Assembly (NCBI RefSeq): GCF_012641075.1
Contig: NZ_JAAXLJ010000010.1
Location: forward strand, 1 to 64,000
Reading direction: 5' to 3'
DNA from: Secundilactobacillus angelensis
GTDB taxonomy: Bacteria > Bacillota > Bacilli > Lactobacillales > Lactobacillaceae
Length of the DNA stretch: 64,000 bases
In this document: positions 1-64,000 of the stretch, one piece after another
Layout: every line of letters begins with the position of its first letter
Numbering within the stretch: the first letter of the stretch is position 1
The notes under the pieces: generated by a model
Seen by the model: only the letters and a program-made list of their open reading frames with translations
Told to the model about the DNA's origin: nothing
Database searches by the model: none
Translations under genes and position numbers: made by a program

Positions 1-97
1 TAGAGACTGGAGCCTAACGGGAGAGAGACAAAAATCCTGGGCTTGGATTTATGGTTCTCTCCTGTTAGGTGCAAGTCTCTGCTTGCTGAAGCCCAAC
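1..97. repeat. Hairpin repeat, copy 1 (inverted orientation)
   Basis: An imperfect palindrome about 97 bp long. The left arm begins TAGAGACTGGAGCCTAAC and the right arm is GTTAGGTGCAAGTCTCTG, around a central hairpin AATCC-tgggct-TGGATT. Its outer arms and apex match the copies at 27224-27460 and 50050-50162 read on the other strand, while the middle of the stem differs in sequence but still pairs. It may be cut by the window edge. It lies just upstream of the first gene. Confidence 0.75.
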
Positions 98-222
98 TAG
101 GCAATATCACCGAGATTCATAATCTGTACTACCGCATACCCCAAAATTCTCCCAGGTTGCTATCGCACCAGAAAAAACTTATAATTTTATGTAATATTAG
201 AAACCGCATTGGAGGAAACGAC

Positions 223-1803
223 ATGGTCACACTTACGATTCTTTCAACTAGCGATACGCACGGCTTCATTTTTCCAACCAATTACGTTAAGCCCCGGGCA
301 CACATGCCCTTTGGCCTCATCCGAGCTGCAACGGTACTGGCCTCCGAACAAGAGTCTGCACCGGGACCAGTAATCACCATTGATGATGGTGATTTTTTGG
401 CTGGTTCTCCGCTAGCCTACTATGTCGCACGGGTGCAACCACACTCAGATCCGCAACCGCTGATCAGAATTTATAATCAAATCCATTACGATGCCGAAAT
501 TTTAGGGAATCATGAATTTGATTATGGTACTGATTATTTGGAACGTGCTCTGAATGCCAGTGATCGCCCAGTTGTGAATGCAAATATTCTTGACGGTTCC
601 GGTCGGCCGCTATTTGGCCAGCAATACCGGATTATTGAACGCAATGGTGTTAAAATTGCCATTGTTGGGCTCACCACTCGTGCCGTTCTGCAGTGGAAAA
701 ATCATGATAATGTGAGCGAAGATGTTCATTTTCATACGGCGGTTTCAGTGGCCAAAGAATTAGTCCCATGGCTAAAGAAAATAGTTGATGTTGTGATTGT
801 CTGTTACCACGGCGGTTTTGAACGCAATTTAAGGACTGGTAAATTAATTGAATCACTGAGTAACGGTGAAAACGAAGCTTATCAACTGCTCTCAGAGGTC
901 AAGGGTATCGACGCGCTAATCACCGGCCATCAACACCGAAAACTTGCTACCAGCGTTTTCGGTGTACCAGTGACGCAACCTGGCTATCGCGGAGAAGCAG
1001 TGGGCAAAATCGTACTCAAACTCGCCCCATCACCAGATGGCGGATACGTTGTAGCTGATAAGAGCGCCCGACTAATTGAAACTAAAGATGCAGAATTTGA
1101 CCGGAACATTGCAATCTACAGCCATCAGTTGGATAAAAAAGTGGACCACTGGCTGGCCGAACCCTTAGCCCAGATAGATGGTGACTTGACCTTCAAAAGC
1201 GCTCAGAAGGCCAGAATGAAGGAAACTGCTTATACCGAATTCATTCAGCGTGTTCAGATGACAACCATGGGAGCAGACATCTCTGCGACTTCACTCTTCA
1301 ATAATGAAGGCCACGGGTTCGAAAATCCCATCACCATGCGCAATATTATGACTAATTATGTCTATCCAGACGGCCTCGCCTTAGAGTCCGTGACGGGCAA
1401 AGAGCTGAAGGCTGCCCTTGAAAAAGCTGCCACTTATTTCACGCTTAATTTAAATCATGAAATCGTTGTTAATCCCGCATTTTATTCACCGAAATTACGC
1501 CATTATAATTATGATATGTACGAGGGTATTGACTACCGAATCAACGTGGCAAAACCCGTTGGTCATCGCATCGACAAACTGCTTTTCAAGGGGCAGCCCG
1601 TCACTGATGAGCAGACTTTCAAGTTGGCATTAAACCGTTACCGTGCAGGTGGTGGCGGTCACTACGATATGTTCCGTGCCGATAAAATCATTTCCGAAAA
1701 TAAAACGCCAATGAGCCAGTTGATTGCTGACTATCTCAGATCTCACTCCGTTATTAAAGCAACGGTAGATCATAATTTTGAAGTTGTTAACGAACCGGAA
1801 TGA
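223..1803 (+). CDS. Bifunctional metallophosphatase / 5'-nucleotidase family protein
   Basis: Predicted metal-dependent phosphoesterase of the 5'-nucleotidase / 2',3'-cyclic phosphodiesterase family, 526 aa. The N-terminal calcineurin-like domain shows the metal motifs STSDTHG (about residue 8), GNHEFDYG (about 97) and ITGHQH (about 236). The C-terminal 5'-nucleotidase domain ends with the substrate-loop motif NRYRAGGGGHYDMF. The chosen ATG follows GGAGG at 211-215; the longer open frame from 43 runs through the upstream repeat and lacks a ribosome site. No signal peptide or LPXTG anchor is visible, so a cytoplasmic nucleotide-salvage enzyme is likely, similar to the YfkN/YunD group. The exact substrate cannot be read from sequence. 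Confidence 0.9.
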   Translation: MVTLTILSTSDTHGFIFPTNYVKPRAHMPFGLIRAATVLASEQESAPGPVITIDDGDFLAGSPLAYYVARVQPHSDPQPLIRIYNQIHYDAEILGNHEFDYGTDYLERALNASDRPVVNANILDGSGRPLFGQQYRIIERNGVKIAIVGLTTRAVLQWKNHDNVSEDVHFHTAVSVAKELVPWLKKIVDVVIVCYHGGFERNLRTGKLIESLSNGENEAYQLLSEVKGIDALITGHQHRKLATSVFGVPVTQPGYRGEAVGKIVLKLAPSPDGGYVVADKSARLIETKDAEFDRNIAIYSHQLDKKVDHWLAEPLAQIDGDLTFKSAQKARMKETAYTEFIQRVQMTTMGADISATSLFNNEGHGFENPITMRNIMTNYVYPDGLALESVTGKELKAALEKAATYFTLNLNHEIVVNPAFYSPKLRHYNYDMYEGIDYRINVAKPVGHRIDKLLFKGQPVTDEQTFKLALNRYRAGGGGHYDMFRADKIISENKTPMSQLIADYLRSHSVIKATVDHNFEVVNEPE

Positions 1804-1808
1804 AAACG

Positions 1809-1845
1809 AAAAAGCGCTATCCCACAAAATAGGATAGCGCTTTTT
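1809..1845. terminator. Bidirectional terminator
   Basis: Stem AAAAGCGCTATCC / GGATAGCGCTTTT with an eight-base loop and T-runs on both strands. It ends the phosphatase gene on the plus strand and rny on the minus strand. Confidence 0.9.
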
Positions 1846-1876
1846 AGCTGGACACTCTTATAAACGTGTTCAAACT

Positions 1877-3469
1877 CTACGCACGTTTCTTTTTCTTCTT
1901 TTTACCCGGCTTATCACCAACGTATTCAACGGCTCGTAATTCACGAATCGTTGTTACCTTGATTTTACCCGGATAGGTCAATTCGTTTTCAATCTGGTTC
2001 TTCACGTTTTCAGTCAATTCTTCACTGGCCTTGTCGTCCAAAACCTTTGGCTGTACAACGATACGAATCTCACGGCCAGCTTGAATAGCATAACTTTCCT
2101 GAACGCCTTTTTGGTCATTAGCGATCTTTTCCAGGCTGTGAAGTCGATTGATATATTCTTCAACGGATTCACTTCTGGCACCAGGACGTGAGCCTGAAAC
2201 GGCATCCGCAATGGCAACCAGAATTGAAATTGGCGAAGTAACTTCGACGTCCCCATGATGAGAAGCAATCGCGTTAACAACGATCGGGTCTTCACCATAA
2301 GCTTTGGCCAAAGCCACCCCAAGTTCCACGTGAGTTCCCTCAATTTCATGGTCAATAGCTTTACCGATATCATGCAGCAATCCCGCTCGTTTAGCAACAC
2401 GAACGTCCATGCCTAATTCAGCAGCCATCACGCCAGCCATCTGAGCCACTTCAATGGAGTGATTCAATACGTTTTGACCATATGAAGTTCTAAACTTCAA
2501 TCGACCAATTATTTTCATAAAGTCCGGGTGCATAAAGCCAATCTTTAACATGCTAACCGTCCGTTCACCAGTCTGGCGAAGGTCTTTAAGCACTTCATTT
2601 TGAGCAGTTTGCACCTGTTTTTCAATTGCAGCGGCCGTAATTTTACGGGAAGCCAACAAGCTCTCAATAGCAATACGCGTAGTCTCACGCCGAATCGGAT
2701 CATGGGTACTGATCAGCAGTAAGTTCGGCTGCTCAGGATCAAAGACCAAGTCGGTACCAGTCAGTGATTCCAATAAGCGAATATGCTGACCATCACGGCC
2801 AATCAACTTGCTCTTAGTCTCATTGGTCGGTACCAGAACTGAGTGTTCTGCGTGCTCACGAGGCCAGTCGACTGGTCCGCGCTGAATCGATTCAATAATC
2901 AGATTACGAGCAGCTTTGTCCGCCGATGCCTCAGCGTTATCAGTTAACTCACGGACCGTGACATCCTCTTCCTGCTCAAGGTTCCGAGCAGTTTCTAGCC
3001 GAATGTGATCCTTCGCTTCGCTGGTGGTTAACTCAGCTCGCTTAGCGACTTCATTTTGACGATCAACGAATAACTGACGCGCCTGACTCTTGGTTTCGTT
3101 TAGATGAGTCTGGTCATCATTCAGCACAGACTGCGTTTCTTCAATGGCTGCCTGCCGCTGATTTAGCCGTTCTTCCATCTGCTTCAAAGTAACCTGACGC
3201 TGTTCAGTCCGTCTTTGACGGTTCTCGGTCTCTGTCTGCTGATCTGCCAGCTCGGCTTCTGTTGATTGCCGATCCGCTTGAATCTTTGCTTTCGCTTCAG
3301 TGAGATATTTTGTTGCTTGCTGTTCCGCGTCTTTTCGCGCGGACTCCCGAAGTGCCGCTGCCTGCCGGGTTGCTTCATCAACTTCGCGCTGGTGCTTTTG
3401 ACGGCGAACAAGAAATCCGCCCAGCACTCCAATCACGAGGGTAACAGCCACGATGATTGTTTCAATCAT
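1877..3469 (-). CDS. rny: Ribonuclease Y
   Basis: Membrane-anchored endoribonuclease that starts mRNA decay in Firmicutes, 530 aa. Domains in order: an N-terminal membrane helix (about 2-20, IETIIVAVTLVIGVLGGFLV), a long charged coiled coil (about 25-190), a KH RNA-binding domain (about 210-275, with GRDG in the binding loop), and an HD metal-dependent phosphodiesterase domain with LLHDIGKA at about residue 365. The C-terminus ends in a run of lysines (KPGKKKKKKRA), slightly longer than the usual end. The ATG at 3469 follows GAGGAAG by 7 nt; a TTG 18 nt upstream is less likely. It stands alone, with its own terminator. Confidence 0.96.
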   Translation of the reverse strand: MIETIIVAVTLVIGVLGGFLVRRQKHQREVDEATRQAAALRESARKDAEQQATKYLTEAKAKIQADRQSTEAELADQQTETENRQRRTEQRQVTLKQMEERLNQRQAAIEETQSVLNDDQTHLNETKSQARQLFVDRQNEVAKRAELTTSEAKDHIRLETARNLEQEEDVTVRELTDNAEASADKAARNLIIESIQRGPVDWPREHAEHSVLVPTNETKSKLIGRDGQHIRLLESLTGTDLVFDPEQPNLLLISTHDPIRRETTRIAIESLLASRKITAAAIEKQVQTAQNEVLKDLRQTGERTVSMLKIGFMHPDFMKIIGRLKFRTSYGQNVLNHSIEVAQMAGVMAAELGMDVRVAKRAGLLHDIGKAIDHEIEGTHVELGVALAKAYGEDPIVVNAIASHHGDVEVTSPISILVAIADAVSGSRPGARSESVEEYINRLHSLEKIANDQKGVQESYAIQAGREIRIVVQPKVLDDKASEELTENVKNQIENELTYPGKIKVTTIRELRAVEYVGDKPGKKKKKKRA

Positions 3470-3523
3470 GTCGGCACTTCCTCTCAATTTATAGTTTCGA
3501 TATACGTTTGTTATTATACGCTA

Positions 3524-4201
3524 TTACGCGTCATTTCTAAAGCTACTGGTCAGGTAAATAACCACTAAACCAGCCGCGTTGATAACCAGAACGGCCCACA
3601 AGACCAAATCCGAGCTAATTAATATGCAGGTCATCGCTGATAGGCCGGCGCCCGCAATAAACATCGCCATTGTTGCAGCCAGCCATAGAAACTTGGAACA
3701 ATCAGCATGATCATGATCAATTAACCAGTGATACAGTGCCACCATCATATTCTTAGTGTTCCCCGTCATAATGCCATTATTGACCGTGGTACCCTTTACT
3801 TCGCGAAAACTGGTCAGTTCATACCCTGAAAGCCAGCCCAAAATAAAAATCATTACCAGTTCACTGAACCATTCCTGTCCCAGCGAAACAATGAGCAGTG
3901 TCACGGCCACGACGCCCATCAGCCATAGGTAGCGCTGCCTTAAATTGGGTTTATGATTTAGCCAGCTTAAAGCAGCCTGTGCCACAAAACAGCCCAGTGC
4001 AAACCCGATCCAAATCGGCAGGCATACCCAGGCTTCGCTAAAGCCGCCACGAGCAAACTTCACCGCAAAAACAATCAGATTACCAGTCTGCGCGCTGGCA
4101 AAGGTTTCATTATGAGCGATATACGTGTACGCATCAACAGCTCCCATAGAGAAGGTGGCTAGAAATGTGAGCCAGCTAAACGATTGACGATTGGTGGTCA
4201 T
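3524..4201 (-). CDS. YoaK/DUF1275 family membrane protein
   Basis: Integral membrane protein of 225 aa with about six hydrophobic segments. It matches the DUF1275 (YoaK) family: the N-terminal pattern GAVDAYTYI..ETFASAQTGNL and the later TNNGIMTGNTKNM-like stretch are typical. Its function is unknown in the family. The ATG follows AAGGGGATG. It lies upstream of rny on the same strand with a 54-bp gap; no clear terminator separates them, so co-transcription is possible. Confidence 0.85.
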   Translation of the reverse strand: MTTNRQSFSWLTFLATFSMGAVDAYTYIAHNETFASAQTGNLIVFAVKFARGGFSEAWVCLPIWIGFALGCFVAQAALSWLNHKPNLRQRYLWLMGVVAVTLLIVSLGQEWFSELVMIFILGWLSGYELTSFREVKGTTVNNGIMTGNTKNMMVALYHWLIDHDHADCSKFLWLAATMAMFIAGAGLSAMTCILISSDLVLWAVLVINAAGLVVIYLTSSFRNDA

Positions 4202-4246
4202 CGTAACATCCCCTTAAAAAGGTTTCTGGCTAGATTATATCATCAA

Positions 4247-5191
4247 CTAATGAAAGTACCGGTCCAGAAACGCTTTAACGGTATTTCGGTACAGTGCTGG
4301 CGCGTGTTCGTATGACTTGGCGTGCTTCGCGCCACTGACTAATAGCAGCCGTTTAGGTCCCTTATCTGCTCGATACAGCGGATAAACCATCCGGGTTGGC
4401 ACGAACGTATCATTAGTCCCGTGAATAAACAGCATCGGTTTATGATTTTGGGCAACCTGTTTCAGCGCGCTAGCCTGCTTAAAGGTGTAGCCGTTTTTGA
4501 GGTAATTAATACCGCTGACCACAGGTACTAACGGGTATTCCGGGATATTGTACATTGATTTAGCCTGGTATTTAATTTCATCGTAAACACTGGTATAGCC
4601 GCAGTCTTCAATGTAGGCTTTCACCTGTTTAGGCGTCTTTTCACCGCTGACCATCATGGTAGTAGCACCGCCCATACTAGTTCCGAACATCACTATTTGT
4701 GATTGGGAACCATTTCTCCGAATGACCTGCTTGATCCATTTCAAATAGTCTAACCGATCAGGCCAGCCGTAGCCGATGTAGTTCCCCTGACTCTTACCTG
4801 CACCACGATCATCTGGTAACAGTACGTTGTACCCCAACTCGTGAAACAACCCTGCGTATTCCCCCATTTTGTCACTGCTGCCACCAAACCCGTGGGCAAT
4901 AACAATGGTTTTCTTGGTCTGTTTACTGGCTGGCACATAATTGGCAACTAATTTGAGGTGCTTAGTCGCTGAAGTTTCGTGCCAGACCAGCTTCTTCGTC
5001 CCGCGGTACCAAACCTTCTCACGGTATAACGGGTCACTCTTCTTAATGGCATTACTATTATTAATAAACGTTTTTTTACCACGGGCAACCGCCATACTAT
5101 AGAAGTAATATCCCGCTGAACTGATTCCGATACAAACCACACCGACTACGATCAAAATTCCAACCAGCCAGTGCTTTAAATGCTTATTCAC
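4247..5191 (-). CDS. Membrane-anchored alpha/beta hydrolase
   Basis: Alpha/beta-hydrolase of 314 aa with an N-terminal membrane anchor (about 9-30), so the catalytic domain is probably outside the membrane. Visible motifs are HGFGGSS (oxyanion region), DDRGAGKS, the nucleophile elbow GTSMGG, the acid region HGTNDTFVP and the catalytic His in GAKHAKSY near the C-terminus. The architecture resembles the YqkD family of secreted or anchored esterases. A GGGAAAGTGA ribosome site precedes the ATG. The substrate is unknown; esterase or amidase activity is inference. Confidence 0.87.
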   Translation of the reverse strand: MNKHLKHWLVGILIVVGVVCIGISSAGYYFYSMAVARGKKTFINNSNAIKKSDPLYREKVWYRGTKKLVWHETSATKHLKLVANYVPASKQTKKTIVIAHGFGGSSDKMGEYAGLFHELGYNVLLPDDRGAGKSQGNYIGYGWPDRLDYLKWIKQVIRRNGSQSQIVMFGTSMGGATTMMVSGEKTPKQVKAYIEDCGYTSVYDEIKYQAKSMYNIPEYPLVPVVSGINYLKNGYTFKQASALKQVAQNHKPMLFIHGTNDTFVPTRMVYPLYRADKGPKRLLLVSGAKHAKSYEHAPALYRNTVKAFLDRYFH

Positions 5192-5343
5192 TTTCCCTGC
5201 ACCCCATTCTTCTAAAGTATACGGGGTATATCATACCATATGGTTCGCCCCTCTTAAATTAAGCGTCGTTCCAGCGTAAAATAAAAACTCAAACCCACAA
5301 AACGCTCCGTTAGGTATACAATAGTACATAAGAGGTGATGTGC

Positions 5344-5784
5344 ATGTTTTCCGAACGACTCCGGGCGTTGCGCCGTGGTCAGGATTTAACGCTGGGCCAG
5401 TTGGCAACCGCCTTAAATCAATTATTTAAACCAGATAAAGAACACCAGAATACCGCGGCTCAAATTGGTAATTGGGAGCGTGGCATCCGTGTACCTTCCT
5501 ATATGGAAGTCCGTAAGTTAGCTGAATTTTTTGACGTTACAATGGACTACCTTGCCGGAAAATCCGAACGTGATGAATACGATTTGGATCGCCTATTTCT
5601 GTCCGGTAAGGAACTAAAATTTGGTGACAAAACGTTATCTTCCGATGACCGTTACGCGATTTACCAACTGATGAACGGCTATATTCACGGCCGTTCTCGT
5701 CGCTTAACTACCGATGATGAAGATACGCCCATTACCCACCAAGAATCACTGGAACTTGGGCTTGATACCGATAAACAACAATAA
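5344..5784 (+). CDS. XRE-family HTH transcriptional regulator
   Basis: Small cytoplasmic DNA-binding protein of 146 aa. The HTH lies at about residues 1-70: FSERLRALRRGQDLTLGQLATAL, then QIGNWERGIRVPSYMEVRKLAEFFDVTMDYLAG. The C-terminal part is acidic and polar with no recognised ligand domain. The ATG at 5344 lies 5 nt after AGAGGTGA; in-frame GTG (5335) and ATG (5338) overlap that ribosome site and are less likely. Upstream it is divergent from the hydrolase gene, so autoregulation or control of that gene is possible but not shown. Confidence 0.82.
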   Translation: MFSERLRALRRGQDLTLGQLATALNQLFKPDKEHQNTAAQIGNWERGIRVPSYMEVRKLAEFFDVTMDYLAGKSERDEYDLDRLFLSGKELKFGDKTLSSDDRYAIYQLMNGYIHGRSRRLTTDDEDTPITHQESLELGLDTDKQQ

Positions 5785-5788
5785 TTTG

Positions 5789-5827
5789 AAACGCGTCATT
5801 CGGTTTTTTCGGTCGAATGACGCGTTT
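5789..5827. terminator. Hairpin between XRE gene and methyltransferase-like gene
   Basis: Perfect 14-bp stem AAACGCGTCATTCG / CGAATGACGCGTTT with an 11-nt T-rich loop. The following T-tract is short, so it may be a weak terminator. It contains the ATG at 5817 that would otherwise be taken as the start of the next gene. Confidence 0.6.
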
Positions 5828-5846
5828 GTGTCTGGGGGACTCCTTT

Positions 5847-6695
5847 TTGAATCCAAAACAAAAAAAGAAACTGCTGAAGCGCGCACGCAGCCAGCACCTT
5901 GTTAAACCATCCGGCTACATTGCTGCCATGGAGCGATACAACGATTTGTTTGCTAAATTTCCAACCATTAAACTGCTGATCAATAACGTTCTGCAAGCTG
6001 ACCGGCTGCTTAAACAGGGCCTTTTACCGCAAACCCTACCGAAACTTTTGCTGCCTGATGATACTCAAGACGTCATTTTCAAACAACTCAACGAGACATT
6101 TCCAGTTGGTGATCCTGAAGGCGATAAACTCTGGAACCAATTATCCGACGCGCTGCCCGATCTGGACAAGAAGTTACGCAGTTTTCGCGATTATTTAGAA
6201 GACACCTATGGCATGTGGGCCTACATTTCGGCACCGGTTGCCAAAGATTTGGCTGACTTTGTTAACGGCCGACCGGCACTGGAAGTGATGGCTGGTAACG
6301 GCTACGTTTCAAAAGGCCTACGCGATAATGGCCAAACTGTGATCACTACCGATTCCAAGGACTGGACCAAGGAAAACGAAACCGGCAAACACCCCGTAAC
6401 TGAAGTCGAACAGCTGACCGCCAGTGAAGCATTTACCAAATACCAGAGTCAAGTCGATGTTATCATCATGGTTTGGTCGCCAGATGGGCTGGATATCGAC
6501 TGGAAACTGCTGCAGCAGATTCGGGCTGCCGACAAAGATTACGACTTTATCGTCATTGGCGAAAAGGATGGCGCAACCGATTCAAAGATTTTCTGGCAGA
6601 ACGCCAAACTGCCAGATACGCCTGAGGTTAAGGCACTGAATAAGCACTTCAATCAGTTTGACCTGATTCACGATCAAATCTATCTCGTTAAATAA
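5847..6695 (+). CDS. SAM-dependent methyltransferase-like protein
   Basis: Protein of 282 aa from the TTG start. The centre has a glycine-rich Rossmann-type motif ALEVMAGNGYVSKGL followed by a beta-strand and acidic end TVITTDSKDW, then VDVIIMVWSPDGLDIDW. This is the order expected for a class I methyltransferase fold. The N-terminus is basic (NPKQKKKLLKRA) and helical. The TTG at 5847 is 7 nt after GGGGGA; the upstream in-frame ATG (5817) sits inside the 3' arm of the preceding hairpin and has no ribosome site. The substrate is unknown. A lone gene followed by a bidirectional terminator. Confidence 0.75.
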   Translation: MNPKQKKKLLKRARSQHLVKPSGYIAAMERYNDLFAKFPTIKLLINNVLQADRLLKQGLLPQTLPKLLLPDDTQDVIFKQLNETFPVGDPEGDKLWNQLSDALPDLDKKLRSFRDYLEDTYGMWAYISAPVAKDLADFVNGRPALEVMAGNGYVSKGLRDNGQTVITTDSKDWTKENETGKHPVTEVEQLTASEAFTKYQSQVDVIIMVWSPDGLDIDWKLLQQIRAADKDYDFIVIGEKDGATDSKIFWQNAKLPDTPEVKALNKHFNQFDLIHDQIYLVK

Positions 6696-6728
6696 AAGAA
6701 GCTGAGAAATTAATTCTCAGCTTCTTTA
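6694..6728. terminator. Bidirectional terminator
   Basis: Stem AAAGAAGCTGAGAA / TTCTCAGCTTCTTT with a short TTAA loop, between the convergent methyltransferase-like gene and the maltose phosphorylase gene. Confidence 0.9.
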
Positions 6729-6752
6729 TTCGTTCGTAGGAGTAAATTCAAA

Positions 6753-8930
6753 TTAAGCTTTCAGTTCAACCTGCTTACCCGCTAAATCAAGGGTAATTGG
6801 GTCACCCGACAAGAGTGTTAATTTTGTCCCATTTTGATCGACTCGAACTTGGATTGAACGGCCCCGGAACTGGATCCGGAACTGATAACTGTTCCACTTC
6901 TTAGGGAGGAAGGGTGCGAAGTGTAATTGATCCTTGCGGACCCGCATACCAGCAAACCCTTGAACGATAGCTAACCAGCCACCGGTCATAGAGGTAATAT
7001 GCAACCCATCGACCGTGTCGTTATTGTAGTTATCCAGATCCAAACGAGCAGTCCGTTCATACATTTCAACGGCTTTATCTTCATAGTGAAGATCCGAAGC
7101 CAAAATAGAATGGATAGCGGCGGACAAACTTGATTCGTGAACCGTTAATGGTTCATAGAAATCAAAGTTAGCCTTCTTTTGTTCCGGCGTAAAGTCATCG
7201 ATAAAGTCCCAGACACCTTGCAAAACATCGCCTTGCTTGATATAAGGTGAGCGCAGAATCTTATCCCATGACCAGTGCTGGTTAATTGGTAACTGATCAG
7301 CTGGAATGGAAGAAACCGGCTTAATGTCTTTGTCCAAAAAGCCATCATGCTGGACGAAGATGCCAAACTTCTTATCTTCTGGTAAATAGAAGCGGTCGAC
7401 AATGTCTTGCCAGTGCTTCTTTTCATCATCAGTAACAGCTAATTTTTTAGCAACTTCTGGTGAAACTTCCTGCAAGATTTCCAAGGTATACTTCAGCGTC
7501 CACTTAGCCAAGTAGTTCGTGTACCAATTGTTATCAACGTTGTTTTCGTACTCGTCAGGACCAGTAACACCGTGGATCATGTACTTTTGATTACGTTCGC
7601 TAAAGTGAACCCGATCAGCCCAGAACCGAGAAATTTCGGTGAGGACCTTACTGCCTTCGTTTAAGACATAGCTCTTATCGCCCGTGTAGCGAGTGTAATT
7701 ATAAATAGCAAAGGCAATATCGCCATTCCGGTGAATTTCTTCAAACGTGATTTCCCACTCGTTGTGACATTCAATTCCGTTAAAGGTCACCATTGGGAAT
7801 AAGGCACCTTTAAGGCCTTGTTCCTTAGCGTTAACATAGGCACCATCTAATTGCTGGTAACGGTACATCAGCAAACTACGTGTCACTTTTGGATCCGTAA
7901 TTCCCAGGTAAACGGGAACGGCAAATGCTTCGGTATCCCAGTATGTGGCACCACCGTACTTTTCACCGGTAAAGCCTTTAGGCCCGATATTCAGGCGGCT
8001 ATCTTCACCATAATAAGTAGAGAACAGCTGGAACAGGTTGAAGCGAATCCCCTGCTGCGATTCAGTATCGCCATCGATTTCAACGTCCGACTTTTCCCAA
8101 CGGTCAGCCCAGATCTTAGCATGGGCAGCAAACAAATCATCGTAAGAAGTGGCCGTTACCTTTGCACTAAGATCATTCATCGCTGCTTCCAGTTGAGCTT
8201 GCGTATCGTAGTCGCGAGAAGTCACAACGGTGATACGCTTAATGATCGTGGTACTTTGGTTGGGTTTTAGTTCACCGCTAAATTGGTTGACAACTTCTTT
8301 GTCGTTTGGCTGATCAACTTTTTCCGCTGCTAAGCCGGTTTCGTTGGTCATCTTAACACCAACGGTAAACCGCGGCGTGCCAAATGGATTTTCTTTGGTA
8401 ATGGCAACGATTGCGCCATCGGTTGTATTCTGTTCCGTTTTAAGAACGTCCCAGAACCGTTCGTCATAGTTAGCGTCCTCGTTTTGAACGTCCGCATCCA
8501 TCGCTGACTTAAAGGTAATCTTGACGGCATCGCTACTCTTGTTGGTAGCAGTGACGCGAATACCAACTAACTCTTTGTTAGCGACACTGATAAACCGTTC
8601 TAAGTTTAACGCAATGGCGTGACCGTTCTTGGTGACTGTAAAGGAACGGGTCAGCTTGGACTGCTTCATATCGAGGTTTAATTCGAAGTCCGAAACTTTA
8701 TCCTTTGCTAAATCGATGGGCTCACCATCAATCAAAACGTTTAGTTTAATAAAATTGATGGCGTTAATAACTTTACCAAAATACTTAGGGTAGCCGTTCT
8801 TCCACCAGCCCACCCGGGTCTTATCTGGGAACCAGACACCGCCAAGGTAAATTCCCTTTAAAGTGTCTCCTGAGTAGTCTTCTTCAAAAAAGCCGCGCAT
8901 TCCCATGTATTCGTTACCTAAACTAGTCAT
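6753..8930 (-). CDS. mapA: Maltose phosphorylase (GH65), main open frame; N-terminus out of frame
   Basis: Glycoside hydrolase family 65 enzyme that would split maltose with phosphate into glucose and beta-glucose-1-phosphate in the cytoplasm. The open frame gives 725 aa starting MTSLGNEYMGMRG. Motifs: GGATYWDTEAF, the catalytic region GVTGPDEYENNVDNNW with the Glu at residue 460 here, and the C-terminal jelly-roll/beta domain. Family members are about 750 aa. The missing 27 residues are encoded immediately upstream (8931-9010) one frame over, after a perfect AAGGAGG and ATG. Restoring one base puts the catalytic Glu at 487, the number I recall for the Lactobacillus brevis enzyme. The gene may be broken, a sequencing error may be present, or translation may reinitiate at 8930. 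Last gene of the maltose operon. Confidence 0.85.
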   Translation of the reverse strand: MTSLGNEYMGMRGFFEEDYSGDTLKGIYLGGVWFPDKTRVGWWKNGYPKYFGKVINAINFIKLNVLIDGEPIDLAKDKVSDFELNLDMKQSKLTRSFTVTKNGHAIALNLERFISVANKELVGIRVTATNKSSDAVKITFKSAMDADVQNEDANYDERFWDVLKTEQNTTDGAIVAITKENPFGTPRFTVGVKMTNETGLAAEKVDQPNDKEVVNQFSGELKPNQSTTIIKRITVVTSRDYDTQAQLEAAMNDLSAKVTATSYDDLFAAHAKIWADRWEKSDVEIDGDTESQQGIRFNLFQLFSTYYGEDSRLNIGPKGFTGEKYGGATYWDTEAFAVPVYLGITDPKVTRSLLMYRYQQLDGAYVNAKEQGLKGALFPMVTFNGIECHNEWEITFEEIHRNGDIAFAIYNYTRYTGDKSYVLNEGSKVLTEISRFWADRVHFSERNQKYMIHGVTGPDEYENNVDNNWYTNYLAKWTLKYTLEILQEVSPEVAKKLAVTDDEKKHWQDIVDRFYLPEDKKFGIFVQHDGFLDKDIKPVSSIPADQLPINQHWSWDKILRSPYIKQGDVLQGVWDFIDDFTPEQKKANFDFYEPLTVHESSLSAAIHSILASDLHYEDKAVEMYERTARLDLDNYNNDTVDGLHITSMTGGWLAIVQGFAGMRVRKDQLHFAPFLPKKWNSYQFRIQFRGRSIQVRVDQNGTKLTLLSGDPITLDLAGKQVELKA

Positions 8931-9010
8931 GGATTCTTGAAGACGCTTGTCTTCAGGATCTAATTGATGAGTAACAATATTCCAGGGGTGACTTCAAATG
9001 TTCGTTTCAT
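8931..9010 (-). other. Frameshifted N-terminal coding segment of mapA
   Basis: AAGGAGG, six bases, then ATG at 9010 begins MKRTFEV. One frame over, the DNA then reads PWNIVTHQLDPEDKRLQES, which joins directly onto MTSLGNEY of the main frame. The shift lies near 8985-8992, at the CCCC run in GTCACCCCTGG, where family members have V-N-P-W or similar; one base appears to be missing. Read straight through, the frame stops after 16 residues. Confidence 0.85.
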
Positions 9011-9061
9011 ATTAGTCCTCCTTGATTACTTACGTATTGTGTGTGATAAAATTCCTTCAAA

Positions 9062-10477
9062 TTAGTCTTCGGCATCTGCTGGTTCTTCTTCAGCATCAGA
9101 CTTGCGAGCCCAAACTTCCTTCACAATGCCAACACTTAAAGCACCGAGAATCATGAAGATTCCTGAGAGCAGTAACATCGTTGGCATGTGTGAACCTAAC
9201 AATGGGAACAGGGCGAAACTAGCAATCGAAGCAACGATTTGCGGCAAGCAAATACTGCTGTTGAACAGGCCCAAGTAAGTCCCCATGTTTTCTGAATCTT
9301 CGATGGCATTGGTCAAGAAAGTGAATGGGAAGGCGTTCATAGCAGCCCAGGCACATCCAATCAGGATAAATGAAATGACCAACGTATATTTATCATGAAT
9401 AAAGAACATCGAACCGAAACCAATACCACCCATGATTAAACTCAGTGAGTAGTACAGCTTGTGGTGGTTGTTGCCAACCCGTGAAAGAACCAGTGCCCAG
9501 ATAACGGCAGCAATGGCTTGAACGGCTGACATCACACCGTACCAGTTACCAGCAGCTTGATAGCCTGCTGAGGCAACGTTGGCTGTATGCCAGACGTTGT
9601 CAGCAATGGCACCAGTTGAGTAGGTCCAAAGGTATTGGAAGCCCATCCAGCAGAAGAATTGAACCACGGAAACGGTCCAGAAAATCTTTGGCGCGGTCTT
9701 TAATGCTTCAAAGATACCCTTCTTTTTGCTGTCATCAGCAATACCATGATACTTAGCATAGGTAACTGGATCGTATTCTTTAACCCGGAAAACCGTTAGT
9801 AAGCAGCAAAGTAACAGAATAATGGCACCGGCATAAAACGACCAAACAACTGAGTTAGGAACGGTCCCCTTCTTAGCCACGTTAGCAATTCCCAACGCGG
9901 TCAAAGCGTATGGAAAGATACTTGCTAATAAGGCACCGGCGTTTGATGCGAAACTTTGAATCGAGTAACCAAAACCCTTTTGCTTTTCGTTAACCATGTC
10001 ACCAATCATCATCTTAAATGGCTGCATCGCAACGTTAGATGAAAGGTCCATGAACAGCAACGTAATGGCACCAAACCAAAGTGCGGCCAGCGATCCATAA
10101 CCGAAACCAAGACTACCAGCATTTGGCAGCAGGAACATGACAATCATGGCAACTACGGCACCAATCAATAAATAAGGGATTCGACGACCTAGTTTAGGCA
10201 TCCAAGTCCGATCTGAGAAATAGCCGACTAACGGCTGAACAATCATCCCAGCCAGCGGTGGCAGAATGAAGAAGAAACCTAAATTATTAGGGTCAGCACC
10301 AATGGTTTGGAAGATCCGCCCCATGTTAGTGCTTTGAAGTTGAAACGCCATTTGCACGCCCAGAAACCCGAAATTGATCAGGAAGATAGTGCTCGTGGGT
10401 AATGATGGCAATAAGTCTTTTTTGGGTGCAGCCGCTTTGGCTGTCCCATTTGTGACATCAGATGCTGATTGTGCCAT
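9062..10477 (-). CDS. MFS sugar (maltose-type) transporter
   Basis: Major facilitator transporter of 471 aa with about 12 hydrophobic segments. The N-terminal half carries STIFLINFGFLGVQMAFQLQ and VGYFSDRTWMPKLGRRIPY, typical of the sucrose/maltose:proton symporter group (SLC45-like, GPH-related) found in lactobacillus maltose operons. The ATG at 10477 follows GAGGAGG by 9 nt; the longer frame to 10561 runs through the operators and is rejected. It lies 51 bp upstream of the phosphorylase, so uptake and phosphorolysis are likely co-expressed. Maltose as substrate is inferred from context. Confidence 0.87.
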   Translation of the reverse strand: MAQSASDVTNGTAKAAAPKKDLLPSLPTSTIFLINFGFLGVQMAFQLQSTNMGRIFQTIGADPNNLGFFFILPPLAGMIVQPLVGYFSDRTWMPKLGRRIPYLLIGAVVAMIVMFLLPNAGSLGFGYGSLAALWFGAITLLFMDLSSNVAMQPFKMMIGDMVNEKQKGFGYSIQSFASNAGALLASIFPYALTALGIANVAKKGTVPNSVVWSFYAGAIILLLCCLLTVFRVKEYDPVTYAKYHGIADDSKKKGIFEALKTAPKIFWTVSVVQFFCWMGFQYLWTYSTGAIADNVWHTANVASAGYQAAGNWYGVMSAVQAIAAVIWALVLSRVGNNHHKLYYSLSLIMGGIGFGSMFFIHDKYTLVISFILIGCAWAAMNAFPFTFLTNAIEDSENMGTYLGLFNSSICLPQIVASIASFALFPLLGSHMPTMLLLSGIFMILGALSVGIVKEVWARKSDAEEEPADAED

Positions 10478-10508
10478 ATTGAATTCCTCCTCAAAATAGA
10501 TTAAATAA

Positions 10509-10570
10509 TTGCAAACGCTTTCTACAAAAACTATTATGCAACCGTTTCCACTTTGATGCAACCGGTTGCA
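10509..10570 (-). promoter_or_regulatory. Maltose operon promoter with three LacI/CcpA-type operators
   Basis: On the minus strand, -35 TTGCAT and -10 CATAAT are separated by 17 bp (-10 at 10533-10538). Three sites fit the cre/LacI pattern: 10556-10570 ATGCAACCGGTTGCA (perfect palindrome TGCAACCGGTTGCA, overlapping -35), 10536-10550 ATGCAACCGTTTCCA (over the spacer and -10) and 10509-10523 TTGCAAACGCTTTCT (at the start of transcription). The palindrome is the best candidate for the local LacI-type repressor; the two asymmetric sites look more like CcpA cre sites. Confidence 0.85.
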
Positions 10571-10733
10571 TTAAGCTTTTAAAGAAAAGCGAAATCAGAA
10601 ATTCCGCCCTAGCCTATTCTGGTGGGCTTCAATCCAATTTCACTTTTTTTCAAAAAAATTGACGTTTAATGTGCTTTTCACTGCTAACTACACAAGCACG
10701 CTTAACCCCGCTACATTAGTTGTTTCAGGCAAC

Positions 10734-11696
10734 TTACCGTTCAATCGTAAAGGGGATTATTTCTGATTTTTTATCTGGATCCATAAGCACACGAACAGCT
10801 GCTGCCCCCATACTTTGGGGATAGAGTTCAACAAAGCGAACCGAAGGCCCCATCAGCAGATTATTGGTTCGATTCCGGTTAAAACAAATCAAGGGAACAC
10901 TCCGATCAAGGTGCCGCCACAGTAGCTGATAAATCATTTGTCCCAATGTATCATCAGCGGTCACGATACCATCGATGGTCTGTCTGGTCATCAAGAATTG
11001 TGCCACGGCATCATCCAGCTTCATTTGACCCTTTTCGGATATTTTTAGCACTTCAGAAGGAATGTTTGCCGCTGCCATCGCCTGTTGAAACCCTAATCGC
11101 CGCTTGCGCTCGAAACCTTGCTCTGGTTCAGATTCTACAAACAGCGTCCGACTGGCGTTAAACTTTTTCAGCATATATTCACCGGCCTTTTGCCCCGCTA
11201 ACTGATTATTGTTATTCACAAATTTCTCGTCGTCAGCATTGGGATCCCCAATGACTACGTAGGCCACTTTTTGGGCTCTTAATAGCTTAATGATTGGGTC
11301 GTTTTTCTTGGAATATAGCAACACGAAGTAACGGATCAGCCCCTGAGTGATCAGTGCTGAAACGTTGGCAGCTAATTCTGCCATCGTATTGGCAATCGCC
11401 ACTGACAACACACCGTTTCTCGGCCGTAATTCTCGGTTGATGCCCATTAAGATATCAACGTAGAACGGATTAGCAGCTGAACTCATTTCACCAGGCGGAA
11501 ACACAACCCCAATCGCGTTAGAGACACCATTGGTTAAATTCTTAGCGTTGTAGTTGGGCAAGTAGCCCATTTCATCAGCGATTGCTTTGATTTTATCCCT
11601 GGTCTTCTGACTGATCTTGGGATGGTTATTCAACGCACGGGACGCTGTCGACACTGACACGCCGGCACGCTTAGCAATATCTCGAATTGTAACCAT
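10734..11696 (-). CDS. malR: LacI-family transcriptional regulator (maltose operon)
   Basis: DNA-binding regulator of 320 aa. N-terminal LacI HTH (TIRDIAKRAGVSVSTASRALNNHPKIS) with hinge, then a periplasmic-binding-protein-like sugar domain (IGVVFPPGE...DGIVTADDTLGQMIYQLL). It is the MalR type by context: directly upstream of the maltose transporter and phosphorylase on the same strand, with palindromic operators in between. The ATG at 11696 starts MVTIRDIAK, the usual N-terminus; an in-frame GTG 18 nt upstream is less likely. The inducer (maltose or a derivative) is inferred. Gene symbol given on context. Confidence 0.85.
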   Translation of the reverse strand: MVTIRDIAKRAGVSVSTASRALNNHPKISQKTRDKIKAIADEMGYLPNYNAKNLTNGVSNAIGVVFPPGEMSSAANPFYVDILMGINRELRPRNGVLSVAIANTMAELAANVSALITQGLIRYFVLLYSKKNDPIIKLLRAQKVAYVVIGDPNADDEKFVNNNNQLAGQKAGEYMLKKFNASRTLFVESEPEQGFERKRRLGFQQAMAAANIPSEVLKISEKGQMKLDDAVAQFLMTRQTIDGIVTADDTLGQMIYQLLWRHLDRSVPLICFNRNRTNNLLMGPSVRFVELYPQSMGAAAVRVLMDPDKKSEIIPFTIER

Positions 11697-11885
11697 GGCG
11701 ACCCTTCCCTTCACTTTTCTCCATTGTATCAGAAAACTAACGATTCGTATTGAAAGTACCAGGGATACAAAAAATTATGAGGCGTTCATTCCCCAGAATT
11801 TTTTAAACTATTTCAAATTTTCACAAAATGTCCTTCACGCTATAACAACGCCTTCCCAAACATTGTTACCACGCGTTATCAATGA

Positions 11886-12962
11886 CTAATCAGCCATTGA
11901 TAAATGTAAAAATGATGCAATTTCACTACTTGGAATCGACTTGATCTTAGGTTGTCCGATGGCCGTCAGATAAACTAAATTCAAGTGTCCATGCCGGTTC
12001 TTCTTGTCGTTTTTGACCTTGTCTAACACAAGCGGTGAGGTCAATAACTCATCCGTTACCGGCAAACCAACAGCCGCAAAGCGATCGCGTAATTTTGCGG
12101 TGATGCCCTTTTCCGCTAAACCAGCGTTTTCAAACACTCGCATAATTGCTACGGTCCCAATGCTGACTGCTTCGCCATGACGCAGGCCGCCATCAGCCAA
12201 CGCTTCAACCGCGTGGCCAATCGTGTGCCCAAAGTTCAATAACTGACGAGTACCGCTTTCCGTTTCGTCAGCCATCACCACCGACGCCTTATAGTGAATC
12301 GAACGTGCGCTCAATTCTGGCGAGTGGATAATCAAATCAGCCGGACTATTAATGGTCTCGATGAGTTGCCAAAAGTCACCACCTTCCAGTGCGGCGGTCT
12401 TCACGATTTCGCCATAACCTTCAACCAAGTCACGCTGTTTCATGGTGGCTAAGGTATCCGGATCAACAATCACTAAATCTGGTTCGTAAAAAGCGCCAAT
12501 AATATTCTTAATGTTATCTAAATCAACTGCGGTTTTACCGCCTACTGAACTGTCCACCTGTGCCAACAATGATGTCGGTATTTGGATAAATGACAGTCCT
12601 CGCATATATGTGGCAGCTAGTAAACCAGCCAAATCACCAGTGACCCCGCCACCTAATGCGATAACACTATCGTCACGGTTAAAGGCATCGTTAGCCATTT
12701 GCCGTGCCAAATCAGCCAGAACTGTCAATGACTTTGAAGCTTCACCAGCTGGAAAAACGTAGCGGTGAACATCGAAGCCGGCCGACGTTAACGAATCAGT
12801 AACCTGTTTTTGATACAACGGTGCCACATTGTCATCGCTGACCAGCGCAATTTTTCGTGCTGACCACTGTTTTGAAACCAGTTCACCGACCCGTTTTAGC
12901 AGGCCGCGATCAATTAATACATCATACTTTGTCTCTGGTAACGTCACAGAAACAGTTGTCAT
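11886..12962 (-). CDS. aroB: 3-dehydroquinate synthase
   Basis: Shikimate pathway enzyme converting DAHP to 3-dehydroquinate; 358 aa, cytoplasmic, NAD- and metal-dependent. Motifs: NAD-binding GGGVTGDLAGLLAATYMRG, QIPTSLLAQVDSSVGGKTAVD, the metal ligand in NFGHTIGHAVEAL and RHGEAVSIG. It is the third gene of the aroE-aroF-aroB operon, starting 1 bp after the aroF stop, so translational coupling is likely. A full-length, ordinary member of the family. Confidence 0.96.
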   Translation of the reverse strand: MTTVSVTLPETKYDVLIDRGLLKRVGELVSKQWSARKIALVSDDNVAPLYQKQVTDSLTSAGFDVHRYVFPAGEASKSLTVLADLARQMANDAFNRDDSVIALGGGVTGDLAGLLAATYMRGLSFIQIPTSLLAQVDSSVGGKTAVDLDNIKNIIGAFYEPDLVIVDPDTLATMKQRDLVEGYGEIVKTAALEGGDFWQLIETINSPADLIIHSPELSARSIHYKASVVMADETESGTRQLLNFGHTIGHAVEALADGGLRHGEAVSIGTVAIMRVFENAGLAEKGITAKLRDRFAAVGLPVTDELLTSPLVLDKVKNDKKNRHGHLNLVYLTAIGQPKIKSIPSSEIASFLHLSMAD

Positions 12963-12963
12963 T

Positions 12964-13980
12964 CTAGCGCCCCGCTTCCGCTTGTTCTTGTGGCATTTCC
13001 GTTAATAATTCACGAATAGCAAATGCTTTGTCGGATAATTCTTTGAATTCGTTTGGCTTCAAAGCTTGCGGACCATCTGAAAGCGCGTGAGCCGGATCAT
13101 CATGGATTTCAACCACTAATCCCGAAGCACCCGCTGCAACACCAGCTAAAGCTAACGGTGTCACGAATTCAGTGTGACCTGAAGCATGGCTTGGGTCGAT
13201 GATCACTGGGTAATGGGTCAGCTTTTGAAGTACTGGCACAACGCCAACATCCAAAGTGTTCCGGGTGTATTTGTTATCGAATGTTCGGATACCGCGTTCA
13301 GCAATCATAATATTGTGGTTACCACCAGCAGCAATGTATTCAGAAGCGTTTAAAATGTCGTCAACCGTTGCTGACATCCCCCGCTTCAGCATGACAGGGA
13401 TATTGGTTTTACCAACTGCTTTTAATAGTGAGAAGTTTTGCATGTTACGGGCACCAATTTGGAAAATATCTGTGTATTTAGCAACCAGTTTAACGTGCTC
13501 GTCATCCATAACCTCGGTCAGAACATCCATGTTGTATTGGTCGGCAGCCTTGCGTAAGAACTTCAGGCCATCTTCGCCCAATCCTTGGAATGAGTATGGT
13601 GAGGTCCGTGGCTTGTATGCACCACCACGGAGAATTGTTGAACCATTGGCTTTGGCAACCGCAGCCATCTTCATCACGTGTTCTTCTGACTCAACGGAAC
13701 AAGGGCCAGCCATCATTGTAAAATTATCACCGCCGATGATGCTGTGCTTTGTTTTAATCACTGTATCTTCTGGATGAAACTCTCGGCTACCTTGAACTGC
13801 CTTTGGAACACTGTCGATTAATTCAACGGCGGCAACGCGTTCGCTATCCGATAAATCAGCGGCTGTAATACCTTGGACAGCTACACGATTATTATGGACA
13901 AAGACATCATTAGTATTTCCGAAGTGCTGCTGAAGTTCTGCAATAGTGGTTTGGTCGTCATTTTTTAATACAATAATCAT
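12964..13980 (-). CDS. aroF: 3-deoxy-7-phosphoheptulonate synthase, type I-beta
   Basis: First enzyme of the shikimate pathway (phosphoenolpyruvate plus erythrose-4-phosphate to DAHP), 338 aa. An N-terminal ferredoxin-like regulatory domain (about 1-75, MIIVLKNDDQTTIAEL...) precedes the barrel, which has MMAGPCSVES, LRGGAYKPRTSPYSFQGLG, LKRGMSATVDD and IIDPSHASGH. In this type the N-terminal domain can mediate feedback by aromatic amino acids. The ATG at 13980 follows GAGGATG; the GTG at 13995 overlaps the aroE stop and would also be possible. It is the second gene of the operon. Confidence 0.95.
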   Translation of the reverse strand: MIIVLKNDDQTTIAELQQHFGNTNDVFVHNNRVAVQGITAADLSDSERVAAVELIDSVPKAVQGSREFHPEDTVIKTKHSIIGGDNFTMMAGPCSVESEEHVMKMAAVAKANGSTILRGGAYKPRTSPYSFQGLGEDGLKFLRKAADQYNMDVLTEVMDDEHVKLVAKYTDIFQIGARNMQNFSLLKAVGKTNIPVMLKRGMSATVDDILNASEYIAAGGNHNIMIAERGIRTFDNKYTRNTLDVGVVPVLQKLTHYPVIIDPSHASGHTEFVTPLALAGVAAGASGLVVEIHDDPAHALSDGPQALKPNEFKELSDKAFAIRELLTEMPQEQAEAGR

Positions 13981-13991
13981 ATTTATCATCC

Positions 13992-14858
13992 TCACTTTTT
14001 GGTGTGTTCTAATTGTTGTGTAATTGCGTCTTTAACTTTTTCAATTGGCATTTGCTGATGTGTCCAGCGATTAAAGGAATCCGCTGCTTGCTGTACCAAC
14101 ATGCCAAGACCGTTCATCGTACGACATCCTTGCTGCTTAGCCTGGGCTAAGAATGGTGTTTCAAGCGGTGCATAGATTACATCGGCAACCATCTGTCCGG
14201 AATGAAGAACTTTCATTACCGGTGGTGAAACTGGGCTGCGTTTATCGTCTGCCATACCAAGATTAGTGGTATTGACAATAACGTCGGCCTCCTGAAGAAC
14301 TGCAGTCATTTGAGCCTCATCCTCATATGGCAATACTCGAATTCGATCCGACCAACCGGCTAATCGTTGCTTCAATTCATTAAACGTACTGTTTTGCCGC
14401 TTAAAGACGGTTACTTCAGCGCCTTCGTTGGCCGTTGCTAGGATAATTGCTCTACCGGCACCACCAGCTCCTAACACCGCTACTTGCTTACCTTTCACAT
14501 TGATCTGCTCATCCCGTAATGCATGAATGAACCCCTCACCGTCCGTACTGTCACCAACTAAATGACCCTCTTGGTTAATGACGGTGTTAACGGCCCCCAG
14601 TTGTTTAGCCACCGGAGTCAGCTCATCGAGAAATTCAATAATTTGCTGCTTATATGGCATCGACACGTTAATACCTAGAATCGGCAGCGCTCGCAGCGAT
14701 TGGACAGCGGTTTTGAACTGTGACTGTTCAACGTCGAATGCGAGGTAAACGCTGTTGATGCCTAAAGCTTGAAAACTCATATTGTGAATTAGCGGTGACA
14801 AACTGTGCCGCGCAGGCTTAGCGATAAAACCATATAAACTCGTATGTGCATCAACCAA
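13992..14858 (-). CDS. aroE: Shikimate dehydrogenase
   Basis: NADP-dependent reduction of 3-dehydroshikimate to shikimate; 288 aa. The substrate domain has SLSPLIHNMSF and VSMPYKQQIIEFLD with the catalytic Lys, and LGAVNTV. The Rossmann domain has VLGAGGAGRAIILA at about residue 127. Start is TTG at 14858, 7 nt after AAGGAGG; no better ATG is in frame. First gene of the aro operon, preceded by a leader of about 320 nt with a short aromatic-rich peptide and a terminator. Confidence 0.95.
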   Translation of the reverse strand: MVDAHTSLYGFIAKPARHSLSPLIHNMSFQALGINSVYLAFDVEQSQFKTAVQSLRALPILGINVSMPYKQQIIEFLDELTPVAKQLGAVNTVINQEGHLVGDSTDGEGFIHALRDEQINVKGKQVAVLGAGGAGRAIILATANEGAEVTVFKRQNSTFNELKQRLAGWSDRIRVLPYEDEAQMTAVLQEADVIVNTTNLGMADDKRSPVSPPVMKVLHSGQMVADVIYAPLETPFLAQAKQQGCRTMNGLGMLVQQAADSFNRWTHQQMPIEKVKDAITQQLEHTKK

Positions 14859-14884
14859 TTTGTCACCTCCTTAAAATTGTTAAT

Positions 14885-14939
14885 CAAAATAAAAACGTCT
14901 CGTAATGTCTTGTTTTCACAAAACACTGCGAGACGTTTT
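14885..14939 (-). terminator. Attenuator terminator in aro leader
   Basis: Perfect 11-bp stem AAAACGTCTCG / CGAGACGTTTT with a loop of about 26 nt and a T-run TTTTTATTTT on the minus strand, ending just before the aroE ribosome site. Its position inside the leader, before the first gene, fits transcription attenuation. Confidence 0.88.
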
Positions 14940-15079
14940 GACGTCGAATTTATAACAACGGAGTTTTCCGTGTCACACAGTGTTTTGAAAACTTTCTGTG
15001 TGACCGGCAAATGATGCTGAAAAACTATTGGCCGCACAGATTGCAGTGATGCGTGTCTGCAACCTGTCCGGTGTAGACA

Positions 15080-15145
15080 CTACATTGACCAATAGTAACT
15101 AAATCGATTTAATTGTCGGTTTAATGCTTTCGTTTTCAGAATCAT
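15080..15145 (-). CDS. aro leader peptide (21 aa, aromatic codons)
   Basis: Short open frame: ATG at 15145, 8 nt after AAAGGGAG, stop TAG at 15080-15082. The 21-residue product ends FSYYWSM, so Phe, Tyr, Tyr and Trp codons lie in a five-codon stretch with one Ser. The same codons form one arm of a leader stem. This is the classical design of an amino-acid leader peptide: stalling for lack of Phe, Tyr or Trp would change the RNA fold and allow read-through into aroE. Too short to have another obvious role. Confidence 0.8.
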   Translation of the reverse strand: MILKTKALNRQLNRFSYYWSM

Positions 15146-15184
15146 AATTGGAACTCCCTTTGCTGTTTTGATTTGTTGTATAAG

Positions 15185-15213
15185 ACAATAAACTATTAGA
15201 ATTATTCTGTCAA
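15185..15213 (-). promoter_or_regulatory. aro operon promoter
   Basis: Minus-strand -35 TTGACA (15213-15208), 17-bp spacer, -10 TATTGT (15190-15185). Predicted start near 15178, about 33 nt before the leader peptide ATG. The same -35/-10 pair is used by the trp promoter on the other strand. Confidence 0.82.
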
Positions 15214-15529
15214 GTACTAATCCTTTTTTAATCTAATTTAATTTTAAAATACTATTAAAGAATTGCTTGTTAACAGCTATTCCCACCCGATATTTATTTT
15301 GAAATATTTTTCAGAAATTATTTTTGTTACTTCTATTTCTGCTTAATCGCCATTGTATTGGGATTCTTTAATTTCTCTATATTTATTATTTGGTTTAAAG
15401 GGAAATACAATTTGATCAATTTTGTGAGAATTCAAATTTTTACATTAAAGACGTCAATCTAGTTTATTATAATCCGGAACATTTTCATTAATGATTATTA
15501 GAATTGCATAAGCTGTTTTATCTTCCAAC
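15214..15529. other. AT-rich spacer between divergent aro and trp promoters
   Basis: About 315 bp of strongly AT-rich sequence. No gene, hairpin with T-run or recognised operator was seen. It separates two divergent promoters of identical type, so it could hold shared upstream elements or intrinsic curvature, but nothing specific can be claimed. Confidence 0.6.
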
Positions 15530-15558
15530 TTGACAAAATTTAAAATATTGCGTATTGT
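15530..15558 (+). promoter_or_regulatory. trpEG promoter
   Basis: TTGACA (15530-15535), 17-bp spacer, TATTGT (15553-15558). It lies about 20 bp before the start of the T-box leader. Confidence 0.83.
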
Positions 15559-15579
15559 AAGTGCCAATTAAACACCGTC

Positions 15580-15875
15580 CATACAAACCGATGATGTGGA
15601 GATCAAGATTATCGTGCACGTAAAGAGAGCCGCCGGAGCTGAGAGTGCGACCGAACGCAGGTAGTTAAATGGACCACAGAGGGTTCCCTTGAAAGATAGA
15701 TTGAGTACGGGGAAACGTACAGACATACGTCAGTTGTCGGAAATGTGATTACGCATTTCGCTAAGGGTGATGCGAGGGTGAAGTCCCTGCATCAAATTAA
15801 GGTGGCACCGCGGAATTTAAACTCCGTCCTTAACAAAACGCTATTTATAGCGCAAATGTTATGGGCGGAGTTTTT
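15580..15875 (+). promoter_or_regulatory. T-box riboswitch, tRNA-Trp type (copy 1, before trpE)
   Basis: T-box leader that lets transcription continue when uncharged tRNA binds. The conserved T-box AAGGTGGCACCGCG is at 15799-15812, followed by the terminator with arms AACTCCGTCC / GGGCGGAGTTTTT. In the stem I part, GTTAAATGGACCACAG contains TGG, the Trp specifier expected for a trp operon. The sequence from 15580 to 15894 is nearly identical, without gaps, to the copy at 18128-18442. Confidence 0.93.
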
Positions 15876-15895
15876 GTATTCCAAAGGAGATCTTG

Positions 15896-15970
15896 ATGAT
15901 GATAAACCAAAGCATCCAAAAACGATGGCAAACTCCAAAATTCAATGTATCTAACACTAACAAACATTAA
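15896..15970 (+). CDS. Short ORF after T-box 1 (24 aa, one Trp codon)
   Basis: ATG at 15896 after AAAGGAG, product of 24 residues containing QKRWQ, stop 17 nt before the trpE ATG. A matching short frame with the same QKRWQ core and the same ribosome site follows the second T-box. No protein family is recognised. It could be a translated leader peptide with one Trp codon, or just a conserved remnant of the duplicated leader. Confidence 0.4.
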   Translation: MMINQSIQKRWQTPKFNVSNTNKH

Positions 15971-15986
15971 ATTGGAGGAAAACACC

Positions 15987-17462
15987 ATGACACTAAACGA
16001 ACTACTCTCAGCTGCTAAAGATTACCCAGCTGCACCAGTTACTTTAGAATTTCAGCTGCCAGACTTTGACGCTGTAACCTTATTCAACGCCTTAAAAGAC
16101 GCTCAAGAACCTGGCTTTCTATTAACGGGGAAGCCTAAGAAAACCGAAGATGGCTATACCTTCATCGGTTTAGCTCCTAAACAAACTTTCACCTACCGTG
16201 ATGGCGTTCTGACGACCACGGTTGAAGGCGGCGAAAACACCACCAAGAAAACAGCATTAAAACCAATTTTGGAGGGTATTCTCAAGCAGCATCAAACACC
16301 CAGGATTCCTGGCTTACCCCCATTTACGGGTGGTTTAATTGGCTACTTCAGTTACGATTATGCCAAATACGCTACCACTGCGCTTAAACAGCAGGTAGCT
16401 GACCCAATGAGTCTGGATGACGCAGATCTGCTGCTGATAGACCGTGTCATTGCCTACAACCATCGCCAGCAAAAGGTCACCATCAGCCAGATCATTCCGA
16501 CTGACGAACTGAAAGAACGCTACGATACTGTTATTTCGGAGTTAAAAAAACTGCAGCAAGTCATTATTAACGCTCAGCCAAAACCACTCCCACGATTTGC
16601 ACTGACTCAACCATTTCATTTTCAGTTCAGCCTTTCAGAATTTTCTGAACGCGTCGCAGTTGCCCAAAAACACATCGTGGACGGTGACATTTTCCAACTT
16701 ATTTTCTCAAATCCACAACAAGCTTCTATGAGTGGCTCCTTGCTGGGCGTGGCGCCAACGCTGTTTAAGGATAGTCCCAGCCCCTACCAGTTCTACTTCC
16801 ACCATCGCGACTTTGAAACATTGGGTGCATCACCGGAAACGCTGATCACCAAGCGTGGCAACACCCTGTTCACCTATCCGTTAGCTGGTACTCGCCGGCG
16901 TGGCGCTACTAAAGAAGAGGACGATAAGTTTGCCCACGAACTGCAGACTTCCGAGAAGGAAAAATCCGAACATAACATGCTGATTGATTTAGGCCGGAAT
17001 GACTTAGGCGTCGTGAGTCAGTTTGGTTCGGTTAAGGTTACTAAGACCCGTAACCTGCTGAAGTTCGCTAACGTCATGCATCTAGGCTCAACGGTGGAAA
17101 GTACCGCTGACCCGAAAGCATCCGCCATGGACATCGTCAATGCAGTCCTACCTGCCGGCACCCTATCAGGTGCGCCGAAGATATCCGCCATGCAGATCAT
17201 TGCCAAACTGGAAAATCGTAAACGCGGCGTCTACGGCGGCTGCCTAGGTTACCTGGATTTCAGCGGTGATTTGGACCTTTGCATTGGTATCCGGCTGACC
17301 TACCGAAAGGGTGATCAAATCGTGGTGCATTCCGGCGCCGGCATCGTCGCCGACAGCATCGCCAAATACGAATATCAAGAATTTAATAACAAGGCCCGCG
17401 CAGTGGTTAACGCAATTAACACAGCAGATCAAGGAGGCGTCGCACATGCTTTATCTAATTGA
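15987..17462 (+). CDS. trpE: Anthranilate synthase component I
   Basis: Chorismate-using large subunit of anthranilate synthase, 491 aa, first step of tryptophan synthesis. The chorismate-binding domain shows GLIGYFSYDYAKY, SPETLI, PLAGTRRRG, SEKEKSEHNMLIDLGRNDLG and PAGTLSGAPK. The N-terminal feedback site normally reads LLES; here residues 45-48 are LLTG, so sensitivity to tryptophan may differ. ATG at 15987 follows TTGGAGGAAAA; the longer frame from 15945 overlaps the short leader ORF. The last codons overlap trpG by 17 bp, suggesting coupled translation of the two subunits. Confidence 0.96.
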   Translation: MTLNELLSAAKDYPAAPVTLEFQLPDFDAVTLFNALKDAQEPGFLLTGKPKKTEDGYTFIGLAPKQTFTYRDGVLTTTVEGGENTTKKTALKPILEGILKQHQTPRIPGLPPFTGGLIGYFSYDYAKYATTALKQQVADPMSLDDADLLLIDRVIAYNHRQQKVTISQIIPTDELKERYDTVISELKKLQQVIINAQPKPLPRFALTQPFHFQFSLSEFSERVAVAQKHIVDGDIFQLIFSNPQQASMSGSLLGVAPTLFKDSPSPYQFYFHHRDFETLGASPETLITKRGNTLFTYPLAGTRRRGATKEEDDKFAHELQTSEKEKSEHNMLIDLGRNDLGVVSQFGSVKVTKTRNLLKFANVMHLGSTVESTADPKASAMDIVNAVLPAGTLSGAPKISAMQIIAKLENRKRGVYGGCLGYLDFSGDLDLCIGIRLTYRKGDQIVVHSGAGIVADSIAKYEYQEFNNKARAVVNAINTADQGGVAHALSN

Positions 17463-18054
17463 TAATTACGATAGTTTCACCTATAACTTGTATCAACTTA
17501 TCGGCACGCTTAGTGAAGAACCCATCACCGTGGTTAAAAATGATGAACTCACCGCTGATGAACTATTAGCCAAACATCCAACGGGAATCATCCTTTCCCC
17601 AGGGCCCGGTCGCCCAGAAGACGCCGGTAACATGATGCAGATTCTTCGTGTCTTTATTGGCCGGGTACCAATCCTCGGCGTTTGTCTAGGTCACCAAGCC
17701 ATTGGTGAAGCCTATGGTGCTCAAGTAGTTCATGCACCGAAGCTGATGCACGGCAAGCCATCGTTGATGACACAAAGAGGTCACGCTGCTATGTTCAAGG
17801 ATTGTCCAAATGAATTTGAAGCCGCCAGATACCACTCGCTGGTGATTGAACCGTCAACCATGCCCGAAGATTTAACCGTAACAGCAACGGCTGATGACGG
17901 CACGATTCAAGCAGTGACTGACGAGGCTAATCAAGTTTACGGCGTTCAGTTTCACCCTGAATCCATCATGACTGATGGCAATGTCGGCCAACAAATTATT
18001 AAAAATTATCTTGCACAAATCCATGTCGCAATCGCACTGGGTAAGCTTGCATGA
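17446..18054 (+). CDS. trpG: Anthranilate synthase component II (glutamine amidotransferase)
   Basis: Class I glutamine amidotransferase of 202 aa that supplies ammonia to TrpE. Starts MLYLIDNYDSFTYN. The catalytic Cys is in VCLGHQAIGEAYG and the His-Glu pair in VQFHPESIMTDG. The ATG at 17446 follows AAGGAGG by 8 nt and overlaps the trpE end. A promoter and T-box, not a direct junction, separate it from trpD, so trpEG is a distinct unit. It might also serve 4-amino-4-deoxychorismate synthesis, but no pabA partner is seen nearby. Confidence 0.95.
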   Translation: MLYLIDNYDSFTYNLYQLIGTLSEEPITVVKNDELTADELLAKHPTGIILSPGPGRPEDAGNMMQILRVFIGRVPILGVCLGHQAIGEAYGAQVVHAPKLMHGKPSLMTQRGHAAMFKDCPNEFEAARYHSLVIEPSTMPEDLTVTATADDGTIQAVTDEANQVYGVQFHPESIMTDGNVGQQIIKNYLAQIHVAIALGKLA

Positions 18055-18075
18055 AATTAAATTTAGAAAAAAGTA

Positions 18076-18104
18076 TTGACAATATTTTCATAAAGTTTTA
18101 ATCT
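18076..18104 (+). promoter_or_regulatory. Second trp promoter (before trpD)
   Basis: TTGACA (18076-18081), 17-bp spacer, TAATCT (18099-18104), between trpG and the second T-box. It gives trpDCFBA its own start in addition to any read-through from trpEG. Confidence 0.75.
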
Positions 18105-18127
18105 TATGTCAATCAAATAAATTCGCT

Positions 18128-18425
18128 CATACAAACCAATGATGTGGAGATCAAGATTATCGTGCACGTAAAGAGAGTCGCCGGAGCTGAGAGTGCGACC
18201 GAACGCAGGTAATTAAATGGACCACAGAGGGTTCCTCTGAAAGATTACTTGAGTACGAGGAAACGTACAGACATACGTCAGTTGTCGGAAATGTGATTAC
18301 GCATTTCGCTAAGGGTGATGCGAGGGAGCAGTCCCTGCATCAAATTAAGGTGGCACCGCGGAATTTAAACTCCGTCCTTAACAAAACGCTATTTATAGCG
18401 CGAATGTTATGGGCGGAGTTTTTGT
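18128..18425 (+). promoter_or_regulatory. T-box riboswitch, tRNA-Trp type (copy 2, before trpD)
   Basis: Gap-free duplicate of the leader at 15580: by eye about a dozen substitutions in roughly 315 bp. The T-box AAGGTGGCACCGCG is at 18347-18360, the TGG specifier region TTAAATGGACCACAG and the terminator arms AACTCCGTCC / GGGCGGAGTTTTT are unchanged. Differences fall mostly in stem I and linker positions. Confidence 0.93.
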
Positions 18426-18446
18426 ATTCCAAAGGAGATCTTAATC

Positions 18447-18518
18447 ATGACAAATTTAAATCAGAAACGATGGCAAAGCCTCTCAGCTGAATCAACTCAA
18501 TTGATGAACACGAACTGA
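18447..18518 (+). CDS. Short ORF after T-box 2 (23 aa, one Trp codon)
   Basis: ATG at 18447 after AAAGGAG, 23 residues including NQKRWQSL, stop 22 nt before the trpD ATG. It corresponds to the short frame after T-box 1, sharing the QKRWQ core although flanking residues differ. Role unknown; a Trp-codon leader peptide is one option, a decayed duplicate another. Confidence 0.4.
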
Positions 18519-18540
18519 CAATAAACTGGAGGAATTTACC

Positions 18541-19569
18541 ATGACAATGACAATTGAAAACGCAATTACTAAAGTAGCAGGCCGTACCGATTTAACCTTT
18601 GACGAAATGAACGACGTGATGAACGAGATCATGGATGGCAAAGCTAATGACATTCAAATTTCAAGTTTACTGACCGCTTTAACAGTCAAGCACGAGACCG
18701 TGCAAGAAATTGCCGGTGCTGCTAATTCAATGAGAGATCACGCTTTAACCTTTAAAGCCGGGGAGCCGGTTCTTGAAATCGTCGGTACTGGTGGTGATCA
18801 CGCCAACTCATTTAACATTTCAACCACTTCATCATTAGTTGCGGCAGCTGCTGGCACGCCAGTTGCTAAGCACGGTAACCGGGCCGCTTCATCCAAGAGC
18901 GGTGCCGCTGATGTGCTTGAAGCCTTAGGTGTGAACATCAACGTCACACCAGAAGCCAGTGAAGATATCTTAAATCAAATCGGCATCTGCTTCTTATTCG
19001 CACAGGAATATCACAAGGCCATGCGCTTTGTGGCTCCCGTTCGTAAAACACTGGGTATTCGAACCTTATTCAACGTCCTTGGACCATTAGCCAACCCAGC
19101 TCATGCAGGAATGCAGCTACTAGGTGTCTATGATGATGAGCTTCTAGAACCAATGGCACACGTACTTCATGAGTTAGGTGTTAAAAATGCTTTAGTTATT
19201 CATGGTACTGATGGTTTAGATGAAGCTTCCATTTCCGCACCAACCCATGTCGTTGAAGTTCGTGGTGATGACTTTAAGTCGTACACCATCACACCAGAAC
19301 AATTTGGCTTGAAGCGGGCTAAGAAGGAAGACATTGTTGGCGGCACACCTGCGGATAATGCTCAAATCACCCGCGACGTTCTGGCTGGCAAGCCAGGTCC
19401 GAAGCGCGATATCGTTCTTTTGAACGCCGGCTTGGCACTCTACACTGCTCATCCAGAATTAACCATGGAAGGTGCTGTTAAGAAGGCTGCTGAAGTCATT
19501 GACAGCGGTGCTGCTGAGAAGAAGCTGAACGAATTAATCGACCTTACGAAGGGAGCACAAGTAGCATGA
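18541..19569 (+). CDS. trpD: Anthranilate phosphoribosyltransferase
   Basis: Transfers phosphoribose from PRPP to anthranilate; 342 aa. The PRPP-binding region [19 protein letters not shown] and the anthranilate-site [19 protein letters not shown] are intact, as is [17 protein letters not shown] at 18541 follows TGGAGG; a second ATG two codons later is possible. First gene of trpDCFBA. Its TGA overlaps the trpC ATG in ATGA. Confidence 0.97.
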
Positions 19570-20345
19570 TTCTAGACGACCTTGTGGCAGCCACAAAACG
19601 CCGCCTCCAACGTGAAAAAGCCATTATCTCAGTTGACGACATGAAAACTAAAGCCGCCGCAGTGCCGACTAAGGATCCACAAGCGGTTTACGACCGCTTC
19701 AATGCTCCTGGCATTCACTTGATTGGTGAAGTTAAAAAAGCTTCCCCTTCAAAGGGATTAATTGCTGACCAGTTCCCCTACTTAGAGATTGCCGAAGATT
19801 ATGACCGACACGGTGTCAGCGCCATTTCAGTGCTCACCGAACCCGATTACTTTAAGGGTGACATTCACTACCTGCAAGAAATTGCAGCCAACGTCAGTGT
19901 TCCCGTTCTGCGAAAAGATTTCGTTATTGATCCGTACATGCTCTATCAAGCTAAAGCAGCAGGCGCAAGTATCGTACTATTAATAGTAGCAATTCTCAGT
20001 GATCAGCAGCTGAAAGACTACTTTAAACTAGCCCACGAACTTGGATTAGCCGCTTTAGTTGAAGCTCACGATGAACAGGAACTGCAACGTGCTGTAGATG
20101 TAGGCGCTAAATTGATTGGGGTCAATAACCGCGACCTTAGAACCTTTGATGTATCACTGAATAACAGCATCAAGCTACGTAAACTGGTTCCTAATAACAT
20201 TGCCTTCGTTGCCGAAAGCGGGATTCATACCCGAGACGACGTGAAGGTCATGGAAGAAAACCATATGAACGGTATCTTGATCGGTGAAGCCTTGATGACC
20301 GCACCCGATAAAGCTGAAAAAATTACGCAATTGTTGGGAGTGTGA
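19566..20345 (+). CDS. trpC: Indole-3-glycerol phosphate synthase
   Basis: Ring closure of carboxyphenylamino-deoxyribulose phosphate to indole-glycerol phosphate; 259 aa TIM barrel. Key motifs are [13 protein letters not shown] (catalytic Lys and phosphate site), [43 protein letters not shown] and ESGI. It overlaps trpD by 4 bp (ATGA), so translation is likely coupled. A separate monofunctional enzyme, not fused to trpF. Confidence 0.97.
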
Positions 20346-20349
20346 TGAC

Positions 20350-20928
20350 ATGACGCAAATCAAAATCTGTGGATTAATGCGAGAACAAGATACGCAGGTC
20401 GTTAATGAAGTGCACCCGGATTTCGCTGGTTTTGTATTTGCGAAAAGTCGTCGCCAAATCTCACTGCCAACTGCTTTAAAATTCCGGCAACTGCTCGATC
20501 CGTCAATTCCAACCGCTGGCGTGTTCGTTAATGAACCATTAGAGAATATGTTAAAAATCTATCACAGCGGCGCGATTCAAATCGTCCAGCTTCACGGCAA
20601 TGAATCTGAAGAAACGGTCAAGGCGCTTAAAGCTGCTGGGGCTACCGTCTTTCAAGTTTTCAAACCAAATGCCAAAATTACCCCCACTACAGCCGATTAC
20701 GTCATGCTGGATAGTGGGAATGGTTCAGGGGTCGCATTGGACTGGACGCGAGTACCAAATGCACCCCACCCGTTTATCCTGGCTGGCGGGCTGACACCAG
20801 ATAATGTCACGACTGCCATTAACACTGTTCACCCAGACGTGATCGACGTTTCCAGCGGTGTTGAAACCAACGGCCAAAAAGATCCCGATAAGATTCGTGC
20901 AATCGTTGCAACTACTCATGCTAATTAA
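20350..20928 (+). CDS. trpF: Phosphoribosylanthranilate isomerase
   Basis: Amadori isomerisation of phosphoribosyl-anthranilate; 192 aa. Begins [10 protein letters not shown] with the catalytic Cys, then [32 protein letters not shown] and [10 protein letters not shown] followed by [10 protein letters not shown]. Slightly short compared with the usual 200-210 aa but all motifs are present. Starts 4 bp after trpC. Its stop TAA overlaps an ATG (20928) that is an alternative trpB start. Confidence 0.96.
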
Positions 20929-20945
20929 TGAAAGGAAACCTATCA

Positions 20946-22160
20946 ATGACTGAACTTAATTTGGAACTTAACAAAAATATCTCCGGACGCTACGGCGAAT
21001 ACGGTGGCCAATATATTCCTGAAACTTTAATGAACGAACTGGATCGTATGACTAAAGCTTACGAGCATTACAAGAACGATCCAGAATTCAAAACCGAACT
21101 CCATGATCTGTTGGTGGACTACGCTAACCGTCCTTCACTGCTGTACTATGCGGAACGCATGACCAAAGACCTTGGTGGTGCTCAAATCTATTTGAAGCGT
21201 GAAGACCTCAACCATACCGGTGCCCATAAAATTAATAACGTGATTGGCCAAGCTTTACTGGCAAAGCACATGGGTAAAACTCGTTTGATTGCTGAAACCG
21301 GTGCTGGCCAACACGGTGTGGCTACTGCCACCATTGCCGCTTACTTCGGTATGGAATGTGAAATTTTCATGGGTAAGGAAGATACTGACCGTCAACGGCT
21401 AAATGTCTACCGGATGGAATTGTTAGGTGCCAAAGTACACCCCGTTACCAGCGGTTCAATGGTCTTGAAAGATGCTATCAACGCGGCACTGCAAGACTGG
21501 ACTAAACGGGTGGATGACACCTTCTATCTCATGGGTTCAGCCACCGGTCCACATCCTTATCCATTAATGGTTCGGGATTTCCAATCAGTAATTAGTCAGG
21601 AATCAAAGAAACAACTCAAAGAAAAAACTGGCAAATTACCAGATATGGTAGTCGCCTGCGTCGGCGGCGGTTCAAACGCCATTGGTTCATTTGCCAATTA
21701 CATTGACGATCCAAGCGTTCAATTAGTCGGTGCTGAAGCTGCTGGTAAGGGTGTTGAAACTGAACTTACCGCCGCCACTGTTGAACGGGGCTCCGATGGT
21801 ATTTTCCACGGGATGAAGTCCATGTTCCTGCAAAACAAGACTGGTCAAATCAACCCAGTGTACTCAATTTCAGCTGGTCTTGATTACCCAGGTGTGGGTC
21901 CCGAACATGCCTACCTGGCTAAGACTGGTCGTGCTCAATACGTCGGCATTACTGATGATGAAGCCGTTCAGGCCTTCGAATACATCGCCAAAACAGAAGG
22001 TATCGTGGCTGCTATCGAAAGCTGCCATGCCGTTGCCTACGTTGAAAAAATTGCACCAAAGATGCGTAAAGATCAAATCATTGTCTGCACCCTCTCAGGT
22101 CGGGGCGACAAAGACGTCGCATCAATTGCTAAATACAGAGGAGTGGATATCGATGAGTAA
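20946..22160 (+). CDS. trpB: Tryptophan synthase beta chain
   Basis: PLP enzyme joining indole and serine; 404 aa. The PLP lysine is in [16 protein letters not shown]; the phosphate loop is [27 protein letters not shown] is the usual N-terminus. I prefer ATG at 20946 after AAAGGAAAC; an ATG at 20928 overlapping the trpF stop would add six residues. The C-terminal end overlaps trpA by 8 bp, consistent with the alpha-beta complex. Confidence 0.97.
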
Positions 22161-22944
22161 ATTAACTGATGCCTTTAAAAACCAAAAAGCTTTCATCCCG
22201 TTCGTTGCTGCTAACGACCCGGACTTTGAAGGAACCGTCAACAACGTGGTGGCACTAGCTAAAGGCGGTGCGGATATTGTTGAACTTGGGATTCCCTTCT
22301 CCGACCCAATCGCTGATGGACCAGTGATTCAAGCGGCTGATTTACGGGCTTTAAAAGCGGATCCTGATCTGCCAATGGACACCATTTTCGACATGGTCAA
22401 GGAAATTCGCAAACAGACTGATGTCCCACTAGCGTTTCTGACTTATTTAAATATCGTCTTTCAGTATGGTTATGAAGCCTTTACAGCACGCTGTGAGGAA
22501 CTCGGCATCTACGGATTAGTCATTCCAGATATGCCACTGGAAGAACGTGGTGAACTGGCACCCATTGCAGAAAAACACAACGTTGATCTAATCCCGTTAG
22601 TCACCCCAATCTCTGCCGACCGGATTGAAAAGATTGCTGCCGCAGCCACTGGTTTCATCTACGTGGTTTCTTCACTGGGTGTTACCGGTGAACGAAGTGA
22701 ATTCGCCAACGGTTTAGCTGATTTAGTTAACCGGATCCGTAAAGTTACTGACGTCCCAACCGCCATTGGTTTTGGGATTCATACCCCTGAACAAGCCACC
22801 GAAATGGCACAAATTGCTGACGGTGCCATCGTTGGTAGTGCCTGTGTCAACATCGTGGCCGAATACGGTCACCAAGCACCAGCAAAATTAACGGATTATA
22901 CCAAACAAATGAAAGCAGCTGTTAATGCTAATCCTGTGAGATAA
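22153..22944 (+). CDS. trpA: Tryptophan synthase alpha chain
   Basis: Cleaves indole-glycerol phosphate to indole and glyceraldehyde-3-phosphate; 263 aa TIM barrel. The catalytic residues lie in [28 protein letters not shown] and [12 protein letters not shown] are typical. The ATG at 22153 follows GAGGAG within the end of trpB. Last gene of the trp block; no strong T-tailed terminator directly follows, only a hairpin at 22993-23035. Confidence 0.97.
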
Positions 22945-23341
22945 GGACAACTGTTTGGTAACATAACTCGGTAAATTCCAAAATATAACACTCAACAGCG
23001 TCATTTCGATGATTTTTATCGGGGTGGCGCTGTTGGCCTACTTTCAAGTATTTGGCAACGGTGCAATCAAGAAACCGAGTGAAAGTCTCAGCAATATTGA
23101 GTTACTTCACAACATCTTTGTTATAATAGACGTATTGGAAGAAGTGTTGATTCGAAGATACCAACTTAGACTTTTTATCATCTATATTTACTTGATAATC
23201 GCTCAATGTAGACATTTAAAACCATTGCAATACCAACTAATTTAAATTTATTTGTCAAAATCAAGTCTTTATAGTTGTATTTACAAGGTCATGCTGGTAT
23301 TCTACAGTCGAAATATAATTACTTCTGAGGAGGGGGCAGCC
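22945..23341. other. Intergenic region after trpA
   Basis: About 400 bp. It holds a hairpin with an 8-bp perfect stem CAACAGCG / CGCTGTTG (22993-23035) without a T-run, and a promoter-like pair TTGAGT (23098) and TATAAT (23122-23127) reading rightward. An open frame of 78 codons at 23009-23245 has no ribosome site and no family; I do not call it a gene. Confidence 0.5.
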
Positions 23342-23770
23342 ATGAACACAAAAACAACGGCTAGCTTAATTCATCGTATCGCAAGTTTTGAGACGCAGTA
23401 TTTGAACCAAGAGCTTCGTTCGCTAGACCTTAATTCTGATCAAGCCCGAGCCATTAATTTTATTGCCAGTCATCCTAACAGTATGCAGCGTGATATTGCA
23501 CACTACCTTAATCGGCAAGAAGCCAGCGTGACTAACTTATTAAAAGGGTTAGTGCGTCGTAATTTAATTGTGCGGACGATTCCGGTGGAAAACGAGCGAA
23601 CAAAATTACTCTCGTTGACAGAAGCGGGTGCAAACTTAGTTAGTAACATTCAAACGTCATTTTCACAAATGAACGTTCTGCTTGAAGAGTCTCTGTCCGA
23701 CGCAGAAGCCACAAAATTAACCCAGTTACTGAATACCATTCAGAAACAAATTGACGAGAAGCAGCAATAA
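23342..23770 (+). CDS. MarR-family transcriptional regulator
   Basis: Winged-helix repressor of 142 aa. HTH and wing: SNPNSMQRDIAHYLNRQEASVTNLLKGLVRRNLIVRTIPVENERTKLLSLTEAG (shown here in pieces: DIAHYLNRQEASVTNLL and ENERTKLLSLTEAG). ATG at 23342 follows GAGGAGGGGG. Followed by a T-tailed terminator, so it is monocistronic. No partner transporter or enzyme is adjacent, and the ligand is unknown. Confidence 0.85.
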   Translation: MNTKTTASLIHRIASFETQYLNQELRSLDLNSDQARAINFIASHPNSMQRDIAHYLNRQEASVTNLLKGLVRRNLIVRTIPVENERTKLLSLTEAGANLVSNIQTSFSQMNVLLEESLSDAEATKLTQLLNTIQKQIDEKQQ

Positions 23771-23849
23771 TTTTTGTATAGCCGGGGTAACAAGAAGTTT
23801 AAGACAGGAGTGGGCCGGCTGCAATTTACTTGGCCTTATAAGTAAATAC

Positions 23850-23895
23850 CTCTTTATTCCGCTAAATTCGGAATGAAGAGGCATTTTTGTTTTTC
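23850..23895 (+). terminator. Terminator after MarR gene
   Basis: Stem CTCTTTATTCCG / CGGAATGAAGAG with a seven-base loop, followed by GCATTTTTGTTTTTC. The ATG at 23873 lies inside its 3' arm. Confidence 0.85.
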
Positions 23896-23938
23896 AATAT
23901 CGTGTAAACTATGGGTAGTAACAAGGGAGGTATTCGCT

Positions 23939-24601
23939 ATTTCAATAGAGATTAATTGGTTATATCAAACGTTGTTAACCCACATGGGTCCTTCGGGCTG
24001 GTGGCCCGCAGATGATAAACGCGACATCATTGTGGGTGCCATTCTAGTTCAAAATACCGCATGGCAAAACGCTGATGTTGGTTTAAACAATTTAAAACAC
24101 CGCACCAGGTTAGATCCTGAAGCGGTGTTAGCATTAACGCAAACTGAATTAATCGATTTAATTCGGGCCAGTGGCTTTTACCGAAATAAAGCCAAAGCCA
24201 TTCACAGTGTCTTTCAATGGTTCAACGACCGAAGCTGGGATTATGCCGGAATTGCGACCTCAGCCACTCAAGCCGAGCTTCGAAAGCAACTCCTGGCTCT
24301 TCCTGGTGTTGGCCAGGAAACTGCCGATGTTTACTTAGTCTACATCTTTGATTTGCCCACTTTTATCGCTGACTCCTACACTCGCCGCTTGTTCAAGCAC
24401 CTTGGCTACCAGCAAACTGATAGTTATCAGCACCTGAAAAAACAAGTCAGTCTTCCCAGCAACTTTACTGCGGAAATGGCACAGGATTTTCACGGCCAAC
24501 TAGACGAATTCGGCAAGCAGTACCTCCAGCGTGAAGACACATTTGGGGATAGCTTTTTAGCTCAAGAACTATTTGAATATCAACAAACTCAAGAAAGCTA
24601 A
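23939..24601 (+). CDS. HhH-GPD base-excision DNA glycosylase-like protein (endonuclease III type), apparent ATT start
   Basis: DNA repair glycosylase-like protein of about 220 aa. IIVGAILVQNTAWQNADVGLNNL is the conserved first helix set, LPGVGQETADVYLVY the helix-hairpin-helix, and FIADSYTRRLFKHLG carries the catalytic Asp. The four-Cys iron-sulphur cluster loop of standard endonuclease III is absent, as in the shorter 3-methyladenine/Nth-like group. The only strong ribosome site, AAGGGAGG (23923-23930), is followed after 8 nt by ATT; no in-frame ATG, GTG or TTG is near. The in-frame ATG at 23873 sits inside the upstream terminator. The 3' end overlaps the convergent DUF1304 gene by 33 bp. 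Confidence 0.8.
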   Translation: MSIEINWLYQTLLTHMGPSGWWPADDKRDIIVGAILVQNTAWQNADVGLNNLKHRTRLDPEAVLALTQTELIDLIRASGFYRNKAKAIHSVFQWFNDRSWDYAGIATSATQAELRKQLLALPGVGQETADVYLVYIFDLPTFIADSYTRRLFKHLGYQQTDSYQHLKKQVSLPSNFTAEMAQDFHGQLDEFGKQYLQREDTFGDSFLAQELFEYQQTQES

Positions 24602-24940
24602 TAGACCAGGTATCCCTTGCGTCCAGGCAATCTGCCGGTTAACTGTTAAGCCACCAAAGATACCGGCAATGAATACAAATCCGGTAAACACGAGACATCC
24701 GGCTACCACGGCATTGGCAGGCAAGCCAAAGCGCATGAATAACAAGCCAACGCCAACAAACCCGTTATATAGACCAATATTGGCCATAGTCGACTTGGTT
24801 TCTGGCCGATGCTGATACTCTGCTGACATTCCAAAGGCTTTTTGAGCTGTAGCCGTCTGGGACCCAAACATTTCTAAACACAAGATCAGTAAGGCTTCTA
24901 CTGCAACGATTAAAACTAAGATCGTACTAATGACTGACAT
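24569..24940 (-). CDS. DUF1304 small membrane protein
   Basis: Membrane protein of 123 aa with four hydrophobic segments. It fits DUF1304: N-terminal hydrophobic helix with VEALLILCLEMFGS, then NIGLYNGFVGVGLL, FTGFVFIAGIFGG and a final QGIPGLLAFLSLL. Family function unknown. The last 33 bp overlap the 3' end of the opposing glycosylase-like gene, with no terminator between. Confidence 0.85.
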   Translation of the reverse strand: MSVISTILVLIVAVEALLILCLEMFGSQTATAQKAFGMSAEYQHRPETKSTMANIGLYNGFVGVGLLFMRFGLPANAVVAGCLVFTGFVFIAGIFGGLTVNRQIAWTQGIPGLLAFLSLLIFK

Positions 24941-24951
24941 GCGACTACCCC

Positions 24952-25764
24952 CTAAAATAATTTTGAATCCCCAGTTGGGACTAGATAGATACCAAATGAA
25001 CCGTAGCCGCTGGGCCAGGTATGGTAATCAGACGTATACCCATGTGGCGTTGCGTAGATCCCGATTTGATAGCCCTTATACTTTGCTCGTTTGGATGTGG
25101 TATATCCCTGAGCATTCAATACTGCAGTAGCTAATTTAGTGTAATTCGTTTTGCTGGAAGTACTTGTCCAGTTATACGGGGTGAAAATACCAGTTGCTGT
25201 CGCATCTTTATTGAGCTTTGAATACGTGGCAGTCTTGCTGACACCGGCATTCAAATCATTCTGAGCATCTTTTGAGTAGCTTGTGTTCAAAATTGTACCG
25301 GGAAATAGTGCGAGAATATCTGCCTGTAATTTAGCTGCTTCACGAACAGATTTAATCCCGGCCAATCCGCCACCGTATGATTTCACTACCGCACTGTGGG
25401 CAAAAGCATCATCGGGATTATCGCCCTTGGTCAGATAGCCATGGTAAACTAACCCCTTAATTTTGCCAGTGTTATTGATAACCTGATAATAGTAGCCAGA
25501 CTTTTTCCCGGACTGCAGTTTAACCTGCTTATAAACGTACCACGTCGTTCGTGGATAGTTCTTCAGATTATGGATTTTCTTGGTGTGCTTTAAGTCCCAC
25601 ATCCATTTGTTGCTGGTTGTTTTGGCGTAATAGGCAACATCACTGTAGCTCTTGGTCTTGACTACTTTCCAAGTTGCAGCAGCGTCTGCGGTTGTTGGTA
25701 AGGCAGCTACTCCTAAGCCACCTAGTACCAGTCCCGTTGTTGCTGCCATGATGATCTTTTTCAT
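24952..25764 (-). CDS. Secreted protein with signal peptide, lactobacillus surface type
   Basis: Exported protein of 270 aa. A clear signal peptide KKIIMAATTGLVLGGLGVA ends at a TADA-A cleavage region. The mature part has two tyrosine- and lysine-rich segments, TWKVVKTKSYSDVAYYAKTT and TWYVYKQVKLQSGKKSGYYY, resembling the beta-rich wall-binding repeats of lactobacillus surface proteins, followed by a region without recognised catalytic motif. No LPXTG. ATG at 25764 follows GGGGGAG. A wall-associated protein is likely; the role is unknown. Confidence 0.75.
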   Translation of the reverse strand: MKKIIMAATTGLVLGGLGVAALPTTADAAATWKVVKTKSYSDVAYYAKTTSNKWMWDLKHTKKIHNLKNYPRTTWYVYKQVKLQSGKKSGYYYQVINNTGKIKGLVYHGYLTKGDNPDDAFAHSAVVKSYGGGLAGIKSVREAAKLQADILALFPGTILNTSYSKDAQNDLNAGVSKTATYSKLNKDATATGIFTPYNWTSTSSKTNYTKLATAVLNAQGYTTSKRAKYKGYQIGIYATPHGYTSDYHTWPSGYGSFGIYLVPTGDSKLF

Positions 25765-25863
25765 TTCGCACTCCCCCATTCGGATACATCATACGTTTAA
25801 CTCAAATGTAGCAGAGGTAAACGGTGGTCGCAAGGGGGAAGCGCTTAATTTTATTGACGACAC

Positions 25864-26062
25864 AAAAAAAGACGCCCCATCACTGGGACGTCCATACAGC
25901 CACTTAGCCGAAACTAAATGGGTTCTCAAAAATCCACATTTCCTTTGAACCAAGGCAGCCGCATATCCGGCGGTGTTACATTGCCTGCTGTGCAAAAGAA
26001 TCACCTAGTTGCTTGCGCAAACCGTTATTGCTAACGGCGTGATATTCTCGACTCATCGCATG
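25864..26062 (-). ncRNA. Candidate structured small RNA (about 200 nt)
   Basis: No credible gene is encoded here, but a good minus-strand promoter (26069-26097) and a strong terminator (stem GACGTCCCA / TGGGGCGTC, 25871-25892, plus T7) define a transcript of about 200 nt. Inside are CCGTTA-GCAA-TAACGG and TTGC-GCAA-GCAA hairpins (two GNRA loops) enclosed by ATCAC / GTGAT, then GGCA..CCGC..GCGG..TGCC and GGTTC / GAACC hairpins. The two ends pair through AGTCGAGA / TTTCGGCT and CATGCG / TGTATG. It does not look like 4.5S, RNase P or tmRNA. 6S RNA or a raiA-type RNA cannot be excluded. Confidence 0.6.
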
Positions 26063-26068
26063 TAAAGT

Positions 26069-26097
26069 ATCATAGCACGGATTAGCGTTAGAAGCAA
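26069..26097 (-). promoter_or_regulatory. Promoter of the candidate small RNA
   Basis: Minus-strand -35 TTGCTT (26097-26092), 17-bp spacer, -10 TATGAT (26074-26069). It begins 15 bp beyond the stop codon of the upstream gene. Confidence 0.65.
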
Positions 26098-26111
26098 ATC
26101 AGCACGACCTA

Positions 26112-26603
26112 TTAATCGGTAGTTTCCTCGTTAGCTTCGTCATCCTTCTTGTCCTGATTTACTTTAATTTGATCAAGTTGTTTTTCCAACCAGGTTGCAA
26201 TAGCAGCAGCCATATCGCCTTGATGACTGACAAAATCATCAGCAGAGGCGACCTTGTCAATCCGCAAAGAAGAAGCGTTCACGTCTGGTGATTCAATGAT
26301 GCTGTAAACACTAATCGGCAGGGTATCATCATCCGCCAGCATCTTCTTCATAGCCGTCAAATACCGCAATGGCAAGTTAACCACGCTGGTTTCCAACCGC
26401 ACCTGAATATCAGCATCCGTCAGCGTCAACGTTGCTTGAGCCAACTTATTTTCACCAATTGCTTTGACGATCATGGTCACCATTGGTTCAAGTGACTTAG
26501 CTGCACCGTTCTTGTTAATTTCAGCTAAACTGCTGCCAAAATTTTGCGTTTCATAGTTTTCAGCTTCAACTTCTTCAACGAAGTCCTTTACTAAACTTTC
26601 CAT
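26112..26603 (-). CDS. Hypothetical protein, 163 aa
   Basis: No family recognised. Soluble, acidic protein; about residues 1-90 look mixed alpha/beta, and the C-terminus (KVNQDKKDDEANEETTD) is highly charged and probably disordered. No signal peptide or membrane segment. It starts 12 bp after the upstream membrane-protein gene on the same strand, so the two likely form an operon. The open frame is clean and uses normal codons for this genome, so a real gene is likely. Confidence 0.7.
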   Translation of the reverse strand: MESLVKDFVEEVEAENYETQNFGSSLAEINKNGAAKSLEPMVTMIVKAIGENKLAQATLTLTDADIQVRLETSVVNLPLRYLTAMKKMLADDDTLPISVYSIIESPDVNASSLRIDKVASADDFVSHQGDMAAAIATWLEKQLDQIKVNQDKKDDEANEETTD

Positions 26604-26614
26604 AGTTACCTCGA

Positions 26615-27067
26615 TTATTTATTTTGTTTGGCTTTTTCCTGCTGCATTTTCTTAATTTCTTCCAGCTTATCATTATCGCGCTTATTATCAAGCCAGTGTC
26701 GGTATCTAAACGCCAGAATCATCCAATAGCCATTAAAAACGATGACTAAAAAATTAGCAAAGATAACTGCCGCTTTAATACTAAAAATTGCATGGCTACT
26801 AGCCATCACCGTTACGATACCATTAAACAGACCGAATGAGTAGATGATGATGACCATCGCAAGAACATAATACCCTGAATTGTGGCCTAGCGCTCCCCAA
26901 ATCATTGGTAGTGCGTATAGCACCAAGGAGATGATAATAGACCGCACGAAGGTACTCATTTGAAAGGAATGCCCTAATCCCACTAACTGCGTTGACATCA
27001 GCAGATTCATTGCGGAAAAGAGCACCCACGATACGATGCCGAATGTGATGAGTTTTTGCTTTAGCAT
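26615..27067 (-). CDS. Hypothetical integral membrane protein, 150 aa
   Basis: About four hydrophobic segments followed by a charged cytoplasmic tail (RHWLDNKRDNDKLEEIKKMQQ...) that could form a short coiled coil. ATG at 27067 follows TAAGGAG; the longer frame to 27109 is less likely. No family recognised. First gene of a two-gene unit with the 163-aa protein. Confidence 0.72.
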   Translation of the reverse strand: MLKQKLITFGIVSWVLFSAMNLLMSTQLVGLGHSFQMSTFVRSIIISLVLYALPMIWGALGHNSGYYVLAMVIIIYSFGLFNGIVTVMASSHAIFSIKAAVIFANFLVIVFNGYWMILAFRYRHWLDNKRDNDKLEEIKKMQQEKAKQNK

Positions 27068-27223
27068 TTGATTCTCCTTAATCGTTGTTAATAGTTCAAA
27101 TTGTAGCATATCTATGTAAGAAATACAGGCTTGCTCTCAGTAATTGTGCTGGGGGTAAGCCTGTATTTTGAGTTTATATTGTTTGATTAATAATTTTGAG
27201 CTTTGATTTTATATTGCTGAATC

Positions 27224-27336
27224 GGGCTGCACCAAGCAGAGAGCTGCATATAAGTCACTTTCGGTACAAATCAAATTCGGGATTTCCACCGAAAGCGTCT
27301 TACACACCGCTCTCTAAGCGCTTGGCTCCGCACCTT
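27224..27336. repeat. Hairpin repeat, copy 2
   Basis: Begins GGGCTGCACCAAGCAGAG and ends CGCTTGGCTCCGCACCTT. The stem middle TAAGTCACTTTCGGT pairs with ACCGAAAGCGTCTTA, around an apex AAATC-aaattc-GGGATTT. It lies directly beside copy 3, making a tandem pair downstream of lplA. Confidence 0.85.
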
Positions 27337-27344
27337 GGCCGAAT

Positions 27345-27460
27345 CAGGCTGCACCAAGCAGAGACTTGCACCTAAGTCACTTTAAACACAAATCCAAAAC
27401 CGGGATTTATGTCTAAAGCGTCTTAGGCTCCAGTCTCTACCCGCTTGGTTCCGCACCTTA
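27345..27460. repeat. Hairpin repeat, copy 3 (starts at the lplA stop codon)
   Basis: Same outer arms as copy 2 (GGCTGCACCAAGCAGAG ... CGCTTGGTTCCGCACCTTA) and the same apex type AAATCC-aaaacc-GGGATTT, with a different pairing middle (CCTAAGTCACTTTAAAC / GTCTAAAGCGTCTTAGG). On the minus strand the element reads TAAGGTGCGG, where TAA is the lplA stop codon. Confidence 0.85.
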
Positions 27461-28468
27461 TGCTAACAGATCCACCAACTCGCCCTTCTCAATACCCATG
27501 AAGTACTGGCTAATGTCCACGTCGGCAAACGCCTTTTCCAAGTTTTCACGGTCATAGCGGATTCCCTTTAGCTGTTCGGCTAATTCGTTGGCATCCTTTG
27601 GACCGAAGAAGTCACCGAAGAACTTGATCTGTGCAATTTTGCCTTGTTCTACTAAGATCCGGGCATCAATGGTACCTGAATCAAAGTGTTGACGCTTCTT
27701 GACCGTAAATTCTGGTGAAGTGCCATAGACCCAGTCCCAGTTGTTGTAATATTGTTCGTAGATCTTGTCGATTTCTTTTTGTTCATCAGGGGTAACGACA
27801 TATTCCTTATCCTTGATTTCATCTAAACTGTCCACGTGGAATAATTCCTTCAACAGTTTGTCGCGGAATTCTGGTACTGTAATATTTTGATATTCAGGTG
27901 CCAAGTATGGCTTCAAGTTAGTCACACGAGAACGAACTGATTTAATTCCCTTTGAAGCAATCTTATCTTCTGGAACGTTCAAAGCATCCGCAATCACGTT
28001 TTGATCCACATCCAGCATCAACGTACCATGTGAAAAGGTCTTGCCGTTCTTGGTGTACATCGCGTTACCAGAGAATTTCTTGCCATCGACTAAAATGTCG
28101 TTCCGGCCAGAAACTTCAACTGAGGTTGCACCCATATCGTGTAAGGCATCGACAATTGGTTGAACGAAAGACTTGAAATCACCGAATTGTTCAGAATTAC
28201 TATCCAATACAAAGCTAAAGCACAGGTTACCAAGATCTTGATAAACCGCGCCACCACCAGATAACCGACGAGTAACTGTGATACCATGTTCTTCAACGTA
28301 CTTTTGGTTGATTTCTTCCAATGTATTTTGGTTCCGGCCAACGATGATACATGGCTTTTCATAGTAGAAAAGCACTAGTGGTTCACCGAAATCCTTATTA
28401 TTCATTAAATATTGTTCAGTAGCTAAGTTACGGCCAATATCATGGGCCGTCATAGAAACATACCGCAT
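27458..28468 (-). CDS. lplA: Lipoate-protein ligase A (copy 1)
   Basis: Attaches free lipoate to E2 or GcvH lipoyl domains using ATP; 336 aa. The N-terminal catalytic domain has NNKDFGEPLVLFYYEKPCIIVGRNQNTLEEIN, RRLSGGGAVYQDLGN, the lipoyl-binding SGRNDILVDGKKFSGNAMY and HGTLMLDVD; a C-terminal accessory domain follows with WDWVYGTSPEFTVKKRQHFDSG. ATG at 28468 follows GGAAGGGAAG; the longer frame is rejected because the paralogue begins at the matching place. It lies 124 bp after a second, similar ligase gene on the same strand. Its 3' end runs straight into a hairpin repeat. Confidence 0.93.
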   Translation of the reverse strand: MRYVSMTAHDIGRNLATEQYLMNNKDFGEPLVLFYYEKPCIIVGRNQNTLEEINQKYVEEHGITVTRRLSGGGAVYQDLGNLCFSFVLDSNSEQFGDFKSFVQPIVDALHDMGATSVEVSGRNDILVDGKKFSGNAMYTKNGKTFSHGTLMLDVDQNVIADALNVPEDKIASKGIKSVRSRVTNLKPYLAPEYQNITVPEFRDKLLKELFHVDSLDEIKDKEYVVTPDEQKEIDKIYEQYYNNWDWVYGTSPEFTVKKRQHFDSGTIDARILVEQGKIAQIKFFGDFFGPKDANELAEQLKGIRYDRENLEKAFADVDISQYFMGIEKGELVDLLA

Positions 28469-28592
28469 GTCCAAACTTCCCTTCCAAATATTAATAACCA
28501 ATCTTGTAACCGGTTTCCATTTTAACATAATCATGTAAGGGGTTACAGTTCGGACACTTAATTTGTGCATTAAAAAGCCATTGATTGCGCAT

Positions 28593-29603
28593 CTAACCTA
28601 AAAACTGCACAAACTCGTCCAAGGAAATACCAGCAAAATAATCCCCTACGTTGACGTGGGCTAATGCTTTTCGCAGCGATGGCTGATCATAACGAACATC
28701 CTCTAATAACTTTGCCAAATCAACCGCGTACTTTTCACCGAAAAAGTCGCCGAAGAACGTCACGTGCTCAATTCGGCCCTTATCAACTAAAATTCGAGCA
28801 TCAATCGTTCCGGCATCAAAGTGCTGCCGTTTTTTAACGGTAAATTCAGGCGATGTGCCGTAAACCCAATCCCAGTTATTATAGTAGTCATCATAAAGTT
28901 TCTGAATTTGAGTTTTATCCTCATCCGTTAAATGATAGGCTTTATCAGCTACGTCAGAAAGATTATCCACACCGTAGACCTTCCGCAAAATAGTGTCACG
29001 GAATTCAGCAATCGTTAGATCTTGATATTCCGGTTTCAAATATGGTTTTAGATTAGTAACTCGCGACCGCACCGACTTAATCCCTTTAGAAGCAATCTTA
29101 TCCTTGGGAACATTTAACGCATGGGCAATGACGCTTTGGTCGACATCATACATCAAGGTACCGTGAGAAAACATTTTGTTGTTCTTCACGTACATCGCGT
29201 TACCAGAGAATTTCTTACCGTTGACTAAAATATCGTTTCGGCCAGAAACCTCGATTGACGTCGCTCCCATATCCTTTAGTGCATCAACAATTGGTTTGGT
29301 AAAAGCCTTAAAATCGCCAAACCGTTCATCGTCACGATCAACCACGAAACTGAACGACACGTTACCGAGATCATCATACACAGCCCCACCACCGGAAAGT
29401 CGGCGGGTAACTTGAATATTGTGTTTGGCAACGTAATCTTGATTGATCTCCTCTAGCGTATTTTGATTCCGGCCAACAATGATGCACGGTTTTTGATAGT
29501 AGAAGAGCAAAATAGGTTCATCAAAATCTTTATTATTCATCAGGTATTGCTCAGTTGCCAGGTTATACCCGATGTCTTCAGTTTCCATATTGTAATAGTA
29601 CAT
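28593..29603 (-). CDS. lplA: Lipoate-protein ligase A (copy 2, tandem paralogue)
   Basis: Also 336 aa and colinear with the neighbouring ligase over the full length, with the same RRLSGGGAVYDDLGN, SGRNDILVNGKKFSGNAMY and WDWVYGTSPEFTVKKRQHFDAG blocks. Differences are spread over both domains, more in the C-terminal part, so this is an old duplication rather than a recent copy. Both carry all visible catalytic motifs. Substrate preference between E2 subunits, GcvH or octanoate cannot be read from sequence. Confidence 0.92.
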   Translation of the reverse strand: MYYYNMETEDIGYNLATEQYLMNNKDFDEPILLFYYQKPCIIVGRNQNTLEEINQDYVAKHNIQVTRRLSGGGAVYDDLGNVSFSFVVDRDDERFGDFKAFTKPIVDALKDMGATSIEVSGRNDILVNGKKFSGNAMYVKNNKMFSHGTLMYDVDQSVIAHALNVPKDKIASKGIKSVRSRVTNLKPYLKPEYQDLTIAEFRDTILRKVYGVDNLSDVADKAYHLTDEDKTQIQKLYDDYYNNWDWVYGTSPEFTVKKRQHFDAGTIDARILVDKGRIEHVTFFGDFFGEKYAVDLAKLLEDVRYDQPSLRKALAHVNVGDYFAGISLDEFVQFLG

Positions 29604-29660
29604 ACAACTAATTCTCCTTCAGATGGTTTTACTCTAAGTTTACTGCATTATAAGTGAAAT

Positions 29661-29812
29661 GAAACCGCTGCAATCAGCTTTATGCCAATCGCAGCGGTTT
29701 CTTAATGACGGCCGTGGTCGCCAATCAGTTCTATGTTTTTATTATGAATCTAAAGTCGGAAAATGACAATGATTTAGCCTAGAAAAGGCTTACAGACAAC
29801 TTTAGATTTGTG
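29661..29812. other. Two hairpins in the lplA-usp intergenic region
   Basis: The divergent spacer 29604-30026 has no gene. Hairpin one: perfect 11-bp stem GAAACCGCTGC / GCAGCGGTTTC (29661-29701). Hairpin two: 10-bp stem AATCTAAAGT / ACTTTAGATT (about 29747-29812) enclosing AGCCT-agaaa-AGGCT. Neither has a clear T-run. They could be part of an untranslated RNA or remnants. Confidence 0.45.
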
Positions 29813-29934
29813 AAAACGTAACGACAAGCTCCTACCTACTTTTAACCAACAGTTAATTACAAAATCCGCTATCCAGCTTGAACAAGTTTTCATTTTTCTA
29901 AAACTAATGGCTAAATTATGTTAAAATAAATTAT

Positions 29935-30002
29935 GAAGTACTAGTGGTTCGTTTTGTTGGGCAAAACCATGGCGTGCTTACGAAAGGGTTTCTCAAGTAC
30001 TT
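29935..30002 (+). promoter_or_regulatory. Structured leader RNA of usp gene (Lacto-usp-like)
   Basis: An extended -10 TGTTAAAAT (29919-29927) places transcription start at about 29934. The RNA then begins GAAGTACT, whose AAGTACT pairs with AGTACTT at 29996-30002, enclosing a hairpin TGG..TTTTG-ttggg-CAAAACCA and a small GAAA-ggg-TTTC loop. It ends about 24 nt before the usp ATG. Position and form recall the Lacto-usp RNA motif known upstream of usp genes in lactic acid bacteria; identity is not confirmed. Confidence 0.55.
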
Positions 30003-30026
30003 ATTATTTGTGAGGGAGTGGCGTAT

Positions 30027-30497
30027 ATGGACCAGCAATACAATAACATTCTCGCACCAGTTGATGGATCAAAAGCCACCAATCCGGTGTTGGACAAGGC
30101 AATTGAAGTCGCAAAGTTAAACGATACCCATCTGGATATCTTGAACGTTTTGGAAGTTAACCAATTTAGTGACACTTATGGTGGTGCTGTAAGCGGTGAC
30201 GTTATTTACAAGCTTTCAGAAGACGTGCAAGCACGCTTAACTGAATTAAAGCAAAAGGCTCTGGACGCAGGAGTCAAGTCAGTTGATATTCACGTTCGGT
30301 TTGGTAATCCTAAACCAGTTATTGCCCGTGAATTTCCAGCTGACCATGATACTCAGTTGATTGTCATCGGGTCAACCGGTTTAACCGCCGTTGAACGTTT
30401 GATGATTGGTTCCGTTACCAACTACGTCAGCCGTTCTGCTGTTTGCGATGTTTTGATCGTTAAGCCAGCTGAATTAGCTAAGTTAAATAAGAAATAA
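30027..30497 (+). CDS. Universal stress protein (UspA family)
   Basis: Cytoplasmic nucleotide-binding stress protein of 156 aa. Starts with YNNILAPVDGSKAT, and the ATP-binding signature VIGSTGLTAVERLMIGSVTNYV near the C-terminus is intact (G-x2-G-x9-G-S/T pattern). ATG at 30027 lies 8 nt after GAGGGAG; a GTG at 30018 overlaps less well. A structured leader precedes it and a strong terminator follows. Confidence 0.93.
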   Translation: MDQQYNNILAPVDGSKATNPVLDKAIEVAKLNDTHLDILNVLEVNQFSDTYGGAVSGDVIYKLSEDVQARLTELKQKALDAGVKSVDIHVRFGNPKPVIAREFPADHDTQLIVIGSTGLTAVERLMIGSVTNYVSRSAVCDVLIVKPAELAKLNKK

Positions 30498-30510
30498 TTT
30501 TTAAACGTTA

Positions 30511-30546
30511 AGCACCCTTGCCCATTATCGGGTAAGGGTGCTTTTT
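30511..30546 (+). terminator. Terminator after usp
   Basis: Stem AGCACCCTTGCCC / GGGTAAGGGTGCT and TTTTT. The T-run merges into the ribosome site (TTGGAGG) of the next gene, so the pseudouridine synthase needs read-through or an unseen start nearby. Confidence 0.9.
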
Positions 30547-30558
30547 GGAGGTATCAGA

Positions 30559-31473
30559 ATGGCTCAAGCTACAGAGTGGCGGTTTACAACCCGTTTGCCG
30601 CAAAATTTTCACCCTAAATCATTGCGTCAATTGCTGATGGCAGACTGGTATCTGCCGAAACACTTAGTTTTTAGTCTAAAACGCGGTGAACGGGTATTAG
30701 TGAATGGCCAATACTTACCCGTTAATTTCGACGTGCATCCAGGTGACCAAATCATGCTAAAATTCTTGGCAACTGATTTTGAACACCCATACTCAAATGT
30801 CACTCCCGACAGCGCAGCTACTGTCAGCGTGCTGTACGAGGATGCTAACTTACTGGTGGTGAACAAAACTCAAGGTAGCAAAACCCACCCCAACCAACCA
30901 GGCGAAGTTGGCACAACGTTAAATCACGTGGCCGCTTATTTAGCCTCCAAGGATCAACAGCCCTACGTCATTAATCGGCTGGATCAGGAAACCAGCGGCG
31001 CTTTGCTGATTGCTAAGAATCCGGCAGTGGTGCCTGTACTCGTTCGATTAGTCAAAGAGAAACTGATTAAGCGCACCTACCTGACGTGGGTTCATGGTCG
31101 GCTCAACAGCACTCAAGGAATCATAGCTATGCCGATTGGACTTAACGTCACGGATAAGCGAAAGCGCCAAGTTAATGGGGAGCATCCACAAATGGCCATT
31201 ACCCGCTTTAAAGTTATGGATCGTAATCCGGATGCCACCTTAGTTGCGGTTCACCTACAAACTGGCCGCACGCACCAAATCCGAGTCCACTTCGCTAGTC
31301 TGGGGCATCCAATTGTTGGTGATCCGCTGTACGCCAACGACCCGCGGCAGCAGCGTTTACTGCTGCATAGCTGGCAATTACGTTTGCCATTACCATTTTC
31401 GTTTAAACACGTCATGCTAACAGCGAGTTTACCGGAAACATTTCATCGATTTGAACAGCGCTATTTTAATTAA
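30559..31473 (+). CDS. RluA-family pseudouridine synthase
   Basis: RNA-modifying enzyme of 304 aa. The catalytic Asp is in YVINRLDQETSGALLIAKN at about residue 145; RTHQIRVHFASLGHPIVGDPLYA is the second conserved block. The N-terminal part (RVLVNGQYLPVNFDVHPGDQIML) resembles a degenerate S4-like domain. ATG at 30559 follows GGAGG. Whether it modifies rRNA (RluD-like) or tRNA is not clear. It sits immediately after the usp terminator. Confidence 0.92.
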   Translation: MAQATEWRFTTRLPQNFHPKSLRQLLMADWYLPKHLVFSLKRGERVLVNGQYLPVNFDVHPGDQIMLKFLATDFEHPYSNVTPDSAATVSVLYEDANLLVVNKTQGSKTHPNQPGEVGTTLNHVAAYLASKDQQPYVINRLDQETSGALLIAKNPAVVPVLVRLVKEKLIKRTYLTWVHGRLNSTQGIIAMPIGLNVTDKRKRQVNGEHPQMAITRFKVMDRNPDATLVAVHLQTGRTHQIRVHFASLGHPIVGDPLYANDPRQQRLLLHSWQLRLPLPFSFKHVMLTASLPETFHRFEQRYFN

Positions 31474-31483
31474 ACATCAAAGA

Positions 31484-31526
31484 AGCTGACCGTTATTCTC
31501 AACATTTGAATAACGGTCAGCTTTGT
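31484..31526. terminator. Bidirectional terminator
   Basis: Stem AGCTGACCGTTATTC / GAATAACGGTCAGCT between the convergent pseudouridine synthase and ABC permease genes. Confidence 0.92.
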
Positions 31527-31537
31527 CTTTAAGCTAT

Positions 31538-32758
31538 TTATTTATAGGCTAACCCACGACGCAAACGATGCCAGAAATTACTTTCATCCGCCTGCAGGAT
31601 CAGTCCCTTATAGATACTGCTAATGTACCAAGTTAACCCGAAGATTGTGATGATTAATACCGCTAACGAAATACCAATCTCTACCGGCCCAGCCGATTGA
31701 TTGATGATCCGCAACGGCATGAAGTACGATGAGAAAAACGGCACATACGACATAATCTTCACCAACAACGCATCTGCGTTATTTTGAAATGGGAAGGTAG
31801 CGAAAAAGGCGATCATACTGAGGTAAACGGCCGGATACGCGGCTTTCGAAGCATCTTCAGCTTTAGAAACTAACGCGCCGCTAAAGGCTGCTAATATCGT
31901 ATAAACGATAACTCCTAAGAAGAGGAACAGCAGATTGACGTTCACGAGATTATGCACGACTTGATCAACTAATGAGCCGTATTGTTCAAAGAACGGTTTC
32001 GCCATGTTCATTCGTTTAGCAGCTACAAGGCTTGTCCAACCGCCAATTAAATACACCAGCAATTGTGTTGCAATCACCATTAGGACACCCAGAATCTTAC
32101 CGCAGAAATACTTGGAGGCGGTGGTACTGGAAAAGACCATTTCCATCACCTTGGTGCCCTTCTCAGAGGCAATTTCTTGCGCGGTAATTGATGAATAAGT
32201 CGTTAAAATCATGTAAACCATGAAGACTAAGATCCAAAACGAAACCATTCGGGCAATCTTAACTAACCCCTCACGTTTCTGTACAACCTGTTTAAAGGCC
32301 GGCTGCACTGATAGCTGTTTCAGCTGCTGGCGCGATAGCTTAGCTTGAGCAACGTTGGTTTGTGTTTGCAATTTACTTAAATAACCCGTTAACTGTGTTT
32401 TATCGGAAGCTGACATGGCTTCCTTACCATGATAAACCGCACCGTACTGCTTACCTTGGCTTAAAATAACGTAGCCGCTGATGTCGTTTTCTTTCAGTGC
32501 ATGTCTAGCTGCCTTCACGGTTGTGAGTTTGGTAGCAACATTATCTTTGCCAGCAACCTGAATGTAGCCTTTCCGAAGCGTTGGCTGCTTGGCTATGACC
32601 GCAATATCATTACTATCAGTCGCTGAATTGGCAGAAACAAAGCCCACTCCAAATGAAACCAGCAACATGATAAATGGTGACAGCACCAAAATCACAAAAC
32701 TCCACGATTTTACCTGACGCAAATAAGTCGTCAGCGTTACGATCCACATCTTTTTCAT
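31538..32758 (-). CDS. ABC-2 type export permease (NatB-like)
   Basis: Membrane permease of 406 aa. A first helix (about 18-40) is followed by a large extracytoplasmic domain with an alpha-helical Gln-rich part, then five or six helices near the C-terminus, with EIASEKGTKVMEMVFSSTTASKYFCGKILG before the third, typical of NatB/YhaP-type exporters. Overlaps the ATPase gene by 4 bp (ATGA). Substrate unknown; sodium or small toxic compounds are possibilities for the family. Confidence 0.88.
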   Translation of the reverse strand: MKKMWIVTLTTYLRQVKSWSFVILVLSPFIMLLVSFGVGFVSANSATDSNDIAVIAKQPTLRKGYIQVAGKDNVATKLTTVKAARHALKENDISGYVILSQGKQYGAVYHGKEAMSASDKTQLTGYLSKLQTQTNVAQAKLSRQQLKQLSVQPAFKQVVQKREGLVKIARMVSFWILVFMVYMILTTYSSITAQEIASEKGTKVMEMVFSSTTASKYFCGKILGVLMVIATQLLVYLIGGWTSLVAAKRMNMAKPFFEQYGSLVDQVVHNLVNVNLLFLFLGVIVYTILAAFSGALVSKAEDASKAAYPAVYLSMIAFFATFPFQNNADALLVKIMSYVPFFSSYFMPLRIINQSAGPVEIGISLAVLIITIFGLTWYISSIYKGLILQADESNFWHRLRRGLAYK

Positions 32759-33648
32759 CGGGGATCACCTGCCTTCATTCGGAAAATCTCATCAAGGGTT
32801 GGTGGCTGCTGACTGAATTCTTCAATGTATTCGCCATTTGAAAGTTGTTGGAAAATTTGTTTACCCGCAGCAGGATCATCTACCCGCAGCCGATACCGGT
32901 TATGGGATAACTCCGTCACTTCAGCCACGTGTGGTAACTGCGATAACGCAGCAGTAGACCAGTCAGTAGTCACGAAAATTTCATTTTTGCCAAACTTATC
33001 ACGAATCGCGCGGATCTCTCCATGCAGTACCATTTTACCTTGCCGCATCATCACCAGTTCGTCGCAAAGGGCTTCCACATTCCCCATATCATGACTGGAA
33101 AAAATAATCGCCGCGCCCTCTTTTTTTGCGTTTAAAATCGCCTGCTCCAAAATATCCACGTTCACCGGATCCAAGCCACTGAAGGGCTCGTCCAAGATAA
33201 TCAGTGATGGTCGATGGATCAGCGTACAAATCAGCTGAACTTTTTGCTGATTTCCTTTAGACAACGATTTAATCTTATCGGTCTTCTTGCCCTTAACTTC
33301 AAACCGCTTCATCCATTGATCAATTGCCGGTTTAATTTGCTTAGCAGATTTACCCTTCAGACGTGCTAGATAGAGAATCTGCTGTTCAACTGTCATCTTG
33401 GGCATCAGACTACGTTCTTCGGGTAAATACCCAATTTGATCAAAGACCCGCTCATTGATCGGCTGATCGTCCCAACTAATCTGACCGTCGTAATGAATAA
33501 AACTCAGTATGCTATGAAAAGTAGTCGATTTACCAGCCCCATTTTGGCCAATTAACCCAAGTATCTCACCCTTTTTAACGTTGTAAGTCACGTCGTTTAA
33601 GGCTTGTAAATCACCAAACTGTTTCGATAAGTGCTCAATTTTAAGCAT
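32755..33648 (-). CDS. ABC transporter ATP-binding protein (NatA-like)
   Basis: ATPase of 297 aa. Walker A GQNGAGKST (about 36), signature LSKGNQQKVQLI, Walker B SLIILDEPFSGLDPVN and the H-loop FSSHDMGNVE are all intact. The C-terminal extension of about 80 aa is of the kind seen in NatA/YhaQ. ATG preceded by GGGGAGG. Two-gene operon with the downstream permease. Confidence 0.93.
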   Translation of the reverse strand: MLKIEHLSKQFGDLQALNDVTYNVKKGEILGLIGQNGAGKSTTFHSILSFIHYDGQISWDDQPINERVFDQIGYLPEERSLMPKMTVEQQILYLARLKGKSAKQIKPAIDQWMKRFEVKGKKTDKIKSLSKGNQQKVQLICTLIHRPSLIILDEPFSGLDPVNVDILEQAILNAKKEGAAIIFSSHDMGNVEALCDELVMMRQGKMVLHGEIRAIRDKFGKNEIFVTTDWSTAALSQLPHVAEVTELSHNRYRLRVDDPAAGKQIFQQLSNGEYIEEFSQQPPTLDEIFRMKAGDPR

Positions 33649-33742
33649 GGTACGCCTCCCCTTTTTTGCCTGTTTATCGTTGTGTTAATCATACCAAATG
33701 GACCAGGGAAGTAAATGCTTGAACGCGTTTAAAAAAATACCT

Positions 33743-33787
33743 TAAAAAGCTGACAAAGTCTTGAATTCAGAACTTTGTCAGCTTTTA
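33743..33787. terminator. Terminator downstream of ABC exporter
   Basis: Stem AAAAGCTGACAAAGT / ACTTTGTCAGCTTTT around a 12-nt loop, with T-runs on both sides. It ends the minus-strand exporter operon. Confidence 0.9.
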
Positions 33788-33801
33788 GGGTTGCTTGAGA
33801 T

Positions 33802-35604
33802 CTAAGCGCCCTGTTTCACGCTCTCAAATTGATTTTCCACGTATTCGCGATATAGTGGATGATTCTTAACGAGTTCTTGGTGAGTCCCATGTCCGCTAAC
33901 CCGACCATGTTCGATAAAGTAAATCTGTGTCGCATCGACTATGGTACTCAAACGGTGAGCAATGACCAAGGTTGTCCGGTTATGCATCAGCTTTTCCAGT
34001 GCCTTTTGAACCATGATTTCGGACTCTGAATCCAGACTGGCAGTCGCTTCATCCAGCATCAAGATCTTTGGATCACGGAGGAATGCTCTGGCAATCGCTA
34101 ACCGTTGCCGTTGACCACCGGAAACCTTCACCCCGCGTTCACCAACTTGCGTATCCAAGCCATCTGGCATGTCTTGAACGAAGGACTTGGCATAAGCCAT
34201 TCCTAACACGTGCCAAAGCTGCTCATCCGTGTAGCTGCCATCCAACCCATAAGTCAAATTATAGCGAATCGTTCCTGCCATGATAGCAGCATCTTGACTC
34301 ACTAACCCAATCTGGCTGCGCCAGTTATTCATGTTAACATCGTTAATTTCTGTATCACCGATCTTAATTTGACCCTTATCCGGATCATAAAACCGTTCCA
34401 GCAGGCCAAAAATCGTTGATTTACCGCCACCGGAAGGCCCAGCAAAGGCAATCACGCTGTTAGGCTTTGCGTTGAAGGAAAAATCCTGCAGAATAGGTTG
34501 ATCCTTTTCATATTCAAAATCAACGTGTTCCACGGATAATGCTTGACCATCCATGTTGATATTTTCACCAGAAGTCTGATCCTCTTCACTAGCTTGCAGT
34601 AATTCTTGGATCCGGGCTGTTGAGCCACTGGTTTTCGCCATATCGGTGAAAAACTGACTTAACTGGGTGAACGGTCCAATCATTTGGGTCAGGTACATCA
34701 GAAATGAGATCAACGTTCCAAAGGTCATGGTACCTTGGGAAACCCGGCTGGCACCATAGATCAGCATACCGATCATCATGCCCATCATCATCATTTGCAT
34801 CAGGGGGCTAGCAACGGAGTCGTAAATCGCTTCTTTCAAGCCAATCCGATATAGTTTATCAATCTTCTGGTGCCCATCTTCGCGCTCAACGTCTTCGGCA
34901 GTCGATGATTTGACCAACCGAATATCACTGAGAATTTCGCTGGATTGACCGTTAAAGTCAGCCAATGCATCCTGCCGGGCAATGGAAATCTTGTGTGACT
35001 GCTTGATAACCGGCAGCATCAAAGCTAGCACTAGAGGTACTGCAATGAACATGATCAGTGTCATCTTCCAGTCCATGATAAGCATCAGAACTAAAGCACC
35101 AACCAGCTGCAAAATTGAAGTCACCATGTTAGGGACGGAGTTTGCCAGCAGATTCTTAACCTGGGAAGTATCATTGATCAGCCGTGAAGAAATTTCACCT
35201 GAACGGGTCTCATCAAAGTAACCAACAGGTAAACTCAGAATTTTGTCCCATAAAAACTGACGCAGCTTGCTGACAACGTCTTCACCAAAGAAGCCAAGAA
35301 TACTGCCAGAAAAAGCACTGATCAACGCACTGCCAATGAAGGCAGCAATGACGAGAAACATTAACTGTGAATTCATCACGTGACCAAGTTGATTGATCAG
35401 TTGCTTCGCTAGCTGTGGCACCGTTAATTGAATCCCGGTAGCAATCAGACCAAATAGTAAGCCAACACCAAGCTGCCAAAAATGGGGTTTGATTTTGACG
35501 ACCAACTGTGCAAAATCTTTAAAGTTAAATTTTTGACGTTTGAAAGGAACGCCGCCTGCTTGTGGGCCTCTTTGTGGGCCGCCCTGTGGAGCTTGTCGTT
35601 GCAT
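33802..35604 (-). CDS. Multidrug ABC exporter, fused membrane and ATPase domains
   Basis: Half-transporter of 600 aa, LmrA/YheI type. The N-terminus is an odd low-complexity Gln-Gly-Pro stretch (MQRQAPQGGPQRGPQAGG) before six membrane helices (about 45-320). The ATPase domain carries Walker A GPSGGGKST, signature VSGGQRQRLAIARAFL, Walker B ILMLDEATASLD and H-loop AHRLST. It functions as a dimer in drug or lipid export. It lies 24 bp downstream of its likely MarR regulator gene, in one operon. Confidence 0.93.
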   Translation of the reverse strand: MQRQAPQGGPQRGPQAGGVPFKRQKFNFKDFAQLVVKIKPHFWQLGVGLLFGLIATGIQLTVPQLAKQLINQLGHVMNSQLMFLVIAAFIGSALISAFSGSILGFFGEDVVSKLRQFLWDKILSLPVGYFDETRSGEISSRLINDTSQVKNLLANSVPNMVTSILQLVGALVLMLIMDWKMTLIMFIAVPLVLALMLPVIKQSHKISIARQDALADFNGQSSEILSDIRLVKSSTAEDVEREDGHQKIDKLYRIGLKEAIYDSVASPLMQMMMMGMMIGMLIYGASRVSQGTMTFGTLISFLMYLTQMIGPFTQLSQFFTDMAKTSGSTARIQELLQASEEDQTSGENINMDGQALSVEHVDFEYEKDQPILQDFSFNAKPNSVIAFAGPSGGGKSTIFGLLERFYDPDKGQIKIGDTEINDVNMNNWRSQIGLVSQDAAIMAGTIRYNLTYGLDGSYTDEQLWHVLGMAYAKSFVQDMPDGLDTQVGERGVKVSGGQRQRLAIARAFLRDPKILMLDEATASLDSESEIMVQKALEKLMHNRTTLVIAHRLSTIVDATQIYFIEHGRVSGHGTHQELVKNHPLYREYVENQFESVKQGA

Positions 35605-35628
35605 GTCTATTTGCCTCGTTTTTGTGAT

Positions 35629-36285
35629 TTAGTAGTTGTTACGTTCTGGGTCAAAGCCACCTTGATGCGGATCAAACCCATCGGGACGTGGCCCAAATTG
35701 ACCGTTGTGTGGGCCTTGATGACCAAACCCGTTACCTTTAAAGCCGCCCCAGCCCTGAGGTTTCTGACCTTTAAAGAAGGCGTTTGGCATGTTATCCAAA
35801 AAGTCTGGCCGTTCTTCACCGTCATCCCACTTAGCAAACTTTTCGTTTAAACCAGTAGTAAGTTTGTTCAGTAATTTGCCCAATGTTTCTTGTTCTTCCT
35901 TAGTGAGTGAGTCAAACAGTTCATCAGAAAATTCGGTTTTAAAGTTATGAGATGAAGTAATCGTTTCTTTCCCTTTTTCAGTGAGTGAAATCAAACTAAC
36001 ACGCTTATCTTCAGTTGAATCATGGCGTTCAACCAAACCTTCTTCTTCCAGTTTCTTAACCATGACGCTAACGGAACTTGGCCGGATGTCTAATTCATCA
36101 ACGATTTGTGAATTAGTTAATTGATCCTTATCGTTAAGTAATAGCAACACACGCATTTGGCCACGTTGCGGCTGCTTAGCCCAGAACTGCTGGCCCCGTT
36201 TAGAAAAAGCGGAAAAACCGCGTTGCTGAAAAGCCATCATGAAGTCGCCAAATTGTTTTAATAAATCTTGTGAGTTGTATGTCAT
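35629..36285 (-). CDS. MarR-family regulator with Gly/Pro/Gln-rich tail
   Basis: Winged-helix regulator of 218 aa. The HTH and wing (SQIVDELDIRPSSVSVMVKKLEEEGLVERHDSTEDKRVS, in pieces) occupy about residues 50-105. The last 50 or so residues are a low-complexity tail rich in Gly, Phe, His, Gln and Pro (FKGNGFGHQGPHNGQFGPR), not normal for MarR proteins. It is the first gene of the operon with the multidrug exporter, and two inverted-repeat operators overlap its promoter, so it probably represses itself and the exporter until a drug ligand binds. Confidence 0.88.
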   Translation of the reverse strand: MTYNSQDLLKQFGDFMMAFQQRGFSAFSKRGQQFWAKQPQRGQMRVLLLLNDKDQLTNSQIVDELDIRPSSVSVMVKKLEEEGLVERHDSTEDKRVSLISLTEKGKETITSSHNFKTEFSDELFDSLTKEEQETLGKLLNKLTTGLNEKFAKWDDGEERPDFLDNMPNAFFKGQKPQGWGGFKGNGFGHQGPHNGQFGPRPDGFDPHQGGFDPERNNY

Positions 36286-36307
36286 TTTAATAATCTCCTG
36301 TCAGTTC

Positions 36308-36393
36308 ATAATGTTTAGTTAGTTTTGTAAATGATTAACTAACGATTTAAACTATAATTCATTAGTTAGTCATTGTCAACACAAACTAACTAT
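36308..36393 (-). promoter_or_regulatory. MarR-exporter promoter with two inverted-repeat operators
   Basis: Minus-strand TTGACA (36379-36374), 17 bp, TATAGT (36356-36351). One inverted repeat AGTTAGT...ACTAACT overlaps the -35; a second, GTTAGTT...AACTAAC, lies just after the -10. The same half-site TTAGTTAG appears four times. Confidence 0.8.
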
Positions 36394-36452
36394 TTATTTT
36401 TAGTCGTTATTTCCCCATTTCGTAGTACTATAAAGGCAAAGGGGGATTTCAC

Positions 36453-37130
36453 ATGAAACTCAATAAAATAGTTGGTCTCACCGTAGCGACACTGTTAGCA
36501 GCTGTCGGAGTCGGTCTATCAACACAAACGAATGCTTCTGCCAAAAGTTACTCAGGTTACTCATATGCCGAAACCACTCGTCAAATCAAATCTGGTAAAC
36601 TAAGGATCCCTGCAAAGACACGGGTTTATCTGTTTGCACCAACAACCAAAAATCATAAAGTTTACGCTAAAATTGATGTGGGAGACTTAAACTACAACAT
36701 CAGGCATACCAGCAAGAACGCAGAAATGATTGTTCCATACAGTGGTAATTTAAAGGTGTTAAAAGGAAATTATCCACGTCCTGTGACGATTGCTAAAGGC
36801 AAACAATTTACTACTCAGAGCAATTTTATTAAGGCACCAAAAATTGCCATTACATCAAATAATTATGTCGAATACTTTGCCAATGGCAATACCGGTACTA
36901 AACCAACCTCATCCACAAAGATTACTGCCACTAAGCAAAAAGGGAATTTAACGCACTATTATGCGAAGAAAAACATGTTAAAGCTACCAGACCGACACAT
37001 CTCAAAAAAGGGAAATTATCAGTATCGGTTAGCGGTTCGCCTCAACAAGAATCACTTTAGCAAATTATCTACTAGCTATTCAGTTGGTACGCTTAAGAAT
37101 TACTTCTACTTGCCAGCACCAATGGCCTAA
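36453..37130 (+). CDS. Secreted surface protein, 225 aa
   Basis: Exported protein. The signal peptide (KLNKIVGLTVATLLAAVGVGLS) ends near NASA-K. The mature part is basic and rich in Lys, Tyr and Thr with beta-strand character, as in lactobacillus S-layer-type or wall-associated proteins; no catalytic motif or LPXTG is visible. ATG after AAAGGGGGA. Divergent from the MarR-exporter operon and followed by its own terminator. Function unknown. Confidence 0.75.
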   Translation: MKLNKIVGLTVATLLAAVGVGLSTQTNASAKSYSGYSYAETTRQIKSGKLRIPAKTRVYLFAPTTKNHKVYAKIDVGDLNYNIRHTSKNAEMIVPYSGNLKVLKGNYPRPVTIAKGKQFTTQSNFIKAPKIAITSNNYVEYFANGNTGTKPTSSTKITATKQKGNLTHYYAKKNMLKLPDRHISKKGNYQYRLAVRLNKNHFSKLSTSYSVGTLKNYFYLPAPMA

Positions 37131-37140
37131 AGTTAACACC

Positions 37141-37171
37141 AAAAGGGTCTAGACAGTCTAGACCCTTTTTT
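37141..37171 (+). terminator. Terminator after secreted protein gene
   Basis: Palindromic stem AAAAGGGTCTAGAC / GTCTAGACCCTTTTTT, strong T-run. Confidence 0.92.
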
Positions 37172-37183
37172 AATATAGGGGCA

Positions 37184-37222
37184 TTTGCGACAGCAACCAA
37201 ACAATTCTGCTGACTAAACATG
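37184..37222 (+). repeat. 39-bp direct repeat, left copy
   Basis: Starts TTTGCGACAGCAACCAAAC and continues to ACTAAACATG. The same 39 bp with two substitutions, same orientation, occurs at 40482-40520. The two copies bracket the first secreted-protein cassette. Confidence 0.85.
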
Positions 37223-37265
37223 GCAAAGTACATGTAGCGGAGTAAGAAGTTTGGTCGGTGACATT

Positions 37266-37314
37266 AAAAGAGAAGCCAAAGGACTTTCAAAAGTCTTCTG
37301 GCTTCTCTTTTTTT
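37266..37314. terminator. Terminator downstream of the small membrane protein gene
   Basis: Stem AAAGAGAAGCCA / TGGCTTCTCTTT with an inner hairpin GGACTTT / AAAGTCT and T-runs both ways. Confidence 0.88.
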
Positions 37315-37327
37315 GTAAATCACTAGT

Positions 37328-37555
37328 TTATTGTTTCTCATGCCGCCTTAGTCTTCTTTTCTTTTTTTCGTTCAGAATAATGAGAACGATAATACCTATC
37401 GTCTCCACAAAACCATCCAAAACTAACACACTAGTTAGCCAAAAAGACGGGAAATACCAGTCCAAAATTAGTAACACAATTCCGATACCACCCAAAATGT
37501 CTAAAGCATTACTCCATGAATCAAATGGTTTCAAAAACACCTTCGAAGGTTTCAT
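37328..37555 (-). CDS. Small membrane protein, 75 aa, partner of secreted VWHG protein
   Basis: Two hydrophobic segments (ILGGIGIVLLILDWYF and SVLVLDGFVETIGIIVLIIL) followed by a very basic tail KKKRRLRRHEKQ. Starts 22 bp after the secreted-protein gene on the same strand and ends at a terminator. The ribosome site is weak. The arrangement secreted protein plus small basic membrane protein is like a bacteriocin-immunity pair, but there is no sequence match to support that. In the second cassette an unrelated small membrane protein occupies the same place. Confidence 0.55.
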   Translation of the reverse strand: MKPSKVFLKPFDSWSNALDILGGIGIVLLILDWYFPSFWLTSVLVLDGFVETIGIIVLIILNEKKKRRLRRHEKQ

Positions 37556-37577
37556 CAGTTATTCTACAAACTTCTTT

Positions 37578-38279
37578 CTATTGATTTTTTGATCCAGCGT
37601 ATTTCCAGTGTCGCATTTTGAACATTTTGCCATTTTTAACTTTTGAGGCTTTAACTGTATGATCAATAGCTGCACCAAACGATTTTACAGCACCGAAATA
37701 ATTTTCAGCATACATATTAACACCAAATTTTATCAAATTTACAGCGGCTAACCCTGCATGACCACCAATAATTGTGTTCTTAGATAGATAAATATCAACG
37801 TTCCCTTTTTTTACTGCACCATGCCATACGATTTTTGTTACACCAGAGCTACGGTTACCCACTACCAGTACGTTAGGTGCCAAAACTGAAAGGTATGCGT
37901 GCTCAACAGCAGCATCCTTAACTTCCATAGTAGTCTGGCCACCTTGGGTCGTGATCGTTGTGGCAGCTTTAACCTTTTGAGTAATCTCGGCCATTTGTGC
38001 TTCAGAGGCATCGTTTATCTTATTTTGGATCAATTGAGACACATCAGCCTCTTTCACCAGCTGTGTTTGAGCAAATGTGTTCACATTAGCACTGTTAACT
38101 ACATTCATAGTTTTTGAAGATGTAACCGTATCAGCTTGAGCTGTAATTCCCTCTGATAGAGGTACCACAGCTACGCTGGTTGTCAGCATCGTTAAAGCTG
38201 TTAGTGTTGTTAATTTAATAGCGTTCCTTTTTGAACCTTTAACCTTATGATCTTTGTTGTCTATGCTAAAAAATGTCAT
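37578..38279 (-). CDS. Secreted protein of the VWHG family (intact copy)
   Basis: Protein of 233 aa with an N-terminal export signal (hydrophobic LTTLTALTMLTTSVAVVPL, cleavage near AQA-D). A helical region with LIQNKINDASEAQMAEITQKV follows, then the core AYLSVLAPNVLVVGNRSSG and TKIVWHGAVKKGNVDIYLS, a glycine/alanine-rich hydrophobic stretch, and a C-terminal FKMRHWKYAG. The disrupted gene at 44959-45654 aligns along its whole length. No known family is recognised. The hydrophobic C-terminal half with a basic aromatic end is compatible with a membrane-active secreted protein. Confidence 0.78.
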   Translation of the reverse strand: MTFFSIDNKDHKVKGSKRNAIKLTTLTALTMLTTSVAVVPLSEGITAQADTVTSSKTMNVVNSANVNTFAQTQLVKEADVSQLIQNKINDASEAQMAEITQKVKAATTITTQGGQTTMEVKDAAVEHAYLSVLAPNVLVVGNRSSGVTKIVWHGAVKKGNVDIYLSKNTIIGGHAGLAAVNLIKFGVNMYAENYFGAVKSFGAAIDHTVKASKVKNGKMFKMRHWKYAGSKNQ

Positions 38280-38308
38280 ATCGTAAACCTCTAGTAATGT
38301 AATTTTTT

Positions 38309-38322
38309 CTAATGCGCATTAG
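38309..38322. promoter_or_regulatory. 14-bp palindrome upstream of VWHG gene, cassette A
   Basis: Perfect palindrome CTAATGCGCATTAG, about 30 bp before the start codon, with GTTAACATCA next to it. The equivalent gene in the second cassette has CTAATACGTATTAG at the same place, also followed by GTTAACATCA. A DNA operator is likely. Confidence 0.65.
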
Positions 38323-38511
38323 GGTTTAGCTGTTAACATCATTCAGCTTAGATGAATCATGACATTTTGACTAGAAACCAATAGTTTACACTGGTTGCAT
38401 TCTTGTAACATGTTATTTTTAACCAATCTAATTAACCAAAATAATTTTCATGAAATTTCAAAGAACGGAGTCACATCAGGTTATTTTTTTAGTTACCATC
38501 AGTTCTGATAG

Positions 38512-39108
38512 CTAATTTTTAATAAATCTATGAAAGAACCCCATACTTTCACTTAACTTAGAACTACTATCATTCTGTTTGACGTCCCCGTTGGTTTGAG
38601 AATTACGACTATCAGTTTGCCCTCCCAAATTCACGTGATCTTCCTGTGTATGTGTTACTACCGAAGAATTGTCACGTTCTGTAAGTTTGCAGGTATCCGA
38701 GTGTATATATTCTTCGAACGTTTTAATCTGCTGTCTTAGGTCTTTATTTACCTTAGTTAACTCAATTTGGAGGTGTTGTTGTTGATCCAGAAGTTTTTGC
38801 ATGTTTTCTATTTGTCGTTGTGTAATCTCAAGTTGAGCATCTTTGACTTTAAGTTGTTCCAGCAACAATCTATCGTTACAAAAAAATTGATCTGATCGTT
38901 TATCGTTTGATTGACTTTGACTAGTTTTATTATCAATATTTAACAATGCCTTAACACCAGGTTCATTAATTACTAATCGATTGCCGATTCTTCTAACGTA
39001 CTCATCCCTAAATCCATCAATCTGATTCATACGATGCTGCACAGCTGGTTTTGTAATACCTAACTGAGCCGCAACTTCTCTTACCGTTTGTCCCAAAATC
39101 CCCACCAA
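38512..39108 (-). CDS. DUF536-type HTH / coiled-coil protein
   Basis: Protein of 198 aa. An N-terminal helix-turn-helix (TVREVAAQLGITKPAVQHRMNQI) is followed by a Ser/Gln linker and the helical LKVKDAQLEITQRQIENMQKLLDQQQHLQ pattern of DUF536. Such proteins are common on lactobacillus plasmids beside replication genes and are rarer in chromosomes. The start is uncertain (TTG at 39108 or a GTG next to it); the ribosome site is weak. It lies between the VWHG gene and the convergent pair of cassette A, and hints at a plasmid or mobile origin. Confidence 0.72.
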   Translation of the reverse strand: MVGILGQTVREVAAQLGITKPAVQHRMNQIDGFRDEYVRRIGNRLVINEPGVKALLNIDNKTSQSQSNDKRSDQFFCNDRLLLEQLKVKDAQLEITQRQIENMQKLLDQQQHLQIELTKVNKDLRQQIKTFEEYIHSDTCKLTERDNSSVVTHTQEDHVNLGGQTDSRNSQTNGDVKQNDSSSKLSESMGFFHRFIKN

Positions 39109-39202
39109 CTTTCAATAATAAAGTATATCACATGGTATGAATACAAATCTTCTAACCAAATTCGGTCAACCGATAATTATCAAATTAACTGATTCTACAA
39201 AC

Positions 39203-39231
39203 AAGCACCCTCTGAGTTACAGAGGGTGCTT
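39203..39231 (+). terminator. Hairpin upstream of the frameshifted secreted gene
   Basis: Perfect 12-bp stem AAGCACCCTCTG / CAGAGGGTGCTT with five-base loop, then GTTGTCTTCTT. No rightward gene ends before it, so it is either a leader attenuator for the gene at 39291 or a left-over terminator. Confidence 0.6.
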
Positions 39232-39260
39232 GTTGTCTTCTTATGTTAATGTAGTCAATT

Positions 39261-39288
39261 TTGTAACCTCAAATTATGGAGGTTACAA
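39261..39288 (+). promoter_or_regulatory. Hairpin covering the ribosome site, cassette A
   Basis: Perfect 10-bp inverted repeat TTGTAACCTC / GAGGTTACAA with an 8-nt loop. GGAGG of the ribosome site is in the 3' arm, 8 nt before ATG 39291. The second cassette has the same core (GTAACCTC-8-GAGGTTAC) with different but still paired outer bases. Confidence 0.75.
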
Positions 39289-39290
39289 AT

Positions 39291-39612
39291 ATGAAAAAAT
39301 TATTTAAGTCTCGTCATCATCGTATCGTCACTATTATTTCCAATAACAGTTCAAGCAGCCACAGTTCATGTCAATCATATTAGCCGTGGTTCCTGGTCTA
39401 TGGGATGTAATGTCACTACTTCAGGTAATAAGATCACAGGAATTAGAGACTTATCGATTAAAGTTAGCAGTGGCTCTGTTACAAATAAACAAGCGTACTT
39501 AAAAAGCGGGAGTGCCAAAATACAGTTCACACGTCATTTGAATTTACTGACTTACCACTCCTCGGCAATCATAAAAATTAAAAACGGTAAACTTTATGTG
39601 ACTGCTAATTAA
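39291..39612 (+). pseudogene. Small secreted protein gene, frameshifted in an A-run (cassette A)
   Basis: ATG at 39291 opens a frame that stops at 39384-39386. One frame over, the DNA encodes a hydrophobic signal sequence (LVIIVSSLLFPITVQA-A) and then GCNVTTSGNKITGIRDLSIKV..., ending LYVTAN at 39612. Removing one A from the A6 run at 39294-39299 restores a continuous frame of about 106 aa, matching the intact 107-aa paralogue at 44112-44435 from signal peptide to end. It overlaps the convergent XRE gene by 8 bp. It may be a pseudogene or an on/off slippage switch. Confidence 0.78.
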
Positions 39613-40129
39613 TCTTATAGACAGTTGTTTGACTCGGCTTGAACCAGTTGTCAGCTGCATAAATACTAGTATTGATAACACTAACTATAATGACAACTAA
39701 TGCTATCGCATAGATTGTTTTAAAAAGCGCATTATACTTGGTGTTTCGCCACATAACATAAATGGGCAACAAGACACCGATTGGTGGAATAATCCCCGAT
39801 ATGAGCGTCAAAACCAACAGGAGAATTCCCTCGTCGCGATTGCTATACAACGATTTATTAATTTGCTTTAATTGCTTCTTTTTATCATTAATCACAGTTT
39901 GATTAGTTTGGATTTTATTCTCCAGATCTTGATTCTTTTTCAAAAGCTTATCGATCGATAACCCATAAATATCACTTAAATAAATCAAGTTATCAATATC
40001 TGGATAAGCTCTTCCTGTTTCCCACTTGGAAACAGACTGCCTCGTGATATGCAGCATCGTTGCTATCTCATTTTGCGAATAACCTCGGCTAATACGAGTA
40101 GTTCTTAATTGTTCTGCTAAAGTCCCCAT
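39605..40129 (-). CDS. Membrane-anchored XRE regulator, cassette A
   Basis: Protein of 174 aa. An N-terminal XRE HTH (about 6-60: SQNEIATMLHITRQSVSKWETGRAYPDIDNLIYL) is followed by a charged helix (about 65-95), NRDEG, a long hydrophobic segment with a PP break, a basic loop WRNTKYNALFK, a last membrane helix and a short tail DNWFKPSQTTVYKIN. It is a close paralogue of the gene at 43592. A DNA-binding domain tethered to the membrane suggests a one-component sensor. Its stop overlaps the convergent secreted gene by 8 bp (CTAATTAA). Confidence 0.87.
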   Translation of the reverse strand: MGTLAEQLRTTRISRGYSQNEIATMLHITRQSVSKWETGRAYPDIDNLIYLSDIYGLSIDKLLKKNQDLENKIQTNQTVINDKKKQLKQINKSLYSNRDEGILLLVLTLISGIIPPIGVLLPIYVMWRNTKYNALFKTIYAIALVVIIVSVINTSIYAADNWFKPSQTTVYKIN

Positions 40130-40481
40130 GCTTTCCTCCTCAAAGTATTTAGACTAGCACACCATTTCAAAAAATCAAATTGAAATTTTATTTTTGCTAC
40201 TTTAGTTTAAATAAATTCAATAAAAAATAATTCCCAGAATATCAACGTCACCACTTAATTAGCCAGCAAAAACAGTACGGCCACCTAAATTTGGCATCAG
40301 CATATTTTCAAAATAAGTCATCGGTACCGTTCGGATAAAATCGACACAAACTGTAACCCTATCACGCACTAATTGACTCGGAACATTATCAATCAGGATA
40401 CGCTCGTAACCTTTTAAGAAACTAACCCTATTTGGTCGGATCATCGTAAGTGAACTAAGTCGTTTTATTGATATTCACCCG

Positions 40482-40678
40482 TTTGCGACAGCAACCAAAC
40501 AATTCCGCTGACTAAACGTGCCAGCGTAAATGCCGTGGAGTGAAACCAGTCAGATTGTGGTGTAGAAAGCAGTTAGCCTCCGTCCTTTGGAGGGTTACTG
40601 CTTTGCGCAGACGGAGGAGATCCGCCCTGAGCGAAGCGCTAGCTCCGGAGCAAGCCACGACGAGCTGCCTGGTTTCAC
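40482..40678. repeat. 39-bp direct repeat, right copy, with nested hairpins
   Basis: 40482-40520 repeats 37184-37222. Beyond it, GTGAAACCAG (40540-40549) pairs with CTGGTTTCAC (40669-40678), and between them AGCAGTTAGCCTCC (40568) pairs with GGAGGGTTACTGCT (40589-40602). No open frame or transposase. It looks like a small non-coding mobile or MITE-like element. The rest of 40130-40792 contains no supported gene; a 61-codon frame at 40259-40444 has no ribosome site. Confidence 0.65.
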
Positions 40679-40731
40679 GCAACGAAATGATTCCTTAACC
40701 AATCCCCTTACCTAATATCGATCTTACTCAA

Positions 40732-40772
40732 CAAAAAAGCACTCCGAGAACTAAATCTCGAAGTGCTTTTAA
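40732..40772 (-). terminator. Terminator of xfp
   Basis: Stem AAAAGCACTTCGAGA / CTCGGAGTGCTTTTTT (minus strand), directly after the phosphoketolase stop. Confidence 0.9.
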
Positions 40773-40792
40773 AATGCTTTCAAGCAATTAAA

Positions 40793-43171
40793 TTACTTAA
40801 GTGGTGTCCACTTCCAGTTCGTGACTTCTGGCATATCAGTACCATTTTCACGAATGTAAGCAGTGTGCTTAGCAACCATGTCATCCATGCGTTGTTCGAA
40901 GGATGCACCCTTAACAGCGTATTCTGGCATGCTCAGCAAAGCATCCTTTGCCAAGTGGTAACGGTCGAGTTCATTCAAGACACGCATATCAAATGGTGTG
41001 GTGATATCACCGTTTTCACGGTAACCATGAACACGAAGGTTGTGGTTGTGACGGTCGAAGAACATGTCACGGACAATGTCTTCATAACCATGGAAGGCAA
41101 AGATAACTGGCTTGTCGGTTGTGAAGTAACGGTCGAATTCTTCGTCACTCAAACCACGAGGGTCCTTCTTTGGTGAACGAAGTCTCAAGATATCAACAAC
41201 GTTGATGACCCGCATCTTCAGTTCTGGGAATTCGTCGTGTAACAATGAAACGGCGGCGAAGACTTCCCAAGTTGGTTCACTACCAGCAGCAGCGAAGACA
41301 ATGTCAGGTTCTTGACCTTGATCAGTTGAAGCCCAGTCGATGTAGCCCAAACCATTGTGAACCAGGTTAGTAGCTTCGTCGATTGAGAACCATTGTGGAC
41401 GTGGGTGCTTTGAGGTAACTAACAAGTTGATTGTCTGATAGCTGCGGAAAGCAACGTCAGCAACAGCAAGCAATGTGTTAGCGTCACCTGGCAAGTATTC
41501 ACGAATTAACTCTGGCTTCTTTTCATACAAGTGAGTTAACATACCTGGGTCTTGGTGAGTGTAACCATTGTGGTCTTGCTGGAAGACAGTTGAAGTATCC
41601 ACGAAGTTCAATGATGGATAATGCTTGCGCCATGATTGTTCTGAAGCCTTACGTAACCACTTCATGTGTTGCGTCAACATTGAGTCAACGACACGACCAA
41701 ATGATTCGTAAGTTGCAAAGAAGCCATGACGACCAGTCAAGACATAACCTTCCAACCAGCCTTCAGCTTGATGTTCGGAAAGTTGTGAATCGATGACACG
41801 GCCTTGAGGAGCCATGTTTTCATCGTTAGGTTCTTTGATGGATTCTTCCCATTGACGCTTACCAGTGTCAAGCATTGAGTACAGGCGGTTTGACTTAGAT
41901 TCGTCAGGACCGAATGCACGGAAGTTGTCAGGATTCATCTTCATGGTGTCAGCAACCCAGTCAGACCAAACGATCATGTCTTGAGCGGTAATAGCACCTG
42001 GAGTAGTCACCTTAACAGCATACTTCTTGTAGTCTGGTAATTTCAATGGTTCTGGCTTGATCCCACCATTAGTGATAGGGTTCATTGCCATCCGTTGTTC
42101 ACCCTTAGGCGCCATATCACGGACAGATTCCTTGATTGAACCATTTTCGTCAAAGAAGTCTTCTGGCTTGTATGACTTCAACCAGCTAACTAACTTATCA
42201 GCATGTTCCATTGAACCTGCAGCAATTGGTAGCGGAACTTGGTGAGCACGGAATGAACCTTCAACGGGATTACCATCGAAGTCTTCCTTAGGACCAGTCC
42301 AGCCTTTAGGTGAACGGAAGATAATCATTGGCCAGTTAGGTAATGAATTGTCATTGTTTTCGCGGGCATTCTTTTGAATAGCCTTGATCTTTTCAATGGC
42401 TTTGTCCATCGCCTTAGCCATGTCTTCGTGAACTGGTTCGTGATCGTCAGGGTTCTTAACTTCAACGAACTCTGGATCCCAGCCCATTCCTTTGAAGTAG
42501 CTAGTCAAGTCTTCATCACTCATCCGTGAAAGGATGGTTGGATTAGAAATCTTGAAGCCGTTCATGTTAATAATTGGTAAAACAGCACCATCTTTGATTG
42601 GGTTGATGAACTTATCTGAGAACCATGATGTAGCTAATGGACCAGTTTCGGATTCACCATCACCAATTTCAACAGCGGCAATTACGTCTGGGTTATCTAA
42701 AATTGCACCAGTACCGTGTGAAAGTGAGTAACCAAGTTCGCCACCTTCGTGGATTGAACCTGGAGTTTCAGGGGCAGCATGTGAAGCAACGCCACCTGGG
42801 AATGAGAATTGCTTGAATAATTTCTGAAGACCCTTTTCGTCTTGAGAAATATTAGGGTAGATTTCTGAATAACTGCCATCAAGATATGAGTTAGAAACCA
42901 TAACTTGACCACCATGCCCTGAACCTTCAATGTAGAACATATTCAAATCATACTTCTTGATGACCCGATTTAAATGTGCGTAGATAAAGTTTTGAGAAAC
43001 AATTGTTCCCCAGTGACCAATCGGCTTAATTTTAACATCGTCTGAAGTCAAGTCGCGGTTCAATAATGGGTTGTCCCGTAGATATAGTTGACCAACAGAC
43101 AAATAGTTGGCGGCACGCCAATACGTGTCAACGCCTTCCAAATACTGTTTGGAATCGTAATCTTCTGCCAT
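40793..43171 (-). CDS. xfp: Xylulose-5-phosphate / fructose-6-phosphate phosphoketolase
   Basis: Key enzyme of heterolactic sugar breakdown: cleaves xylulose-5-phosphate with phosphate to acetyl-phosphate and glyceraldehyde-3-phosphate, TPP-dependent, cytoplasmic; 792 aa. The N-terminal TPP domain has [52 protein letters not shown] and [14 protein letters not shown]; later [12 protein letters not shown] and the C-terminal domain with FHGYE are typical. ATG at 43171 follows AAAGGAGT; the longer frame to 43279 lies in the untranslated leader. Single gene with its own promoter and terminator, flanked on both sides by the two secreted-protein cassettes. Confidence 0.97.
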
Positions 43172-43283
43172 TAGAGTAACACTCCTTTGATTGATTAAAG
43201 ATAACTGCACGACGTAATCAATGCAGTTGAATATGATGCGTGAATTACCAAATACGATAAGTATCGATAATTTACACACTTTA

Positions 43284-43311
43284 TGATAGTCCCATTTGCA
43301 TAAAAGTCAAC
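43284..43311 (-). promoter_or_regulatory. xfp promoter
   Basis: Minus-strand TTGACT (43311-43306), 16-bp spacer, TATCAT (43289-43284). The leader of about 105 nt contains a small hairpin AACTGC / GCAGTT (43203-43228). The rest of the 43172-43591 gap is AT-rich with no gene. Confidence 0.7.
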
Positions 43312-43591
43312 CGCTTTGAAAATTGATGCGGTCCAATTCAAAGACATAATCAAGTTCAGTACCTGATGTACCCGGAGTAGCCGGTATCTCGGACTTGCTA
43401 GCACTCAAAATTCAAAAATCGATTGGTAAAGCTACCTGGTTGAATTGATATGTGAAGCAAATGCTAACTGCATAAAGCGTGACCAAGGTTTATATGCTTG
43501 ATGATATGAATCCTTTTATCTATTGATGTTTAAGTATGTTATTATCGTAAACGGTTGTGATAATTTTGGAAGATAAGCAAAGGGGAGTAAT

Positions 43592-44119
43592 ATGCAAGAA
43601 ACGCTGGGAACTCGACTTCGAAGTGCCAGAATGCAATCAGGACTTTCGCAAAATGACGCGTCTACAATCATGCACATATCACGACAGTCTTTCTCAAAAT
43701 GGGAAAACGACAGGGGCTATCCGGATATAGATAACCTTGTCTATCTTAGTTCACTATACGAGGTATCAATTGATAGCCTATTAAAAGATAATGATGAGAT
43801 GCGAGAAAAAATTGGTGCAAACGAGACCGAAATAGCTGATAAGCGCAAACAGTTGAAAAAGGTCAATAAGGACATGTTTCAGAATCGCGACGAGGGCTTA
43901 TTTTTAATGATACTAGCGCTCGTATCAGCGATTGTGCCACCGATTGGAATCTTTGTACCGTTCTATGCAATGTGGCGAAATAGCCGATATAATAGCCTTT
44001 ATAAGACAATATATCTGGCAAGCGCCATAGTTGTACTTGTCAGTCTTGTTGGGACAGGTGTTTATGTTTTTGATAACTGGTTGTCGCCGACAGAAACACA
44101 CGTATACCGCGTTAATTAG
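43592..44119 (+). CDS. Membrane-anchored XRE regulator, cassette B
   Basis: Protein of 175 aa, paralogue of the gene at 39605. The XRE domain (QNDASTIMHISRQSFSKWENDRGYPDIDNLVYL) is at about 8-62, then a charged helix, NRDEG, a long hydrophobic segment with VPPIG, basic loop WRNSRYNSLYK, last helix, and tail DNWLSPTETHVYRVN. The conserved tail in both paralogues suggests a defined role, perhaps contact with the secreted partner. ATG after AGGGGAG. It overlaps the convergent secreted gene by 8 bp (TTAATTAG), the mirror image of cassette A. Confidence 0.87.
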   Translation: MQETLGTRLRSARMQSGLSQNDASTIMHISRQSFSKWENDRGYPDIDNLVYLSSLYEVSIDSLLKDNDEMREKIGANETEIADKRKQLKKVNKDMFQNRDEGLFLMILALVSAIVPPIGIFVPFYAMWRNSRYNSLYKTIYLASAIVVLVSLVGTGVYVFDNWLSPTETHVYRVN

Positions 44120-44435
44120 TTGTCACGTAAATTTTAGACTTTGATACGCTAATCTTGATGTTTTGGTTATATGCGAGTGTTTTAATGTGTTTAGCGAATC
44201 TAATATGGGCGTCCCCTCCAGAGAGTTTGACAGTGGGACTGGAGATGGACCCGATAAATGGCTTTATTGACAGTTTCTTTACGGCGGTGACCTTATTGCC
44301 TTTAGTGACGACATCACAACTAAATTTCCACGATGGAAATTTGCTCTGGGCAACGTGATAGGTTGCCGCCTGAGCGACCGTTGAGAATAAGAATGAACAT
44401 ACGATAATTAAACCTGTAATCAGTGTTTTTTTCAT
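44112..44435 (-). CDS. Small secreted protein, cassette B (intact)
   Basis: Protein of 107 aa. A signal peptide KKTLITGLIIVCSFLFSTV ends in AQA-A. The mature domain of about 84 aa is beta-rich (WKFSCDVVTKGNKVTAVKKLSIKP...KIYVTTN), with a single Cys. No known family. The ribosome site lies within a perfect 12-bp inverted repeat directly before the ATG. It is convergent with, and overlaps by 8 bp, a membrane-anchored XRE regulator; the same pair exists in cassette A. The conserved pairing suggests the two products act together. Confidence 0.83.
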   Translation of the reverse strand: MKKTLITGLIIVCSFLFSTVAQAATYHVAQSKFPSWKFSCDVVTKGNKVTAVKKLSIKPFIGSISSPTVKLSGGDAHIRFAKHIKTLAYNQNIKISVSKSKIYVTTN

Positions 44436-44467
44436 GAACGTAACCTCCTGAAATTGAGGTTACGTTC
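44436..44467 (-). promoter_or_regulatory. Hairpin covering the ribosome site, cassette B
   Basis: Perfect 12-bp inverted repeat GAACGTAACCTC / GAGGTTACGTTC with an 8-nt loop, ending at the ATG. AGGAGG of the ribosome site spans loop and 3' arm. Confidence 0.8.
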
Positions 44468-44554
44468 TTTTCTTTGTACACATAAGAAACGCCTTATTTA
44501 CAGGGGGTTACATTGAGTTTACGTTGGGTTGTCAATTGATCTTAACGGGTTACA

Positions 44555-44587
44555 AAAAGTCATCTAGCTCTATACCTAGATGACTTT
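44555..44587 (-). terminator. Terminator of the second-cassette membrane protein gene
   Basis: Perfect 13-bp stem AAAAGTCATCTAG / CTAGATGACTTTT with a short loop. Confidence 0.88.
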
Positions 44588-44632
44588 TGATAACCTATCA
44601 AAATTGTCAATTAATTTTAACTGGCCGTTAAT

Positions 44633-44938
44633 TTAATAACTAGCAGCAAAGGCTAATACTATTAATATTGGTGCAAATAAAAAGATAGGAAGTAGCATGC
44701 CTAAAATAAGACATAGAATTAGATTTAGGTTAGTTTTGCAGAAACGAAAAATAAGCAAGTCAACACACATAAAATAAGAAAACGAGATTAGTCCAATCGC
44801 AAAATCGTGAGTCGCTCTGAAGAAGTTTAACAAAATTGCTAAAACTAGAGCAGTCCCGGCTATTATTTGCATTATACGATACGATTTATGGGTAAACTGT
44901 GTGGCAAACGTTTCTTTTATTGACTTCATATTAATCAT
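44633..44938 (-). CDS. Small membrane protein, 101 aa, partner of VWHG pseudogene
   Basis: Three hydrophobic segments (IMQIIAGTALVLAILLNFF, IGLISFSYFMCVDLLIF, ILCLILGMLLPIFLFAPILIV) after a polar N-terminus. ATG after TTAGGAG, 20 bp downstream of the interrupted VWHG gene on the same strand. It takes the same position as the 75-aa membrane protein of cassette A but is not visibly related. An immunity- or export-type role is only suggested by position. Confidence 0.68.
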   Translation of the reverse strand: MINMKSIKETFATQFTHKSYRIMQIIAGTALVLAILLNFFRATHDFAIGLISFSYFMCVDLLIFRFCKTNLNLILCLILGMLLPIFLFAPILIVLAFAASY

Positions 44939-44958
44939 GATTAACTCCTAATTTATTT

Positions 44959-45654
44959 TTATTGGTGGCTAATTCCCTTATATTTCCAACCCTTAAATTT
45001 GAAGACTCTCCCTGTCTTAAAATGTTTAATATTTTCATCTAGGGCTAATTTTACAACCTTGCCTAATGCATAATTAAGCACTCCAGCTGCGACACCGCCA
45101 GCTCCCCCGCCAGCGAGAGTCAATAAAGCATACATAGCTACTGAGACAGCAGTGTTTGCTGGTAAATTTTTTAGCCAATTTAGCCATTTGGCACTTAAAT
45201 AAATATCAACATTACCCTTTTTAGCTGCCCCATGCCAAACTATTTTGGTCTTACCTGTTGAACGAACGCTTACGATCAAACCAGAGGGATCCAGTACGGA
45301 CATATATGCTCTTTCAATGGAAATGTCTGAAACTGTTGCAATAGTATCATTGCCATCTTTTTCTATATTCGTAGAAGCTTTAATTTTTTGTTGAATTTGT
45401 TGCTTTTGTGTCTCTGTTGCTGATTCTAACTTAGCTGAAATTAAATTCCAACCCTAATCCTCTGTTAATAAATGTGGTGTTGCCTGTAGATTGCTTCGCA
45501 TAGCTGTAGATTCTGTGTTTTTAGTAGCTGTTTGAGTTGTGTCAGGTGTTGTAGCAGCATGTGCCTGCTGTACATTTACACCTGATTCAATAATACCAGT
45601 ACTCAATAGTGCAGTAGCAAATGCTAATGATGAATATTTAATAAAAGATTTCAT
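44959..45654 (-). pseudogene. VWHG-family secreted protein gene interrupted by an in-frame TAG (cassette B)
   Basis: Reading from ATG 45654 gives a signal peptide (FIKYSSLAFATALLSTGII...AHA-A) and 66 residues to TAG at 45454-45456. The same frame continues without shift through LISAKLESATETQKQQIQQKI, AYMSVLDPSGLIV, TKIVWHGAAKKGNVDIYLS and the C-terminal FKFKGWKYKG to the stop at 44959. The joined length, 231 codons, matches the intact 233-aa paralogue at 37578. One substitution would therefore restore it. The 114-codon frame starting at 45303 is only the 3' piece. Confidence 0.82.
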
Positions 45655-45682
45655 AAGAAAAACTCTCCCTAAGATTTGATGA

Positions 45683-45696
45683 CTAATACGTATTAG
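45683..45696. promoter_or_regulatory. 14-bp palindrome upstream of VWHG pseudogene, cassette B
   Basis: Perfect palindrome CTAATACGTATTAG, equivalent to CTAATGCGCATTAG in cassette A; the inner pair has changed on both sides, keeping symmetry. GTTAACATCA lies 8-9 bp further upstream in both. The remaining gap to 46059 has no gene. Confidence 0.65.
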
Positions 45697-45981
45697 TGAG
45701 TTGCTGTTAACATCACTAGATTATTCGTAAGTACCTACTTTGGGGAGAATCGGAATGCTTACCTTCTGGTTTGACAACCATTAGTTGCATTAAATAAAGG
45801 AAATTGGTAATCAAGTTAATTCATTTATACCCAAGAAAGCTGATAGCAGCAACGATAGGCATCCCTTACGTTTGCTTTCAATGGCGGGTAAAAAATGAAA
45901 AGCCGACGTTAAAAATTCTCCTTTCGGCCGAATAAATGTCAGGCAAAATTAGGGATCACCTGCTCAGTTTCACTGATGAAA

Positions 45982-46038
45982 TTGACAATCAAATCGACGG
46001 ATGTTAAATTATGAGTAACAGGTTACTTATAAAGTAAC
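45982..46038 (+). promoter_or_regulatory. Promoter and palindromic operator of the oxidoreductase-Rrf2 unit
   Basis: TTGACA (45982-45987), 17 bp, TAAATT (46005-46010). Immediately after lie GTAAC-ag-GTTAC and the perfect inverted repeat GTTACTT-ATA-AAGTAAC (46022-46038). A repressor bound there would block the start; the Rrf2 protein encoded downstream is the obvious candidate. Confidence 0.72.
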
Positions 46039-46059
46039 AACAAAACAAAAAGGGGTAAA

Positions 46060-46917
46060 ATGATGAAAACTTATGCTGTTACAGGCGCTACTGGGAAATT
46101 TGGGCACCATGCACTGGAGATATTAGCAAAATTAGCACCAAAGGATCACATTGTGGCTTTGGCCAGAGACACTGATAAGGCTGCAAAGTCTGTTCCTGAG
46201 GGTGTTGACGTTCGGAAAGGCGACTATAGTGATAAGCAGAGCTTAGTTGATTCACTGGAGGGTGTCGACAAGTTACTGTTTGTTTCTTCCGTTCCTAATG
46301 CCGATTTACCGCGGCAAGCACAACATCAAAACGTGATCGACGCTGCCAAGGAAGCCGGCGTAGGCTACATTGCCTATACCAGCTACCCGCATTTGGAAAC
46401 CGCTACATCACCACTGAGCGAAGATCACAAATACACGGAACAGGCCATCGTAAAAGCCGGGATTCCTCACAGCTTTTTACGCAATAACTGGTACTTAGAA
46501 AACGAACTGTATCCAATTTTGTCAGCCTTACAGGGTCAGCCTTTCGAATACGTAGCTGGTAACGGCCGCGTTGGCTGGGCAGCCGAGCGTGACTATGCGG
46601 AAGCCGCTGCTAAAGTGATGCTTCTTGATTACACACAAGATGTCTACGAATTTGCTGGTAAATCACTCTCATATTCTGATTTAGCAGCTATTGTAAAAAC
46701 GGTCAGTGATCAGCCCTTTGAAGTCCATGCGGAAAGCGAAGACGATTACAAGCAAAACGTGATCAAAAACGGACTGGATGCTACCGTGGCGGAAATGGTG
46801 ACCTCGATTCAAGTGCTCATCAATAATGGTGATCTAAAAGAGGAATCCTATGATCTGACGACTGTCCTTGGCCGCTCACAAACGAATTTGGCACTGGTAA
46901 TCGAAGCTTACAAGTAA
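46060..46917 (+). CDS. NmrA-like NAD(P)-binding oxidoreductase (quinone reductase type)
   Basis: Protein of 285 aa of the atypical SDR / NmrA group. The N-terminal Rossmann motif is VTGATGKFGHHALEIL, followed by VALARDTDKA, RKGDYSDKQSL and LLFVSSVPN. The C-terminal half (YTSYPHLE.., SFLRNNWYLEN) is like QorB-type NAD(P)H:quinone oxidoreductases. Start at 46060 or 46063 after AAAGGGG. It is followed by an Rrf2 regulator gene, and these two are commonly paired as a redox- or stress-sensing unit. Confidence 0.88.
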   Translation: MMKTYAVTGATGKFGHHALEILAKLAPKDHIVALARDTDKAAKSVPEGVDVRKGDYSDKQSLVDSLEGVDKLLFVSSVPNADLPRQAQHQNVIDAAKEAGVGYIAYTSYPHLETATSPLSEDHKYTEQAIVKAGIPHSFLRNNWYLENELYPILSALQGQPFEYVAGNGRVGWAAERDYAEAAAKVMLLDYTQDVYEFAGKSLSYSDLAAIVKTVSDQPFEVHAESEDDYKQNVIKNGLDATVAEMVTSIQVLINNGDLKEESYDLTTVLGRSQTNLALVIEAYK

Positions 46918-46970
46918 GCCACTATGCTGATGCAATCAACTGGCTTCACTCATTAATCGAGGTTGTTAAT

Positions 46971-47411
46971 ATGAAGTATTCCCATAAATTAAGTGATGCC
47001 GTACACATCCTTGCCTACGTTGATATCTTTCAAAATGATGGCGACTTATCCAGCAATCGCATTGCACGAAGCATCGAATCGAATCCAAGTTTAGTCCGAC
47101 GTCTAATGTCGGCGCTGGTTAAAGCGGGCTTATTAGTTACTCAACCAGGTGTGGCGGCACCCTCCTTATCCAAACCAACTGCCAAAATTTCACTACTTGA
47201 AGTTTATAACGCTGTTGAAGATGATCGCAATCTGCTACACGTGGATGAAAAAACCAATCCGGATTGCCCGGTCGGCGCCAATATTCAGGCTGCCCTTAAC
47301 GATGCGTACGCCAAAGTGCAAGCGCAAGCTGAGAAGAGTATGGCCGAAATAACTTTAGACCAAATCGTCGATGATATTCAGGTACGTCGATTGAATACCT
47401 CCAGTAAATAA
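46971..47411 (+). CDS. Rrf2-family transcriptional regulator
   Basis: Winged-helix regulator of 146 aa. Starts MKYSHKLSDAVHILAY; the HTH is SNRIARSIESNPSLVRRLMSALVKAGLLVT, then the typical ISLLEVYNAVEDD. The three-Cys cluster loop of iron-sulphur Rrf2 proteins is not present; only one Cys (NPDCPVG) is seen, as in the YwnA group, so redox sensing by a single Cys is possible. ATG after CGAGGTTG. Downstream of the oxidoreductase it may control. Confidence 0.88.
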   Translation: MKYSHKLSDAVHILAYVDIFQNDGDLSSNRIARSIESNPSLVRRLMSALVKAGLLVTQPGVAAPSLSKPTAKISLLEVYNAVEDDRNLLHVDEKTNPDCPVGANIQAALNDAYAKVQAQAEKSMAEITLDQIVDDIQVRRLNTSSK

Positions 47412-47413
47412 AC

Positions 47414-47452
47414 AAATGGCTAGTCCTTGTATCAACAGGGCTAGCCATTTTT
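47414..47452. terminator. Bidirectional terminator
   Basis: Stem AAATGGCTAGTCC / GGGCTAGCCATTT with T-run, between the Rrf2 gene and the convergent nucleoid-associated protein gene. Confidence 0.9.
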
Positions 47453-47459
47453 AATTAAA

Positions 47460-48431
47460 TCAATTTCGCTCAACATTCTTCACGATAACTGACATGGTGC
47501 CATCAGGATTGGTTCGAAACTCCACGACATCCTTATTCTTCAAAACGTCCACCGGCACTGTCATTTCAATACCATTGCCAAGCTTAATTTTTTGCTTTTG
47601 GTACTTTTTCTCAAAAATCGGTGCGTTGGGTACCCGGACTGTCTCCGAAACACCACGTTCTTTAAGTTTTTCCTTGAAGGCGACTTTAGCTTCCGGATTA
47701 TTCTGGAAAACCGTTTCAGCAACATGGTCACTATCGATGCTTTCATCCTTCTTGATACTCTCATACACCGCTTTGTGCGTTTCCGGCACCGTTAAGACAT
47801 CAGCTTCAGTATATTTTTTGGCAGTTTCCTTCACCGTTTTTTCAATCACTTTAATTTCTTCAGAAACCTTTTTAACCACCGGGATCTGTAGAATATTTTG
47901 TGCAAAACTCCAGTCTTCCCCGTTATTATCATACTTTTTCGATCGAACCCGGATGGTATCTCCCATTACCAAGAATCCGTCTTTAACGGCCTGAACTGGT
48001 GCCGGTAAAATGGTCTTATTTTGAATGATCGTATTGATCAACGTGTCATTATCATACTCAATTGCATGCAGATACTTTGCAGTGTAATCCAGTTTAACCA
48101 TGCCAGTTAACTCAACCAGATCATCATTCTGGGCACGGAAAAACAGCAAGTCACCACCGCTGATCTTCGTTGCGCCTTTAATGGCATTAAAGAAATCCAG
48201 ACTAATTTGAGCCGAATTATCAACAAAATCGTCTGGATGATCAACCAGTTGCTTCACAATCTGACTATCATTCAGGCTGGTTTCTGTGTACTCAGTCTTC
48301 ATTAATTTTTCGATGACTTTTTGCAGGTACTCCTCCATGACCACGTCACTGGGATCAACTGCCTGATGTGACACCACAACGTTACCTGAATCCTTATCCA
48401 TCACGTGGACAACTGCCTTTAATATTCTCAT
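47460..48431 (-). CDS. Nucleoid-associated protein (NdpA/YejK family)
   Basis: Protein of 323 aa resembling the 37-kDa nucleoid-associated family: N-terminal ILKAVVHVMDKDSGNVVVS, middle FAQNILQIPVVKKVSEEIKVIEKTVKETAKKY, and C-terminal IKLGNGIEMTVPVDVLKNKDVVEF. The family binds nucleoid DNA, with no clear enzymatic role. ATG at 48431 follows AAAGGTGG; an ATG 18 nt upstream is possible. Single gene. Confidence 0.82.
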   Translation of the reverse strand: MRILKAVVHVMDKDSGNVVVSHQAVDPSDVVMEEYLQKVIEKLMKTEYTETSLNDSQIVKQLVDHPDDFVDNSAQISLDFFNAIKGATKISGGDLLFFRAQNDDLVELTGMVKLDYTAKYLHAIEYDNDTLINTIIQNKTILPAPVQAVKDGFLVMGDTIRVRSKKYDNNGEDWSFAQNILQIPVVKKVSEEIKVIEKTVKETAKKYTEADVLTVPETHKAVYESIKKDESIDSDHVAETVFQNNPEAKVAFKEKLKERGVSETVRVPNAPIFEKKYQKQKIKLGNGIEMTVPVDVLKNKDVVEFRTNPDGTMSVIVKNVERN

Positions 48432-48500
48432 GGGACCACCTTTACTCATTTTCTTCTTACAAGCATACGTGAATGATTAACTTGATACAACTGCGGATAC

Positions 48501-48535
48501 AAAAAGAGCTAGGGCACTTCATGCACCTCTAGCTC
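48501..48535 (-). terminator. Terminator of the GntR gene
   Basis: Minus-strand stem GAGCTAGAGGTGCA / TGCCCTAGCTC followed by TTTTTG. Confidence 0.87.
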
Positions 48536-48551
48536 GTTATATTTAATCTTC

Positions 48552-49280
48552 TTACTCTTCATCCAGCGTAACGAACGTATTGTAATTGAAGTAGTCGTAT
48601 CGTAAACGCATGTTAGAGACTTCAAACGGTGTACCATCATCCAAGAAGAAGATACCTTCCATAATGGCAACTGGTTCTGTTGGCTTCAGGCCCAGTAACT
48701 CTTGATCTTCTTCGTTAGATGGCGCAACTTTCATCGTCATAAACGACTTGGTAACCACCTTATTTTGAACATCTTCCAAATAGTTGAAGATTGAGCCCGA
48801 AACCACCTTCTGTGACAATTCAGGTGCAATCTTGATCGGGATAAAACCGCGTTCAATCATGAAGGGGTGGTCATCAAATAACCGTAGGCGCGAAATTTCG
48901 TACACAAAATCGCCCTTCTCCAAAAAGAGATCCTGCTGCATTTCTTCATTAGCAGGCACCACTTTGAAGGATAGTAACTTAATTCCCTGGGTCTGCCCGT
49001 CACTCTTAAAACTGTCCGTAATCCCTAAATTCGAGCCTTCATAATGAAAAATCGTTTGGTTCTTCATGTATAATGGATTAATGAACGTACCAGAACCGCG
49101 TTTTTTAAAAATAATCCCTTGATTTGCTAAGACACCAAGTGCTCGCTTGATTGAACTACGACTGACGTTGTATGCTTCACTTAGGCTTCGCTCATCCGGT
49201 AGTCTTTTATCTGGAAACTGATTATCGTGAATTCGCGATTTTAAGTCATGCAATACTCTTCTGTAAACTAAATCTGCCAT
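48552..49280 (-). CDS. GntR-family regulator, HutC/UTRA type
   Basis: Regulator of 242 aa. The N-terminal wHTH is FPDKRLPDERSLSEAYNVSRSSIKRALGVLANQGIIFKKRGSGTFI (recognisable from LPDERSLSEAYNVSRSSIKR), and the C-terminal UTRA ligand domain contains DFVYEISRLRLFDDHPFMIERG and a final RLRYDYFNYNTF. ATG at 49280 follows AAGGGAG; the longer frame is rejected. The ligand is probably a sugar phosphate or similar small effector, by analogy to YvoA/TreR-type proteins; no target gene is adjacent. Confidence 0.9.
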   Translation of the reverse strand: MADLVYRRVLHDLKSRIHDNQFPDKRLPDERSLSEAYNVSRSSIKRALGVLANQGIIFKKRGSGTFINPLYMKNQTIFHYEGSNLGITDSFKSDGQTQGIKLLSFKVVPANEEMQQDLFLEKGDFVYEISRLRLFDDHPFMIERGFIPIKIAPELSQKVVSGSIFNYLEDVQNKVVTKSFMTMKVAPSNEEDQELLGLKPTEPVAIMEGIFFLDDGTPFEVSNMRLRYDYFNYNTFVTLDEE

Positions 49281-49439
49281 TCCAATCTCCCTTGCAACCA
49301 ACTCACTGATTTTATAATTGAATCGAGTATAACAGATTTTAGCGCTTTCGGATAGATTGAAACGCACTATTAAGCAAATTGGTCCTTATTAATTGTTTAT
49401 CTGGACTGCACCAAATTATTTATGTAAGGAATGATCAAC

Positions 49440-49949
49440 ATGTCAAAAAAGAAGAAAAAAAGTCAGTTACATAAAACGTTAGTCGAACAGATCCTCGACA
49501 AGGCTAAAATCAGCTACGAGCAAATGTCCTTTGCCACCCACGAAGCAGGTGATGTCCAGGAAATGGATATTGATGAAAGTACCATTGACCAGCACACGAT
49601 TTACAAAACGCTGGTAGCTTCTGGTAAAACCACTGGTCCCGTTGTTGGCGTCCTGCCGCTAGATACACATCTGGACCTGAAAAAATTAGCAAAAGCTTCA
49701 GGTAACAAAAAAGTTAACATGGTGCCTTTGAAAGAACTCGTTAAGACCACTGGCTACGAGCATGGTGCTAACACGCCTATCGGCATTTGGGAAAAATTAA
49801 AGTACCCGATTTACTTTGACAACACTGCCAAGGAACAGGGTGAAATTATTGTTTCATCCGGTCAAATTGGCCGCTCAGTGAAGGTAAATGCTGAGGCGGT
49901 TTGTAAGCTGGTTGATGGTGAATTTACGGATTTGCTGGAAGAAGAGTAA
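49440..49949 (+). CDS. YbaK/EbsC-type aminoacyl-tRNA deacylase
   Basis: Protein of 169 aa of the YbaK family, which removes Cys from mischarged tRNA-Pro. The conserved IYKTLVASGKTTGPVVGVLPLDTHLDLKKLAKASG and the later GANTPIG..., YFDNTAKEQGEIIVSSGQIGRSVKV are present. A very Lys-rich N-terminus (SKKKKKSQLHK) is unusual. ATG at 49440 follows TAAGGA. Convergent with the HD hydrolase gene, with hairpin repeats between. Confidence 0.9.
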   Translation: MSKKKKKSQLHKTLVEQILDKAKISYEQMSFATHEAGDVQEMDIDESTIDQHTIYKTLVASGKTTGPVVGVLPLDTHLDLKKLAKASGNKKVNMVPLKELVKTTGYEHGANTPIGIWEKLKYPIYFDNTAKEQGEIIVSSGQIGRSVKVNAEAVCKLVDGEFTDLLEEE

Positions 49950-49973
49950 GACAGTTCAATTTTATATAGACTA

Positions 49974-50162
49974 ATCGGGCTGCAACAGGCAGAGAGCTGC
50001 ATAATCATAAATTCAAGTTTGGGGCTCTCAACTCTTACATAGCTGAACTGGGCTACAACGAGCAGAGAGCTGCATGGAAGGCGAGGCCCCCACAAATCCA
50101 AGTTCAGGATTTATGGGGGCCTCGCCTTCCATTTCGCTCTCTAAGCGCTCGTTTTCGCACCT
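49974..50162. repeat. Hairpin repeats, degenerate copy and full copy 4
   Basis: 49974-50036 is a decayed copy (GGGCTGCAACAGGCAGAGAG ... AAATTCAAGTTT) without a matching second arm. 50050-50162 is complete: ends GGGCTACAACGAGCAGAGAG and GCGCTCGTTTTCGCACCTTA, apex AAATCC-aagttc-AGGATTT, and a stem middle ATGGAAGGCGAGGCCCCC / GGGGGCCTCGCCTTCCAT unlike the other copies. On the minus strand the element begins TAAGGTGCG, where TAA is the stop of the HD hydrolase gene, exactly as at lplA. Confidence 0.82.
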
Positions 50163-50833
50163 TAACTTAATCCATTCCACTCCGCCTTAAAATCTTCCAA
50201 AAAAGTGGTCATGGTCTTTTGCCTTCCCTTTGCGATTTTTTTCGCCACTGGGGTATTCATACTTTCTGGCAACTTCAGCAGTTTTTCGTAAAAGTGGTTA
50301 ATGATTGTTTCGTTCTTTAAATTACGGTACTCCGATTTGGTCATATTGGTTCTTGGTGCGATATTTGGATCATAGATTTTCTCGCTATGATGCCCGCCAT
50401 AATAAATCGCTCGAGTTATACCAATTGCACCAATTGCATCCAACCGATCCGCATCCTGCACAATTTGACCCTCCAGTGGTAATGGCTGCTGATCATCAGT
50501 TAGCGTTTTACTAAATGACATGTTGTTGATAATGAACATCACCGCTTGGACTTGATCCGGGTCAAACTCAATGCCCCTCAAAAAGTTCTCCACGTCCCGT
50601 TGTGCCGATGAAACATCCGAAACCAGCTTATCATCAATCACATCATGTAAGTAGGCCGAACTCAGGGTAATCAAATAATCTGCAGAGGGCTCTTCCGCCA
50701 ACAACATTTTGGCATTGGTCACTACTCGGTTAATATGATCGATGCCATGCCCAGTAGCATCTCCTGCCAATTTTTGCGCGGTATAGTTACTAATTGCAGC
50801 TAATTGCTCAGTTGCTTCCAAATCACTCACCAA
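50162..50833 (-). CDS. HD-domain phosphohydrolase
   Basis: Protein of 223 aa with the HD metal motif: GHGIDHINRVV (His), SSAYLHDVIDDKL (His-Asp) and QDADRLDAIGAIGITRA (Asp). This is the YedJ/YpgQ-like group of small HD hydrolases, some of which act as nucleotide pyrophosphatases. No extra domains. Single gene; ribosome site modest. It is followed directly by a hairpin repeat that starts at its stop codon. Confidence 0.88.
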   Translation of the reverse strand: MVSDLEATEQLAAISNYTAQKLAGDATGHGIDHINRVVTNAKMLLAEEPSADYLITLSSAYLHDVIDDKLVSDVSSAQRDVENFLRGIEFDPDQVQAVMFIINNMSFSKTLTDDQQPLPLEGQIVQDADRLDAIGAIGITRAIYYGGHHSEKIYDPNIAPRTNMTKSEYRNLKNETIINHFYEKLLKLPESMNTPVAKKIAKGRQKTMTTFLEDFKAEWNGLS

Positions 50834-51060
50834 TCCTTCTCAATAATAGGAAATATGATACTTTATTTTTATTAAAACTAGATTAGAATAATTTCGTCTT
50901 GAAAACTTCAAACAACTGTTTATAAAATCTATCATCAACGTCAATCTATAACATAGTGTTGCTGCGTGGGACTACTGGTTTAACATCTTTTCTTGCTTAC
51001 TCTCAGCAAACATGCTAAATTCAGATGAGAAATAGATTAATCAAGGAGGCTCACATTCAT

Positions 51061-51813
51061 ATGACACCAGTATCCTTCAAGGGACTGTCGCTGGGTAGCG
51101 GCGTTCCAAAGATTTGTGTTCCAATTACGGGAGCAGATTCAAACGCCGTCATTGGCCAAGCCGGAGAAATTGTCTCTTCTTCAGCCGATATTGCGGAGTG
51201 GCGCTTAGACTACTTTAACGATTTAGAAGATACTGCAGGAATCCTTTCTACAGCTAACCGGTTAGTTGAAATTCTTGGCGATTTGCCATTAATTATCACG
51301 CTACGCGACCGCTCAGAAGGCGGTAAACGCCAGATTGCAGACGCTGATTATTTAATGTTATACACCCAAATCGTGTTACGAACAGAGGTCACTGCTATTG
51401 ACGTTGAGTGGCGCCGCGAGCCTGACATTGCGGATCAGTTGATCGCTCTAGGACGCTCCCATCAAGTACGAACCATCATCAGTCATCATGAATTTGAGCA
51501 CACCCCGACAAAAAGTGAAATGATTACCCAACTTAAAAAAATGGCCCAATTAAACGGTGACGTTGTCAAACTGGCTGTCATGCCTGAAAATAACGATGAC
51601 GTTTTAAATCTAATGGTGGCTACTCACGACTCCAGTCAAGATATTTCGCAGCCCATCATCACCATGGCAATGGGCTCACTGGGTGCCGTCACACGAGTTG
51701 CCGGTCAAACTTTTGATAGTGTACTGACTTTCGCCACCACCTCATCATTATCTGCGCCTGGACAATTGACGGTAGACCAAACCCGCCAAATTTTGAAAAT
51801 CATTGCCCACTAA
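51061..51813 (+). CDS. aroD: 3-dehydroquinate dehydratase, type I
   Basis: Schiff-base enzyme converting 3-dehydroquinate to 3-dehydroshikimate; 250 aa. Motifs EWRLDYF, LIITLRDRSEGGKR, the catalytic His in ISHHEFEHTP and the Schiff-base Lys in DVVKLAVMP, with TMAMGSLGAVTR later. ATG at 51061, 10 nt after AAGGAGG. It supplies the step between aroB and aroE but stands alone about 36 kb from that operon and has no obvious attenuator. Confidence 0.94.
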   Translation: MTPVSFKGLSLGSGVPKICVPITGADSNAVIGQAGEIVSSSADIAEWRLDYFNDLEDTAGILSTANRLVEILGDLPLIITLRDRSEGGKRQIADADYLMLYTQIVLRTEVTAIDVEWRREPDIADQLIALGRSHQVRTIISHHEFEHTPTKSEMITQLKKMAQLNGDVVKLAVMPENNDDVLNLMVATHDSSQDISQPIITMAMGSLGAVTRVAGQTFDSVLTFATTSSLSAPGQLTVDQTRQILKIIAH

Positions 51814-51902
51814 ATCGCTTTTTAATCTTTTTAAGTTAAACTCATGATATGAGATGGTCGTAGCGATTATGCTGGATGACAATGATAATTTTAGCGAAAT
51901 TA

Positions 51903-51961
51903 TTGAAACAGCTTACATTATCTGATATATTATTAGGTGCAAGATACGTAAAACGTTTTAC
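51903..51961 (+). promoter_or_regulatory. Ribokinase promoter with perfect palindromic operator
   Basis: TTGAAA (51903-51908), 17 bp, TATATT (51926-51931), then the perfect 14-bp palindrome GTAAAACGTTTTAC (51948-51961) about 10-24 bp after the expected start. It is a LacI-type operator, likely for an RbsR-like repressor or CcpA. Confidence 0.8.
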
Positions 51962-52010
51962 CTAACATTTAATTTAAATAAATTCACAATTTGAAATGAG
52001 GTTTACTAAG

Positions 52011-52943
52011 ATGACTAATCGTGTAACTGTAATTGGTAGTTTGAATGTGGACACAATCCTTGAAATCCCCCGTTTACCAAAACCCGGTGAAACCCTCGCT
52101 ATGGGCGACCAATCCTTCGCTGGTGGCGGTAAGGGTTCTAACCAAGGAATTGCTGCTGGCCGTGCCGGTGCCGACACCTACTTTATTGGTAAAATTGGCG
52201 ACGACGCTAACGGTAAGTTTATGGTGAAATCCATGACTGACTCTGGTATTAACGTAGACCAGATCACCGTTACTGATGATGCTAAAACTGGCCAAGCCTT
52301 TATCTTACTTGATAAAAACGGTCAAAACTCCATTTTGGTTTATGGTGGTGCTAACCAAGTATTGTCGACTAAAGACGTTGATAATGCGAAGGACACGATT
52401 GCTAAGAGTGATTTCATTATTACCCAATTTGAAACACCGCTTGATGTTGCTGAAGCAGCTTTCAAGGTTGCCAAAGAAAACAACGTTGTCACTATTTTGA
52501 ACCCGGCTCCTGCTCAGGAAACCATTCCAGCTAGTTTGTTAGCTGTTAGTGATCTAGTCGTACCAAACGAAACTGAATGCCAAACCTTAACTGGCGTTGA
52601 GATTACTGACGAAGCTTCCATGATCAAGGGTGCTGAAAAGCTCCACGCAATGGGTGCTAAAGGCGTTATCATCACTGTCGGCAGCAAGGGTGCTTTCTAC
52701 CACACTGCAGACGGTAACTACGGCTTTGTAGATGCCTTCAAGGTTAACGCCGTTGATACAACAGCTGCCGGCGATACCTTTATCGGTGCTTTAAGTTCTC
52801 AACTAAAACCTGACTTCAGCAACTTGGCTGAAGCTATCCGCTTCGCTAACCGTGCGTCATCCATCACCGTTCAACGAATGGGTGCCCACCCTTCAATTCC
52901 AACTTTAGCGGAAATTGAAGCCGCTGAAAAAGCTGATAAATAA
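52011..52943 (+). CDS. rbsK: Ribokinase
   Basis: PfkB-family kinase phosphorylating ribose to ribose-5-phosphate; 310 aa. N-terminal VIGSLNVDTILEIPRLPKPGET, substrate motif GGKGSNQGIAAGRAGADTYFIGKIGDD, and the catalytic anion-hole motif DTTAAGDTFIGAL with the base Asp. ATG at 52011 follows GAGG. No ribose transporter, rbsD or regulator gene is adjacent, so it works as a single unit, under a palindromic operator. Confidence 0.93.
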   Translation: MTNRVTVIGSLNVDTILEIPRLPKPGETLAMGDQSFAGGGKGSNQGIAAGRAGADTYFIGKIGDDANGKFMVKSMTDSGINVDQITVTDDAKTGQAFILLDKNGQNSILVYGGANQVLSTKDVDNAKDTIAKSDFIITQFETPLDVAEAAFKVAKENNVVTILNPAPAQETIPASLLAVSDLVVPNETECQTLTGVEITDEASMIKGAEKLHAMGAKGVIITVGSKGAFYHTADGNYGFVDAFKVNAVDTTAAGDTFIGALSSQLKPDFSNLAEAIRFANRASSITVQRMGAHPSIPTLAEIEAAEKADK

Positions 52944-52957
52944 TTTTCTGAAATATT

Positions 52958-53003
52958 AAAAAGGATGTGTCCTCACTAATTCCAGTGAGAATACATCCTT
53001 TTT
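52958..53003. terminator. Bidirectional terminator
   Basis: Stem AAAAAGGATGT / ACATCCTTTTT with an inner CTCACT / AGTGAG pair, between rbsK and the rhodanese-like gene. Confidence 0.9.
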
Positions 53004-53036
53004 AATTATCCTATACACTTAACGTTCACTACTGAT

Positions 53037-53402
53037 TTAAGCGATTGTTTCAATTGGCAAATGCATACCCTTCCAGCCTTCTAGGGCACATGAAAGTTCG
53101 TAAGCTTTGAAACCAGCTGAAAGCAAGGTCAGCAAAGCTGCTTTGCCCAATGTCGTACCGGCAGTCCAGTCATATACCACGTAAGTCTTAGATTTGTCCA
53201 ACTCATCAAGATGGTTAGAAAGATCCTTAGCAGCAATGGCAACGGCACCTTTAATTTGGTCCTTTTTGATTTGGGCTGGGGCGTTTCTAACGTCTAACAC
53301 AACGTATTTTGAGTCTGGTTTTTGCATTTCTGGTAAAACCTCGTCGTGGCCGATGTAGAGACTCATATATGTTTTTAAGAAGTTAATTTTTTCGTTTTCC
53401 AT
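53037..53402 (-). CDS. Rhodanese-like protein lacking the catalytic cysteine
   Basis: Single rhodanese domain, 121 aa. KYVVLDVRNAPAQIKKDQIKGAVAIAAKDL is the usual first half. The active-site loop, normally C-x-x-G-x-R or similar after VVY, reads VVYDWTAGTTLGKAALLTL, with Asp in place of Cys; so sulphur transfer in the normal way is unlikely. The only Cys is later (ELSCALEGW). It begins 2 bp after the MarR gene stop, in one operon, and may be a binding or sensing partner. Confidence 0.85.
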   Translation of the reverse strand: MENEKINFLKTYMSLYIGHDEVLPEMQKPDSKYVVLDVRNAPAQIKKDQIKGAVAIAAKDLSNHLDELDKSKTYVVYDWTAGTTLGKAALLTLLSAGFKAYELSCALEGWKGMHLPIETIA

Positions 53403-53404
53403 GT

Positions 53405-53932
53405 TTATTTCTCCATTTCTTGTTCAAGTGTCTGTGTACCATTCTGAATCTTTGCTAACAAATGTGATAGTGTAGTTAATTCATCCGAAGATAAATCTCC
53501 AAATAAGGTTTGAACTGCATCAAAATTATGTGGTAGAAAAGATAATAAAACCCTTTCTCCTTCCGCCGTCAAACTAATTAAGGTCGCTCGTTTGTCCGTG
53601 GGAGACGGTTGCTTGTCAACCCGTCTCTGGTCCACTAACCCCCTTAATAGCTTACTGACGGTTGCCCTAGTGGCACCTAATTTTTCAGCGAGTTGTAACG
53701 GCAATAACTGCTGATGCGGTGCTTCGTAAAGAAACATCAAAATAACGAATCGCGATTCCGTTAACTGGTATTTCGCTAACACCGCGTCATATTGGCGCTG
53801 CATCTCACGATATGAATACTGGAAGTTTAAAAACTGCTGTACGGTATCAATATCAATGTCGGAATTAACCTTACCGATACTCAACGCTAACCGAGTAGCA
53901 TTCGGACGATCTTTGAAATTACCTTTTTCCAT
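53405..53932 (-). CDS. MarR-family transcriptional regulator
   Basis: Protein of 175 aa. Winged helix: LPLQLAEKLGATRATVSKLLRGLVDQRRVDKQPSPTDKRA. An N-terminal extension of about 30 aa precedes the first helix. First gene of a two-gene operon with the rhodanese-like gene. A perfect palindrome TTAGCCGGCTAA lies in its upstream region, a likely self-operator. Ligand unknown. Confidence 0.87.
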   Translation of the reverse strand: MEKGNFKDRPNATRLALSIGKVNSDIDIDTVQQFLNFQYSYREMQRQYDAVLAKYQLTESRFVILMFLYEAPHQQLLPLQLAEKLGATRATVSKLLRGLVDQRRVDKQPSPTDKRATLISLTAEGERVLLSFLPHNFDAVQTLFGDLSSDELTTLSHLLAKIQNGTQTLEQEMEK

Positions 53933-53956
53933 CTTTTTCAGACCTTTATAATTTAA

Positions 53957-53968
53957 TTAGCCGGCTAA
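53957..53968 (-). promoter_or_regulatory. Palindromic operator of MarR-rhodanese operon
   Basis: Perfect 12-bp palindrome TTAGCCGGCTAA, 25 bp before the MarR ATG. Upstream on the minus strand lie TTGACT and TATACT with a 16-bp spacer, so the palindrome sits after the start site. Confidence 0.65.
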
Positions 53969-54023
53969 CTATATTACATTGAACAGTATACTGACTTTAA
54001 AAAATAAGTCAAGCATACAATTC

Positions 54024-54060
54024 AAAAAGCGGTAAGCTCATTTACCAGAGCTTACCGCTT
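54024..54060 (-). terminator. Terminator of the large membrane protein gene
   Basis: Stem AAGCGGTAAGCTC / GAGCTTACCGCTT with TTTTT on the minus strand. Confidence 0.9.
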
Positions 54061-54073
54061 AACATTTCAATCA

Positions 54074-55921
54074 TTATTTCTGTGTTTTAATCGACTGATT
54101 CTTATAGGTTTCAAGGCCAACATTAGCCGTTGCCAGCTGGTTCTTATCTGAAGCAGTGGCTTTAAAGCTAACTTTATCACCAGTCTGAATGAACTGATCA
54201 ATTGGCTGGAAGGTCTTCGCTGAAGTATCCATCCGGTAAACGTGGCTGTCACCCTTTAAGATAAACAGGATCTGCTTATCATCCGGTTTAACCACCCGTT
54301 CAACAGTCCCGAATATGGTCTTACCAGTAACTTTCGGTTCAACGGTTGTTCCCGTCTTGGCGCCCACACGCTGCTGGAATATTTCCAATGTGCTCTGAGC
54401 GTCATCACCAATTGCATAGGTACCGCTTTGGTTATTGCCATCTGCCAGCAGATAAACGAACTTCATAAAGGAGTTGTTATCCCGGTCAAGCATGGAAACG
54501 ACCCAAGTTGGATTGCCATTAATTCTGTAAAGTAATGGCAAGGTCCCCTTATAGTTTTGCGGATTAATATCTTGCTGAGCGTAGGAAATGGCCCGTTCTG
54601 GTGTCATGACGTTACCGTGCTCACGGTAGTAGTGAAGCGTGTTAGTTCTAGCATCCACGAAGGCATAGCCAAGAATGGAGCTTTGGTGACTATTAACACT
54701 GGTCATCCCGGTGAAGTAATAGATCCGGCCCTTATAGGCGTAAGGCGTTAACGTCTTGCCACCCTCAGTTCCGGCTTCCGTTGGCTTCATCACGTCATTA
54801 TGACCACCAAAACTGGTAGCGTTCCAGAAACCGTGACGGTAACGGCCAAACATTGACACTTCTTTTTGAACCAATTCAGGTGTAGCGGCCACATCAACGA
54901 ACTTTGGTACTTTATTAGGTGAATAGACCTTGACCTTACCATTAACGGTATTTAGCACCGCAACTTTGTAATGTTTAAAATCATAGTTTCGATTAAAGTA
55001 CGAAATTGGCTTGGCGAGCGTTCGAACGTAGTAAGGCGTTCCGTTGTTATCAACCTCTAGCTGTGACGTATCACCAACCATGGTATACCCCATACTGTAA
55101 GCATTGATCCGCCGATCAGCGTCACGGTTGAAATAAGCACTTGGCGTATAACGCATGGATTTAGCCACGAACTTTGGATCTGCGTTCTTATCAGTGGCAT
55201 TAGTCATGAAGTAGCCTGGTACTTTTTGATAGTGAATATAACGCCAGAAACCGCCAGAGAATTCAACGGGCGCCACGTAAACCATTTTGCCGTTATACAT
55301 CTGAACCCGCATATGGTTTAAATCGTAAACGTTAGAGTTCTTAAAACTGTTCAGTGAGTTATTCATGTCAGTAGAAACAGTTTGCGGTGCGTTGACCACT
55401 GGGGTTTCAGCACTATTCTTGATGACAGGCATTGGCGCACCATCAGTAGAATTATTCATTTCCGTCTTAATGGAATCGACGGCTGGCTTAGGATTCATCG
55501 ACGTAATCACCGAAGCAGCACTGCTCAAAATAATCACCACGACAAACGCCGCCACTGCAGCGCCAACTAAACGGCCGACCCAACCAATAGTAATGCCAAA
55601 ACTACGCATCAAACGGCTAAAATAGTTGTCCTGGTTGACAGCGCGTTCCTTTACGGCATTGGGATTGAAAACGAAGCGGCGCAATACAGCCACCACCACA
55701 AATCCAGCAATTAACCACAGTAGCCAACCGTCAATCAATGACGGATAGGCTAGATCTGGCAAATTAAAGTACGTATTGATATAGCTGACAACAAATAACA
55801 CGATAATGGCGATAATTCCCCACGAACGCCATCGACGGTTACTGATCCACAAGAACCAAATAAACGGAATCAATAACCCTGATAATTTAACAAGTGTGAT
55901 CAAGGCAAAATAACTTAGCAT
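54074..55921 (-). CDS. Large membrane protein with extracytoplasmic domain, 615 aa
   Basis: No named family recognised. About four membrane helices lie in the first 145 residues (YFALITLVKLSGLLIPFIWFL and later ones), then a Ser/Pro/Asn-rich linker and a domain of more than 400 aa without further helices. Repeated YxxR/tyrosine-rich strands suggest beta structure, and the last 70 residues (FGTVERVVKPDDKQILFIL...TGDKVSFKA) look like a small beta barrel. ATG at 55921 follows AGAGGAT. It appears in other lactic acid bacteria from general impression, but no function can be assigned. Single gene with its own terminator. Confidence 0.72.
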   Translation of the reverse strand: MLSYFALITLVKLSGLLIPFIWFLWISNRRWRSWGIIAIIVLFVVSYINTYFNLPDLAYPSLIDGWLLWLIAGFVVVAVLRRFVFNPNAVKERAVNQDNYFSRLMRSFGITIGWVGRLVGAAVAAFVVVIILSSAASVITSMNPKPAVDSIKTEMNNSTDGAPMPVIKNSAETPVVNAPQTVSTDMNNSLNSFKNSNVYDLNHMRVQMYNGKMVYVAPVEFSGGFWRYIHYQKVPGYFMTNATDKNADPKFVAKSMRYTPSAYFNRDADRRINAYSMGYTMVGDTSQLEVDNNGTPYYVRTLAKPISYFNRNYDFKHYKVAVLNTVNGKVKVYSPNKVPKFVDVAATPELVQKEVSMFGRYRHGFWNATSFGGHNDVMKPTEAGTEGGKTLTPYAYKGRIYYFTGMTSVNSHQSSILGYAFVDARTNTLHYYREHGNVMTPERAISYAQQDINPQNYKGTLPLLYRINGNPTWVVSMLDRDNNSFMKFVYLLADGNNQSGTYAIGDDAQSTLEIFQQRVGAKTGTTVEPKVTGKTIFGTVERVVKPDDKQILFILKGDSHVYRMDTSAKTFQPIDQFIQTGDKVSFKATASDKNQLATANVGLETYKNQSIKTQK

Positions 55922-56027
55922 GGCTAATCCTCTTTCTTTCCTGTTTCCCAAATACAGAATTTGTTAACTGTAGTATACCAAATTGTGACCGCCACTGTCT
56001 GAGAGTTCACTGCTAAACATGACACAT

Positions 56028-56066
56028 AAAAAGCTAGCTCCCATCAAGTAGAAAACTAGCTTTAAA
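56028..56066 (-). terminator. Terminator of the 105-aa protein gene
   Basis: Minus-strand stem AAAGCTAG / CTAGCTTTTT around an 18-nt loop. Confidence 0.75.
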
Positions 56067-56091
56067 TGATTGTATTTTAAAAAATAAACGC

Positions 56092-56409
56092 TTAAGAAAC
56101 ACTGGCAGCAAACGTATCGATCAACCGCGCGATTTCCTTAATCACCGCAATGATATCAATATGATCAGAAGCCAGACTACCAGTGGCCAGTAACTTCTCA
56201 GCTTTTGGTTTATCGGTCAATTCAATCTGATATTTTTCTAACAGCGTATCTAATAAATAGTCCGCGCTGCTTTCACGAGCTTCTTGTAGTTTGAAATCCT
56301 CAGCGTGCCCCGATTCATTTACCCAAAGCGTAAAGGTTTGCAAATTACGGCAGACGTGAGATATAAAATTTTTATCTTCAGGTGTTAGCAAATAAATACT
56401 ATCGTTCAT
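56092..56409 (-). CDS. Hypothetical protein, 105 aa
   Basis: Small acidic soluble protein, probably all-helical, with no recognised family, signal or membrane segment. ATG after GGTGG. It is divergent from the response regulator gene (185 bp gap) and has its own terminator. Could be a co-regulated partner of that regulator, but nothing proves it. Confidence 0.65.
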   Translation of the reverse strand: MNDSIYLLTPEDKNFISHVCRNLQTFTLWVNESGHAEDFKLQEARESSADYLLDTLLEKYQIELTDKPKAEKLLATGSLASDHIDIIAVIKEIARLIDTFAASVS

Positions 56410-56593
56410 TCCGAACCACCACTCTTAATTTAAATTCATGATTCTCTCATTTTGTTTTAAGTTTAACACACCTGCATAAAGATTGAAAGAAATGGATTGG
56501 AATCGCTTACTTCAATGTGAATTCATGATATTATGAGTATATAAAATAATCATATTGTGAACTGAACAGAATTCAAGAAGGGAGTTATCCACT

Positions 56594-57247
56594 ATGTACC
56601 GTGTGCTGATTGCTGATAATCAACCGGTGTATCGAGTCGGTTTAAAAGCCGTAATCAATGCCCAGCCAAAATTTAACGTTGTGGCTGAGGTTGATGATGC
56701 TACAGACGCCTACGTCAAGGTAGCCGACGGTGCTATTGACTTAGTTGTGATGGCAATTTCAATGCCGCCTGGCGAGTGCGGTGTTGGAGCTACTCGGCGA
56801 ATTCACGAAGATTACCCTGATGTCAAAATTCTGATTAATACGTCGCATGACGAGCACCATTATATCGACGATAGTCTACACTATGGTGCGACTGGATACG
56901 TGTTAAAGGATTCTCCAGAATCTGAATTCATCGATGCGCTAACCACGGTAGCTCAAAACCACATCTTCGTTGATCAAAACATCGTGCTGACTCCCGCTGA
57001 CTTCGAACGAATTGACTCAGTCCAGGCTGATGAACAACTCTATTATTATAACGCGCTTTCTAGTCGTGAGCGTGAAATTTTACCGTTAATGGTATTAAGC
57101 TGGTCAAATAAGGAAATCGCCAGCCGACTATATATCACGACCAAGACAGTAGAAGCGCATAAATCTAACATTATGCGCAAACTCAATTACCCCTCACATG
57201 CCATGCTAGTCAAATATGCCTTAAAGAATAGTCTCGTTAATTTTTAA
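56594..57247 (+). CDS. NarL/FixJ-type response regulator lacking the phospho-acceptor Asp
   Basis: Protein of 217 aa. Receiver domain: YRVLIADNQPVYRVGLKAVI with the acidic pair, then LVVMAISMPPGECG, where position 54, normally Asp, is Ala (codon GCA). The Thr and Lys positions (NTSHDE; VLKDSPESE) are conserved. The C-terminal LuxR-type HTH (LSSREREILPLMVLSWSNKEIASRLYITTKTVEAHKSNIMRKL, seen from LSSREREIL and KTVEAHKSNI) is intact. No histidine kinase is adjacent. It probably binds DNA without phosphorylation, controlled by level or another signal. Confidence 0.9.
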   Translation: MYRVLIADNQPVYRVGLKAVINAQPKFNVVAEVDDATDAYVKVADGAIDLVVMAISMPPGECGVGATRRIHEDYPDVKILINTSHDEHHYIDDSLHYGATGYVLKDSPESEFIDALTTVAQNHIFVDQNIVLTPADFERIDSVQADEQLYYYNALSSREREILPLMVLSWSNKEIASRLYITTKTVEAHKSNIMRKLNYPSHAMLVKYALKNSLVNF

Positions 57248-57357
57248 TTGCTAAACAGTGTGTGACTTAAGTCGACATCGATAAATTTTTTCTCCAGGTT
57301 CTTAACTGGAACATGAAAAATGGTCTCTTTTTGTCCAATAATTTGATCTAGCCTAAA

Positions 57358-57460
57358 ACACAACTCAGATTCCGGCCATTTAAGACAAATAACCCCACCC
57401 CGATAAAAAACATCGGAATGGGGTTATTTGTCTTAAACTCTGGAATCTACGGAGTTGTGT
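57358..57460. terminator. Very long bidirectional hairpin
   Basis: Nested palindrome of about 103 bp: outer ACACAACTC / GAGTTGTGT, then ATTCC / GGAAT, then TTAAGACAAATAACCCC / GGGGTTATTTGTCTTAA, with inner CCGAT / ATCGG. It separates two convergent genes and probably ends both transcripts. The outer arms extend much further than a simple terminator needs. Confidence 0.8.
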
Positions 57461-57470
57461 CACACTCTTT

Positions 57471-58355
57471 CTATGCCTCCCGTAATTTCCCCTTTTCCAC
57501 CTGTCGCTTCAGAGCTGCCAATTTCACCTCAACCACTTGATTTTGGTTAATTTTAGCAAATGCCATCGTTTCACTCATCAGACTTTGCACTTCGTCTGTC
57601 GGACAATGGCGTTCAATTGCGCACTGAGTTGCTAAAAATTTCAGATCCGGTAAATAAAAGGTAACGTGCTGTTCCGAGCATAGTTGCACCCCAGCTTCAA
57701 TCAAACGTTGACTTTTTTCATAGCGCTTTTGGGTCATTTCAAATTCCGCGGTGTAATACACCATCATGAGCACCCGCAGGTAATATTGTTCACTATGCTG
57801 TTCCGCTGGCAGTTGATTAAGATAATCATGCACCTTATCAAAATAGGATTGCGCTCTTTTTGGCTGATGATTTCTGGCATACATCTCAGCCATACCTAGA
57901 AAACCTAAATAAGTAAAAATAGTTTTTTGTTTCGCATCAAGAACATTAAAAATCATCGACAGGTCATAGCTCACATCAATCACGTGGCCATTTGTCAGAG
58001 CCGTCATTAGCCCTCTAAGGTAATAAAACTGCATTTGTGCTACAACCGATTGAATTTGCTCTGGATTAATGGCGTTCAATTCTTCAAACGCCCGACAATA
58101 ATCTTCCATCATTAACCGTTTTTCAATATCATCCAGTTGCATACTCAACTGGCTAACAGTGCTCTCCTCAGATTCGTATAATTCCTCCACTGAGATCCCC
58201 AGACGAGCACATAGTTGCGTCAAGATTGTGAGTGATGGCACATGAGTATTACTTTCGAATTTACTCAGAGTTGCTTGCGTGCATATCCCATCGCAAAGCT
58301 TACACTGAGACATTTTTAAGGCTTTTCGTCGTTTTATAAAATACGTCACGTTCAT
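57471..58355 (-). CDS. HTH-TPR regulator, RRNPP (Rgg/PlcR)-like
   Basis: Protein of 294 aa. The N-terminal XRE HTH (about 1-65; FIKRRKALKMSQCKLCDGICTQATLSKFE, then LCARLGISVEELYE) is followed by helical TPR-like repeats to the end (YLGFLGMAEMYARNHQPKRAQSYFDKV and similar). This is the layout of peptide-sensing RRNPP regulators such as Rgg or PlcR. ATG after GGGGTGGG. It is divergent from preT-preA across a 407-bp spacer and may regulate them. No certain pheromone gene is visible, though a short hydrophobic frame lies at 58627-58689. Confidence 0.82.
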   Translation of the reverse strand: MNVTYFIKRRKALKMSQCKLCDGICTQATLSKFESNTHVPSLTILTQLCARLGISVEELYESEESTVSQLSMQLDDIEKRLMMEDYCRAFEELNAINPEQIQSVVAQMQFYYLRGLMTALTNGHVIDVSYDLSMIFNVLDAKQKTIFTYLGFLGMAEMYARNHQPKRAQSYFDKVHDYLNQLPAEQHSEQYYLRVLMMVYYTAEFEMTQKRYEKSQRLIEAGVQLCSEQHVTFYLPDLKFLATQCAIERHCPTDEVQSLMSETMAFAKINQNQVVEVKLAALKRQVEKGKLREA

Positions 58356-58762
58356 CTATCCCACCCCTATTCCTACTTGATTTGATGTCTTAATTATACT
58401 CGGATCCCATCTTGACAACTATTAGGAATCACCCTAACCCCTTGTACACCTATTCCAAAATATATTATTCAAAATTAATATGGCTTTTTTATTATTCGGC
58501 AAGATGACGAGCATTTTAAGTCCATCAATACAGCCATTGTAGCCTTTATAACTGAAAAATTAGGGTTTTATATAATTTTTTATATTGAAAAGCGACTTAA
58601 AATATACCTCATATTCACCAAATATCATGATTTATATTGTGCATTTTAAACGCGTTTTTGCAACCTTTATCAGCCTCATGCTATTCTAAAACCATCAGAT
58701 ATGTGAATTTTTACACAATTGTTTTTGCACTAATAATTCTCAATGAAGTGAGGCCGATTACC
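58356..58762. other. Divergent spacer between RRNPP-like gene and preT
   Basis: About 400 bp, AT-rich. It contains a 20-codon hydrophobic frame at 58627-58689 on the plus strand (product includes HFKRVFATFISLM) without a ribosome site, and no clear operator. Otherwise nothing seen. Confidence 0.45.
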
Positions 58763-59995
58763 ATGACTAAAAAGTATGAAACAGAAGCTCCAGGCTACAC
58801 CATGACAACGGTAATGGAAGAAGCAGCTCGTTGCCTGTTGTGTCACGACGCACCATGCTCCGCTGCTTGTCCAGCACATACGGATCCCGCAAAATTTATT
58901 CGTAGTGTCCGCTTTCGTAACGTTAAAGGTGCTGCCGAAACAATTCGAGAAAATAACGCGTTGGGTGCCATCTGCGCACGAGTTTGCCCAACTGAAAAGT
59001 ATTGCGAACTGGCTTGTTCAAGAAGTGGTATCGATGTTCCTATTGATATTGGTGGTATTCAACGGTACGTCACTGATTTTGAACAAGCAGCTGATATGCA
59101 CATCCTGCATAAGGGGGATAGCAATGGCATGCACATTGCAATTATTGGTAGTGGTCCTGCAGGTTTACAGTCAGCAACTACTCTACTAGAAAAAGGTTAC
59201 AGCGTTGACATCTACGAAAAAAACGCTAAAGCCGGTGGTTATCTCACCTATGGTATTCCTGAATATCGTCTGCCAAGTAACATTGTTGATTACGAAATCA
59301 AACGTATCACTGATATGGGCGCTAACATCCACTTTAATACCGTTATTGGTCAAGATATCACCATGGATCAGCTTAAAGCTGACAATGACGCTGTAATTGT
59401 TGCTATCGGTGCAAGTGAAGCTAAAATCTTACCAATCTTTGAAAATAACGATGCCGTTGAAACCGCCGTCTCCTTCTTGGCTAGAACTAAAGAAGCTAAG
59501 GGCAACATTGAATTACCTAAGGATGCCTTAGTTATTGGTGGTGGTGACGTTGCCATGGACGTTGTGACAACCCTAAAGAATTTGGGCGTTGAACATGTCA
59601 CTGACGCAGCTTACGAACAATTTGACGAATTCCGTGCTTCGAAAAAAGAACTTGCCGGTGCCGAACGCGAAGGGGTTACGATCATTGACGGTTACATTCC
59701 AGAAAGTGTTGATGGTCACACCGTTACTCTCAAACATCGACACATCAACAGCAAAATGACTATTGAAGCAGACGCAATCATCCTAGCTATTGGCCAAGAA
59801 ACCAATGCGAAGAACCTCGGCATCCGTCTTGAACACGGCGAAGCGCCTTCCGCAGGTTACAAGACCCGCGATCCAAAGGTCTTCATCACAGGTGATATCG
59901 CACAAGGCGATAAAACCGTTGTTTACGCCGTTCAAAAAGGGAAAGAAGTCGCCGATGAAATCGACAGTATTTTAGGAGGCAACCGTCATGATTAA
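58763..59995 (+). CDS. preT: NAD-dependent dihydropyrimidine dehydrogenase subunit PreT
   Basis: FAD/iron-sulphur subunit, 410 aa. An N-terminal cysteine-rich region ([23 protein letters not shown] and [20 protein letters not shown]) resembles the GltD/DPD clusters. Then come an FAD-binding [19 protein letters not shown], an NAD-binding [15 protein letters not shown] and a C-terminal [21 protein letters not shown]. With PreA it would reduce uracil or thymine using NADH, or run in reverse. ATG at 58763, 10 nt after GAGG; the longer frame is rejected. Overlaps preA by 8 bp. Confidence 0.9.
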
Positions 59996-61253
59996 TAAGG
60001 ACTTATCAATTGATTTTTTGGGTGTTCACTTTGAAAACCCCTTCTGCCTATCGTCTTCACCTGTAGGTAACTGTTATGAAATGTGTGCTAAAGCCTTTGA
60101 TGAAGGTTGGGGCGGAATCGTCTTCAAGACAATTGGACCAGAAGATTTTGAAATCGATGAGGTTTCACCACGGTTCGATGAACTGACTAAGGAAGGGACC
60201 CCTTTTGTCGCCTTCAAAAACATGGAACAAATTGCCGAACATCCGCTGAAACAGAACTTGGCCGATTTAAAGAAATTAAAGGAAAACTATCCTGATAAAG
60301 TCGTGATTGCTTCTATCATGGGACCAACTGAAGAGGATTGGGAAGAATTAGCACGCCTGGTTACTGAAGCCGGTGCCGACATGATTGAAATGAACTTATC
60401 CTGTCCACAAATGACATCTCACGCCATGGGTTCTGATGTTGGCTCTAATCCGCCATTAGTCGAGAAGTACTGTAAAGCGGTTAAACGCGGTTCAGATTTA
60501 CCAATGATGGCTAAAATGACGCCAAACATCACTGACATGGTACCAGCCGCTAAAGCTGCCATGGCTGGTGGCGCTGACGGGATTGCTACGATTAACACCG
60601 TGAAATCCATTGCCAACGTTGACCTGGAAAAGAAAACGGCATTACCAATCGTTAATGGTAAATCATCCATTTCTGGCCTTTCTGGTAAAGCCGTTAAACC
60701 AATTGCATTGCGGTTCATCCAACAATTACGGGTTGCTTCCGGCTTGGAACAGTTACCTATTTCTGGGATTGGTGGTATCGAAACTTGGGAAGATGCCGTT
60801 GAATTTATCCTCATGGGTTCTACTACGCTTCAAGTCACCACTTCGGTTATGCAATATGGGTACCGAATCGTTGAAGATATGAAAAACGGCTTAATGCATT
60901 ACATGGAAGAACAGGGTGTTGAACACCTTTCAGAACTTGTCGGCTTGGCAAATAAAAATATCGTGCCAGCCGAAGATCTCGACCGGAATTACAAGATGTA
61001 CCCTGAAATTGACTGGGATAAATGCATTGGCTGTGGCCGTTGCTTCATCAGTTGCTACGACGGTGCTCACCAAGCAATTTCGTGGGACGAAAAAACTCGT
61101 CGACCATCAATCGATACTAGCAAGTGTGTCGGCTGTCACCTCTGCGCATTAGTTTGCCCAGTGCATGCGATTCACCCAGGCAAAATTGTGATGAAGGAAG
61201 GCCGGGAAGGCGACCCTTCGAAGATTGATGTTGTCTCACAACGACTTAATTAA
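59988..61253 (+). CDS. preA: NAD-dependent dihydropyrimidine dehydrogenase subunit PreA
   Basis: FMN/iron-sulphur catalytic subunit, 421 aa. A dihydroorotate-dehydrogenase-like barrel with [34 protein letters not shown] and [13 protein letters not shown], followed by two 4Fe-4S motifs near the C-terminus ([16 protein letters not shown] and [16 protein letters not shown]). The active-site Cys is expected in the LSCPQM region or loop after it. It overlaps preT, so the heterodimer is likely made together. No dihydropyrimidinase or ureidopropionase gene follows. Confidence 0.92.
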
Positions 61254-61295
61254 ACTTTATCGTTAAGCGCTAATATAGTAAACTGCTACTAAGCT

Positions 61296-61344
61296 GAAAA
61301 GCCAGTCACTGAAACGACATAAGTGTTCAGGTGACTGGTTTTTC
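61296..61344 (+). terminator. Terminator after preTA
   Basis: Stem GAAAAGCCAGTCACT / AGGTGACTGGTTTTTC, strong T-run. Confidence 0.88.
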
Positions 61345-61362
61345 GTTAAAGGAGTGGACATC

Positions 61363-61899
61363 ATGAAAATTAGTAAAGACGTCTGGATCTCATCCATCGG
61401 GGTTGGACTGACCACCCTCATCTTTTGCCTGATTTCTGGCTCATTTCACCTGTGGATGAGTGGTGCAGCCTTCATTGCTGCTTCCTACTTTTTTGGTGCC
61501 GGTGCACCAATGGATAAGGTGTTAAACATTTCTATCAGTTTTCTATTCGGTATCGCACTAGGTTGCTTCTGCCTGTGGATCATCAGTTTCCCCACTTTAG
61601 GTGCCGTGATCCCAAGCGCAATCATCTTCGGCTTTTTGACCTTCTTGGTTTTGTTCCTGCAAGGGACTGTTCTGAAATTTGCGGTAGTTCCTGCCTGGCT
61701 GTTGGCTTGGGGGACAACAATGCTGATCATCACCAACATTTCAATCAAGAGCTGGCCCGTATTTCTGATTCAACTGGTCGTCTCCATGTATCTGGGTGTT
61801 TACCTGATTATCATTGGGTCTAATTACTTCTCGAAGTGGATGTATAAGTTGTTTCCGGACAAGAAGCCGAAACATGCACAAGAATATGAAAAAGAGTAA
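61363..61899 (+). CDS. DUF1097 membrane protein
   Basis: Membrane protein of 178 aa with five or six hydrophobic segments, basic at the C-terminus (KLFPDKKPKH). It matches DUF1097 (YcdZ-like) in length and in segments such as GAPMDKVLNISISFLFGIALGC. ATG at 61363 follows AAAGGAG. It could be part of preTA read-through, but a terminator intervenes. Family function is unknown. Confidence 0.82.
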   Translation: MKISKDVWISSIGVGLTTLIFCLISGSFHLWMSGAAFIAASYFFGAGAPMDKVLNISISFLFGIALGCFCLWIISFPTLGAVIPSAIIFGFLTFLVLFLQGTVLKFAVVPAWLLAWGTTMLIITNISIKSWPVFLIQLVVSMYLGVYLIIIGSNYFSKWMYKLFPDKKPKHAQEYEKE

Positions 61900-61931
61900 C
61901 CAATTTTATCATTCAGTTGATTAATTTTTAG

Positions 61932-61957
61932 AAGTCAGTGACGATTGTCGCTGGCTT
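61932..61957. terminator. Terminator between DUF1097 and phosphodiesterase genes
   Basis: Stem AAGTCAGTGAC / GTCGCTGGCTT with TTTT. Confidence 0.75.
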
Positions 61958-61994
61958 TTCGAATACAGAAAAGTCCTGATTCAAATCCTTCGAG

Positions 61995-62684
61995 TTAAAC
62001 AACTAATAACTGATCTCGCATCATCATGGCTTTTTCAAAATCATCCGTAAAGATACCATCAACATCCTGAGAAAACAGCTTCATCAGCTGTTTTTCGCTG
62101 TTAACCGTCCAAATCCGTTCAATCAGCCCTTCGTCAGCTTGCACGCGATGTAAGTGCAGCCCGTTTAAGTGTTCCTTTATCATAAATTGAAGCGGTTCGC
62201 GAACTGTGCGTGCTGATAAGAAACAATAGTTTTGACTATCGTCTAACACCTGGCAACGCTTTAAACTCGCCAAATTGAATGAAGAGTAAATAACAGGGTG
62301 CCGTAAATAAGCTTGATTAACTTGTTCCAAAACGATTTCTTCAATACCTTCGTAGTGAATCTGATCCGTTTTAAATTCAAGATTTAATATCACATCAACG
62401 TTTCTCACTAGCTCTAATAACTCATACAACGTTGGGATAGCTTCCCCATTACTCAATTTAAACGTCCTTAATTGTTCATAATCATAATCACATATCCGGC
62501 CTTTTCCATCCGTCGTCCGATTAATTCTTTCATCATGCATAATCACTGGTAACCGATCACGGGTTAAATGAACATCAAATTCCAGTCCTTCAACGTTGTG
62601 CTCAACAGCATACCGAAAACCCTGCATTGAATTTTCTGGAAACTTTGCAGGAATACCTCGATGACCAAATATCAAAGTTGACAT
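61995..62684 (-). CDS. Glycerophosphodiester phosphodiesterase
   Basis: GDPD-family enzyme of 229 aa that releases glycerol-3-phosphate from glycerophosphodiesters. Motifs: FGHRGIPAKFPENSM (catalytic His-Arg and Glu), EFDVHLTRD (Asp/His with metal Glu) and VIMHDERINRTTDGKG; later NLEFK and IWTVN. No signal peptide, so cytoplasmic as in the UgpQ type. It lies alone on the minus strand. Confidence 0.92.
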   Translation of the reverse strand: MSTLIFGHRGIPAKFPENSMQGFRYAVEHNVEGLEFDVHLTRDRLPVIMHDERINRTTDGKGRICDYDYEQLRTFKLSNGEAIPTLYELLELVRNVDVILNLEFKTDQIHYEGIEEIVLEQVNQAYLRHPVIYSSFNLASLKRCQVLDDSQNYCFLSARTVREPLQFMIKEHLNGLHLHRVQADEGLIERIWTVNSEKQLMKLFSQDVDGIFTDDFEKAMMMRDQLLVV

Positions 62685-62824
62685 GATGTAACCCCCTGTT
62701 AGTCTTTAACTCGGTTAGTGGTAGTGACTTACTTACAAACCTAGTGTAAACAAGCACCTTATCATTCCTGCATGAATTATGTAACGATTGAGTAAAGATA
62801 AGAGCATGCACAAAATAGCTGTAG

Positions 62825-63000
62825 GTCGCCAGCGTGTTCATTAGCTGTGTCGGTGGTGTTAGGTCGTTTCGCCCTTACAGCACGGGACGACATCTAAGAC
62901 GCGCGTTCTTTGCGTGACTTAGATGCGAGGCGAAAGACCTTGGCTTTCGCCGGTCCCCACAGCAATGAATACGCTGGCGGCCGAAGGCGGCATCACCCAC
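62825..63000. repeat. Nested palindromic element, non-coding
   Basis: Outer arms GTCGCCAGCGTGTTCATT (62825) and AATGAATACGCTGGCGGC (62963-62981) pair. Inside them, GGTCGTTTCGCC (62862-62873) pairs with GGCGAAAGACC (62929-62939), and CATCTAAG (62891) pairs with CTTAGATG (62918-62925). No open frame of note. Probably a mobile hairpin element or a structured RNA region between two genes. Confidence 0.7.
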
Positions 63001-63023
63001 TAATTTTACATTGCTGAAACGCG

Positions 63024-63127
63024 TAAAAAAAGGCAACGCCCGGCCATATAAAGAGAGTCCCCACACAATCCAAAACCAGACTGTATGGGGACTCTCCTTA
63101 TATTCTGGGCGTTAACCGCCTTTTTTT
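63024..63127. terminator. Long bidirectional terminator of adhE
   Basis: A hairpin of about 100 nt: AAAAAAAGGC / GCCTTTTTTT at the base, then CGCCC / GGGCG, ATATAAAGAGAGTCCCCACA / TGTATGGGGACTCTCCTT with the apex ATCCAAAACCAGA. The apex resembles the apex of the hairpin repeat family (AAATCC-aaaacc). Confidence 0.8.
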
Positions 63128-63134
63128 GCGCTCT

Positions 63135-64000
63135 TTACTTTTCTACACCCTTCCCATCATACTCATCGATCATAATCTGGCGAAGTTCACCGATCAATGG
63201 TTCCTTAGGGTTGGCGGTCGTGCATTGGTCTTCGTATGCTAATTCGGCCAAGTTATCGACTGCTTCATCAAAGTGCTTCTTGTCAACACCGTTTGCCTTC
63301 AAACTCAAGGTAACGTCCACTGAGTGAGCTAATTCGATAATCTTGTTAACTAAGGCTTCCTTGAGTTCTTCCTTATTCTTGCCAGTTAAACCAATGTATC
63401 TCGCAATTTCAGCGTAGTCCTCATCGGCACGGAAGTATTCGTATTTAGGCCAAGTAGTCAGCTTACGAGGTTCCTTGAAGTTGTAACGGATAACGTGTGG
63501 CAAGGTGATGGCAATTGCCAAACCATGTGCGAGGCCGAACTCACCACCCAGTTTGTGAGCGATGGAGTGGTTAACACCCAGGAAGGCGTTACCGAAGGCC
63601 ATACCAGCAATGGTAGCTGCGTTATGCATCTTCTCACGGGCTTGCAGATCACCGTTGTACGAAGCCGTTAAGTTTTCAAAGACTAACTTAATTGCTTGCA
63701 GTGACCATGGACGCGTGTAATCCGATGCCATGTTTGAAACGAACGATTCAATCGCGTGGGTCAAAACATCCAAACCAGCGTATGAAATAGCTTTCTTTGG
63801 TAAGGTTTCAATGAATTGTGAATCCACGATGGCAACGTCTGGCGTCAATGCGTAGTCAGCCAATGGGTACTTAACATGGGTCTTCGAATCAGTGATAACG
63901 GCGAATGGTGTCACTTCAGAACCAGTACCTGAAGTGGTTGGAATGGCAACGAATTGTGCTTTGGTTGCCTTTTCAAATTGGTAAGTCCGTTTCCGGATAT
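63135..64000 (-). CDS. adhE: AdhE, aldehyde-alcohol dehydrogenase, C-terminal part (cut by window edge)
   Basis: Iron-dependent alcohol dehydrogenase domain of the bifunctional enzyme that reduces acetyl-CoA to ethanol. The last 287 residues are in the window, starting IRKRTYQFEKATKAQF and continuing VAIPTTSGTGSEVTPFAVITD, KYPLADYALTPDVAIVD, and the iron ligands in GVNHSIAHKLGGEFGLAHGLA. The frame is open to base 64000, so the N-terminal aldehyde dehydrogenase half lies outside. With xfp this supports a heterofermentative organism that makes ethanol. Confidence 0.93.
   Translation of the reverse strand, partial: IRKRTYQFEKATKAQFVAIPTTSGTGSEVTPFAVITDSKTHVKYPLADYALTPDVAIVDSQFIETLPKKAISYAGLDVLTHAIESFVSNMASDYTRPWSLQAIKLVFENLTASYNGDLQAREKMHNAATIAGMAFGNAFLGVNHSIAHKLGGEFGLAHGLAIAITLPHVIRYNFKEPRKLTTWPKYEYFRADEDYAEIARYIGLTGKNKEELKEALVNKIIELAHSVDVTLSLKANGVDKKHFDEAVDNLAELAYEDQCTTANPKEPLIGELRQIMIDEYDGKGVEK

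Follow-up and report, generated by a model that had tools for sequence, protein, structure and literature searches.

A probable ribosome-mediated attenuator with an aromatic leader peptide upstream of the aroE-aroF-aroB operon of Secundilactobacillus angelensis

Some relatives of the leader reported here are already filed as an sRNA or as riboswitch candidates. Enterococcus sRNA 2410 (RF02863) is a 195-nt RNA that gave two transcripts on Northern blots; it is catalogued as an sRNA gene, and no role was assigned to it in the paper text that was searched (PMC5593968). The trpB motif (RF04312 / SRC-39-1), known from Firmicutes and Fusobacteria, consists of two hairpins, the second of which is a terminator, and precedes trpB and the genes of amino-acid ABC transporters. 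It was presented as a strong riboswitch candidate with >900 members, most often located before an amino-acid ABC transporter, and its authors did not exclude a classic attenuator (PMC11109978). In Streptococcus agalactiae, two elements upstream of paralogous ABC transporters were proposed as aromatic amino acid riboswitches, and such an element was also placed upstream of aroFBC-tyrA in Enterococcus faecium (PMC4448216). An earlier note, made from the sequence alone, held that classical leader-peptide attenuation is the rule for aromatic genes in Proteobacteria and that Firmicutes usually use T-boxes or TRAP. As a correction to this, Firmicutes do have known leader-peptide attenuators (S. aureus ilv, PMC5794164; his leaders, PMC9413887; hisS/hisZ, PMC2965389). 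No aromatic leader peptide of lactobacilli was found to be described in the open-access literature searched; this search did not extend to subscription journals, where a 2003 study dealt with aromatic regulation in low-GC Gram-positive bacteria.

The window, by which we mean the whole 64,000-nt stretch of S. angelensis DNA that was analysed, carried on its minus strand an operon beginning with aroE (shikimate dehydrogenase, 13992-14858; TIGR00507, 253.8 bits, cut-off 200.2), followed by a gene for an aroF-type DAHP synthase (12964-13995; TIGR01361, 374.2 bits, cut-off 267.75) and aroB (3-dehydroquinate synthase, 11886-12962; TIGR01357, 353.7 bits, cut-off 305). The named close relatives of the window aroE were all from Secundilactobacillus. 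Ahead of these three genes, on the same strand, was a leader that ran from a promoter at 15213 to the aroE start at 14858 and contained the promoter, a ribosome site, an open reading frame (ORF) and three hairpins, ending in a terminator. The promoter (15185-15213) had a -35 element (TTGACA), a spacer of 17 nt and a -10 element (TATTGT); the -35 element was kept in 13 aligned Secundilactobacillus leaders. A Shine-Dalgarno sequence, AAGGGAG, was present at ~15154-15160, and ribosome-site-like sequence was found 5′ of the ORF in nearly all relatives. The leader ORF (MILKTKALNRQLNRFSYYWSM) spanned 15080-15145 including the stop, with 21 codons at 15145-15083 and a TAG at 15082-15080. Its control codons TAC TAT TGG (15089-15097) were preceded by TTT (15103-15101) and AGT (15100-15098). 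Nucleotides 15096-15089 (ACTATTGG) made up segment 1 of stem 1:2 and formed 8 perfect pairs with 15031-15024 (CCAATAGT), which is segment 2 (CCAAUAGU).

Between and beyond these two arms lay segments that can pair in alternative ways. Segment a (GUGUCU, 15075-15080, minus strand as for all of the following) shared the last base of the stop codon and was complementary to segment c (AGACAC, 15053-15058). Segment b (ACAGGUUGC, 15059-15067) paired with 15044-15036 of segment d (15030-15044), giving helix 2, and 15039-15030 of segment d (CUGUGCGGCC) could pair with segment 3 (GGUCACACAG, 14996-15005). In the terminating (OFF) structure, segment 3 was paired with segment 4 (CAAAACACUGUGUGAC, 14972-14987) as hairpin 2 (15005-14996, GGTCACACAG, with 14980-14972); in the read-through (ON) structure, segment 3 was paired with d, and segment 4 with segment 5 (CAGUGUUUUG, 14919-14928). 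The antiterminator 4:5 was a perfect 10-bp helix of 14987-14978 (CAAAACACTG) with 14928-14919 (CAGTGTTTTG), the latter comprising the terminator 5′ arm and loop edge. The intrinsic terminator (14886-14939) was a hairpin at 14939-14892 followed by a T run, with a folding energy of -27.0 kcal/mol. The whole-leader fold was 6.5 sd below dinucleotide shuffles, which, together with the conservation of the ORF and stems across genera, indicates that the structure is more than chance. Claims of the earlier note that held here were the 21-codon frame ending FSYYWSM with a good ribosome site, the stem made from TAC TAT TGG, and the second hairpin and strong terminator before aroE. The other arm of that first stem had been placed at 15033-15024, two bases too early. 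An alternative fold, in which 14992-14978 of hairpin 2 was said to be nearly complementary to the terminator loop, also held, with its details corrected to the perfect 10-bp helix given above.

Other features of the leader were recorded as observations in their own right. A conserved UUUUCAGCAU at 15023-15010, present at the matching place in relatives ~10 nt past stem 1:2, had a spacing that resembles a hairpin-stabilised RNA polymerase pause site. The NR..NR codons (15121-15104) before the aromatic cluster were more conserved than a pure codon sensor would need, and a small hairpin inside the leader ORF is possible (AACCGA...AAUCGAUUU). Among the Arg codons of eight genes nearby, CGA was uncommon, at 4.0 per thousand against 10.1 each for CGU and CGG.

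The leader was present in 13 of the 15 genomes of the genus, and all 13 retrieved copies were upstream of aroE. The N-terminus of the encoded peptides was variable (MILKTKAL, MNLKMKAL, MTTIT, MTENIN) and included a 9-nt in-frame length change; despite this variation, NR..NRFSYYW and the stems were unchanged. One of the two genomes first scored as leaderless (G005) was shown by a later, more sensitive model to have a leader upstream of aroC, and no DAHP synthase was detected in either of the two (G005 and G008). A second member was found in the window's own genome (L186, G000:C85:37671-37773; peptide MHKIKPTQLNSRFYFWFFQY), upstream of a PRK07309-type aminotransferase gene. It was detected when the filters were relaxed, and its score alone was weak (29.4 bits, E 0.073); most genomes of the genus, however, had the peptide, gene and stems at the corresponding position.

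A covariance model built from 28 sequences matched 76 of 398 Lactobacillaceae genomes. The pattern across the family was an ATG with a ribosome site, 13-31 codons, an aromatic cluster (FSYYW, FYYYWF, YYYYWFF, FYSYW or YYSFW), a stop, hairpins and a terminator. The use of attenuation here, called notable in the earlier note, is not an isolated case: the element is common across Lactobacillaceae, and other families of Lactobacillales carry forms related to it. The ORF was open and carried an aromatic cluster in all 66 distinct leaders, which came from 14 Lactobacillaceae genera, and its length changes were in-frame. W was present in 64/66; exchanges within the cluster were mainly between F and Y, with S at some positions, and F/Y/W accounted for 92% of residues in its last five positions, with the caveat that the search models themselves contain the cluster codons. 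Counted from W, N occurred at -6 in 48/64 leaders and R at -5 in 38/64. One member from genus g6 (L095) had no Trp (YYYYQ), and its stem was preserved through changes in both arms. Candidates without an aromatic ORF and/or a fitting gene start were excluded as members (L136, which was a false match of the 28-sequence model, L185, L189, L267, L269 and L176). First-model matches on the opposite strand reflected hairpin self-complementarity and were excluded from the second alignment by E-value.

The genes behind the leader varied between genera. The operon was headed by aroE in g1 and g3, by the DAHP synthase gene in g14, g6, g2 and g32, by a transketolase gene followed by aro genes in g33, g38, g30, g16, g17 and g24, and by an aminotransferase gene followed by one for a 2-hydroxyacid dehydrogenase in g13. 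Transketolase provides the erythrose 4-phosphate that DAHP synthase uses as a substrate, so its position at the head of the operon fits. In g9, the leader (NYYFGYFQ) preceded a gene for a PTS_EIIC_2 (PF13303) membrane protein (L144:378-1463), which could conceivably be a transporter linked to aromatic amino acids. DAHP synthase was found in 46/48 genomes with the leader compared to 95/251 overall; these genomes are related and the significance is not to be taken literally.

The pairings were assessed in two alignments. In a MAFFT alignment made without structure (A2), the OFF helices were 94.9% paired and showed two-sided changes in 6 pairs, against 2.5 in shuffles. The ON helices a:c and d:3 were 100% paired in A2 compared to 26-54% for slid controls, and one pair of a:c had a two-sided change. 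In a wider alignment, 95.6% of cells were paired and 22/26 pairs had a two-sided change, compared with 12.1 +/- 1.3 in shuffles and between 4 and 11 in slid controls; this alignment was fitted to the OFF structure and is hence biased towards it. Two-sided changes were seen in 7/8 pairs of helix 1 (1:2) and 9/9 pairs of helix 2 (b:d). As 4:5 lay outside the covariation alignments, it was examined by duplex energy. The mean was -16.2 kcal/mol for cognate duplexes versus -11.0 kcal/mol for those swapped between genera, and the cognate duplex was the better by mean in 13/13 genera, with g38 a tie to the first decimal. The same swap test was weak for d:3 (8/12 genera). The OFF and ON helices, the ORF and its control codons, the conservation and covariation of these, and the identity of the downstream genes are shown here. 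The outcome that the earlier note had named as refuting its reading, namely stems kept while the frame or aromatic codons were lost, was checked, and the opposite was seen: every ORF was open and the stems covaried.

We conclude that the leader is very likely a transcription attenuator that works through the ribosome and controls the common aromatic (shikimate) pathway; the evidence is comparative only and there are no expression data. The leader-peptide reading of the earlier note is supported to this extent. Stalling of the ribosome, the switching driven by it, the amino acids that weigh most and the additional a:c / b:d step are inferred. In the proposed mechanism, polymerase would start at the promoter with a ribosome trailing on the leader ORF. 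Were charged tRNA-Phe, tRNA-Tyr or tRNA-Trp scarce, the ribosome would stall on UUU, UAC, UAU or UGG and cover segment 1, leaving segment a at the stop codon free; a:c would then form and hide b, so that d would be free to pair with 3, and 4 free to pair with 5. With 4:5 formed there would be no terminator and the operon would be transcribed. Were all three charged tRNAs plentiful, the ribosome would reach the stop codon, cover a and then depart; b:d, 1:2 and 3:4 would form, 5 would remain free, and transcription would end at the terminator. A reason for the extra a:c / b:d layer can be read from the sequence: segment a overlaps the stop, and would be free under a stalled ribosome and covered by a terminating one.

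This scheme was modelled at equilibrium by folding the RNA up to the terminator loop with everything upstream of the ribosome boundary removed. For the window leader, with a boundary of 12 nt from the P-site codon, 11.7 expected 4:5 pairs were predicted with the Trp codon in the A site, 1.5 with the ribosome at the stop and 0.0 without a ribosome. An equally sharp masked-fold switch was predicted for several g33 and g3 genomes. Among 70 leaders folded in this way, stalling was predicted to favour antitermination in 27 and the reverse in 4. The effect depended on the assumed footprint, being significant at 11-14 nt, weak at 15 (21 vs 12) and gone at 16. In g14, 4:5 dominated almost wherever the ribosome was placed; 3:4 dominated almost always in g38, g17 and g2. 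Equilibrium folding as a full account of the switch therefore fails in these four genera, and a kinetic step must be assumed there. As the effect fades at 15-16 nt and some genera have no equilibrium switch, masking is regarded as support and not as proof.

T-boxes were confirmed next to the operon, as the earlier note had claimed: one before trpE (15582-15834, plus strand; 81.7 bits, E 8e-18) and one before trpD (18130-18382, plus strand; 89.8 bits), each below the 93-bit gathering score. The two were near-identical, had a UGG (Trp) specifier as read by eye, and both lay within one trp gene cluster on the strand opposite to aroE. The aroE leader itself had no match to RF00230 (T-box); the two in the trp cluster were the only T-boxes found. 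Repeated (G/U)AG triplets of the TRAP type were not apparent in the leader by eye, without a formal scan. Weak Rfam matches within the leader (SSRC34, mir-9261 and others) were below gathering scores and were rejected as hairpin look-alikes. Elsewhere in the window, a Lacto-3 RNA (RF02840, 80.5 bits) was found at 25929-26060 on the minus strand; this conserved RNA is listed as an sRNA of Enterococcus.

Among other explanations, a metabolite riboswitch that senses an aromatic amino acid or one of its precursors, and in which the ORF would play no part, has in its favour that the leader is structured and covarying with a terminator and antiterminator, and that two independent groups took such elements for riboswitch candidates (PMC4448216; PMC11109978). 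Against it, the ORF is open with an aromatic cluster in 66/66 leaders and the first stem is made of those very codons; the sequence between helices is not conserved across genera, unlike a ligand pocket; and the authors of the trpB motif left a classic attenuator open. We consider a riboswitch very unlikely. It is likewise very improbable that the sensor is the conserved N-R-[FY]-x-Y-Y-W chain, stalling within the exit tunnel when it meets an aromatic metabolite in free form, in the way that TnaC responds to tryptophan. The conservation of N (48/64) and R (38/64) beyond the control codons would favour such a nascent-peptide sensor, but peptides without N-R exist (QAYYFW, VRFYSYW, TRYYYYW), the N-R codons lie in the possible small RNA hairpin, which could explain their conservation, and substitutions in the cluster preserve amino-acid class and not the exact residue. 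A sensor that responds to slow translation in general, or merely to the leader being translated, whichever amino acids are concerned, is all but ruled out, since the codons stay aromatic across 14 genera and the genes behind the leader belong almost throughout to the aromatic pathway, even though folding predictions were similar for any stall at -4 to -1 before W.

Returning to the attenuator, relatives were also found outside Lactobacillaceae. A model made only from Lactobacillaceae matched 9 genomes of other families among 395 Lactobacillales at E <= 0.01, where ~4 were expected by chance. All nine had an in-frame aromatic ORF (YFSYFR, YYFSYFR or FYYGYFR), and the genes behind these leaders were aroE, DAHP synthase or a TrpX-type binding protein. 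After extension with leaders of other families, the model matched 37/39 genomes of family f3 and 27/40 of f5, as well as 23/40 genomes of genus g43 when E was allowed to rise to 1, of which at least 2 were false. The peptides of other families contained Phe and Tyr, and rarely Trp. In one genome (G501:C17), two Phe/Tyr-type leaders (L161 and L173) were separated by ~1.3 kb, and each was followed by a different gene for a TrpX-type binding protein.

If the attenuator reading is true, many lactobacilli control the common trunk of the aromatic pathway through one switch that reads all three end products, and the T-boxes beside this trunk switch are specific for Trp and serve the Trp branch. Control of this kind would also account for the RNAs now filed as an sRNA or as riboswitch candidates, so that there would be no need to look for their missing targets or ligands, and leader codons would predict the substrates of uncharacterised transporters and aminotransferases. 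We lean, by a narrow margin, towards the joint claim that one attenuator family was inherited across Lactobacillales, with the shikimate pathway, erythrose 4-phosphate supply (transketolase), aromatic aminotransferases and TrpX-type transporters as targets, and with a sensor that was readjusted between Phe/Tyr (YYFSYFR) and, in Lactobacillaceae, Phe/Tyr/Trp (FSYYW, YYYYW); RF02863, the trpB motif in part or in full, and the 'aromatic riboswitches' of S. agalactiae would then be members of it and not riboswitches.

Comparison with RF02863 showed that its model matches many of the relatives outside Lactobacillaceae, from the end of the leader ORF to the terminator. Its consensus starts with UUaGCuacUUuaGauaGG, which is the end of an F-S-Y-F-R-stop reading frame, and peptides of this type are almost always without Trp. 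The RF02863 covariance model did not match the window leader or the Lactobacillaceae leaders tested. Shared architecture was seen in a QLN before the cluster and in GCCACAUAGAU in segment 3 of several Lactobacillaceae; common descent is suggested by this and by intermediate sequences, and has not been proved by a tree. The trpB motif overlapped two relatives (L191 and L274) at sub-threshold scores only (43.5 and 47.4 bits, threshold 59), and its model (RF04312) did not match the window leader. The S. agalactiae elements (gbs1262 and gbs2033) are possibly of the same kind as the aro leader, as suggested by position and gene context without sequence comparison.

Among Firmicutes transcription attenuators with a leader peptide, the S. 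aureus ilv leader (PMC5794164) and the his leaders of the B. cereus group, Peptostreptococcaceae and Erysipelotrichales (PMC9413887) serve other pathways and have unrelated peptides. The uORFC-13-1 upstream of aroF in Acholeplasma (PMC8632094) is likewise a Phe-containing uORF before a terminator and a DAHP synthase gene; unlike the aro leader, it is confined to Acholeplasma and environmental sequences, and no sequence comparison was made. In the his operon attenuator of E. coli and Salmonella, the control codons of the leader peptide also lie in the first stem of an alternating pairing chain, with three hairpins when transcription is terminated (here 1:2, 3:4 and 5:6) and shifted pairs for read-through (here d:3 and 4:5). 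The aro leader differs in its mixed F/Y/Y/W codons in place of those for one amino acid, in the additional, mutually exclusive pair a:c / b:d at the stop codon, and in its target, the common shikimate pathway. It had no Rfam match to proteobacterial amino-acid leader families and no detectable homology with the his attenuator. By sequence, the aro leader is not a member of a proteobacterial leader family. On comparative evidence only, we hold it very likely that it works as a classical attenuator, and as such it is a large, covarying addition to leader-peptide attenuation in Firmicutes, where T-boxes dominate.
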